Shown here piece by piece: positions 1 to 64,000 of a stretch of 64,000 bases of DNA. This DNA comes from Xiphophorus maculatus. Lineage: Eukaryota; Chordata; Actinopteri; Cyprinodontiformes; Poeciliidae. The position numbers and the translations under genes were made by a program. Position 1 is the first letter of the stretch. Every line of letters begins with the position of its first letter. The notes under the pieces were generated by a model, which saw only the letters and a list, made by a program, of their open reading frames with translations, was not told the origin of the DNA and searched no databases. The stretch covers positions 1,148,272-1,212,271 of the forward strand of contig NC_036446.1 in assembly GCF_002775205.1 (NCBI RefSeq), written 5' to 3'.

Positions 1-2710
1 TCCCAGATGAAACAAAATGGCCTCCAGAACCTTCAGCCTAGGAAATGATTGTCCTGATGGCATCAAAGCTCCTCCCACTTCAAAGATCTTAGAAACTCAG
101 AGTTTTAAATGTTGGAAAACTTGGCTGTCAATCAGCTTCAGGCTTTAGATCATATTTCATCTCCAGAGTCGAGTTGTTTACATTTCTGTCTCTCTTTCTG
201 ATGTAAAAAATGAAGAAAGTCGGAAAAGAATCGACTCCATTGCAATTATTGTCTAATCTGCTTCTGATTGGCTGATCAGGACCTCCCGACGGCTCCTTCT
301 CCAGAAGCTGCAAAGACATAAAGTAAAACGGCACCAGAACCAGGTAGAAACAATCCCAACTGAGTCCAAACTGCCTAATTCTCTAAATAGAAAAATTTTA
401 ACCCTTCAGATTTAAGGAGAGCAGGAAGTTTATTTTGTCTCCTGGTGCTGAGTAGATATTCTTATGTTCTGTTTGAATCACATTTTCCAATCTGTTTAGT
501 TTTTTCTATTTTCTATTATGATTTCTGAATTATTAAGTTAGTAAATTTTTTCAAATTGTCTCTTTAAGAAGCTCCTGCTCTTCCTGAAGCTCCGCCTCCA
601 GGAAGTCGTCCCAACATGGCTCCTCTATTAACCCTTTAATGATCTTACCAACGTAGCTCCTATAATGAGCTCAGCAGCTGTTTGCTAATTGCTGCTGGCT
701 AGTCTGAAGGAGCTGAGTGGGGGAGGAGCTGCGCCTGGAAGGCGGGGCTAGATCCACCCAGGCGTTTTAACAGCTGACTGGTCGCCATGGAGATGAAATG
801 ACTTCTCAAACATGAAAGAATCAAAGTAACACTCCAGGTTTGTTATTAATGAATAAAATTATAACATGATGGAAAGATTAAAAATAGTCAATTTCACACA
901 ATACTGCCCCTTTAAATCATTTTCTGTTGTTGGCTCCTAAACCTTTCCTCTCAGAGTAATGCTACGTCCAGAAACTAGAAAAACATTTTATTTATTTATT
1001 GATTAAAAATGACTCGCATACATTAGACAGATTTTACAGGTAAAGTTTTGCTTTTCAGGCTGATTTTGTTTTTTTAAATCGACCAAAAGAAAAATTCTTC
1101 TGCTTACAGCTAAACTGGAAAGGACAAAAAGAAAAATATCCTCGCTGTATTGAAAGCAACATGAATGTTAAAATGTAATTCCAGCAATTTTATGAAAGCG
1201 GAGCAGAATAAACTGTTGACGGTGTGAAATTACAGGCTGCAGATCCATCCTCCAGAACGGAACCGAGCAGAAACTTTATGGAAAACATAAAAACAGAGCC
1301 GCTCATCAGAACCGTCAGAACCGCCTGGCAGTGATTTCCCCTCATGCCGGGCGGATCAGAACCTTGACGGGGAACCGGGGCGATTCAGGAGAATCGCCAT
1401 GCAGGTGTGGCTTCCTCCAGGCCGGAGAGGAAACATCAAGCAGCGCGGTGACAGGAAGCTGCGCTGGCCTGCAGACCGTGACATGTTCATGCTCCCATCA
1501 TTAACCTGAGCGCTGCCGCGAGGCAAACACTGACGCTGTCTGTTCCCCGACAGGTGAGGCGCAGGTGGAGCGGCAGCCAATGAGCTGCTGCATGACGAAA
1601 CTACAGGCATGATGATAATAACAACCCAAAGTCTTTACTTAATGATACAAAGACGGCGTCTGAAATCTAGAAAGGCGGAAATTTAAAGAGATTTTTAGTT
1701 GAAATTTGATGCCGGCAGCAAGTTTTTGAAAAAGTTGGGACAGCGACATGTTTACCACCGCGTTGCATCAGCTGGAGGTGAAGCGGGGAGCCGCTGCTGT
1801 CCTGTTAACAGAAAAGGTTTCCGGAAAAACAGCAAACGTTTGGAATCACGGAGTAAATAATGCAGCAGTTTACAAATCATTAAAACAAACGCATGTGGAA
1901 GACTGGACTTTATTTGCAAAATGAACATTAAGACGATGCATTATTAATGAGGACGGCTGCTGGCCGTTAATGTTCTCTTTACTGCATTTTGAACATTCAG
2001 AGAACATTCCTGCAGGATTTCAGTTTATTTCTCCTAAAGATTCCGTTAGAAAACAAACAGAACCGGATCTGGAACGTTCTGCCTGAGCTAAATGGAACGT
2101 GACCAATCTGCTCCAGATTCCCGCATTTGATGTTTTTTATGATATTAAAACAGTCAGAAATATTAATAATCAGTAATTCAGAGCTGATTCCTGCAGATTA
2201 AATGTTTTTTACGGATTCTGCAGATTTTAAAACTTTTATCAGCAGCGTCTTCATCACCCAAGGACAGTAAAACTGCAGAGGACTCTTCCTGTAATTAATT
2301 CCCGGCAGCTCCCACAGGTAGGAGCGTCCACCTCCAGATTCAGCAGAGATTATTGAGGATGATTAAACTCTCAGTCAGCAGCAGACACTTGTGTTTTTAC
2401 CTGAGCTCGGCCATTTTTTATCTCCACCAACAGGGAGATGTTTAAAAAGCGAACTACAGATTCTCATCCAGCACAGATCAGCTGCAGGATGACGAACCCG
2501 GAGCAGGAAGTCATCAGTTCAACAACCAGCAGGGAGCAGATTAAATACATATTTACAGTTTCTCTCATGTTGTAAGTTTTTCTTTAGCTTTTGGAGGCTG
2601 AATGACAGAAATATATGGACCCAGAAACCCGTCCTGCTGCGGAGACGGACGCTGCCGGGCGCCTGAACCTCCAGGAGTTTAACTGCTGACTTCAGGCCCG
2701 GCGGCAGGGG
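1..2710. other. Gene-free stretch, no exon recognised
   Basis: Short open frames here have no family resemblance and no consistent splice signals, and much of the DNA is AT-rich. One recognisable repeat lies at about 548-917 and has its own entry. The part from 1230 to 1600 is GC-richer and carries several CAGAACC words, but nothing marks it as coding. It could be intergenic or part of an intron of a gene that extends beyond the window. Confidence 0.6.
548..917. repeat. MITE-like element, GGGGCAGTAT family, copy 1
   Basis: The segment closely matches the one at 38,148-38,580: both carry AAGCTCCGCCTCCAGGAAGT, then a GCTAATTGCTGCTGGCTAGT block, then a stretch on CCACCCAGGCGTTTT. The right end here is ATACTGCCCCTTTAA, which pairs with the AAAGGGGTACTG left end of the 38-kb copy, so the family has terminal inverted repeats. 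The left terminus of this copy is not clear. No coding capacity is seen. Assignment to a DNA-transposon-derived, non-autonomous class is inference from the inverted ends. Confidence 0.65.
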
Positions 2711-3184
2711 CGGGTATTGGGAGGCATTGGGAGGTATTGGGGGGCATTGGAGGGCATTGGGAGGTATTGGGGGGCATTGGGGGGCATTGGGGGGTATTGG
2801 GGGGCATTGGGGGGCATTGGGAGGCATTGGGGGCATTGGGGGATATTGGGGGGCATTGGGGGGCATTGGGAGGCATTGGGGGCATTGGGAGGTATTGGGG
2901 GGCATTGGGGGGCATTGGGGGGTATTGGGGGGCATTGGGGGATATTGGGGGGCATTGGGGGGCATTGGAAGGCATTGGGGGCATTGGGAGGTATTGGGGG
3001 GCATTGGGGGCATTGGGAGGTATTGGGGGGCATTGGAGGGCATTGGGAGGTATTGGGGGGCATTGGGGGCATTGGGAGGTATTGGGGGGCATTGGAGGGC
3101 ATTGGGAGGTATTGGGAGGCATTGGGGGCATTGGGAGGTATTGGGGGGCATTGGGGGGCATTGGGGGATATTGGGGGGCATTGC
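2711..3184. repeat. G-rich 10-bp minisatellite
   Basis: About 47 tandem copies of a 10-bp unit, GGGGGGCATT, with variants GGGAGGTATT, GGAGGGCATT and GGGGGATATT; some units are shortened by a base. The + strand carries a run of three to six G in nearly every unit, so it has high G-quadruplex potential. Open frames of 160-220 codons cross it in several frames on both strands because the unit rarely contains stops. They are artefacts of the repeat (glycine/histidine/tryptophan or proline/asparagine strings). Confidence 0.97.
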
Positions 3185-3273
3185 CCGCCCACAGAGTCAG
3201 CCATCCCCCCCTGGACTGGAAGCTGTTTGTTGTTTTTACCTTAAAATGGCCAACTCTCTGTTATTCCTATACA

Positions 3274-3520
3274 GTAGGGTAGGGGTGGGCATCTCCAGAC
3301 CTGGAGGGCCTAAAAGTCTCCTGCAACCTTTAGATGTGTCTCTATTCAACACACCTGAGTCAAATAATGAGGCCATTAGCAGAACCTGGAGAACCTGACT
3401 GCACTGAGGAGGCGAGTTAGCTGTTGGATTCAAGCGTGTTGGACCAGGGAGACGTCTAAGAGTTGCAGGACACCGGACCTCCAGGACCAGGATCGCTCAC
3501 TCCTGCAGTAGGGGCTTCCG
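3274..3520. repeat. hAT-like MITE with GGGGTGGGC ends
   Basis: The element starts at GTAGGGGTGGGCATCTCC, with CAGACCTGGAGGG following, and ends in CCGGACCTCCAGGACC and then CGCTCACTCCTGCAGTA. The two ends are imperfect inverted repeats. The interior contains CAACACACCTGAGTCAAATAA near one end and a diverged reverse complement (GTGTTGGACCAGGGAGA) near the other. This arrangement is familiar as a very common non-autonomous repeat in fish genomes. Superfamily assignment is from memory of the end motif and is not proven here. Confidence 0.6.
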
Positions 3521-3869
3521 CACCTCCCATGTCTGTGTCCTCTGTCACTAATCTGTTGTAACCTGTTTTTCCGAGCCGCCTTTAAATGCAACATGAGCAC
3601 TACGACGCTCCCGCTGAGTTTACACCTGTGCAGCAGTGCAGAGCTACTCAGGTGTGTTAGAATCATGGCAGCAAACCAGCAAAACGCAAAGAACTTTGCA
3701 GTTTTCCCCCCAAATTAACCGACTGAGTTGAGTAAAGATGTTCAATCAGCTAATGTTAGCTAAACAATGACCAGCTAATGTTAGCTAAAAGATGACCAGC
3801 TAATGTTAGCTAAAAGATGACTAGCTAGTAACAATACAGCATCTTAAGCTTGTTAACTAGTAGCCTGTA

Positions 3870-4080
3870 CATGGCCGTGCCATGGTGGCGTAGCGGTTAG
3901 CGCGACCCGTATTTGGAGGCCTTCAGTCCTCGACGCGGCCGTCGCGGGTTCGACTCCCGGACCCGACGACATTTGCCGCATGTCTTCCCCCCTCTCCTTC
4001 CCTGTTTCCTGTCAGCCTGCTGTCATATAAGGGGCACTAGAGCCACAAAAGACCCTGGAGGGGTAAAAAATCCCAAAAAA
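3870..4080 (+). mobile_element. tRNA-derived SINE with intact target-site duplication
   Basis: The head resembles a tRNA gene: an A-box-like TGGCGTAGCGGTTAGC (about 3886-3901) and a near-canonical B box GGTTCGACTCC at 3947-3957. A non-tRNA body follows (TGCCGCATGTCTTCCCCC, then TCATATAAGGGGCACTAG), and the element ends in an A-rich tail, AAAAAATCCCAAAAAAA. It is flanked by an exact 15-bp direct repeat, AACTAGTAGCCTGTA, at 3855-3869 and 4081-4095. That repeat shows insertion by target-primed reverse transcription and, being perfect, suggests a fairly recent event. It is a SINE and not a functional tRNA gene: the anticodon arm does not fold convincingly and the sequence runs on past the acceptor. 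Confidence 0.88.
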
Positions 4081-4095
4081 AACTAGTAGCCTGTA

Positions 4096-5479
4096 GACCA
4101 CTGATGTTGTCTACATTCTGACCCGGTTCTGTTTTCCAGCAGCCAGACTCTCTGCTGGTCTGGAGTTTTGTTGCTGCCAACGCGGCTCTGATCTCATTTA
4201 TTACAGTCTGCTGTTTATTACAGTAAATGGAGAAATAAAAACTCGTTTCTGCTGCTGCTTTTCATAAGCAGCAACACAGAGCGACAGGAAGTCAATAAAA
4301 ACCAGATTATTGTCGGTCAAACCGGATCCCTGCTGGAGGTCTGGGCCCAGATAGGCGTCCACTTAGCGCCTGCGGGACCTGGGACACGATTCAACATATT
4401 TAGAGTAAACTCACATCATTTACTAGATTTTTCTTCAAAACACTCTTCTTTCAGATTTTGACTCTTAAATTGTCTTTAAATTTGACTTTTTATGGTTAAA
4501 AGAATTTATCCGTGGAAAAATAAAATTAGAAAAAATTAAGTTTGAAAACGTAAATCAAAAAATGGAAATATAAAATCTGACAAAATAATTTGAAAAATAA
4601 AATCCTAAAAAGAATCATTTGAAACAAAATTGGAAAATTAAAAATCTTAAAAGATCATTTGAAAATATAAAATCAGAAAAAATGGCAAACTAACTTTAGA
4701 TGAAAATACTCTCAAAACATATTTTTGATTGAGAAGTTTTTCAAAATTTCATTTTTGACAATAGTTTTGTAATAAATGTCTCTCTAGATATCAGCAGTGT
4801 GTAAAAACCAGAAGGTCCCGTTAGCTCTGAATGTAGCAAAGTCTGTTTTAGAAAGAGAAGAAGAAGAACCGGATCGTCTTCCTGTTTCTTCCTGGTCAGA
4901 AAACCTTCATAGAGGAAGAATCTGATGTAAACAGGTAAAGGCAAAAGTCAGCAGCACTTTAACTCACACTGAAAAAAATCAGCTTTATCACAGGAAATGG
5001 CCAGAGCGTCCCGCAGGCTGTAATGAAACAGCAGAGGTCACGACCTCCAGCGGCGCTTCAGGACAGAACCGGTCCCGGCTGGCGGTTCTGCGGCGGACCT
5101 TTAATATGCGACTCCATCGACCTGAACGCTCCCCAGCGAGCGACGCGGCGCGGCGCTGATGGAGAGCGACAGCGCGCTGACAGAGACCGCTCAATCTCAT
5201 CGACGCTCCAGGGGCAGCTGCTGCACTGTGGTCCAGTCAAAGTAAAGGAGAGCAACTCCAAATCTCACTGCAGATACTAAAGAGGACATGGAGATTTTAC
5301 TTTGGTTCTAATGGTTCTGGGTTTTTCATATTTTGCCTTATGTTTAATTAGTTTTTACAGTGTGTTTGCTAGTTTTTAGTAGTTACTAAATATTAAGTTT
5401 TTCTTAGTTGTAGTTTCAGTTTCTTTATACTTTGTATAAAAAACAGATTATAGGTAATTTCTGGAGACATGTCCTGACT
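4096..5479. other. Gene-free stretch with a GC-rich island at 4990-5280
   Basis: Bases 4430-4740 are very AT-rich, with loosely repeated phrases of the GAAAATAAAATC type. Bases 4990-5280 stand out as GC- and CpG-rich, including GCGAGCGACGCGGCGCGGCG. Three frames are open across the island, but none has a recognisable domain or flanking splice sites. It could be an orphan CpG island or a regulatory element; I cannot decide. Confidence 0.45.
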
Positions 5480-5640
5480 ATCAGCATCCAATCTGAGGCA
5501 TGGTGCTGGCAGCATCATGCTGCGGGGCTGCAGGAGGAGCCGGTGCGCTTCTGGACACAGATGGAATCATGAGGAGAAATCATCGGAACCAAACTTCAGT
5601 CAGGAAGTTACAGCTCAGGTCCAAACGGGTCCGATGCCCC
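5480..5640 (+). mobile_element. Tc1/mariner transposase relic (short)
   Basis: The stretch GGCATGGTGCTGGCAGCATC, followed by ATGCTGCGGGGCTG, matches the highly conserved part of Tc1-family transposase genes encoding a G-[GA]-[GS]-[IM]-M-x-W-G-like segment. Downstream codons fit GALLDTDGIMR, the usual continuation. The copy is frame-damaged and short, with no start, no catalytic triad and no inverted repeats found. It is a dead fragment. Confidence 0.6.
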
Positions 5641-5641
5641 A

Positions 5642-6016
5642 CACTGCAAAAACACTAAATATGACCAAGTATTTCTAGTTTTTAAGTGTAAATATGTGAG
5701 TCTATCTGAAATGAGACCAAATTAACCTAAAAGTAACAAAAAGTGGAGCTTTATTTAACTCAATAATTCCTTAATATTGATTTTAAAAAGTTTTAGTTCG
5801 ACTGGAAGATTATTTAACTTCTAACGTGGAAAAAATTCTGTTATAAATGAAACAATCTGTTAGTGGAACTGAGACTTTTCATCAATTTTAAAGAATTACC
5901 GCCTTGAATTAAACTTCTATTTTCTGCTGAATTGCCTTTATTAAATTGAAATAAAATATTTGAACCAGAAACTAGATAATAAAAAAAACACCTGGATTAA
6001 TTGGATGTTTTGCAGT
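5642..6016. repeat. MITE with CACTGCAAAAACAC ends
   Basis: The left end, CACTGCAAAAACAC (5642-5655), is mirrored at the right by GTTTTGCAGTG (6006-6016). The interior is AT-rich and contains TGACCAAGTATTTCTAG, a phrase I recognise from abundant fish repeats with this terminus. It has no coding capacity. The transposon superfamily is uncertain. Confidence 0.65.
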
Positions 6017-6986
6017 GCAGAGCGGCTTCAGGAAAACAACCGACAGAACCGGACCAGAACTCCAGAACTGCTGTACAGTATGTAAACTTCTGACCATGAA
6101 CACATTAATCAATCATTGACTTCATATCATTTATTCATCCATCCAGTAAAACGGTTCTGGACGGTCAGTTTCTGACTAATTAATTTAATATTTAACCAAA
6201 ATAAAATAAAAACAACAAACTGAGAGAAAGCAGAACGTCCAACATGGCGTCCAGCTGACCGCAGACAGAATCAATAACTGATTAATCTGCAGATTATTTC
6301 ACATTTTAACAGACAAAGTTTCTGGTTGTCTTTATTTATTTTAAAGACTTCTGCAGAAATATTTCTATTTTTTCCTCAGGAACTTTCTTCATACTCTCTG
6401 CTGCACCACAAACTGATTTCCATCAAAGATCTTCAGCAGATTTTCTGTTTTTCTGGGTCTTTTTTTGCCTCTACATGAATAATCTCAAACTCCACAACTT
6501 TCCTGGAAGGTTTGTTTTTCATTTTTCACCAGTTTCAAGCTGCAGATATAAACGAGAGCAGCAGCAGTCGCCTGTCGCCTGTCAGGAAACGAGTTTACAG
6601 ACGAGTCCATCATCCTGCGGCGTGCCCAGGCAGAAACTCCGTTTCCCTCCTGAACGTCCTGCTCCTGTTCAGACACGCCCACCAAACTACCACTCCACTT
6701 CCTGTTGGAGAGAAATTTAACTTCCTGATTTATCTGCATCACTGGAAAGAAACGGATCGTCTTTAAATACGACCGAAACGTTTCTGATCCGAGGCTGAAA
6801 CCAGGAAGTTAGTTAGTGAACGACGTCTTCCTGGCTAAACGCCCCAACGCTCCTCTTCTATCAGCCGCTCTTCAAAACAGGAAAGATCAGATCTCCATGG
6901 CAACAAGATGCTGGTTATATCAGCTCTACCATGACAACATGTTTGGAACGCTGAGCTCTGGTCAGATTAGTTTTATGATTGGGAGA

Positions 6987-7114
6987 ACCAGTTCCACCAG
7001 TCCCACCAGTCCCACCAGTCCAACCAGTTCCACCAGTCCAATCAGTCCCACCAGTCCAACCAGTCCAACCAGTCCAGCCAGTCCAACCAGTTCAACCAGT
7101 CCCACCAGTCCCCC
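6987..7114. repeat. 9-bp minisatellite (CCAACCAGT-type)
   Basis: About 14 copies of a 9-bp unit with variants CCCACCAGT, CCAACCAGT and TCCACCAGT. The three + frames read as serine/proline/threonine or valine/proline/glutamine strings and have no other coding sign. Confidence 0.9.
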
Positions 7115-8019
7115 TCATGGCGTCTGAACGCGCTGACCTTTTTTCCTGCGCTGTGCCTTTAAGAGCTGCTGTCGGCCTGGCAGAGCACCAAGCTGTGAAA
7201 TCACCCTAATCCGGCCGTTCAGTCTTCATCCAGCTGATCAATGGCCGCCTCTGGACGGAGGAGCTGAGGATGGAAGGATGCTATCGACGCCGTGGAGCGG
7301 CTCGATAAATGGATTCCTTCAGTCCCCTCTATCTTTAAGACACGCTGCCTTTATTGATCCGTGGCTCCTTGCATCTCACTGCAAATGGTTTTCAAATATT
7401 AGCTCTTATTAAACTTGCTAAGCAGGCCACACAACAGCCAAGAAATCTCCACAGGCCACATAAAGTCCGAAATGAAAACTTTCTCCGATCCGCTGCTGAA
7501 CCTGTAATGAGCCGCGGGGCTTTAAGCAGAAACTCGGTCGACTCCTGCAGGAGGAAACATGAAGCCAGACGTCACAACCGGGATGCAGCAGAACCGGAAA
7601 AACCTCAAATAATCTTAGAAAACCAAAACAACAGAAGGAGGGAAAAATCCTGGTGGGAAACAGCAGATTTACAACAGATGATGCAACTGAAGGCTTATTT
7701 TACTCCTCTGGAGAATCTACAGAGAAGTGAATTAAAATCAATCAGAAAGAACAACGCTCTGCATCAGAACCTGGAACCGGGTCGGAACCGGGCAGGACGA
7801 CATCAGGAAGCCGATACAGTTTGCAGGACCATTAGGCATCAGGCTTTATTACCCGACATGATGCAGGATTTACCCTCTGATTCATCCAGCTTTTGTTTTT
7901 GCTTTTAAATATTTAAAGTCAATAAACTAAATACTAGAAAGAAAATAAAGAAAATAATACAGAGAGCCGTTTTCAAATTGGACTCGGTTTAAACAAAGAT
8001 AAAAACTTCACCATCTGCT

Positions 8020-8390
8020 CCACCTCCAGCTGCTGTGGTTCTGACCCAAACCAACCTGTTCCCCTCCTGGCCTGTGGGGGCGCTGCACCAAGAACCACTG
8101 AAGGAAACGACACAAAAACCTCTGAAGACGCTGAGAGCAACTTCCTTCTTCACCAGATGGAAACAAGATGGAGGTGTCAGATTTTAGAGCTGGAGGATTT
8201 CTCTTTAGTCTTTGGCTGAAGACCAGGAGCCATTTCTGCTGCTAGCGCTAGGCTAACACGTTAGCTTTCGTTGAATTTACCCAGAATGCCCTGCACTGTA
8301 GTCCACTTCCTGCTTTTAGAGTGGTCTCTGTTCACATTGGTTGGTTTGACTCAGAGCAGAGAGGAAGAGAACTACAGCAGCTGAAATGGA
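8020..8390. repeat. Foldback-type dispersed repeat, copy 1
   Basis: The segment is a diverged reverse complement of 63,140-63,490: both contain CCCTCCTGGCCTGTGGGGGC (here) or its complement (there), and CAGAATGCCCTGCACTG or its counterpart. Within this copy the left part CAGCTGCTGTGGTTCTGACC and the right part (about 8337-8383, ending ACAGCAGCTG) are inverted relative to each other, so the element can fold back on itself. It has no coding capacity. Confidence 0.6.
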
Positions 8391-9419
8391 AGAAATGTTG
8401 AAGTTCTGGTTCTGATCGGAGTGAGTCTGCCGGACCCTCAGGAGGAAAACACCCTGAAAACCATCAGGTCCTCCGCTGACGGTTCGATTCAGCACCAACA
8501 ACGAGGTTCAGACATTTCTGCTGCAGAAAACTGGATGAAAGGCAGGAAAAGGCAGCAGCAGACGGTGTTTAACTTCTGCCTCTGTTTGTGAAGCTTCATG
8601 TCAGGAAATGTTTTCTTTGCCTTTAATCGAATGTTCAGTTTCTACTCCGTCTCCAGACACAACAGTGCGGTCTTCCCTGGGGGAGGAAGCGGCCTGCGGT
8701 CATCCAGGCTAATGTACGGTGAAGGAAACAAAGCCTCCTCGGCCGGAGTCAGAGACAAAGCAGTGAAAGGCTGTTGAGGAGGAACACGCTCCAAAGGAGA
8801 GCGCTGAGGAAGCAGTTCTTCCCGGCTGAAAAGCTTCCATCTCCATGTAAACATGTTGCACAACAGCAGAACCAATCCCACAAATGGCTGCAGCACAGAG
8901 CCGCAGCCGGCTGAATGTTCTGCTGCAGGAAAACCTCCCCAGCAAACCGGCAGCTGCTGGAGAACTTTCCATCATTCATGCTCCAGTTGGAAAACATCTG
9001 CAAGGAGCAGCGGCTCTGATGCGTCCGTTTCCATGGAGACGAAACAAAGCTGCGTGGTTTTATTTCGCATGGCGACGCTCCAAACGCCTCATTCAGCCGG
9101 ATGAAGACGAATCCCTGAGCCTCGACCTGCAGCCTGAAGGTTTCTGTTTTCATCCAACCTGGACGGGATTCTGTGATTCTGGTGTTCGGCTCAGTTTGAT
9201 GTTTCTCTGCAGCTCTGACACATCTACACTCTAAAACAGAACCACAATCTGTTCCAATCATCCTAGTTTCCTTTCTTCCAGGAGCCTCTGCTCAGATTCT
9301 TCCTGCAAAAACATTTTGATCTCCAAAAGTACAAAACTTTCATCCCATCTGCTTTAATACTGAGCTGTAAAATATAGATTTATTCATTTTATTATGTATT
9401 TAATATGCAGAAGATTTTA

Positions 9420-9860
9420 GAATTTCACATGAGACACGCATCTTCAACCTTTTATCCGATTCACATGTGAAATTTGTGCCTCTAATACAGATTTGTAAAT
9501 TTTTCTTCGTATTTAATATGCAAAAATCTTACATGTGAAATATAGATTTTATTTTGAAGGGAAGCCTTCCTGTGGGAAAATGTATCATATAATAAGTTAT
9601 TAATGTTGAAATGGTAACATATGAAATGTGGGAATCCTTCAAATCACATGTGAAAAAGTGAATCTGTTGAAATGTGAAACTTTTTGTAGTACCATGTGAA
9701 ACATGTAATTCATGTGGTTTATTTTATTAATATGCATAAATAAAATAAAATGAAAAAATGTCATGAAAATGATCTTTTAATAAAATGTGAAAGATGAAAA
9801 ATGTTTTGTTTTCCAACATGTTGAATTTATTTTCAGTTTTAATGTGAAGGGTTATGGTTT
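9420..9860. repeat. Interspersed CACATGTGAAA-type phrases
   Basis: The phrase (C)ACATGTGAAA, or a near variant, recurs about ten times in 440 bp at irregular spacing (for example near 9465, 9531, 9645, 9690 and 9783). The flanks are very AT-rich. Most copies include the E-box-like core CATGTG. The spacing has no fixed period, so this is either a decayed tandem array or a cluster of binding-site-like words. Confidence 0.5.
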
Positions 9861-11394
9861 CCTCATGCGAAATGTTTTTATGTTTTTCCTTTTTATTTTC
9901 ATGTTGTGATATTTTTATGGGTGAAATCAGCAGAAACTCCAGGCTGTTGGGAAAATCTGCCTTTAAACATGAAACTCAATCAGAAACTGGATGTTTTAAA
10001 TAAAAAGACTTTTATTTGAACCCAAACTGTTTATTTTACACGTTTTTATTGTTTTATTGCCTTTTTAACACTTTTAAAGTTGTTTGCATTTAACTTGTGC
10101 ATCATTTTGTTCAGATCTACTGCTGGAAAAGTGATGAATATATTTAGTGATTTTTGTTGTTTGGTTTCTGTTTCCTGTTTCTCTAGAAAACAGGAAACGT
10201 AGAAACGTTCCCGCTGCTCTACGAACGCGTCCTTCAGAGAGGGAACGTTTCTCTGATCCGGACCTGATCATTATCAGAAAACTATAAAATATTTGTTCTG
10301 TTCTCTTCCTGCTGGAGGAAGAAGTTTGTGTTGCATTATGAATTCATGTCTCTGAGACCTTTAATATCCTCCATCTGGTCACACCTTCCTTTATTATCAC
10401 CCAGACTCATCTGCTATTTTTATTCCTGCTTTCTGCTGTTTCCAACACTAAATGAGGTTTTCTGAGCCCAATCCGAACTTCAGGACCTGAATTAACACTC
10501 AAACGAACAAAACCTGACGTGCACTTTGTGCGCCGACACAATGTGCCGTGATTACCGCCTGTTCTCTGTAGGACTGAAGTAAAAAGGCGCCACGCTTTTG
10601 CAGCTTTCAGCGGCTTGTTTTATTAAATGTCAGGCGTTCGGACTCAGCAGGAGCGCTGCACAGAAATTAAGAAGACAAAGTGCAGCCTGCAGGAGGGAAG
10701 CAGCTCTGAAGGAGCTTCACAGGTTGGAGCGATTACTGGGATTGTTGGAGAAGTTTCTGATTATTTACGCTGCTCTTTGTTAAGTCCGACCTGCTGCCAG
10801 CACTCAGCACTAACTCCACTTCCTGCCACCGTTAGATCCTGATTAGAGCAACAACCCGCAGCAGCAGCTGACCCGCTTCTGCAGACCACCAGCCCGCCGG
10901 TTCGATGCCGCGCTGTAAAAACTCACGGCCTCTCGCAGAGTTAATTAATAAACAAACTGGAACGAGATCGATCAGCGAGTCTGACGACTGAACCAATGGA
11001 TCAGAACCGGATCAGAACTGGAGCTGGACCAGTTTGAATATTTTTGCAGAAACAGATCAAGGAAACAGAACCAGATCAGAACTGGATCAGAACCGTCAGA
11101 CAAAGCGGTCTTTCAGAAATCTGACTCTTCCTCATATTCTGACGTTTTTTTCCTGATTTATTTTGATTTTTTATTTGCATAATTATGATTTTTTTCTCAT
11201 AATATTGTGACTCATATTTTCTAGATTTTTTCTTGAATTACAACTAAATTATCATATTGTCACATTTTTTGTATCGTGTGTCATAATTTTCCCTAACTAT
11301 AATAAACTGAAGTTATTATCTTTGGACCTAAAGAAGAACAATCTAGAGTTATAGATCTAGATCAGCTTGAGTTCTTCCAGCTGGAAACTAGAGA

Positions 11395-11900
11395 TCAGGA
11401 TGACCTCTGACCTCAGAGCCACATAAAGCCGGTTCCACTGTGGATCTTCTAGCAGCTGCAGAACATTTCCAGGATCAGAGACTAAAGTCTCAGATCAGAG
11501 AAACTCATCCAGGCTTTAGTTTCTCTTTAGTGGCTTTGATTCCTGCAGCAGCATCTTCACAGGTATGATTGACAACCCAACGGTCCAGAACGCTGCTGCT
11601 GGAGTTCTGACTAGAACCAGGAGGATAGAGACACCATCCGGTTCTACACCACCCGGTTCTACACCATCCAGTTTTCAGAGAATAGACTTTAAACTTCAGC
11701 TGGTAGTTTATGAATCCCGGAACGGATTAAAGATCTGCTGCTGTTGGATCAACCTGCTGGTTCTGGTTCTGCATCCAGAACCAAACGTGGAGAAGCAGCA
11801 TTCAGCTTCTATGCACCACGAATCTGGAACAAACTTCCAGAAAACCGAAAAACAGCCGAAACCCTGTCCAGACAAAAACAGAGCTGGTTAGAGTTGATTT
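11395..11900 (+). mobile_element. L2-like LINE, 3' end relic, copy 1
   Basis: The + strand carries the C-terminal end of a reverse-transcriptase ORF in broken form. A stretch near 11,720-11,850 reads RIKDLLLLDQPAGSGSASR, followed by GEAAFSFYAPRIWNKLPEN and KTAETL. The element copies at 22.4-23.0 kb and 60.7-61.2 kb carry the same peptide phrases on the - strand. The upstream part is interrupted by stops. The tail is a decayed TGAT/TTGA-type repeat near 11,915-11,945. The phrase pattern is typical of the end of L2/CR1-clade LINE ORF2 proteins; the clade is assigned from memory. Confidence 0.7.
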
Positions 11901-12689
11901 TGAAAAATGAATCAACAATCTGATCAATGATTGATAATCATTAATCTGTGTAATGAAGAAACCTGACAACAGTTTGTGTTTCTATAACTTTGTTTTCATG
12001 ACGTGAACTTTGAACTGTCTTGTTGCTGAACTATAAAAACAAACTGACTGATGAAATTACAAATTTATTCTCATATTGTGTCTTTTTCTACATTATAAAA
12101 CTTCCTAACGACAGAAACTGAACCCGACCCGAACTGGAGCTGAACCGGATCAGAACCGGCGGATCTCCACAACAAAACGGCGCCACGGCTCACAAAGCTG
12201 ACAACTGATGAAATCCGAGTCAACGCAGGTTCTGCTGCCTTTTATTTGTTATTATTATTCCGACCGGAACCGGCGCCCAGAGAGACGAGCGGGCCTGATG
12301 CAAGCCGCTCCGGCTGTGATGTCAGCGTGATTCACGACCGGCGCCTGTCAGAACCGACCGTCGCTCTGCATCGATCAGCCAAACTGCTGCTGATCAGGCG
12401 GGAATCCGACCCAATTTACTGCCGATTAGTGCAGAACGGGCCGGACCGGCACAGGTTCTGATTTAATGTTCCAGGTTTGATCTCAGCGAGTCTAAATTCA
12501 GACATCATGTTTTACAGAAAGGCTGCAGAAAAACAGCTTTAATGTTATTGGGATTATTATTAACAGTCTGCAATGTTTTCAATTCTAAAACATTTTCTGC
12601 TGACAAATGATTGAATAAATCAAGATGAGAGCTCAACAACAGATAGATTTATAGTTTTTAATCTGTCGCTGGTTCCTCCAGGGTTTCAG

Positions 12690-12890
12690 GAGCTGATCAG
12701 GCCTATCAATAAGCAATAAATCAATAAAACAAGCTCAACTATTTCCATTTGCATGACTTATTATTTTTCTCCTTCTACCAAAAACTGGACGATAAAGTCT
12801 TCAGTCTGGTGAAGGACAGTTTGTTTACAGATATTTCATAATTTAAAAAGTCTAAAAACAATATTATCGTTTATCGACCAGAGAAATCGG
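12690..12890 (+). repeat. hAT-like MITE (AGGCCTGTCACAATA family), copy 1
   Basis: The sequence GGCCTATCAATAAGCAATAAAT, then AACTATTTCCATTTGCATGA, then CCAAAAACTGGACGATAAAG and TATTATCGTTTATCGAC follows the same order as in the copies at 19,984, 44,298 and (reversed) 48,770-49,171. This copy is truncated at its right end. Confidence 0.6.
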
Positions 12891-13287
12891 TGGCTGGTCT
12901 ACCTCCGATCATTCATGGAGAAATGTGGACTGAGGACGTCGACATTAGCGTTAGCTGCTACCTGTTAGCACTGAGATGCTATTTTAGGCTAGCGTAGCTT
13001 TGCTGACAGGCTAACTGCTTTTAGCACAACCTGAACACAACAGTAGCCTTTCGCAGCGTCCAATCAGATCGTTCAGAAGCAGAAATTAAAACCCACTGAG
13101 CCGTCCGTCGCTGTTGTTAGCGGTTGTGCATCAAATTTGTGGACTTACCAGAAACACGCAAATACAAAGGTTCCGGCTCGGGACTTTTCTAAGTAAAGAC
13201 AAAAAATGTGTAGTTAATTCAGTTTGTAATGAGTTAATATGTATGTCATCAATTAATCCAAATTAACGGGCTAAAGTCCCGGTCCTA

Positions 13288-13315
13288 ATTATTATTATTA
13301 TTATTATTATTATTA
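13288..13315. repeat. (ATT)n microsatellite
   Basis: Nine uninterrupted ATT units. Flanking DNA is AT-rich and non-coding. Confidence 0.95.
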
Positions 13316-14091
13316 CTGTTTTATTGCATGTTATGGAAACCCAACACTTCAGATTCAGATCTAACAAACAAATTACCAACAATAAATCAACTAATAAATC
13401 AACCTTCTCACTACGGAGGAACAAAAACTAAAGAAAATAAAACTTCAAGTAAATTTTTCAGAGTTCTCATCTGTGATGGTGATCTACTGCAGACCTTTAT
13501 TTTGGAAAACTGCAGCTTCCATGTTTTTCCCTTCAGCCTCTGATCCAACTAATCAGCTGATGATTAAACAGAAAAATCCTCATTTGGCTGTAAAAACACT
13601 CAGAGAGGGTTTTCAGGTGTTGATTCTGCGTGTCTTCTTCTAATCTGCAGATATCGATGAGTTCTTTAATCAGAGGCTCCTCTGCGCTCATCGACCGCCG
13701 GTTAGCCCAGTGAAACCGGGAGGCTGCGCGTCGGCAGCGCGGCTCCCCCGGGTCGACCCGGCGCACGCAGGAACACATATCAGCACTATTTGTAAAAAGT
13801 CACACACACAGCGCTGCGCCTGTCATTTAGATCAACCGGCTAATTATTGATCTGAAGGAGACCCTGCAGATGTGGAGGTATGTGGGAATCCGGAGGCGCA
13901 CTGCCGGGTCAGAACCCGCTTTCTGCATCATGATGCTCAAATCTGCAAATCCTGGTTCTGTCAGAGACGCTGCAGGAAGCGACAGTCATTCAGCCGCTGC
14001 TCCAGAAACAGATAAATCCTACAATTATTAACAGGAGAAACTGTCTCTTTCTTACTTTTTTAAATTTAAAAGGATAAAAGTTTCAGTGAGT

Positions 14092-14368
14092 TACAGGGGC
14101 AGATTTATGTAAAATTAACTTTTTTTATCTTTCCATCAAATTATGAAGTTTTTTCCTGGAGTGTTGCTTTGCTTTGATTCTTTCATGTTTGAGAAATCTT
14201 TTAATCTCCATGGCAACCGAGGCCCAATTTCAAGGTGCTAAATTACAAAGTCAAATTTATTTTAAGTCATATTTGACATAAATAGCATTTTAAATGTAAC
14301 ATAGTTCCTGCATTATGCTATAAAATGGCACCATGTGCCTGAAAAAAATAAGATACTGTCCCTTTAAG
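14092..14368. repeat. MITE-like element, GGGGCAGTAT family, copy 2
   Basis: It is in reverse orientation to copies 1 and 3. It begins CAGGGGCAGATTTATGTAA and ends AGATACTGTCCCTTTAAG, which are the diverged inverted ends. The interior retains TTTGATTCTTTCATGTTTGA and AATCTCCATGGCAACC, complements of phrases in the other copies. The central GC-rich block (AAGCTCCGCC to GGCGTTTT) is missing, so this is an internal-deletion derivative. Confidence 0.65.
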
Positions 14369-15039
14369 TAAGAAGAAACCAACAGAATGGAAAAAATGAG
14401 ACGAAATGTTTTGAACATTTAAGTGACTGTAGAGCAAAAAGAAACTTTTCCTTCATTTGCTCCAAACACTGAGCAGCTGCTCATCCAAGATGGCAGCAAC
14501 ACAATTACCAAACATTAGAAACCGTTAGCGCACAGTTAGCCTTAAAGTTCATTTGGAGTTTTGCATCTCCACGGCCAAAACGGCGGCAGATTAGAGGTTC
14601 AGAGAAACGTTTAGTCAGAACCGATCCGGTCCGGTCCGGCCGACAGAATCTCCTGTGAATCCGGTGAGAAGACTGGATTCCTCCCCACACAGGGAATCAG
14701 CCTCAGGAGGAATAAATCCCACCGACCGAAAAGAGTCAACATGAATATGGGCGGCTCTCATTCCTGCTGCCTCTCTGGAGGTTTCAGATTTTAAACCCAA
14801 CAAGTTTCAGGTTCGCAAACATTTAGCTCCTGAAAAACTCAGAGAATTTTTCTACTAAAAGCTAAAAGTCAAAGAACATCTGATTGGGAAGCTGTTTGTA
14901 AAATTACACACAAAATGTAAATGTCAGTTTCAAACTAAATCTTCATTTAGCAAGCTAATTATTTAGGTTATAAACTTAATATTTGCATCAAATATTTAGT
15001 TAGCATCATGTTTATAAACTAACCATTTAGCTTTAAGCT

Positions 15040-15300
15040 AAATATTCATCTCTGAGCTAGAGCTAAATATTTAGTTGATTAAGTTAGCTCAGAGCTAAAT
15101 ATTTAGTTGATTAAGTTAGCTCAGAGCTAAATATTTAGTTCATTTAGTTAGCTCAGAGCTAAATATTTAGTTGATTTAGTTAGCTCAGAGCTAAATATTT
15201 AGTTGATTTAGTTAGCTCAGAGCTAAATATTTAGTTGATTTAGTTAGCTCAGAGCTAAATATTTAGTTGATTAAGTTAGCTCAGAGCTAAATATGTAGCC
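15040..15300. repeat. 30-bp minisatellite of TTAGCTCAGAGCTAAATATT
   Basis: Eight or nine tandem units of about 30-32 bp, each made of GTTAGCTCAGAGCTAAATAT followed by TTAGTTGATT, with few changes between units. AGCTAAATATTTAG is itself near-palindromic. The array sits inside a broader stretch (14,930-15,400) of looser GCTAAATATTTAG phrases, which also occur at 33,840-34,440 and 53,270-53,815. Confidence 0.9.
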
Positions 15301-15595
15301 CAGAGACAATATCTGTCTCTGACGTAGCTAAATATTCCAAGCTAGCAAAATGAGCTAAATATTTAGTGGATAAACTAAATATTTGGTTAGAAACTGAAAC
15401 ATTTATAAATGAATAAATAACATGGTGAAAATACAACATTAAAAAATTAAACCCTATATTTTTGTTCTCTAATTTATTAGACGCTAAATAACCAAAATTA
15501 TTGTTGATTTTCAACAGTAACTTTACAAACAGCAGCATTTCATAATTTGGACTTTCTCTTAAATATAAGACTTGCTTTTGATGAAAGTCCTGGAC

Positions 15596-15596
<1 letters not shown>

Positions 15597-15638
<42 letters not shown>

Positions 15639-15640
15639 AC
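15597..15640. repeat. (CAT)n microsatellite
   Basis: About 14 CAT units, followed by a degenerate continuation (CTTCTTCATCATCTTCATC). Confidence 0.95.
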
Positions 15641-17288
15641 TTCTTCATCATCTTCATCTCCAGACGGAGGGATGTTCCTCCATATTGTTCCAGAACATGA
15701 AGGAGTAAAAACTTCCTGGGTTTTGTGCAGCTTTAGATTTGAGCCGGTTGCTAACAGGATGAGGAGATTAGCTTCAAGCTGCAGCCTGAAGAAATGACAG
15801 ATTTCCTGCTGGAAACTGTTTCACTGTTTGTCCTTGGACTCTGAAAAGCTGCAGAACAAAAAGAGTCGAAGTCTGCAGAGACTTTCCTAAGCCCCGCCCC
15901 TCCAGCTCACCTGAACCATCATGGCCGACAATCAAAGCAGTTCAAGACTCCACTGAACGGCCAGAACATCCAGAACATCCAGAGTCCGACGCCATTACAG
16001 GACCCAGAAAAACAAAGGAGGCTCCATTTACACCAAAACACAGAAATTCTTCATTTCTAAAGTCCAAAAATTCAGAGAAAAAAACTTTATAAAAAAAAAA
16101 GACAAACCAGGTCATTCCTGAGTTTAAAAAAGCAAAACTTTTATAGAATATTTTTTAGATTAATATCAGAAAATTTCTAGAAAAACTTGGAGATGTTCTG
16201 GATTCATAAAGTCAAAAATGTGCAAAAAAATCTCAAAATTTGAAAATTTCTAAAAGCTAAAAAATAGCAATTCTTGAGTTTTAGAAGTCAAAGATTTGGT
16301 TGAAATTTATTTTTAGATTTGCTAAAAATAAAAAAATAAAAAGTTTCTCAAAAATTTCTGAGATGAATCTGAAAAATTTTAGTTTTCTCTCATAAATGTA
16401 ATAATTACTGAATAGTGAATAAAAGTGAGAAAAACGTGCATAGATTTTTAAGTAGCATCAGAGGGAAATTATTAATTATTCACATGAAAGAAGTGGAAAC
16501 ATGAAAAAGTGATTAAAGGGAAACAAACAAAGTAAAAAAACAAAGATTCTTATGTTTGTTTACTCGGATTAGAAACTATTTTCTGCAAATATTGAGCAAA
16601 ATGCATTTCCAGTTTTCTTCACTGAATGTAAAATTTGTCAAAAAGATTTTAGTATTTATAAAAATGACCAACATGTGAACCCCAGACTGACGGCGTAAAT
16701 ATTTCCTCCCCTTTGGCTCCTAATTCTCGTCCCACTTTGTTTGTGGAGCGCCAGCTGGTTGCTAGGCGACCAGAAGGCACCGTCACGCGGCGTTCCTCTG
16801 GACGCCGTTTAATCCACAGAGACGTTTGAAACCATCAGATAACCTGGGAGCTCAATCCGCCCAAAAGTCACTCAGACGGCAGCAGGAGCTGAACGGAGCG
16901 CCGGGTCCGGCAGAACCTGAGCGCCGGGTCCGGCAGAACCTGAGCCACGGCGGCCATCTTTGATCAAACAGGAGGAAATGATTCTGCAGATTTTCATCTT
17001 AAACTCTCACTGTGGAGGTTTTTATTCAGCACAATGTTCTTTAATATTGGTGGAGCTTTTTTAGGTTTGGTAACTTGTTTGAGTCTTTCCTGCTCTGACC
17101 TTTGACCTGGTCAAAGGTTTCTACTGGTCCGACTTTAAATCAGTTCACCTGTTTATGATCATAACAAACATCATAACTATAAATTAAAACGAAATAAACT
17201 TCATTTTATAAACATTTCTATGTAATTTAGAGGAAAATCATAGAAGTTATCAGATCAAAATCATTACAAATCTTCAAATCTGCGTTTT

Positions 17289-17315
17289 ACACACACACAC
17301 ACACACACACCCACA

Positions 17316-17350
<35 letters not shown>
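17289..17350. repeat. (AC)n microsatellite
   Basis: An AC run of about 60 bp interrupted twice by CCC. It lies in non-coding DNA. Confidence 0.95.
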
Positions 17351-17352
<2 letters not shown>

Positions 17353-19839
17353 CGACACACAGCTGTGTGTGCTTCGCCTGCTGCACGCTCACAGACTCTG
17401 AGTTATTAACGATGGTGGAAAAACTTCATGAACTGATGCTGGCAGAGGAACCAGGAATCATGAACTGGACTGTGAGCTGCGAACCGAACTCATTAATCAG
17501 AACCAGGCGACTCGTTTCCTCCTGAGGCGCAAATATCAGATAAAACCTGCAAGAAAACCCAGGAAGGAGCCTGACAAATTCAGACGCTCCATCAGGATCA
17601 GAATCGCACTGAAATATCAGATAAATATCGGTAATCCGCAGTTGGTTAATCTTGGTGGTTTAACCCTTGCAGACTGAATGTGTCGGCGACGATGGAACCG
17701 AATTTGCAGTAATTGGGCGACACTTTGCTGTCTGAAAAATCCCAAAGGTTTCTGAAAGCTTTCCAGCCGATCTCGGGTTATTACGGTAATTTAACTCGCG
17801 CCGCAGCAGGAAGTGAAATTAATCTGGAAAGTTGTGGCTGTTTTGGATAAATGGGCAAATATATATTTACTCACAGGACATTTAAATAACTAAAATAATT
17901 AAAATATCCAGGTGGAGATTTGAAACTCAGAGGGTAAAATATTGAGTCAACGGTTTAAATATCAGATTTTGGTGGTTTAAAAATGATTTAAATATCGGAT
18001 TTAGAGACAAGAACAGGATCGGAGGGAATTCCCAAATCTTTTCCTCCTTTATAACAACCCTGACCCGACCCCTCCTCCGCCTGTTTCTGTCCCTCATGGC
18101 CTGCAGGGATAAACTCAGGAGGTTTTAAAACGGTGCACTCTCTCTCGCCCCTCCCAGCAGAAGCACTTAAATCTCTTTCATGTTGCTTTTCTTCTCTCTC
18201 TCTTCTTTGTCGCAGCCTGAATGCGACGGCGGGAGCCGCCGGCTGCTGGCCTTAATGCTCCTCCACCGAATCTCACAGCCGCTGCTTTGTTGCTGTTCGT
18301 CCTGAGAAAACGCCGTCCTGACTGAAGTCGCTCCATAATTCATCAAACACAAACCACTTCTGGATTCACTTCATTTCCTGCATCTTAATCAGCTGCGGTC
18401 AAAAGGAGACAAACACGTTTAATGAAGTTCAACAGAAAACTTTGGTTCGATATTCGGCTCATTAATAATCACGTTTCTCTTCCAGGTTTGGTTTCGTTCA
18501 GGTTTTCTCCTGCTTCTCTTCCGTGTGTCAATTTGCTTTTATTTGTTTTATTCAGTTGATTTTTTTTTGGGATGTTTCCATCTATATTTTTTCTGGATTC
18601 TTCCTAAATTTTTCAATGTCCTTCCTGCTTTATACGGAGGACTGAGCCTGCCAAAATTATCAATAAGTGTAGAAATAAATGGCTTAAGAAAGTAATTCTT
18701 GAGAACAATATTGCATCCAAAAAATAAGAACTTTCCAACTTATTTTATTATTCGGCGTGACTAATGCATATTAATATAACTGATATATCACATTTATTTT
18801 TCATTTTTTCCCAGTCTTAGTGTTTTGTAAATTAGTTTCCTTTTATCTCTTCATATTCTGTATTTAATATATATTTTTTGATTTAACATTATTTGGGAAA
18901 AATAAGAAAAAAATAAATGAGAAATAAAAAAGGAACTATAATGAAAAATTAGATATTAGTGATAAAGTTAAATACCACTGAAAATGATAAAAATAAGCAT
19001 TTTTTTCAGATGAGTCATTTACTTTAACAAGCCATTTACTTATTTTCCACCTGCTTCTTATGGAAGACTGATCCTGCCAAAACTGGCGATAAATGAAGAA
19101 ACAAATGAAGTAAATAACGTGATAAATATTGTGTCTAAAAAATTATTGCCAGTTTTGGCAGGGTCAGTCCTCCATAGATTTCCATCAGACCAGTATTTTC
19201 TCTCTAAAAACAAAATGGCAGCAGGATTTTGGTTTAGATGCTGCTGGGTCGCAGGTGAGTCCGGTTTGTTCTGGTTCTGGTTGTTTTCATGTGTCGGTTT
19301 GTTGGTTGGGTAAACGATCCCTGATTGATCAGCCGATCACACGTATTGATCCGGAGGATTCCCAGTTTGGAAAGGTCCAGCAGACCGGAACCATGGGCTC
19401 CCAGTGCGGCTCTCAGACTGCCACCCAGAACCAACCGGGCCGCGGTTCTGAAGATCGGAGATGAAAGTGAGCTGCTAACGAGGGCGGCGGCTCCCGGATC
19501 ATTACAGGTGAGCTTCTGGAAAACATCAGAGAACGCCTCGGCTTCCTTTAATCGATCGTTTCTTCTTCTTCTTCACTTCAAACGTGAAGCAGACGCTTTC
19601 TCCTTCCTGCCTAAACGTTGCATATCTGGCTGCGACGTTTCTCCAGTCAGGCAGAGTCTGCAGCTCAAACCAGATCAGAGGAACCGCACCGATCAGCACT
19701 CTACCTGCCGGTTCTGATTCTGACTCCATCCGATTCATTTTCAGCTACAAAACAATAAATACGCAGCAGAACATGACGGAATAAACAGATTGTGGCACAA
19801 ATATAAGCAAGTGTTCGTATTTTATCTCAGTTTTACAGC

Positions 19840-20290
19840 TGGAGAAAAAACAGCATCAGCAGAAAAACAGCAAGGCTGAAACGTTTGTTCCGTTCCTTAA
19901 ATGCCTAGAGGTGCAAATTAGCATCAAAGCTGAACTTACACCGAAGGTGGGTGCAGTGTTTAAATTTATAATCTCTAATTTATAGGCCTGTCACAATAAG
20001 CAATAAATTAATTAATCCCACAATAAATGTAAAAAAACATCTCAATAATTTCCATTTCATAATTTATCGTTTTTCTCTCAAAATCTTCAGTTTGGTGTTT
20101 TGGTCTCTACTTTGTTTACAGAGATTTCATAATTTATTTTATTTGTTGTTTTGTTTATTTAAAATGTTTTCAGTAGAAACTGGAAACACTGGAGTTCACA
20201 GTTTTGATGCATTTAACCAATTTGGATTTTTCAGGGCTCAGTTAAAGCTGAATTTAATCTGTGGAGAGTTTATTGGAGCATCGCAAAACA
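19840..20290 (+). repeat. Composite dispersed repeat with hAT-like MITE, copy 2
   Basis: Two linked parts match 44,160-44,705 in the same order. An upstream block contains AACAGCATCAGCAGAAAAAC and TTCCTTAAATGCCTAG and runs to ATAATCTCTAATTTATAGG. The hAT-like element AGGCCTGTCACAATAAGCAA starts at about 19,984. Sharing the same junction in both places means the pair moved or was duplicated as one unit, so the real repeat is larger than the hAT-like part. Confidence 0.6.
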
Positions 20291-21306
20291 AAAACTCAAT
20301 TTAAAATGCAAACCTGAGAGAGAATTCAAATCAAAGTCTCTGACATGCAAAACGAAACAAACATTTAACCGATTTATCATCAACTATTGGAACCGAAACA
20401 GCAGAGAGATCCAAACCACAACCAACCGATCAGAGGAGCCACTTACAACCCAAAGTTAAGGCAAAAATATAGACAGAAAAAAAACTGTACATTTCTGTCA
20501 AAAAAACTCTCAAATTTTGAGATTAACCTAAAAATTTTTATAAAAAAACCCCAAGGAAATAACAGAGCTGCAAAAGTTTAAAACGTGAGAAAAAGCTCAG
20601 AAATTGTGAGATTAATGGCAGAAATTTTCAAGAAAAAACATGGAAATTTCTGAGTCCAATAAGTCAAAAAGAAAGAGACACAAAATGTTTTAGTTTAATC
20701 TCAGAAATTTTCTAGAAAAAACCCTGGAAATTTCTGAGTTTGAAAATACGTACATTTTTCCGATAATCTGAACAAGAACATTTCTGAGCTGCAAAAGTAA
20801 AAATTATGCAAGAAAAACCTAAATAAAAATTTTCAGATTAATCTAAAAATATTTGAGAAAAAAAGTTTACAAAGTGGAAAAATGTTCAAATTTTTAAACT
20901 AGTTTCCGACTTTTTTTTTTTCTAGAACTTTTTCTTAGATTAATCTAAAATTTTTGACGGAAATTTACTCCGTCATAACTTCCTGATTTACTTGTTGCAA
21001 TAATTCAAAGCCAACCAGGAATCATGCAGTGAATGAAAGGTCCAGATTCCTGCAGCAGCAGCAGCGCATCCTCTTAAAAACAATTTAATTAAAGTAAAAG
21101 CTCAGGAAACATCAGCAGCTGCATTACTTTTATTGCAAGGCCACATTTGTGACAAATGTCTCGGTGACACATGGCTGCAGCGCTACGTGGCGCTCAGCCC
21201 GCAGCTTAAATTACTCCGCTAACTGGATGCGGCCATCAGACCGAGCGACGGCGGCGGCGGCGGCGGCGGCATCACCTGCAGCCGTGGACCTGCGTGCTGC
21301 TGCGCG

Positions 21307-21320
21307 GCGCCCCCTGCTGG
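21307..21320 (-). promoter_or_regulatory. CTCF-like motif
   Basis: Read on the - strand the bases are CCAGCAGGGGGCGC, an exact match to the vertebrate CTCF core CCASYAGRKGGCR. It lies in a GC-rich patch with a (GCG)n run just upstream. No gene is near; dis3l starts 2.7 kb downstream. Binding is inferred from the motif alone. Confidence 0.55.
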
Positions 21321-22437
21321 CGGCAGAACCGAGCCCGCTTCAGGGCATCGATGGAAACAGCAGCAGCGATCAGCCTGACCTGCTGCTTGATTTAAAACAG
21401 CAGAACATGAGCGCGGACTGGGACTGGACCGGACCGGACCGGACCGATAAGAGCGCTCTGAGCAAACCGCTGCAGGACGTTCAATAAACTGGAAATGTGT
21501 CAAACTTTTAATAACCGCCTTTTAGTTTTATTAATTCATTTCTCTGCTACAAGATTATTGATTCATTTAAGCGCTACAAACAGAAATAAAGTGTATACAT
21601 ATAAAAAGCATAAAAAATATCAGCTTAAATTAAAAGTGCCTCCACTCTGCCGGTTCTGGTCCCGGTTTGTTTCTAACATGAGTCCAAATCGCGTTAAAAC
21701 AACCAAACAAGCTCCTGGTTCTGGTTCTCCAGCTTACCTGCAGCGGGTTCGGTCCAGAACAAAGTTGGGTCTGACGGCGGCGGGCGGCGGCTCCTCTAGG
21801 TGAAGGTTTTCCCCAGAACAAGTCGGTGCTGAAGCGGCACCAAAGTCCTCAGCATCGCTGCAGTTTCCAACTTGAGTCTGAGCTCCGCTGCAGCTTCTCT
21901 GCGCGGCGGAGCCGAAGATCAGCGGGCGGACCAAGAGGATTCACCCCCGCTTCCCTCAACCCACCGCAGCGGCTGCAAAGATCAGCAGAGGCGCCAAGAG
22001 GACACCCTGCCGTCCAAGAATCGATGCTGCGTTCAGTGAGCCTCGGGAAAGTTGGGTTTTCTACTTACTTTTCTTAAAGCGTCTGTTATATTTGTTATAA
22101 TTACGACGGTAGATTAGAGCCACTGTAGATAGAAAAAATATATATTTTCTGAGATAAATCTCCGAAATGTTCTAGAAAAAACAACAACATTTCTGAGCTC
22201 CAAAAATAAAATAAAAAATTGCAAGAAAAAAATCTGAAATTTTGAGATTAAGCTGAGAAATTTTTCAGAAAAAACTTCGAAAGTTGCCAAAAGTCAAAAA
22301 TGCTTGACTTTTGAAACTCGAAAATGTCCATATTTTTTTCTAGAAAATTTATCTAAAAATTTCAGATTTATTTCTGGCAAATTTTTGTTTTTCCAAGATC
22401 AAAATTCCCCTTCCCCCTCTTTTTTTCTTCTTCTAAG

Positions 22438-22440
22438 AAG

Positions 22441-22493
<53 letters not shown>

Positions 22494-22985
22494 TTTTATT
22501 TGTATAGCACATTTCAGCAGCAAGACATTTCAAAGTGCTTGACATCATTACAAACACAGAAACACAAAGTAATATAGAATCAATCATTAAGTCAAGTTCC
22601 ATCAATAAATTTGTAATTGATTACATTTCAAATACAATTCTAAACAGGTGGGTTTTTAGTTGAGATTTAAAAGAAGTCAGTGTTTCAGCTGTTTTACAGT
22701 TTTCTGGAAGTTTGTTCCAAATTTGTGGTGCATAGATGCTGAAAGCTGCTTCTCCTCGTTTGGTTCTGGTTCTGGGGATGCAGAGCAGAACCAGAACCAG
22801 AACCTGAGAGGTCTGGAAGGTTGATACAACAGCAGCAGATCTTTAATGTATTGTGGTGCTGAGCTATTCAGTGATTTATAAACTAACAACAGGATTTTAA
22901 AGTCTATTCTTTGAGCTACAGGGAGCCAGTGGAGGGACTTTAAACTGATGTTATGGTCTCTATCTTCCTGGTTTTAGTCAGAACG
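22438..22985 (-). mobile_element. L2-like LINE, 3' end, copy 2, with (TCAA)n tail
   Basis: On the - strand a frame at 22,889-22,677 reads YKSLNSSAPQYIKDLLLLYQ, then SRPLR, then EKQLSASMHHKFGTNFQK, the end of an L2/CR1-type reverse-transcriptase ORF. A non-coding 3' end containing TACAAATAAAATTTGATTGA and a (TTGA)n run (22,439-22,492 on +) follows. The TCAA/TTGA microsatellite is the element's own 3' tail. The 5' part is missing, as is usual for LINE copies. Confidence 0.75.
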
Positions 22986-23879
22986 CGAGCGTAGAAGAAG
23001 TGTAGAACTTTAGAAACTCAGACATTTCCAGGGTTTTTTGCAAAACATTTATGAGATTAATTAAATAAATTCTGTTTTTTGGAAGAAATTTATGCCTCCT
23101 TCTTCCTATCTACAATGACCCTAATATGTTGTGGGAGACAATTATGGGATTCCAACATGGCGACGCAAATAAATATGGTACTTTGCCTCTTATGAACATA
23201 ATTTCAAGCTTTACTTTCCACAAACTAACACTACTAACAGTTTAGAGCTGCAGACGCCAGAGGTGGCATTGATTTCAGACGCTCTCTTACGTGAGTGCCT
23301 TAATAAAATCAACATTTCAATCACATCTTCTGCTGTTGATGCCATTAGCGGCCATTTTGAAACGCAAAGTCGGCCTTGCAAGTCTTAGTAGACGGAGTTA
23401 CTCCCAAAACCTGACTTCGGGGCTCGTGCTAGTTGATTTTTTCTAACTGGGAAATTGGAATTTCAGTTTTGACCAAAACTGGAATACTTCATAAAAAGTT
23501 AGCTAATCCAACTTTAGTCAATCATAAACAGCAGTTGCCCTAAATGAGCAACATTGTATTTATTGGGGAAAAAATTATGCATTCCAGTTACTTCGGAATT
23601 CGTAAATGTATTTGACATCGCACCCAAGGAAACAAAAACAGAAGAGGAAGAAGAGATTTCCAACGTAGTGATGGATTTTCTCAACAAATTTGATCAATGG
23701 AATCAATTATTAAAATCAAAATATTTTACTTTGGTACATGTATTTTATAAGATATGGCAAACATTCAAAAATACATTTTTATTTTAGAAATTATTAAAAT
23801 CCTTCACTTTTTAAAAATTATTTTAATTATGTTTTATTTCTAAAGATCAAGCGATCAAGTGTTCATACTCGGAAGACCG
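22986..23879. other. Gene-free stretch upstream of dis3l
   Basis: AT-rich DNA with no recognised repeat family. A 77-codon open frame at 23,554-23,787 is AT-driven and has no family resemblance. Confidence 0.5.
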
Positions 23880-24024
23880 ACAATCCGGCAGCACGTGAAC
23901 GCAACAGAACGCGTAGAGCGTTATGACGTCATGACGCTCCCCCTGACTGGAGTCCGCCTGATTCGGACTTGTTTACATGTGAGAGTTCCTGGTTGAGCCG
24001 CGGCTCCGCAGCGGAGTCCTCAGG
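23880..24024 (+). promoter_or_regulatory. dis3l promoter region and 5' UTR
   Basis: The 145 bp before the dis3l start codon become GC- and CpG-rich. They carry a perfect E box CACGTG (23,892-23,897) and a perfect CRE palindrome TGACGTCA (23,924-23,931), immediately followed by a second half-site TGACG. No TATA box is seen. This is the usual make-up of a housekeeping promoter responsive to CREB/ATF and USF/MYC/TFE-type factors. Factor assignments are inference. Confidence 0.6.
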
Positions 24025-27000
24025 ATGATCAAGACCGAGAAGGTTCTGCACCTGAAGAGCAGCCGAGGCCGGAAGGTTCGGGTGGTTCGGGAGCACTACC
24101 TGCGGGAGCGGGTCCCCTGCTTCAGCGCGCTGTGCCAGGCGGGCTGCGAGAACGGTGAGGTCCGCGGGAGTACGGCGGCGGTTCGGGAGCTCGGTTCTGC
24201 TGAAGGCCCGGGTTCACTATGGCATGTAGGACATCTCTGGTCCGGTCCGGAGGATAAGACCCACAGTCCGGACCGGAACCAAAACTAGACGAACAAAAAT
24301 TTCAAGTTAAATTTCCTGTTTGAATGAAATCAATAAGTAAGTTGATCGATCAGTCAGAATGTTTTGCTGAGTTCTAGATCCACTTAGAGGCATCCATCCA
24401 TCATCCATCCATCATCCATCCATCCATCCATCCAACATCCATCCATCCAACATTCATCCATCCATCATCCATACATCCATCCATCATCCATCCATCATCC
24501 ATCCATCCATCCATCCAACATCCATCCATCCAACATTCATCCATCCATCCATCCAACATCCATCCATCCAACATCCATCCATCCAACATTCATCCATCCA
24601 TCATCCAACATTCATCCATCCAACATCCATCCGTCCAACATCCATCCATCCTACATCCATCATCCAACATTCATCCATCCAACATTCATCCATCCTACAT
24701 CCATCATCCAACATTCATCCATCCAACATCCATCCATCCAACATTCATCCATCCAACATTCATCCATCCAACATTCATCCATCCTACATCCATCATCCAA
24801 CATTCATCCATCCAACATTCATCCATCCAACATCCATCCATTCATCCATCCATCATCCAACATTCATCCATCCAACATCCATCCGTCCAACATCCATCCA
24901 TCCTACATCCATCATCCAACATTCATCCATCCAACATTCATCCATCCTACATCCATCATCCAACATTCATCCATCCAACATCCATCCATCCAACATTCAT
25001 CCATCCAACATTCATCCATCCAACATTCATCCATCCTACATCCATCATCCAACATTCATCCATCCAACATTCATCCATCCTACATCCATCATCCAACATT
25101 CATCCATCCAACATCCATCCATCCAACATTCATCCATCCAACATTCATCCAACATCCATCCATCCATCATCCAACATTCATCCATCCAACATCCATCCAT
25201 CCATCCAACATCCATCCATCCATCATCCAACATTCATCCATCCAACATCCATCCATCCATCATCCAACATTCATCCATCCAACATCCATCCATCATCCAA
25301 CATTCATCCATCCAACGTCCATCCATCCAACATTCATCCATCCAACATTCATCCATCCATCCAACATTCATCCATCCATCATCCAACATTCATCCATCCA
25401 ACATCCATCCATTCATCATCCAACATTCATCCATCCAACATCCATCCGTCCAACATCCATCCATCCAACATCCATCCATCCATCCGTCCAACATCCATCC
25501 ATCCAACATCCATCCATCCAACATCCATCCATCCAACATTTATCCATCCATCATCCAACATTCATCCATCCAACATCCAACATTCATCCATCCATCATCC
25601 AACATTCATCCATCCAACATCCATCCATCCATCATCCAACATTCATCCATCCAACATCCATCCATCCAACATCAATCCATCCAACATTCATCCATCCAAC
25701 ATTCATCCATCCAACATCCATCCATCCAACATCCATCCATCCATCCAACATCCATCCGTCCAACATGCATTTGTCCAACATCCACCCATCCATCCAACAT
25801 TCATTCATCCATCCATCCATCCATCCATCATCCATCCATCATCCATCCATCCATCCATCCAACATCCATCCATCCAACATTCATCCATCCATCCATCCAA
25901 CATCCATCCATCCAACATCCATCCATCCAACATTCATCCATCCATCATCCAACATTCATCCATCCAACATCCATCCGTCCAACATCCATCCATCCATCCA
26001 TCCAGCATTCATCCATCCAACATCCATCCGTCCAACATTCATCCATCCTACATCCATCATCCAACATTCATCCATCCAACATTCATCCATCCTACATCCA
26101 TCATCCAACATTCATCCATCCAACATCCATCCATCCAACATTCATCCATCCAACATTCATCCAACATCCATCCATCCATCATCCAACATTCATCCATCCA
26201 ACATCCATCCATCCATCATCCAACATTCATCCATCCAACATCCATCCATCCATCATCCAACATTCATCCATCCAACATCCATCCATCATCCAACATTCAT
26301 CCATCCAACGTCCATCCATCCAACATTCATCCATCCAACATTCATCCATCCATCCAACATTCATCCATCCATCATCCAACATTCATCCATCCAACATCCA
26401 TCCATTCATCATCCAACATTCATCCATCCAACATCCATCCGTCCAACATCCATCCATCCAACATCCATCCATCCATCCGTCCAACATCCATCCATCCAAC
26501 ATCCATCCATCCAACATCCATCCATCCAACATCCAACATTTATCCATCCATCATCCATCATCCAACATTCATCCATCCAACATCCAACATTCATCCATCC
26601 ATCATCCAACATTCATCCATCCAACATCCATCCATCCATCATCCAACATTCATCCATCCAACATCCATCCATCCAACATCAATCCATCCAACATTCATCC
26701 ATCCAACATTCATCCATCCAACATCCATCCATCCAACATCCATCCATCCATCCATCCAACATCCATCCGTCCAACATGCATTTGTCCAACATCCACCCAT
26801 CCATCCAACATTCATTCATCCATCCATCCAGCATTCATTCATCCATCCATCCATCCATCCAACATTCATCCGTCCATCCATCCATCCATCCATCCATCCA
26901 TCCATCCATCCATCCATCCATCCATCCATCCATCCATCCATCCGTTTTCAGGATCTGTCCAGAGGTTGTTGAATTTCTTCTCTTGGTTTTTTCCATCATA

Positions 27001-28540
27001 AATGTTGATTTTTATTTTATTTTATTTTTTTTAATTAAAGACTAAACTATGAACCGGACCTCCTGCTGACCCTGAAAACAAACCCACAGAACTAATCAGA
27101 AGCTGCAGCTTCACATGTCAGACGAGTCCAGAACCACCAAGTTCAGTTTCCAGAACCAACGATAATTTCGGGCTTTTCTCTGATACACATCAAGTTTTTA
27201 TTATGTTAAAAGTTTCTCCAGTTTATTTTAAATCTGTGATGTTTTTTCTGACCCAGATGGTAAAGTTCTGCCCGGAGACCTAACCCACTATGTGGTTCCG
27301 GACGCCGAGGTGGTACTGAACTACCTGGAGGTTCTGGAGCTGGTGGAGCTGCAGGGGGTCGTGTTCACGCAGACGGCCTGTCAGGCTCTGCACAGCAAGG
27401 GCCGCAGGTAGGAGAACCGAACCAGAACCAGAACAAGCCTCCATAACTCCCGCTGACTCAGCAGCCTCGCCTTCTGCGCAGCGCTGCTCCTGGATCACCT
27501 TTTCTATCCCTGCAGAACTCTGCAGGAGCGAGCCGGGTCGGCCTCATTAGACCCGGTTCTGCTGACTCAGCTGTGACCTGCAGGAAGCCGTTAATAAGGA
27601 ACCCTGCCTGACCTGCGCTTCCACTGCGGTTCGGTTCTGGTTTCTGCTGACTTGGTGGAGGGAACACGTTGCATCACTAATGGGCTGTTAGGTGAATGAG
27701 CTGCAGGTTCAGCCCAGAACAGCGTGTAGTGGTGACCTTTGACCTCCTCTGGCCCCAGATTCACCCGGAACGTCTCCCTCTGGATCGGCAAATAGAATCT
27801 GAGTTCTGAATCCAAGAAGTTAAAGTTGAGTGGAAGGAAAAATGTGTGCCAAATGTCATTTTCCAGGATCCACCAGGGGGAGCTGTAGCTTGTTGATGGA
27901 GGTTTTTTGGCTAAAATCTGTTATTTCTTTCTAGAAAAACCTGAAACATGCCAGAGTTCTGCTCCTCTGCAGGTTCTACAACCGTCTGAGGAACCTGCTG
28001 AAAGACCCGCGGCATGACTGCGTCCTGTTTGCTAACGAGTTCCAGGAGTTCTCCTACTGCCCCAGAGAGAAAGGAGAGAGCCAGGAGAAATGGCAGACCA
28101 GGTGAGTCCTCCCAGGTGACCCCCAGGTGACCCAAGTAACCTGGGTCAGAGTTCACTGTAAACAAAGTGTAGGATTATAGAATAAAAGGTTTAAATCCAA
28201 CTTAAAGGGATCCACGATGAGTTAATATAAGCTTCTGCTAATGGTGTTAGCGCTAGCTAATATAGTTAGTTCTACATAATGGCATTAGCTTCAGGTAATG
28301 GCGATAGCTCCAGCTATCAGAGCTGGCTCCAGCCAGTGGCGTTAGCTCCTGCTAATAGTGTTAGCACTAGCTAGAGCTAACACTATCTAGGAGTAAGTTC
28401 CTGTTCATGGTGCTACCTGGAGCTAATGATGGCATCCCTAGTTGATGACATTTGCTCCTGCTACTATTGTTAGCTTTAGCTAATAGTGTTGTTGTGTATC
28501 ACTTTAAGATCAGGTCTGTTTGCTGGACCTGTAGATCAGA

Positions 28541-28586
<46 letters not shown>

Positions 28587-31500
28587 GTGTGTGTACGCCG
28601 CCGCTGTGTGGTACTACAACCACCTGGCTGGGATGATGAACCTGGTGATGATCACTGAGGACTCGGACGCCGTGTCCCGGTTCAGCAGCCTCAACTCCGG
28701 AGTCTACGTCATCAGCGTCCAGGTGGGGATGTTCGGTCGCCACAGCAACCACCCAGGTGCGACGCTCATCTTCACATTCTTAATTTTCAGGAGTACCTGC
28801 AGAGCTTCTGGCCGGCGCTGCAGGCCGCCCAGGATCTGTACGGATCCGTCCGCCAGGCGCTGCAGGAGAAGGAGGCCGACAGCTCGCAGAGGGAGTTTCC
28901 AGAACATTTACCTGCTCAGGTTCTGGAGGCCGGGATCAAGTCCGGACGCTTCGTCCAGGTCTGGACCTGCAGGTATTCTGGTACAGGATGTGCTGATGGA
29001 GCTCCTGATTGGACCGTTTCTCCTGCAGGGAACCCTGAACGTGAGCAAACACCGCGCTCAGAACGAAGCCTTCGTCACCAGCGACGGTTTGTCCTCTAAG
29101 AGCCCAGGTGAAGGTCGTTGCTGTCAGGTGAGATCCTCCAGGTGAAGCTCTGAGGTCACTCCTCCTCTCCTCCTGCCTCAGACCTGAGCGCCGGCGTGCT
29201 GGTGGCCGGTTCTAAGAGCCGGAACCGGGCCGTGCACGGCGACCTGGTGGCGGTGGAGCTGCTGCCCAGGGTCGAGTGGCGAGGGAAGGTCACGGCTCTG
29301 AGCGAAGGGCTGGCGGACGAGCGGAGCGGGGACGACGACGAGATCAAGCCCATGCCGACAGGTGGGGGGAGGGGTTCTGCCGGGCTGGGTGGGTCCATGC
29401 AGGTTCTGACCTCTGACCCCGGCAGGTCGCGTCGTGGGGATCCTGCAGAGGAACTGGAGGGACTACGTGGTGACCTTTCCCCCCCGGGACGCGGCGCAGA
29501 CCCAGAGCCGGGCCGCCCAGCGCGTCCTGGCCGTTCCCTGGGACCGCCGGATCCCCAAGGTCCGGATCAGCACCCAGCAGGCCGACGCGCTGCAGGTCCG
29601 GTCCGCTTACAGAAGCAGAAAATATCCGCTCGTTATGCCTGTTACCATGGCGACAAAACTTTTTATTCTGGTTTAATTTTGGTGTTAATACCAGATTTGA
29701 ACCTGGGATCAGTCCTGGATTTATTATTGTTTTTGTTACAATACAATAAAAAATAATAAAATCAGTTTAATCCTGATTTTATTCTGATATTATGAATTTA
29801 ATTATTGAGTTTAGTTCTGGTTTAGTCGTAGTTAATTTATGGTTTTATTGATGTTTTGTTCCTACATTTAAATCCAGTTTTAATCCTAGTTGTCTTGTTT
29901 TTATTTAGTATTTAATTATTTAATTCTGGTTTTATTCCAACTTTATTCTGATTTAGACCTGGTTTGAGAAGGTTTAGACGTAGCTAATTTATGGTTTTCT
30001 TTTTGTTTTATTTTTTGGTTTTAATCCTAGTTTTATTCTGGATTAAATTAAGATTTAATTCTGGTTTCACTCTTGATATTTAATCCTAATTTAAGCGGAG
30101 TGCTGCTGCTCTCCAGCAGGTTCAGCTACATGCCAGACTCTACACACTAAATTAAAGGTCAAAGGTCATGTCAGCCCAGTTAGGAAAAGGAACCGTTAGT
30201 GATTAAAGCTGGTGGTGTAACAGGAAAGAAGCTCTGGTGTAAATGTTGGGATTTGGGTTCTGAAATCAGCCGGTTCTGGTCGCTAAAGCCGTCTGGTTCG
30301 GTTCCCCCTGCAGGACCACAGGGTGGTGGTTCGGATCGACTCGTGGCCCAGCACATCGCTCTATCCCAACGGACACAGCGTGCGGGTTCTGGGCCGGGCC
30401 GGGGAGCTGGAGACGGAGATCCAGACGATCCTGGTGGAGAACTGCATCCACGTGCCGCCGTTCTCCGAAGCCCAGGTGGAGATCGGAACCGGTGGTCAGC
30501 TGGTGACCGGGTGCCATCGATCTGAGCGGGATGTTTCCCTGTGGTGTGGCAGCTCAGGGAGATGCCAGTGAATTCCCCGGAGAAACCGTGGGCGGCGGAT
30601 CCGGCCGAGGCGGCGGCGCGCCGGGACCTGAGGCGGACCCACCTGGTGTTCAGCATCGACCCGCGGGGCTGCGAGGACGTGGACGACACGCTGTCGGTGC
30701 GGCGCCTGGCCGGCGGGAAGCTCCTGGAGCTGGGAGTCCACATCGCCGACGTCACGCATTTCGTCAGGGAGGAATCGCTCACCGACCTGGAGGCCCGGTC
30801 CAGGTAGGACTCCAGAACCGGCGGGCAGCAGCTAATCTAACAGCGATCATTCGTTCACCAGACAAACTCCTGAAGTTTCTGTTAAAGGTTCAGAAGTTTT
30901 TTATTTAAAGAAATTGATTTGAAAAATATTTCTCTTATTTTTTTAACTTATATAAATTATTATCATTTTGATCCTTAAAACATTAAAATTTCCATGTAAT
31001 TTTATTTATAATCTGTCTAATGATATTATTACTAAATATTAAATGATTGATAAATTGATCAGTCACTTTTTAACAGATATGTTTTTACTCAGTTAATTTC
31101 TTGGTCGGCTACTTTTTAAAATATGTTTAAGTATTGCTGCTCTTACTTTAGTACAGTTTTTGGTTTCTCCTCTGGTTACCGTTTACATCCTTATTGATTA
31201 TCTTGTATGAATAAATATGGTTAAAACATTCTGTTTTCTGGATGAGTTGTGTTCATGTTTCCCTCTTAGAGCCACCACCTACTACCTGGCGGACCGCCGC
31301 TACGACATGCTGCCTGCTGTCCTCAGCGCTGACCTTTGCTCCCTGCTGGGCGGGGTCGACAGGTCGGTTCTCTCTGCTCCTCTGCTCACCGCCGTCTCCA
31401 TCGGTCCCAACGCCGTCCTCTGGTTTCCAGGTACGCCATGAGCGTCGTGTGGGAGCTGGACGCTCAGAGCCTGGCCGTCACCAAGGTGTGGTTCGGCCGG

Positions 31501-34500
31501 ACCCTGATCCGCTCCTCCTACCAGCTGCACTACGAGCTGGCCCAGGCACTGCTGAACGGGGAGGAGGTCCAGGTTCCTGAGCTGGCCCGGCTCGACCCAG
31601 AGGAGCGGGACGCCAAGCTGAGCGAGCTCATCCAGGCGCTGGAGACGCTGACGCACATCGCCAGACACCTGCGGGCTCAGAGGGACCGAGGAGGAGCGCT
31701 GGAGCTGGAGGGAGTGGAGGTACAGACGGACATTTCTGCTGGGTTTATCTCCTGAGATTTCTGATTAATTACATTTCTTATGTATATATATATTTTTGAA
31801 AAACTCAAAATACACATCTACATGAATCCAACTTGCAACAAACTGATAAAATTATTTGTGATCGCATTATTTTGTTTATTTACTATTGATAGTTCAAGAG
31901 ATTCAATAATTGTAATACCGAGTGACACCACCGGGTGGCGGTGCATCTGTTGCCCTGTTTTTCCAGTTACAAGCAGTAAAGTCTTAACTTTGTCTAATTA
32001 CAGGGTGGTAATGTATGAAGTTATTATTAAATAAAAATGTTTACGTATTAATTCGTCCTATGTAAACTACGTTTTGAGAGTAAACTGTTCTGGCTTTGTT
32101 TGCTGCTAAGCTAACGCCGAAATGCTAACTGCTACCAGCGAATGAGACCCGATACCTGCTACAGAGGCGTAATGCAAAAAATCCCGACATATTTATAAGT
32201 AAAATATCGTATTACAGTTCACTCAATACAAGTAATAGACTTTTTTATTTCACGGTTTAAATAAGTGAATACAAATTTAATGGCCCAGAAATGTTGGATT
32301 CATGTAATGGATATTTAAAGACATAACAGAAACAAAAACAATAAACAGAAAAATATATAAATCAGAAACTGACCTCCATGTTGAAGACCTCTGGTGGAGC
32401 ATCAATCTCAAATGATTCTGGTTTAAACCCAGTAGAAGGTCAAACGTCACTGAGATCATTTTGAACGTTAATCAGTTTTTTTCTGTAGCAGAAGAAGAAG
32501 AATCCGTTTCTGTGGTGGATCACAAGTTGCTCGCTCCTCCTCCACAGGTCCGAGCCCAGCTGGACCAGGACAAGAACATCATGGCGCTGGTTCCTCGCCA
32601 GCCCCTGGAGGTCCACGAGACCGTGGCAGAGTGCATGATCTACGCCAACCACTGGGTGGCGCGCAAGATCCAGGAGGCCTTCCCCTACCAGGCCCTGCTG
32701 AGGCGTCACCCGCAGCCACGCCAGGAGCTGTTCAGCCAGCTGGTGGACACGGCCCGGGCCAGGGGGTTCTCCATCGACACCAGGTGGGTTCTGGTCCGCT
32801 CCCCACCCGTCTGCCGGCTCACCACCTGGCCAGAGGTGGAGACCAGCAGCAAGGGAGGAGTTTGATGGAAAAGAACTAATTTTTACAGGATGTCCATAAA
32901 ACCTGAATTCTGACTCTCCTGCAGGACCAACAAGGCCTTGGCGGACTCTCTGGACCGAGCCGTGGACCCCGAGGACCCGCTGGTGAACAGGCTCTTCAGA
33001 ATGATGGCCACCCAGGCCATGTCTCAGGCCGTGTACTTCTCCACTGGTGCTCAGCCTGAGGACCAGTTCTACCACTACGGTAAACCAGTTTTACCGCTAT
33101 GGTAAACCAGTTTTACCGCTATGGTAAACCAGTTTTACCGCTATGGTAAACCAGTTTTACCGCTATGGTAAACCAGCTCGGCTCTTCCTGATTGCCTCAT
33201 TTCTGCTCGTCAGGTCTGGCTCTGGACCGCTACACTCACTTCACCTCCCCGATCCGCCGCTACGCCGACATGGTGGTGCACCGCCTGCTGACCGCCGCGC
33301 TGCAACTGGAGCGCGGTGGTCAGCAGGGGGCTGAGCCTGGCAAACCGCCGGCCGGCAACAAAGACATGGAGGAGCTGGCAGAGCACATCAACAGCAGGAA
33401 CCGGGTGAGCGGCTTGTTGGGTCTGGGCGGTTCTGTGCTTCCTGAACGTTGTCTGAGTTGTTGTGACGTCGGCAGGCGGCCCAGCGAGCCCAGAACCTTT
33501 CCACCGGACTCTTCCAGTGCCTCTTCTTCAAGGAGCGCGACCCGGAGACGGACCCGCGCTGCGTGGCCGACGCCATCATCTACTCCATCAGGGACAACGG
33601 CGTGCTGGTCTTCATTCCAGAGTAAGGAACTCTTCCTCTATTGGTCTGCTGTTCCAGTGACAGAAGAACATTTCCTCAGCATGATTCTGCCACCGCCATG
33701 CTGGACACTTAGTTCAATGTTCTTAGGTTTTAAGCCTCAGGACCTTTTTTTTCCTGGTAGCATCACTTCTGTCAAGTTGGGTCCCACCAAATGAAATGGA
33801 CTAAATTTTACAGATTTCACTACATTATTCATTCATTTTTGTCAGTTCCAAACTAAATATTTAACTTACTAGCTAAATATGTAGTAAGCAAGTTAAATAT
33901 ATAGTTTGAAGCTAATTATATAGATTGCTAGCTAAAAATGTACTTTCAAGCTAACTATTTAGCTAGCAACCTAATTATTCATTTGGCCAGCTACATTTAG
34001 TGTTAAGCTGAACATTTAGTTTAAGCTCAATGTATAGCTTGCAAGTTAAATATTTGGTGTTTAGCTTAAAAGCTAAACAGCTTGAAACTAAATTTAGCTG
34101 CCTTACAAGATATTTATTTTGGAGATAAATATTTAATTTGAGCCAAAATATTAAACTTGGTAGCTAAAAAATTTGTTTCAAGCTAGCTAAATATTTAGTA
34201 TCAAACTAAATGCTTAACTTGCTAACTTTGTATGCAGTTAGCAATCTAAATAAACATTTTACTAAATAAATATTTACCTTGCTAAATAAAAATATTTAGT
34301 TGCAAGCCAAACATTTAGTTTGAAACTAAATATGTAACTTGCTTTCAAAATATTTATTCAATTATTTTGCTTCAAGCTAACTAGTTAGCATACCAAGTAT
34401 TTAGCTTGCTAACTAAACACTTACTTTGAAACTGTGATATTTATGAATGAGTAATACGGTGAAAACTTGACTTTAATAAAACTTGTTTTACTTACACCAG

Positions 34501-36065
34501 GTTCTAAATAAGTCAAATTATTGTGACTGTGACTTTAAACCGGTTTCCACAGAGGAGCTGTGACTCCAGGTGTGCTGCTGTTTTTACAGGTACGGAGTGA
34601 AAGGTCCGGTCTACATGAGGAACAAGGAGGGCCTGGTGGTGACGGCCGGCCCGGACGGTACCTGTGAGTGGCAGAGCGGCTCCGTTCACCGCCACTCGGA
34701 CCACATCACCACCACGTCTGGCTGTGGCAGCGCCACCTTCAGGTTGTTTGACCACATCACGGTGAGCCAACAGAAACACCTTCCTCTGGGCACAGAGGCG
34801 CTACGCTGACCCGACAGCAGGGGGTCGTTCCAGGTTTTGACCCGTTGTTAAATTGCAACACTAAACAAAGTTAAAGCTTTGATGATCCTCGCACCAAAAC
34901 CTTTTAATAAAAAACTAAAGTGTTTTTCAAAGTTGGCCTGTTTTCATTAAGCAACTTCAGTTTTGAAATGTCAGGTTGTACAAATATATGGTCAATGGAA
35001 ACGCAGCTCCTGTTGATTATCCCCAGTAGCAGTCAGTCTTGCAGCGACTCTAAAGAGGCCTCTGACTTAACATGCCAACAGCTCAATATCTGACACCATC
35101 TGCTGCTAATCTGCCTCATTTGCTTCTGCTGCTCCTCTTTAAATCTCTGTCTGGTTGTTTGGTTAGAAAGCCGAGCAGAGATGTTAGAGTAGGGGATAAG
35201 ATCAGTTGAACGCCATAATAAATGTAATACTCTGGCTGGGTTCTGTTTTTGACTTTGAAGTTCATCCAGTTTGTCTGACAGTAGAGCTGAGAATTTATTG
35301 TATTTATCATGTTTTAATTAATTATTGTCACAATAAATTCCAATTAATGTTTAAGAAAACACAAAACTGTTCTTGCTGTCAGGATTGATAGTTTAATATT
35401 TCCTCCAGTTTGTTCAATAAATGTGAAACCACGGTTACCGTCTGCAGGTCAGAGGTGAAGCTCACGCTGATTAGTGCGTCTGCTGTGCTGAACAAACGTT
35501 TCACACATGGGAACCTTTTTCAAGAGCAGATTTGTGTTTGTAGGACTGTAATTGCTGTGACACAATTACCTAAAAAAGATGCAATAGTTATCGTTTCCAC
35601 AAAATATAACCAGAGATCTCCTGTTGCTCATTATAATGAGCTACACTGGGACTTGGGGTCAAAGGTCAAGCGTATCTTCAGACTTACTGTGAGGAATAAA
35701 ATGGGAACATTTAATATTCCAGACGGTCAGAACTCTCTTCGTCCCGTCCCCAGGTCCGGATCTCCGTCCTCTCCACTAACTGCCACGCCGACACGCTGAC
35801 CCTGCAGGTCATCAGCAACCAGCCGCACCTCGGCGCCGCGCCGCAGCGGCCCGGTTCGCCGCGCCGCAGCCAGCTGGTGCAGGAGGTGGTGCGGCTGGCC
35901 GGGGAGGCGCAGGAGAAGGCAGCGCGCCGACCCGAACTCTCCAAGGAGGAGCGGGAGTTCCGGCAGAGCAGAACCCCCAACCTGTACTCCCTGCTGGAGG
36001 AGATCCGGGAGCTGGCGCTGATGGACCCAGACGCCGCCGCACGGCCCGGCACCGTGACGGCGTAG
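24025..36065 (+). CDS. dis3l: DIS3-like exonuclease 1 (cytoplasmic exosome RNase)
   Basis: Processive 3'-5' exoribonuclease of the RNase II/RNB family, the catalytic partner of the cytoplasmic RNA exosome. Eighteen coding exons: 24025-24154, 27257-27407, 27973-28101, 28587-28722, 28791-28958, 29029-29107, 29182-29361, 29426-29595, 30314-30475, 30553-30803, 31270-31362, 31431-31719, 32548-32783, 32925-33079, 33214-33404, 33476-33621, 34590-34761, 35754-36065. They sum to 3150 nt, 1049 residues (human protein about 1054). Order of domains: an N-terminal PIN-like region (about 1-220; inactive as an endonuclease in the known family), two cold-shock domains (about 240-430), the RNB domain (about 465-830) and a C-terminal S1 domain. 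The catalytic aspartates are intact in [13 protein letters not shown]471, D477, D479, D480. The later RNB signature [16 protein letters not shown] is also present. Odd points: a 2.5-kb satellite in intron 1, a TG tract at the exon 4 acceptor, a five-fold repeated donor at exon 14, and a diverged TTAGCTA-type repeat in intron 16 (33,830-34,440). The start codon is the first in the GC-rich leader and matches the family N-terminus. Confidence 0.95.
24390..26942. repeat. (CATC)n-derived satellite in dis3l intron 1
   Basis: About 2.55 kb of CATCCATC and CATCCAAC(A) words, ending in a pure (CATC)n run at 26,870-26,942. It has higher-order structure: a block containing CAACATGCATTTGTCCAAC occurs at 25,761 and again at 26,772 (1011 bp apart), and CCTACATCCATC marks recur with the same 1012-bp offset (25,035/26,047 and 25,079/26,091). 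A 426-codon open frame on + and several on - cross the array because the repeat lacks stops. They are not genes. The array takes up most of the 3.1-kb intron. Confidence 0.97.
28200..28490. repeat. GTTAGCTCCAGCTAATGG-type repeat in dis3l intron 3
   Basis: Loose tandem copies of an 18-24-bp phrase built on GCTAATGG(C/T)GTTAGCT, about a dozen in 290 bp. Related TTAGCTAATG words occur at 3745-3830. Confidence 0.7.
28544..28584. repeat. (TG)20 tract abutting the exon 4 acceptor of dis3l
   Basis: An uninterrupted TG run ends directly at the acceptor dinucleotide (AG at 28,585-28,586), replacing the polypyrimidine tract. The exon itself continues GTGTGTGTAC, so the alternation extends into coding sequence, where it encodes C-V. 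Confidence 0.95.
31817..32310. repeat. Possible inverted-repeat element in dis3l intron 12
   Basis: TACATGAATCCAAC near 31,817 is exactly mirrored by GTTGGATTCATGTA near 32,293. The interior contains the palindromic ACCACCGGGTGGCGGT. It may be a MITE. No second copy is seen in the window, so the call is weak. Confidence 0.4.
33062..33181 (+). repeat. 22-bp tandem repeat duplicating an exon end and splice donor
   Basis: The unit ACCAGTTTTACCGCTATGGTAA starts inside exon 14, where the first copy differs at three bases, and is repeated four more times through the start of intron 14. Each copy carries a GGTAAAC donor: GT at 33,080, 33,102, 33,124, 33,146 and 33,168. The exonic copy encodes QFYHYG and the intronic copies would encode QFYRYG, so the repeat clearly arose from the exon edge. 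Confidence 0.93.
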
Positions 36066-36222
36066 AGGACGAGCCGCCACAGAGCAACTCGTGAGGTTTA
36101 GACCCAACGGTCCAGAACCGACAGAAACCAGCAGATGAAATGTGGGAAATGTTTTGGTAGAAATGTTCTGGTTCTGGAGGGAAAACAATTCACCATCAGA
36201 ACATGAACTCTGACCCAGTTTC

Positions 36223-36228
36223 ATTAAA
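36223..36228 (+). terminator. Likely poly(A) signal of dis3l (ATTAAA)
   Basis: The first good signal after the dis3l stop, 158 nt downstream. It lies only 9 nt from the opposed tipin signal. Confidence 0.5.
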
Positions 36229-36236
36229 ATCAACTG

Positions 36237-36242
36237 TTTATT
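36237..36242 (-). terminator. Likely poly(A) signal of tipin (AATAAA on -)
   Basis: A canonical hexamer on the - strand, 248 nt past the tipin stop codon. Confidence 0.55.
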
Positions 36243-36489
36243 ATTATTGGACATTTTTATATTAAAATAACTTGAACACAGAACCGGCCCGTTTTGGTTG
36301 TTTTCTAGTAAAACAGAACCTGTTACAGTCCACTCCTCTGCCATGGACCAGAACCAGACCAGAACACAAACATCCAGGTTTAAACTAAAATGGCAGAACT
36401 TTTTCAGGCTCCAGCTCAGGAACCAGGAAGGTTCTGTAGTTTGGTTCTGGTAGAAGATTCTGTTGCAGAGATCCAGTTTTTGACACACC

Positions 36490-39069
36490 TCAGGGTTGGG
36501 AGCTTGGACTTTTTTCTTTCTCATCCTCAGCAGGAAGTTCTGCTGAAGGGTCGGGTTCAGAAACCTCAGGTGGAGGAGTCTTTGTGCTGCCGGACGGATC
36601 CGGGTCCAGATGTTCTCCTGGCTTCTGGTTCTGCTCAGTAGACCCGTTGAGATCTGCTCTGAGGTCACTTCCTGTGTCAGCCTGGGGCTCTGAAGGATTT
36701 GAGGAAACAGAAAAACTTCCTAAGTATTTTTCGGTGGATGGTTCTGAGCGCCCTCTAGTGGTTCTGGGTGGAACCGTCTCACCTGTCTGCTGCTGCCGGG
36801 CCAGTCGCCTCTCCAGCGCTCGCTGCCGGTTCTGCTCCATCCGCCGGCGCTGCTCCTCGGTCAGGGAGGGAGGAGCCGGGACCGGGGTGGAGTGGACCGG
36901 ACCTGGAGGATCGGTAAAGGAGGCCTGGCTGATGACCGGATCGGGATCCTGGAATCCAGCCGGCGGCTCCTCCGCGCCTGGAAACGAGAGAAATCACCTC
37001 AGATCCAGAGTGATGCTAATTAGCTTTGATGCTAATTAGCATCATTAGACATGTGAGGGATGAAACAGAGTTCAGTCTTACAACGTTATTTTACTGATGC
37101 AAACAAAACTTTAAAATACAGTTAAAAATGTTTGAACAAACCATTGCTTCATCATGTTACAGATTAACAGATGAACTTATTGGCTGCAAAGTATCATGAG
37201 CTCCTGGAATGTTTTTGCAAAATGAAATCAGTTTCTGAATTTAAACATATTTTTGAGCAGCCATTGGTGTTTCCAACAATAAAATTTGGAATAACTTAGA
37301 ATTATGGTCACATGTTATGTGTTTTAATGTATCATACATAGATGACATTATTTTGCCTGGATATATTTTATTGCACACTCTCTCTCATAATTAAGATTAT
37401 TTACTGAGTTTATCAGCAAAGTTTCGGCCCATGAACTACATGTAGTTAAAACTCCAACCACTAGAGGGCATCAGAGGACTTCAAATAGCAACCTTATCAT
37501 GAGGCAGATGCATCAACCAACATTTGTAATATTTATACATCTCCAGTGAAGGAGGTAGAAGCTAATTAGCTTCACTAGCCCATCAGGGGTTAAAGGTCAA
37601 AATTATTTAAAATTGACTGATTTTCATATATAAAACCAGCATTATAAGAAAAGTTTGGACACTTTTTAAATCACATTAGTTACTGAAGGTCCAGTCCGAC
37701 TCATTCAGCCTCTGCAGCAGCAAGAATCAGACTCAGGTCCAGTCCGTCTCACCTGGTTTGTCCATGAAGTCTTCGTCCGTGAGGGGCATGTCCAGTCGGA
37801 TCCGTTTGAGGCAGGTCTGCGGCAGAGAGGAGGAACCCGTTAGAACCCGTCCTGCCCAGAGGAACTCTCCCTTCCTGCTTCAGCCCACCTGAACCTCCTT
37901 CTTGCTGCCGAGCTTCTCCACCCTGTCGATGAAATCTTCAAACTGCAGTTTGGGGAAGAGCCGGTGGGCCCAGTTCTCCATCTTCTGCATGAGCAGCCGC
38001 AGGTCCTCCGCCTGGCCAAAGAGCCGGCCGGGTCCAGACGTCCAGCAGGAGCAAACAGGATTCAATTAAACGCGATCAGAAGAAGAACAAAGACTTTTAT
38101 AGATGAGACATTTTAGATCCAACAAAAACAGCTGGATATGGAATATTTTAAAGGGGTACTGTTATGTATTTTACAATGATTACATTTTATAGCATAATGA
38201 CTTTGTTATTTAGTGCCTTGAAATCGGGTCTGTCTCTTTAAAAGTTCCTGCTCTTCCTGAAGCTCCGCCTCCAGGAAGTCGTCCCATCATGGCTCCTCTA
38301 TTAACCCTTTAACATTTCACCAGCGCTGCTCTGAGCAGCAGCTGCTGTAACGAGCGCAGCAGTTCCACCAGCTGTTTGCTAATTGCTGCTGGCTAGTCTG
38401 AAGGAGCTAGGCCTCAAAGGCGGGGCTAAGTCCACCCAGGCGTTTTGCAACTGAATGGTTGCCTTGGAGATTAAAGGATTTCTCAAACATAAAAGAATCA
38501 AAGCAACATGATGAAGGAAAAACTTTACAACATGATAAACAGATCAAAAAAGTCTGTTTTCCATGATACTGGCCCTTAAAAATGTTTATTTTTTAGCTAA
38601 ATGGTGACTAATCAATCCTTGTTTCTCACCTCGTGACCTTTGCCCTTAAAGAGAGCGTTGGCGAACAAGGTCCGCAGAGCCGGCAATCCTCTGTCTGAAG
38701 TGAGCCTGAGAGGAAACGACATCAGTCATGAGCGTCCGGATTAACCACCAGAGCAAAGCGACCTGTTATGATGGGAAACCTGTGGGAGTCCAGCTTTGGC
38801 TGCGGCCTCTTCACTCCTTTCCTCTTGGCAGCCGGAACGTCGGCCAGCTTGGACACCTCGCCCTCCTCAGCTGCAGCACAACCACAGGTGGCCGTCACCA
38901 GATCGTCACGTTTATCTCCGCTGACATTTAAAAACGAACTCTCACCTTCTCCAAACGGGTCGCCCTGCGACTGAGCTGCTCCAGGGGACAGAGGGGGAGG
39001 AAGAGGAGGGAAAGCTTCATCCTCCAAGTTGGAGAAGTCGCTCATCCCGTCGTCCTGTTGGTCATTCAT
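36490..39069 (-). CDS. tipin: TIMELESS-interacting protein (replication fork protection)
   Basis: Partner of TIMELESS in the fork protection complex; it binds RPA and helps CHK1 signalling and fork stability in the nucleus. Coding exons on -: 39069-38946, 38870-38780, 38705-38630, 38011-37889, 37816-37753, 36977-36783, 36719-36490. Total 903 nt, 300 residues (human 301). The N-terminus is acidic and proline-rich ([14 protein letters not shown]). The Swi3 domain spans about residues 72-155, with [21 protein letters not shown] and [20 protein letters not shown] clearly conserved. Residues 198-217 ([20 protein letters not shown]) correspond to the RPA-binding helix. The C-terminal tail is rich in Pro, Glu and Ser and is variable in the family. 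The start codon follows a good Kozak context (GCCGCCATGA) just inside the second exon, so exon 1 is non-coding. It lies tail to tail with dis3l, 424 bp between stop codons. Intron 4 contains a MITE (38,148-38,580). Confidence 0.94.
36748..36761 (-). promoter_or_regulatory. CTCF-like motif in a tipin intron
   Basis: On the - strand CCACTAGAGGGCGC, an exact fit to CCASYAGRKGGCR. It lies in the short intron between the last two tipin exons. Binding is inferred. Confidence 0.5.
37458..37470 (+). promoter_or_regulatory. CTCF-like motif in a tipin intron
   Basis: On + CCACTAGAGGGCA, an exact fit to the CTCF core. It lies 0.7 kb from the opposed motif at 36,748, pointing away from it. Confidence 0.5.
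37600..37745. repeat. Dispersed repeat shared with lctl intron
   Basis: CTGAAGGTCCAGTCCGACTC, then ATTCAGCCTCTGCAGCAG, is a diverged reverse complement of 43,955-44,040 in the intron between lctl exons 8 and 9. It has no coding content. Confidence 0.5.
38148..38580. repeat. MITE-like element, GGGGCAGTAT family, copy 3 (both ends)
   Basis: The most complete copy of the family: left end TAAAGGGGTACTGTTATG and right end CCATGATACTGGCCCTTAA form imperfect terminal inverted repeats about 18 bp long. It shares the central GC-rich block with the copy at 548-917. It sits inside tipin intron 4 (38,629-38,012). Confidence 0.75.
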
Positions 39070-40247
39070 GGCGGCTGAATCCTGAGAGAAAACAAGCCCC
39101 TGCCATCAACTTTAAGATTTAAACTGCTAAACACTACAGTCGAATATTTACAGTTTTTAATGAGGTTTTTATGTTCAATCACAGTATCAGGAACCATCTG
39201 GAATAAATATAATGCAAACAAACTGAGTCGATAATATATCTGATCTGTTGGATGGATGAGATGCTAGAAATACAGTGATGAGAAAGTGATGAAATACGAG
39301 GAAAACAGATGAATATGGAGTCACGATATTCAGTAACTAGTTTTCTGTACGCTGTGCAGCTCTAGTTTCTGTTTCATTTGTATAATTTACATATTACATA
39401 TACTTTTAATTCATGTCCTACATATTCAAATATTTCATTATTCATTTATGTTTGATCTTTTTGATTTTATTTTACTTATTTGTGCTTCATTTAATTTCAA
39501 ATATTCTTTTATTATATAACCTCCACAAAACTAGTTTGTTACATTAGTTATTGTACTATTTTATATTTTATGTAATTTAATAATTTTCTTACATTTCATT
39601 TATTTTAATTTCTTTTTTATATGCTTTATTTATTTATTATTTCTTCTTTGGAATCTTTAAATTTTTCTTTACCATATATTTCATGATTTTATTCAATATA
39701 TTTTATTTATTTATCTTTATTATTTTATTTTGTAGTCCAATTTAAAGTGCCTTATTTATTTGAGTATTTTTTACATTTATTGTGCTGTATTTGTTGCTGC
39801 CTCTTTCCCAGGACTCAAGTAACTCCTGGTTTCAACCAGAGTAAACGCACATCTGTTAAAAGTGTTTACACTGTAATTCCCTTCCTGCACTGTAGATGGC
39901 GGTAATACACCGCTGTGGAGTCCCCAGAAGAAATAACAATGAAGGCGGTAAACACTAAAAAAAAACCCAACAAAACAAAGAGAGTAACATGTTAACCGGA
40001 CACAGAACCGATATTTGGGTTAGTTCCGATAACTCGCCTCAATACAGAAGACATGAAGGTGTTAAAAGTCTTCTTTGTTTGGCCGCTGAACCGAACATGA
40101 CAGTAATTCAGACACAAACTGCGGATAAATGTGCTGAAATAAAAACCAGCGGCGGCCAGAGAAGGCCTGAAACTAATAAAACGTTCGGTCTTGACCCGGA
40201 GAAGAGCCTTGAGAGGACTAAAACTGTGAAATGAAACTATAATGTAC

Positions 40248-40345
40248 CTTTTGATGAGCTGCAGCGCCAGAGAATCAGAGAACCCGCCACTGATGCGCCT
40301 TCTTCTTCTGCAGTTGACATGAGAAGCCTGCAGCACTGCTGCCAC
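40248..40345 (-). other. tipin: Probable non-coding first exon of tipin
   Basis: On the - strand CATCAAAAG is followed by a GTACAT donor at 40,247. This donor pairs with the acceptor just before the tipin start codon. The 3' edge (40,248) is well placed; the transcription start is not visible and the upper limit is a guess. An open frame beginning at 40,345 on - reads through the donor into intron and is not believed to be translated. Confidence 0.5.
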
Positions 40346-41037
40346 CCGCTGGATTCATCAGGTTTTACATGCCGGGACAGAAAACGAATCCCAGCAAAAA
40401 TGAATGAAGTTACCAGGTTCTCCAACTAATTAAAAAATACTACTAGGCTTACGAAGAGTTAATCCTGTCACTGTTTATTATTCTTGGCTTATAGGCTGAA
40501 TCTGTCCTGTATTTTTGTCCACATCAGGTTGGACTTAATTATTCTGGAACCTGCTGATAAATATTAGGTCATTTTTATTATGTCAATTTTAAAACCTGCA
40601 GGGCAATAATTTTTTCCATGAGTGAATCTGTTTCATATTTATTTTTCAGCAAGTGAAAAATAAGTGATTATTATACTTATTTAAGTGTAATAATCAGTAG
40701 GAGGGTTGGAACTCCCGCAGAGGACTGCATGAACCTGGTAAATGAGCTGTTTGATGAAAAATAAAATATTACATTTATATACTACACAAACCCTCTAAAC
40801 ATTCCTCAGATTTAATATGCACATTTAAACCACTTTATTGTTATATCAAATTTAGAAATACAACTGGTAATAAAAGCTTAAATATGATGAAACTCATAAC
40901 AGTCAAAACAAAGTTCAGCCTGGTTGTTTGTTCCAGTCGGAAACAGTTTGAACAGTTCAGTCCAGTCTTAGTTCAACAGTAAACCAGGCTTACTAATCAT
41001 TTATTGATTAATAATCATATTCTGCTTGTTCTGACTG

Positions 41038-41043
41038 TTTATT
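41038..41043 (-). terminator. Candidate poly(A) signal of lctl
   Basis: AATAAA on the - strand 106 nt past the lctl stop. Further copies follow at 41,000 and near 40,840. Confidence 0.4.
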
Positions 41044-41148
41044 GATGACCTGACTGGAGCAGAACGGCAGGGCGGTCAACAGGAAGACGCTCTGATTGGT
41101 TCCTGCTGAGTTCTGCTTCCATGGAAACAGGCAAGGCCCGGGCGTTCC

Positions 41149-49375
<8,227 letters not shown>

Positions 49376-49653
49376 CGTCCCGCTCGCTTCCTTCACACCT
49401 GCAGGACAGGAAACATGCAGCCGGATTTAATCACTGCCGCAACCAAACTGCCAGAAAGGCCAGAAGAAGCGGACCTCTGCCCTGATGTGTGTCGCCATGG
49501 CGACAGCAGATTTATCTGAGCTAGCTGTGGACAAACCGGGACAGGAAGTGGGACGGCTTGTCCAAGAGAGAAATTTCACGCTGATGGTCTCTCCTCAGCT
49601 CTAGAATCTAACTGAAGGAGTGTGTGTTGGGTTTGAGGCGCCGCCTGACTCTG

Positions 49654-49654
<1 letters not shown>

Positions 49655-49692
<38 letters not shown>

Positions 49693-49702
49693 GCACACAC
49701 GC

Positions 49703-49751
<49 letters not shown>
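49655..49751. repeat. (AC)n microsatellite
   Basis: About 97 bp of AC with a central ACGC-interrupted part. A second, shorter run lies at 49,880-49,919. Open frames on both strands through it are repeat artefacts. Confidence 0.95.
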
Positions 49752-49753
<2 letters not shown>

Positions 49754-49883
49754 TGACCTGCTGTGTTTGTCTCGTCCGTCTCCGGGACGCAGGAAGAGTC
49801 CTGAAGCTTCTGGTTCCCTGCCAGCGCAACAAAAACACAACAGAGTGAGACATCCAGGACCTTTTCCACTATTCACCACACCC

Positions 49884-49916
<33 letters not shown>

Positions 49917-50668
49917 CACTCTGAATGGTGCAGCATTGGGAGCCAGCAGAGTGTGACAGTAAATCTGCTGGACAAACACATCTGATGGAGAATGGAGGGA
50001 TTTTAACACTGTAAGCAAACTGAATGTCTGTGTTCATTCAACATGGCTTCATGCTCTGCAGGCCTGAGGAAAAAGAAAGTACACCCCTTCCACTTCCTAC
50101 TGACAGCATCTGATCCTTACCTCACAATAAAGTTATCTAAATCATACCTGAACAAAAATCTCTCCCTGCAGGGCTTCGTGTCTGTTTTTGTGACTTTTGC
50201 AATCAAAAAAGATTTGAAATTAATTTAAAGTTGCTGTTTTACTTACTTACAGCAGGAGCTAGCTGCGCTACACTGTTAACATGCCTTCCTTTTCTTCTCT
50301 TAATAGTACAGTCAGTCAGTTATCATAGACTCTAGCGCCTTATCTACCTAAAAGAAATACTGCCACCTGCAGGTGAGAGTTAGCATCACTTAACAGTTTT
50401 GACATTTTTTTCAGAAAATTGCAATAAACTCACAATTATGCATTAGCGCAAAAATATCAATGTTTGTTATGTTATGAGGACACAACCCATCAAAATACTT
50501 CACTGTGTGTAATAATAATCATAACATACAAGTTTTGTTGTTTTAATTAAAATACTGAAGGATATTAATTCTTTACAGAAGTATTTTAAGAAATAAGGAC
50601 GTCATTAGAGGTAAATATGAAGGTTAGTCCATATATGGTCAACAAGATACTGCAGGCACAAATCTATG

Positions 50669-50682
50669 CCAGCAGGGGGCGC
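50669..50682 (+). promoter_or_regulatory. CTCF-like motif between lctl and the crystallin gene
   Basis: CCAGCAGGGGGCGC, an exact core match with a favourable context (TGCCAGCAGGGGGCGCAGG). It lies 0.55 kb upstream of the crystallin start and 1.3 kb upstream of the lctl start codon. Confidence 0.6.
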
Positions 50683-51181
50683 AGGTGGGACATTTATTGA
50701 AATGTCACACCTGGAGGAAATATTTTCTTCCTGTGTAAAAAAAATGATTAATTTTGATCTTTTATTTTTGAAGGTATTATATTAATAAAATGACAGCTGA
50801 TGAACATTAAAGTTAAATGATTAGATGTGACTCTAAAGTCAGATACAGGAACAGTTTTGGGAGCCAAAAGGCTGACCTGGGCTCGGTGCAGTCAGGATGC
50901 CCTGCGGCGTTCTCCAGGCTTCCTGTGAATAATCCAGGCTCCAGGAGCAGCGGGCCCCGCCGCCATCACGGCCCTCCTCTCTGCTTTGTTTCAGAGAAAA
51001 TGCTGAAATGTTCAAACCCAAAGTGTTGGCGCTGCACTCCGCACTCGTTGTGTTTCTGTTTCATTCATCCTGTGACTCGGGGGCATCAGGAGTGTGTGTT
51101 TAGCATATGAATGGCCCCGTGGGCCCCGGCGGCCGCATCAGGAGCAACCTGAGCCTTCTGGTAGCTCTGCGCTGCATCAAC

Positions 51182-51224
51182 GCGCCATATTTAAGGCGCT
51201 TTCTGGCTGCCTCGCAGAGCTGAC
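51182..51224 (+). promoter_or_regulatory. TATA-type core promoter of the crystallin gene
   Basis: ATATTTAA (51,187-51,194) is a TATA-like box flanked by perfect inverted GCGCC / GGCGC arms (51,182-51,199). The inner CCATATTTAAGG also resembles a CArG box. The usual spacing puts transcription start near 51,215, leaving a 5' leader of only about 10 nt, as is common for crystallin genes. Confidence 0.6.
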
Positions 51225-54091
51225 ATGAACATCTTCACTAAGGTCCCAGGATTAACCCAACAAACCAGGTACGTCCCGAGGGCCGGGGCCCGCCGCGGGG
51301 GCCGCCAACAGTTCCACCAAATCACCCAGACTGAGGATGAGGAGAAAAACACCATGAAACCTGAGCTAAAGACGGTTTTAGAGTCCAGTTAGGCTCCAAA
51401 ACACAAAGAGAGTTTAATATTTGTCTGTTTTTCTGAATAAAATGGTTTGTGGGTTTGTTTGTCTGCAGCAAACTGGGGTCTGTGCTCCAACGTGCCTTTT
51501 ACGGGTCCACTGGGAGGGTGAGTCCAGCCGAGAAAACAGCGCCACCTTAAAAAATCACATCATTCATCTAATTATTTTAAAGTTGTGTCACATAGATGAA
51601 ACCTGCCTGTTAGTAGAAGAACTATAGTTACTTGGTTTGACCCATTTGGAACCAGGAGTTTAAGCAGATTACGAAGACTCCTGGTGGTTTTAAAATAATT
51701 TCTTCACATTTTCAGCCAGAATTTCCTAAAATCTTTGAGGTTCTGGAGAGTTTTTCTGTGGATCTTGTCTTTCTGTTCAGCTCAGGACATTTTCAGAGGA
51801 ATATTCTGTACAGGTTCAGATACTTCCAACAAACTTTGCAATGAAAAACCAGCTGATAGTTGAAGAGAATCTGAAAAAGATCCAAAAGTTTGCAGAACCG
51901 TTGATCCAGAACTCTTTGGAACTGCTGAATGAAACCAATGAGTGTCACTGTTTGACCTTGTTCTCTGCGGCCAGGTGACCCTTTTCGAGCAGCGAAACTT
52001 CGCTGGCAGACGGCTGGACCTGAACTCCGACTGTCCCAGGATCAGCGACAAGAACTTCCCAGAGAGATGTAACTCCGTCCAGGTGGACAGCGGAGCGTAA
52101 GTTCGCTAACGGAGAAAGATAAGAAAAAATAGGAAAAAAGGAAACCCAATAAAATTTTAAATCATAAATTTATTTCTTTTAAATAAAAGTAATCTGTATT
52201 TCAATCATTTTATATAAAATATACATTAAGATAACTTCTTGAGGATAAAAAAAGCTTTTATTGCCCCACAATAAAGGCTATTGTCTGGCAATAGCCTTTA
52301 TTGTTAAAAAGGCTGTTGTCATGGCAAACGTCATTTGCCAGGATCCTGACTGGCTCCTCAAGCTAGAGTAAGTAAGACTGAAATTCTGTTTCTTTAGAGA
52401 TTTTGTAGCATTGTCTGAGTTTTCAAAGGGGATGTGAGAAAGTTTAGGAACCACTCTTTTTAAAATATCGGTCTCTAGAAGAAGAGCAGAACTCATCATC
52501 TTCTTCTCTGTGGCGTGTCTGACAGATGGGTCGGGTTCGAGCAGGAGAACTACCGGGGCCGTCAGTACCTGTGGGACATGTCCGACCGCGGGGAGTACAA
52601 CTGCTACGACCGCTGGTGCGCCCAAGTGGACCACGTCTCCTCGGTCCGCTCCGTTAAGCAGGTGAGCCTCTGAAACATCGTTTTACCTGATTCCTAAATG
52701 TGTCGGCTTCCTCACTGATCCGCTGTGTCTCTGGTCCTCAGGACAACAATCCTCCCAGGGCGCAGCTGTTCGAGCGAGCCGGTTTCTCTGGGAAGAAGAT
52801 GGAGATCCAGGATGACATTCCCAACCTGCTGAGCCGCTACAACCTCAACAGAGTGGCGTCCATCCGCGTCCTGGGAGGAGCGTAAGTCCACCGTCCAAAC
52901 AGGTCCAGTTCAGGTTTTACATCAGGAAAGGCTTCGTTTAATAATGAATTATGGTATCTTTGACCTTTGGGTCCAGAGATCTGGGTTCTCTCTCTTCAGG
53001 AGGTTCAATCCCACAACAACCCACAGCATCACACATCCTTTACCGTACTTACAAAATGTTTGTGCCTTTTTTATTTTATCTGCTCAAAAATAAACTAAAG
53101 GAATATTTTAAATTGTTGCAGATACAAAATACAAAAAATGATTGTGTTATAAGAGAGGTTGGGGTTGATTATTTCCTTATTTGGGCTGAAAGTCTTGCAT
53201 TCAAGTAGAAGTAGGTCAATGTTTGTCAAAGTAGTTATTCCAAAGCTAAGTTGAATGCAGAAATATTGTTCATAAATGGCGAATCAAGCTAAATATTTAG
53301 CCCTAAACTGAACAAGCTAAATTTAATAAGATAAATGTGAATAGATTTTTTTTTTTTGACATTTATTTCACCAGAAAAACACCATTGGGATTAAAAATCT
53401 CTTTTGCAAGAGAATCCAGGTCAAAACTGGCAGTGGCACACAGAGGTTACAGAATATTCACAACAGAAAAAATTAGTCAGAAATAAATGAAGAGATTTAG
53501 CTTCAAACTAAAGCTCTAGTTAGAAAGCTAAATACTTAGCTTGAAACTTAATATTTAGTTAGCCTGCTAGATATTTGGGTGGCTAACTAAATATTTAGCT
53601 AGCTAAAATTTTTTATTACATTTTAAATTTAATATTATTAATGAAGAAAATATTTAGCGAACTAATGGGATGTTAACTAGCTTAAGCATCCGTTATTTAG
53701 CTAGCTGAAGATTTAGCTTCAAACTGAGCAAGCTAAGTCTTTAGCTGGTAAGCAAAATATTTTGTTTGAAGCTCAATATTTAGTTATCCAGCTAAATATT
53801 TAGCCTAAAACTAAAGTTATTAATGAGAACATAACAAGGTGAAACATACATTTGAATGGGGTTACAAGGAAATCTGGAAAGAACCAGAATCACGTAAAGA
53901 AAGAACCTGAGGGTGTTCTGGACCCGACCGACCTGTCCGATCCGTTCTGCCGTCACAGCTGGGTGGTGTACCAGGAGCCCAACTACAGGGGGCAGCACTA
54001 CATCCTGGAGAAACGGGACTACCACAACTTCAATGACTGGGGCAGCCAGAACAGCACCGTGGGCTCCATGCGCCGAGTCCGATTCAGCTGA
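51225..54091 (+). CDS. crybgx: Beta-type crystallin, probably crystallin beta gamma X
   Basis: Structural protein of the eye lens, by family. Exons 51225-51268, 51469-51517, 51975-52096, 52526-52661, 52742-52881, 53959-54091; 624 nt, 207 residues. The layout is that of a beta-crystallin: two small exons for the N-terminal arm (residues 1-31), then one exon per Greek-key motif, four in all, with introns at the conserved GA|W positions. Typical motifs: TLFEQRNFAGRRLDL, GAWVGFEQENYRGRQYLW, LFERAGFSGKKMEIQDDIP, GAWVVYQEPNYRGQHYILE and GSMRRVRFS at the end. The connecting peptide is QDNNPPR. There is no long C-terminal arm. The arm (MNIFTKVPGLTQQTSKLG) is unlike CRYBA1/A2/A4 or CRYBB1-3 as I remember them and fits the fish protein called crybgx; the family is certain, the exact symbol less so. 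It is divergent from lctl. Confidence 0.85.
53270..53815. repeat. GCTAAATATTTAG-type degenerate repeat in crystallin intron 5
   Basis: Loose, irregular copies of (A)GCTAAATATTTAGCT over 540 bp, interrupted by a T-rich unit at 53,347-53,470. It has the same composition as the repeats at 14,930-15,400 and 33,840-34,440. Confidence 0.7.
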
Positions 54092-54147
54092 GCCAGAACC
54101 TCGACCCGACAACCAGCACTACCGGAGCCTGTCAGCTCTACACAGAA

Positions 54148-54153
54148 AATAAA
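54148..54153 (+). terminator. Poly(A) signal of the crystallin gene (AATAAA)
   Basis: A canonical hexamer 57 nt past the stop codon, giving a very short 3' UTR. Confidence 0.75.
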
Positions 54154-55195
54154 GACTATTTTAGTAATAAACTTACGTCTTTATTTAATATTCGTTAGAA
54201 ACATTCAGGTGCATGTAGATGACTTTACTATCAAAAAACTTCATAGGGTGAAATCCGGAAAATGCTGCCATAACAGGCTGAGAAATGTACTTTGTCTCTG
54301 CGTTTTGTCACGTGTGGAGTTTCTCAGCTCACTTCTGGATGGAGACGCTTCTGGTCTGATTATTCAGCAGGGGCGATTCTAGGATCTGACCTTTAGGGGG
54401 GCTTAGCCCCCAGCAGGGCAAAGACCCATGAGAAGATATTCGTTGGTGCGGTTTTCTAAATCTAATTTACATACATTCACAAACAAAATTAAGAGACATG
54501 TCAGTAATTCATGGAATTAAAGAACAATGTTAATTTTACTCAAACATATACTTAGAAAGAGTAAAATCAGAGAAACTATTATTTTTTCCAGAGGTGTATA
54601 AACTCAGTTTGAAACAGAATCTCTAGACCACATCATAGCTGCCAACATCTGCTAACATTAATGTGACACAAGCAGCTGTGGAGTCACACAGTCCTAGTGA
54701 GGTCTGCTTCCTGGAAATTAAAATAAAATCTACTCAAAACTATGCATTTCCATTTCCCAATTGGCTCATAAAGTTAAAAGACAAAGACTTTACAAGAGGA
54801 GGGTCTCAATTCAGAGACCATTTTGTTTTTACCCCAATAGAAACCATTATATTATATACTGTATAATATTGCCTTATGTGGGATAACTTTTTTCAGGACA
54901 ATCTGAACTTTATGAATTTACACTTAGTTTTTACTTTTTCACAGACTATGGCTGCATTTTGGACCTTGAGTCACAGAAAAACAAAATCCGATTTGGAAAA
55001 ATTTACATTTGTTCACTGTGAAAATGTCAAATATTCACAAAAAATGATTTTTATAATTTAGAATTACAATATATACTGTAAATTTATTCATTTATGAAAA
55101 TATGAAAAATTAACAAAAAGATGATCAAGACAAGACTTGAAGAAAAACAGGAACAGGACCAGGCTGGAAGCAAAACCAGACAAAACTGTAAATAA

Positions 55196-55400
55196 GATCA
55201 GACCTCCTACCTTTATGTAGCCTACCGTGTTTTTCAAGCATGAAATAAATCCAAGATTTGTCCTTGATGCTGTAATAAGATCAGACCTACCTTTATGTAG
55301 CCTTCCATTCATTTCATGTGTGGAGTGAATCCAAGATCTGTTCTTGTTGCTGTGAAAAAGCATCAGGCCACCTATCTTTATGTAGTCTACTGTGTTTTTC
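55196..55400. repeat. Tandem repeat of about 80 bp, 2.5 copies
   Basis: ATCAGACCTCCTACCTTTAT, then GTAGCCTAC and AATCCAAGATTTGT recur three times with a spacing near 80-95 bp and rising divergence. It is non-coding. Confidence 0.6.
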
Positions 55401-55439
55401 TAAAACTGCACAAATGATGCAAATTGGTTAAAAGTAACC

Positions 55440-56680
55440 TTAAGCAATGCCTCATATTGAGGATTCTTGTGACAGTGGACATGGGAACTTCCCTTCAACA
55501 GGAAGACTTTCCAAATAGCTTACCCTGGAGGGGGAACATAAAGCCCTGTGGCCCGCCAAGCTTTTAAGACATTGAGAAACCTGGACATCTGTCTATATTT
55601 CTTAGTTGTCTTCGGGCTGCTCTTGGTCCGATCCCTCACCTAGGAGCTGTTTGACACAGCAGACCCGACCCAGAGGCATGGAGCCTTTGACAGCTCCTAG
55701 GATCTGTGGGACACTCAAACCCCTCCACCACGATAAGGTGGCAGCCCACAGAGGGGAAAAATAAAACCGGAAGCAAAAAAAGGATCAAACCAAAAGACAG
55801 AGAAGACCAAAAGCAAAGCACAACCAAAACCAAGACTTGAATTGACCCAAGACTAGACAATGCGAAACAAAAAGCGAAACAAGACTGGAAACAAAAAAGG
55901 ACAAGAGGAAGGGTACACACTGGACAGATCACCAATCGCTCACTTGGCTGATTTTGTTTTGTTGTTTTTTTTTTTTGTTACCAAACTCACTTTTGGTATG
56001 CCCTAAGTAATATTTTTACCAAAAGGGATTTTGGCAACAAAAAAAAAGAAGGAAAAAAAATCAGCCAAGTGAGCGATTGGTGATCTGTCCAGTGTGTACC
56101 CTTCCTCTTGCCCTTTGACCCCTGGAGATGGGTACCAGCACCCCTCTGAACCTGAAGTGTTCTAGATGAAGTATGGATGGAAATACAAATCCGTTCTGGT
56201 AAAAAGTGATTTACACTTACTCTGCTGCCAGCTGGAGAGGAAGTGCTTTAGAGTCTACCACAAAATATTAAAACGCCTGAAATAATTTAATAAAAACAGC
56301 CATAAAAACTTGTAAATTGGAGGCCAGGCTTCAGTTTTCTCTGCATTTATGTAATATGTAATATAGTTTCAGTATCAGATACTGAAAGCTGAGGTTGTTC
56401 TGGAAAAAAGAGCAAAAATACAGACTCCATGCACATTTTTTGAGAATTTTTCAGCCATAAAAAAAAAGAAAAATACCAGGCGGCCCAGTTACAATTATGG
56501 TCACAACAGAAAGAATTTCCAAAAAGAATAACTTTCTTTTAACTTCCAAACAAACTCAACGCTGAACCATTTATTTACATTTTATAAAAGTAAGTTTAAT
56601 CAATGCCTCCTATTGGGGATCAATGTGGTGACAGTGAGAAAAAATTCCCTTTAACAGGAAAACTTTCCAAAAATTAGTGA
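55440..56680. repeat. Pair of direct repeats about 1.15 kb apart
   Basis: The block near 55,440-55,530 (GCAATGCCTCATATTGAGGA, CTTCCCTTCAACAGGAAGAC) recurs diverged at 56,595-56,680 (TCAATGCCTCCTATTGGGGA, TTCCCTTTAACAGGAAAACT). Between them lies the palindrome at 55,899-56,112. This may be one composite retroelement or two insertions. Confidence 0.55.
55899..56112. repeat. Long near-perfect inverted repeat (hairpin)
   Basis: Arms of about 60 bp (55,899-55,960 and 56,053-56,112) are almost identical in inverted sense, including GGAAGGGTACACACTGGACA, AGATCACCAATCGCTCACTT and GGCTGATTTT. A spacer of about 90 bp contains T-rich and A-rich runs that can extend the stem. It can form a large cruciform or RNA hairpin. 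Confidence 0.85.
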
Positions 56681-58099
56681 TATATATTATCACTAATATA
56701 TAGCTATGCTATGAAGTTTTATTATAGTAATTTACTAAGCTGAGTTCCTTCCTGCAGAAGGAAGAAGCAAGAACCCTGTGATTTGGTCAGATGAGATAAG
56801 ACAGTTTATGTTTAGCCCATTTAAAATAAGCTCTGGATCATGTATAAGAAGTAACTGACCGCAGCGTCCAGACGATGCAAAGGCAGGCGGGGGAAGAGGT
56901 GAGCTAGAAAATTTGATGCAGGAGAGTTTCTTCAAAGAGACAAGGAGTGACCAGAGATGGATGACGTGACTGGAAGGGGAAGAAAATTCACCCTGAACTG
57001 AATTTATTTAGTACTTTTTATGTGACACTGATGTTGTTTATCTTCCTGTTATACTCAGATTTGGTCATTTTTAATGTGTTTCTGCTGGTTTTCTGTCTGT
57101 CTTTCTCTTTTTAACTTCTCTAAAGCACTTTGTGTTTCACCTGGCTGGATGAAATGTGCTTCATAAATATAGTTTTTGATTCTTCACATGAGAAGATGAA
57201 AACTGACTGGTTTAGATCACAATCTCCTGTAAAACCAACGCAAATGTGATTCTTGACATATAATTTAAAGATGATCACCGTATCTCACTGTTTAAACATG
57301 CATCACATCTACAGTCCTATTAACTCTGTTCATAACAATGTGTTTGTATAAACGTCTAAAGAACAAAGTTAGTGTAAATGAAAAAAACAAAAACAATTCT
57401 GACTTTAATCTACTTCTGATTCTGTGTCAATATGTCAAAATCCAAACATTCTTAAGTCTATGTCAATTATGTTATCAGTATATAAATGATCACATAACTG
57501 TTTTTCCTTGTTGCAGGATTTGTAAACCTGAACTTCATCCACACAGAAAGATTGTCCCAAATTTGCTGCGTATACTTAACTTTTAAGACTAGATTTGCTT
57601 GATAGTTTTTGTTTGTGATCCTCTTCTATAAAACTTCAGACTCTGAGGAATCTGTGCTGAGCTGTTTACCCTCAGATTCAAACACTAACAGAGACACAAA
57701 CTCGTCCTGCTGCCTGGAATGCTGCAGGTCGGAGACACTCCTGCTTCTCTCAGGGGGCGGGGCCAAATGACGCGTCACAGTGACATCACTGACAGCAGAT
57801 TTACATTTTCTAAGATCAGCGAAACCTGGAAAAACTCAGAGCAGGTAATTCTGGATGTAATATTAGACCTGTTAGTCAGACAGCTGGGAACTGATGGGAA
57901 CGAGAAATATAAAATTTATTTCTGTCCCCAGATGATTAATCTAATGAAAACATAAAATAAATGAATAAAAAAAAATGACAATAAGGTCAGAAGTCATGAT
58001 TGGTCAAACTAATCCTTTAACACCTGAGATGGAAGTGGCTCTCAGTAAAAAGCTCCAGTTCCTTCAGGCTGACATCACTTGATGCAGAACAGCCAGATG

Positions 58100-58252
58100 A
58101 GCTGCATTCCTCAGCTTCACTCCTCCTTCTCTTTCTCCTCCTCCTCCTCTTTCCTGGATGAAGTTTGTGTTTGAATGTTTTGGTCGCATTCATTCATCCG
58201 TCCAGCCATCCTCCACTCAGAACCTGAAGCACAGAGAAGATTGAACGGGAAG
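58100..58252 (+). other. rassf7: Probable non-coding first exon of rassf7
   Basis: GAACGGGAAG is followed by a consensus donor GTGAGTGT at 58,253. The region before it is pyrimidine-rich (CTCCTCCTCCTCCTC) with no TATA. The 3' edge is well supported by its pairing with the acceptor at 59,487-59,488. The 5' edge is a guess. Confidence 0.5.
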
Positions 58253-59520
58253 GTGAGTGTCGGCTCCGATTTCCTCTGATAGGAAGAAATAATTATTGAG
58301 CTTTTTGTCTGTAACTTTAAACTTTTTACATAAAACAGGTGAGTTTGTATTTATTACAATACTAAGAAAAGAATCAGATAAAACATTTATGAGTTAATGT
58401 GTGTCTTGTGCTTGATGAGCGCTGAGTTTGTTTTCTGGACCGTATAATTGTTATTATTTCTATTCATTTAAATGAATTGTCGCTAATTCATTTATTTCAC
58501 ATAGAAAATCTGGATAAAAATATATAAAAAAATAAAACTGTTATTCTGCATTAAATTTGACATATTTTTCTAATATGCAAAAATATAGAAACTACTAAAA
58601 CACTGCATTTCAAATGTAAGGAAGTAAAGTTAATGTTTTTATTTGACTGCCTACTTTTTATTTGAAGGTGGATAGAAGCTCAACAACATAAAATCATGAA
58701 ACATTAAAAAACAACAAAATAACTTTTTTATAATTGTAAAGTTTCAGTTTTTGACCATTTAAAATCACTGAGCTGCTTGTTGAGGGGCAGAAAATATTTT
58801 CAAAACCAGCTTTAAATCCTTAAATGAACAGAAAATAGAACCACTTGTGAATAAATAGAGCAGGTTTCCATCAGTGGGTGTTGATTGCAGCTCTGAATGA
58901 AGGTGATACCGACGTGAAGCAGAGTAAACAGAGACTGGAAGTATGTGAGGCGGAGCCTGAACCTGCAGGAATGTCGGCGCGTTCTGCAGCATTCCTGCCT
59001 TCAGCAGAAACCTGCAGACATGTGACTGCTGTTCAACAGGGGAAACACTTTATGTCTGAGAAACTACCTGCAGAGAGCAGGCAGGAAGGTTTTATTGGCA
59101 GCAGGATTAAATAAAATGGGTCAAAGGTGATTATGGAGCTCCTTTAATGACATAAATATATAAATCTGTTATCAGTTATAGTTGTGGCTCCAAACTCAGA
59201 TCAGATGCTGTGAGGTGTGATAAGCTTTGAAATGTGTCTAAATCCTGGAGATGATGTGTAAAAACACTGAGCTGATGCTGGTTTTCTGATATCAGGCACA
59301 TTACTGACAATGATCTGTCCAGTTTCAGATTTAGGTTTATTGTTTTATAGTAAAATTACTACAGTGAATCTGTGTTTGTTACATGTAGTAACAGGCATTT
59401 TCAAATGAACTGATCATTTATTTAACATTTTACTGTTTTCTGTTGCTTTAATGTGTATATTTATTGGCCTGGATGCCATGTTCTGCAGGTCACGGTCGGG
59501 TCGGGTCGGGTCGGGTCAGG

Positions 59521-63930
<4,410 letters not shown>

Positions 63931-63987
63931 CGGCGGCCGGAGCATCAGTAGGTTAGCTACACACAGACCTGATTGGTTTTACTGAGT

Positions 63988-63993
63988 ATTAAA
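63988..63993 (+). terminator. Candidate poly(A) signal of rassf7 (ATTAAA)
   Basis: It lies 58 nt past the stop codon, close to the window end. Other signals may lie beyond the window. Confidence 0.45.
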
Positions 63994-64000
63994 CTCTTTT

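Follow-up and report, generated by a model that had tools for sequence, protein, structure and literature searches.

Which 5' splice site does the spliceosome use when the edge of an exon has been copied several times over into the intron that follows it, and what would become of a transcript spliced from one of the copies? This question is raised by a locus of Xiphophorus maculatus, in a window of 64,000 nucleotides (contig NC_036446.1, positions 1,148,272 to 1,212,271 of assembly GCF_002775205.1) whose own numbering is used throughout. A first-pass annotation of these letters had proposed that five consecutive donors stand at one exon border of dis3l, and we followed it up by computational analysis.

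Identity and exon structure of the gene

The protein sequence encoded by the exons around the array is nearer to DIS3-like exonuclease 1 (345.9 bits) than to RRP44/DIS3 (150.4) or DIS3L2 (122.7). It includes an RNB domain (PF00773, E 1.5e-38) and belongs to an intact, full-length frame, and judged on these comparisons the gene holding the array looks like a fish dis3l, an RNA-decay gene. Exons were placed with a human DIS3L sequence that was checked against 9g8n (match 1-1054). The resulting model has 18 coding exons between 24025 and 36074 and, when spliced from the first donor, reads through 1,049 codons without a stop; the label "exon 14" given earlier to the repeated exon is right when coding exons are counted. 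The other 16 introns measure 64, 68, 68, 70, 71, 74, 77 and 141 nt and longer, up to 3102 nt. The features around the array are as follows.

32925..33079, + strand: dis3l coding exon 14, RNB domain
33080..33213, + strand: intron 14 of dis3l as spliced from donor 1, 134 nt
33062..33083, + strand: exonic copy of the 22-bp unit, made up of the final 18 nt of coding exon 14 and GTAA; donor 1 at 33080
33084..33105, + strand: intronic copy 1; donor 2 at 33102
33106..33127, + strand: intronic copy 2; donor 3 at 33124
33128..33149, + strand: intronic copy 3; donor 4 at 33146
33150..33171, + strand: intronic copy 4; donor 5 at 33168
33172..33176, + strand: partial sixth copy, ACCAG
33188..33192, + strand: branch-point candidate CTGAT (yUnAy), whose A, at 33191, lies 23 nt from the start of exon 15
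33214..33404, + strand: dis3l coding exon 15

Elsewhere in the window, a Swi3 domain (PF07962) at 37880-38065 on the minus strand lies downstream of dis3l in the opposite orientation and probably belongs to tipin; in human, dis3l and tipin are neighbours. An exon of glycosyl hydrolase family 1 (PF00232) at 42859-43314, also on the minus strand, is perhaps part of an lctl-like gene. The overlapping minus-strand open reading frames at 22621-22973 look like the terminal part of a reverse transcriptase from a fish LINE, and the one at 22677-22973 gave no Pfam match at 0.001.

A minisatellite across the exon/intron border

Tandem Repeats Finder places a repeat of period 22 at 33062-33176, with 5.2 copies, 96% matches and a score of 209. 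The unit joins 18 exonic bases to the intronic GTAA, and its exonic copy reads ACCAGTTCTACCACTACGGTAA. The four intronic copies, which together span 33084-33171, are identical to one another and read ACCAGTTTTACCGCTATGGTAA; three transitions in 22 positions set them apart from the exonic copy (C>T at position 8, A>G at position 13, and C>T at position 17, which lies inside a CpG). When both strands of the whole window were scanned with up to three mismatches allowed, the unit was found five times, always inside the array, whereas 100 dinucleotide shuffles gave a mean of 0.00. Its tandem, near-identical copies, of a unit length within 10-60 bp, make the array a minisatellite. The earlier description of a 22-bp unit with four further copies, each holding a GGTAAAC donor, was thus borne out by the repeat finder and by the unit scan, as were the five GT positions, the division of each unit into 18 exonic and four intronic bases, and the reading of QFYHYG in the exonic copy and QFYRYG in the intronic ones. 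The span proposed for the repeat, 33062..33181, starts correctly and ends too late, since 33177-33181 lie outside it. An exact 24-base pattern had no occurrence in viral_contigs or genome_contigs, collections of non-animal sequence in which a miss is little informative, and a protein search of viral_contigs, likewise without animals, returned 21 pattern stretches and no relative.

It is very improbable that the copy number is an artefact of assembly or sequencing. The difference between exonic and intronic copies is consistent, the gene is otherwise intact, and the 115 bp of the array fit inside single reads of common platforms.

Tandem arrays cover 2 of the 34 splice junctions of dis3l, namely the exon-14 donor and the exon-4 acceptor, the latter within a TG repeat. 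By a rough estimate from the repeat coverage outside the 2.5-kb array of intron 1, about two such overlaps would be expected by chance, and the figure would rise if that array were counted. On this count a junction inside a repeat is nothing out of the ordinary for the repeat-rich dis3l; what is unusual is a row of five intact, equal donors. The intron-1 array (24391-26943, 2.55 kb, of CATC/CATCCAA type) stays open in three frames for 864-885 codons and is a simple repeat, not a gene. The TG microsatellite at 28544-28594 forms the 3' end of intron 3 (TGTGTGTGTAG) and reaches into exon 4, which starts at 28587; because the repeat builds this acceptor, the quality of the acceptor may vary with TG length.

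Origin of the array

The repeated exon edge reads YHYG, and human DIS3-like exonuclease 1 (9g8n) and RRP44/DIS3 (6h25) both read HHYG. Since the exonic histidine (CAC) is present in both human proteins, this residue is old and the arginine codon (CGC) of the intronic copies is derived, and the opposite polarity, with the exonic copy as the derived one, is ruled out by the same shared residue. A 22-bp stretch lying between two ACCAG pentamers, themselves 22 bp apart, would first have been tandemly duplicated by slippage or unequal exchange, with ACCAG as the probable seeding microhomology. The duplicated intronic copy would then have acquired its three transitions and, thus changed, would recently have multiplied to four. 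We take the expansion to be recent because 88 of 88 bases are identical among the intronic copies, and on the sequence evidence the order duplication, substitution, expansion is the likeliest.

Without its four extra copies intron 14 would measure 46 nt (134 minus 88). Because this remainder is oddly short for an ancestral intron, mere addition of copies to a normal mini-intron would be an incomplete history; the intron was either ultra-short earlier or later lost unique sequence. One way to read the arithmetic is that copying of the exon edge rescued an ultra-short intron of 46 nt by restoring a spliceable length. A single intronic copy would bring it to 68 nt, the length of two other dis3l introns, and human introns have a length threshold near 65 nt according to the consulted portion of PMC4463651. 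Unique sequence may instead have been lost after the duplication, and splicing of human introns as short as 43, 49 and 56 nt is described there; we regard a rescue as quite unlikely. The intron of dis3l resembles these ultra-short vertebrate introns, as presented in that portion of the source, when its extra copies are removed or when donor 5 is used (46 nt), and departs from them when donor 1 is used (134 nt).

The array as a newly gained intron was considered and is ruled out, as the 3' end of the intron lacks the unit. Intron gain of the Rogers type, through AGGT duplication, takes both ends of the intron from a duplicated exonic segment; here the unit occupies only 33062-33171, with the partial copy to 33176. 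For repeats that carry splice sites, the closest cases that we met in the literature are the fission yeast genes SPOG_01682 and SOCG_00815, in which multi-copy 24-bp AGGT exonic tandem duplications form introns (Zhu & Niu 2013, as described in the sections seen of PMC4974935). Like dis3l, they combine a short coding minisatellite, present in several copies, with splice-site sequence that is removed by the spliceosome; unlike dis3l, where only the 5' edge is repeated and the 3' half is unique, their duplicates create the intron. The same sections give ATP2A1 (Hellsten 2011) and the potato RdRp gene as introns gained by segmental duplication. In these, too, a tandem genomic duplication redistributes splice sites and leaves the protein unchanged, whereas the dis3l copies are confined to the 5' side of an intron whose newness is unsupported. 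No five-donor minisatellite was recognised in our literature search, which covered mostly titles and the beginnings of abstracts, with subscription journals largely outside its scope.

Coding outcome of each donor

Among the five donors only the first gives the full-length frame of 1,049 codons. The first-pass annotation had stated that the second donor adds 22 nt and shifts the frame and that every later donor includes an in-frame TAA, and both statements held on the full gene model. Donor 2 leads to a stop at codon 824, with 388 nt still to go to the last junction. Donors 3, 4 and 5 add 44, 66 and 88 nt and all run into a TAA at codon 785, which lies 527, 549 and 571 nt upstream of the last junction, respectively; retention of intron 14 ends at the same codon, 617 nt upstream. 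A premature stop beyond the usual 50-nt rule makes a transcript a target of nonsense-mediated decay (NMD). Because all of these stops stand at least 388 nt before the last junction, the products of donors 2-5 and of intron retention are of the NMD type as predicted by this rule.

Choice among the donors

The five GGTAAAC sites are tandem alternative 5' splice sites, being GT donors of similar strength that share one acceptor. The predicted energy of the U1 duplex is -5.5 kcal/mol for donor 1 and -5.3 kcal/mol for donors 2-5, and a weight matrix of donor base frequencies gives 1.18 and 1.28 bits, respectively. As these values are nearly equal, donor strength cannot decide the choice. All five are weak, without G at +5. 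Donor 1 is outscored by most of the 15 other correctly placed dis3l donors (four score below it), the consensus-like ones reaching 5-8.5, and its weakness makes leakage to donors 2-4 plausible.

Order and distance separate the donors. Use of donors 1 to 5 would give introns of 134, 112, 90, 68 and 46 nt, and their distances to the best branch-point candidate (A at 33191) are 111, 89, 67, 45 and 23 nt; in another candidate, CTCAT, the A is at 33199. Donors 2-4, with predicted introns of 112, 90 and 68 nt, would thus be possible on geometrical grounds. The 46 nt of donor 5 compare with at least 64 nt in the other introns of the gene, which makes its use improbable though still conceivable, since human cells do splice introns of 43, 49 and 56 nt (PMC4463651, in the portion consulted). 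In a library of designed tandem donors in human cells, equal-strength sites behaved as "first come-first served": where both sites had the consensus sequence, splicing went predominantly to the first (p = 3.3e-5), and the preference also appeared at equal strength across the whole library (PMC6783452, from the text available of that paper). The native contexts of that library had donors 2-77 nt apart and introns of 70-118 nt, according to the same text. Its designs are, with the fission yeast genes, the nearest parallels that we know to be described; they resemble dis3l in having close, near-identical donors, one acceptor and a changed frame, and differ from it in having two donors by design against five natural ones in a minisatellite. 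Since equal tandem donors favoured the first in the library as there described, and since donor 5 would leave so short an intron, donor 1 is expected to be in use; by analogy we expect it to be the main site, with some leakage that would be cleared by NMD. The earlier picture of five equivalent competitors therefore stands for U1 pairing, which is equal, and falls for geometry, which is not, and for the preference by order seen in the library as far as the available text of PMC6783452 reports it. Its alternative, an array that yields NMD-targeted transcripts, may still apply.

A possible function of the array could be poison splicing, regulated or constitutive, in which decoy donors send a set share of dis3l transcripts to NMD and copy number tunes the output. 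Splicing from any of the four extra donors leads to an early stop, 388-571 nt ahead of the last junction, U1 pairing is equal and donor 1 is weak, as such a device would have it. The full identity of the copies suits a recent expansion rather than an old function, the geometry of donor 5 is poor, and the library rule, in the available text of PMC6783452, favours donor 1; we consider this function unlikely. Still less credence, indeed very little, goes to the putative version in which the array varies in copy number and thereby sets dis3l output. The cytoplasmic exosome, whose nuclease is DIS3L, has a part in the clearance of faulty mRNA. If an array of poison donors did act in this way, a feedback loop could exist in which the dis3l product helps to remove its own mis-spliced transcripts.

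RNA folding of the array

Each intronic unit can be written TTTACC GCTAT GGTAAA CCAGT, and because its two 6-base arms are complementary the array is able to fold on itself. It is conceivable that such hairpins hide the decoy donors and leave donor 1 open. The predicted stem is 6 bp long in the intronic units and 4 bp in the exonic one, and of the three changes in the intronic copies two agree with a templated palindrome correction. A fold of the intron alone leaves donor 1 open (0.1 kcal/mol) and closes donors 2-5 (4.8 to 6.3 kcal/mol). Adding exon sequence, however, buries donor 1 just as deeply: the cost of opening donors 1 to 5 is 8.1, 8.1, 7.9, 8.0 and 5.8 kcal/mol in a fold of 33040-33230, and 6.9, 6.8, 6.6, 6.5 and 5.0 kcal/mol in a fold of 32926-33404. 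Equally foldable units are also common, making up 22.9% of 1000 shuffles of the intronic unit, 9.7% of 1000 shuffles of the exonic one and 32% of the full set of 1540 transition triples, and a 6-bp stem is reached by 140 of the 1540 triples and 162 of 5000 shuffles. Selective exposure of donor 1 by hairpins is unsupported, and we hold it to be very unlikely; if anything, the predicted structure favours donor 5.

Overall interpretation and significance

The explanation that we favour, and think rather likely, is that a small minisatellite arose across a pre-existing exon/intron border, that donor 1 is mainly used and that splicing tolerates the array. Donor 1 would be chosen since it is made first, its U1 strength equals that of the rest and an upstream site is favoured at equal strength. 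Donor 5 would be too near the branch point, and donors 2-4 are probably minor decoys whose premature-stop products would be removed by NMD. Most likely the array is a neutral repeat accident without selected function.

The array amounts to a classical test set up by nature, with five near-identical donors in cis that differ almost only in order and distance, and dis3l suits such a test in that its protein comes from the first donor only. Junction counts would reveal how strictly, in a living animal, the first of several weak donors wins, what amount of NMD waste can be borne, and how repeats can lengthen an intron from the exon edge. If neutral, the array would illustrate well how a repeat can grow at a splice site without harm.
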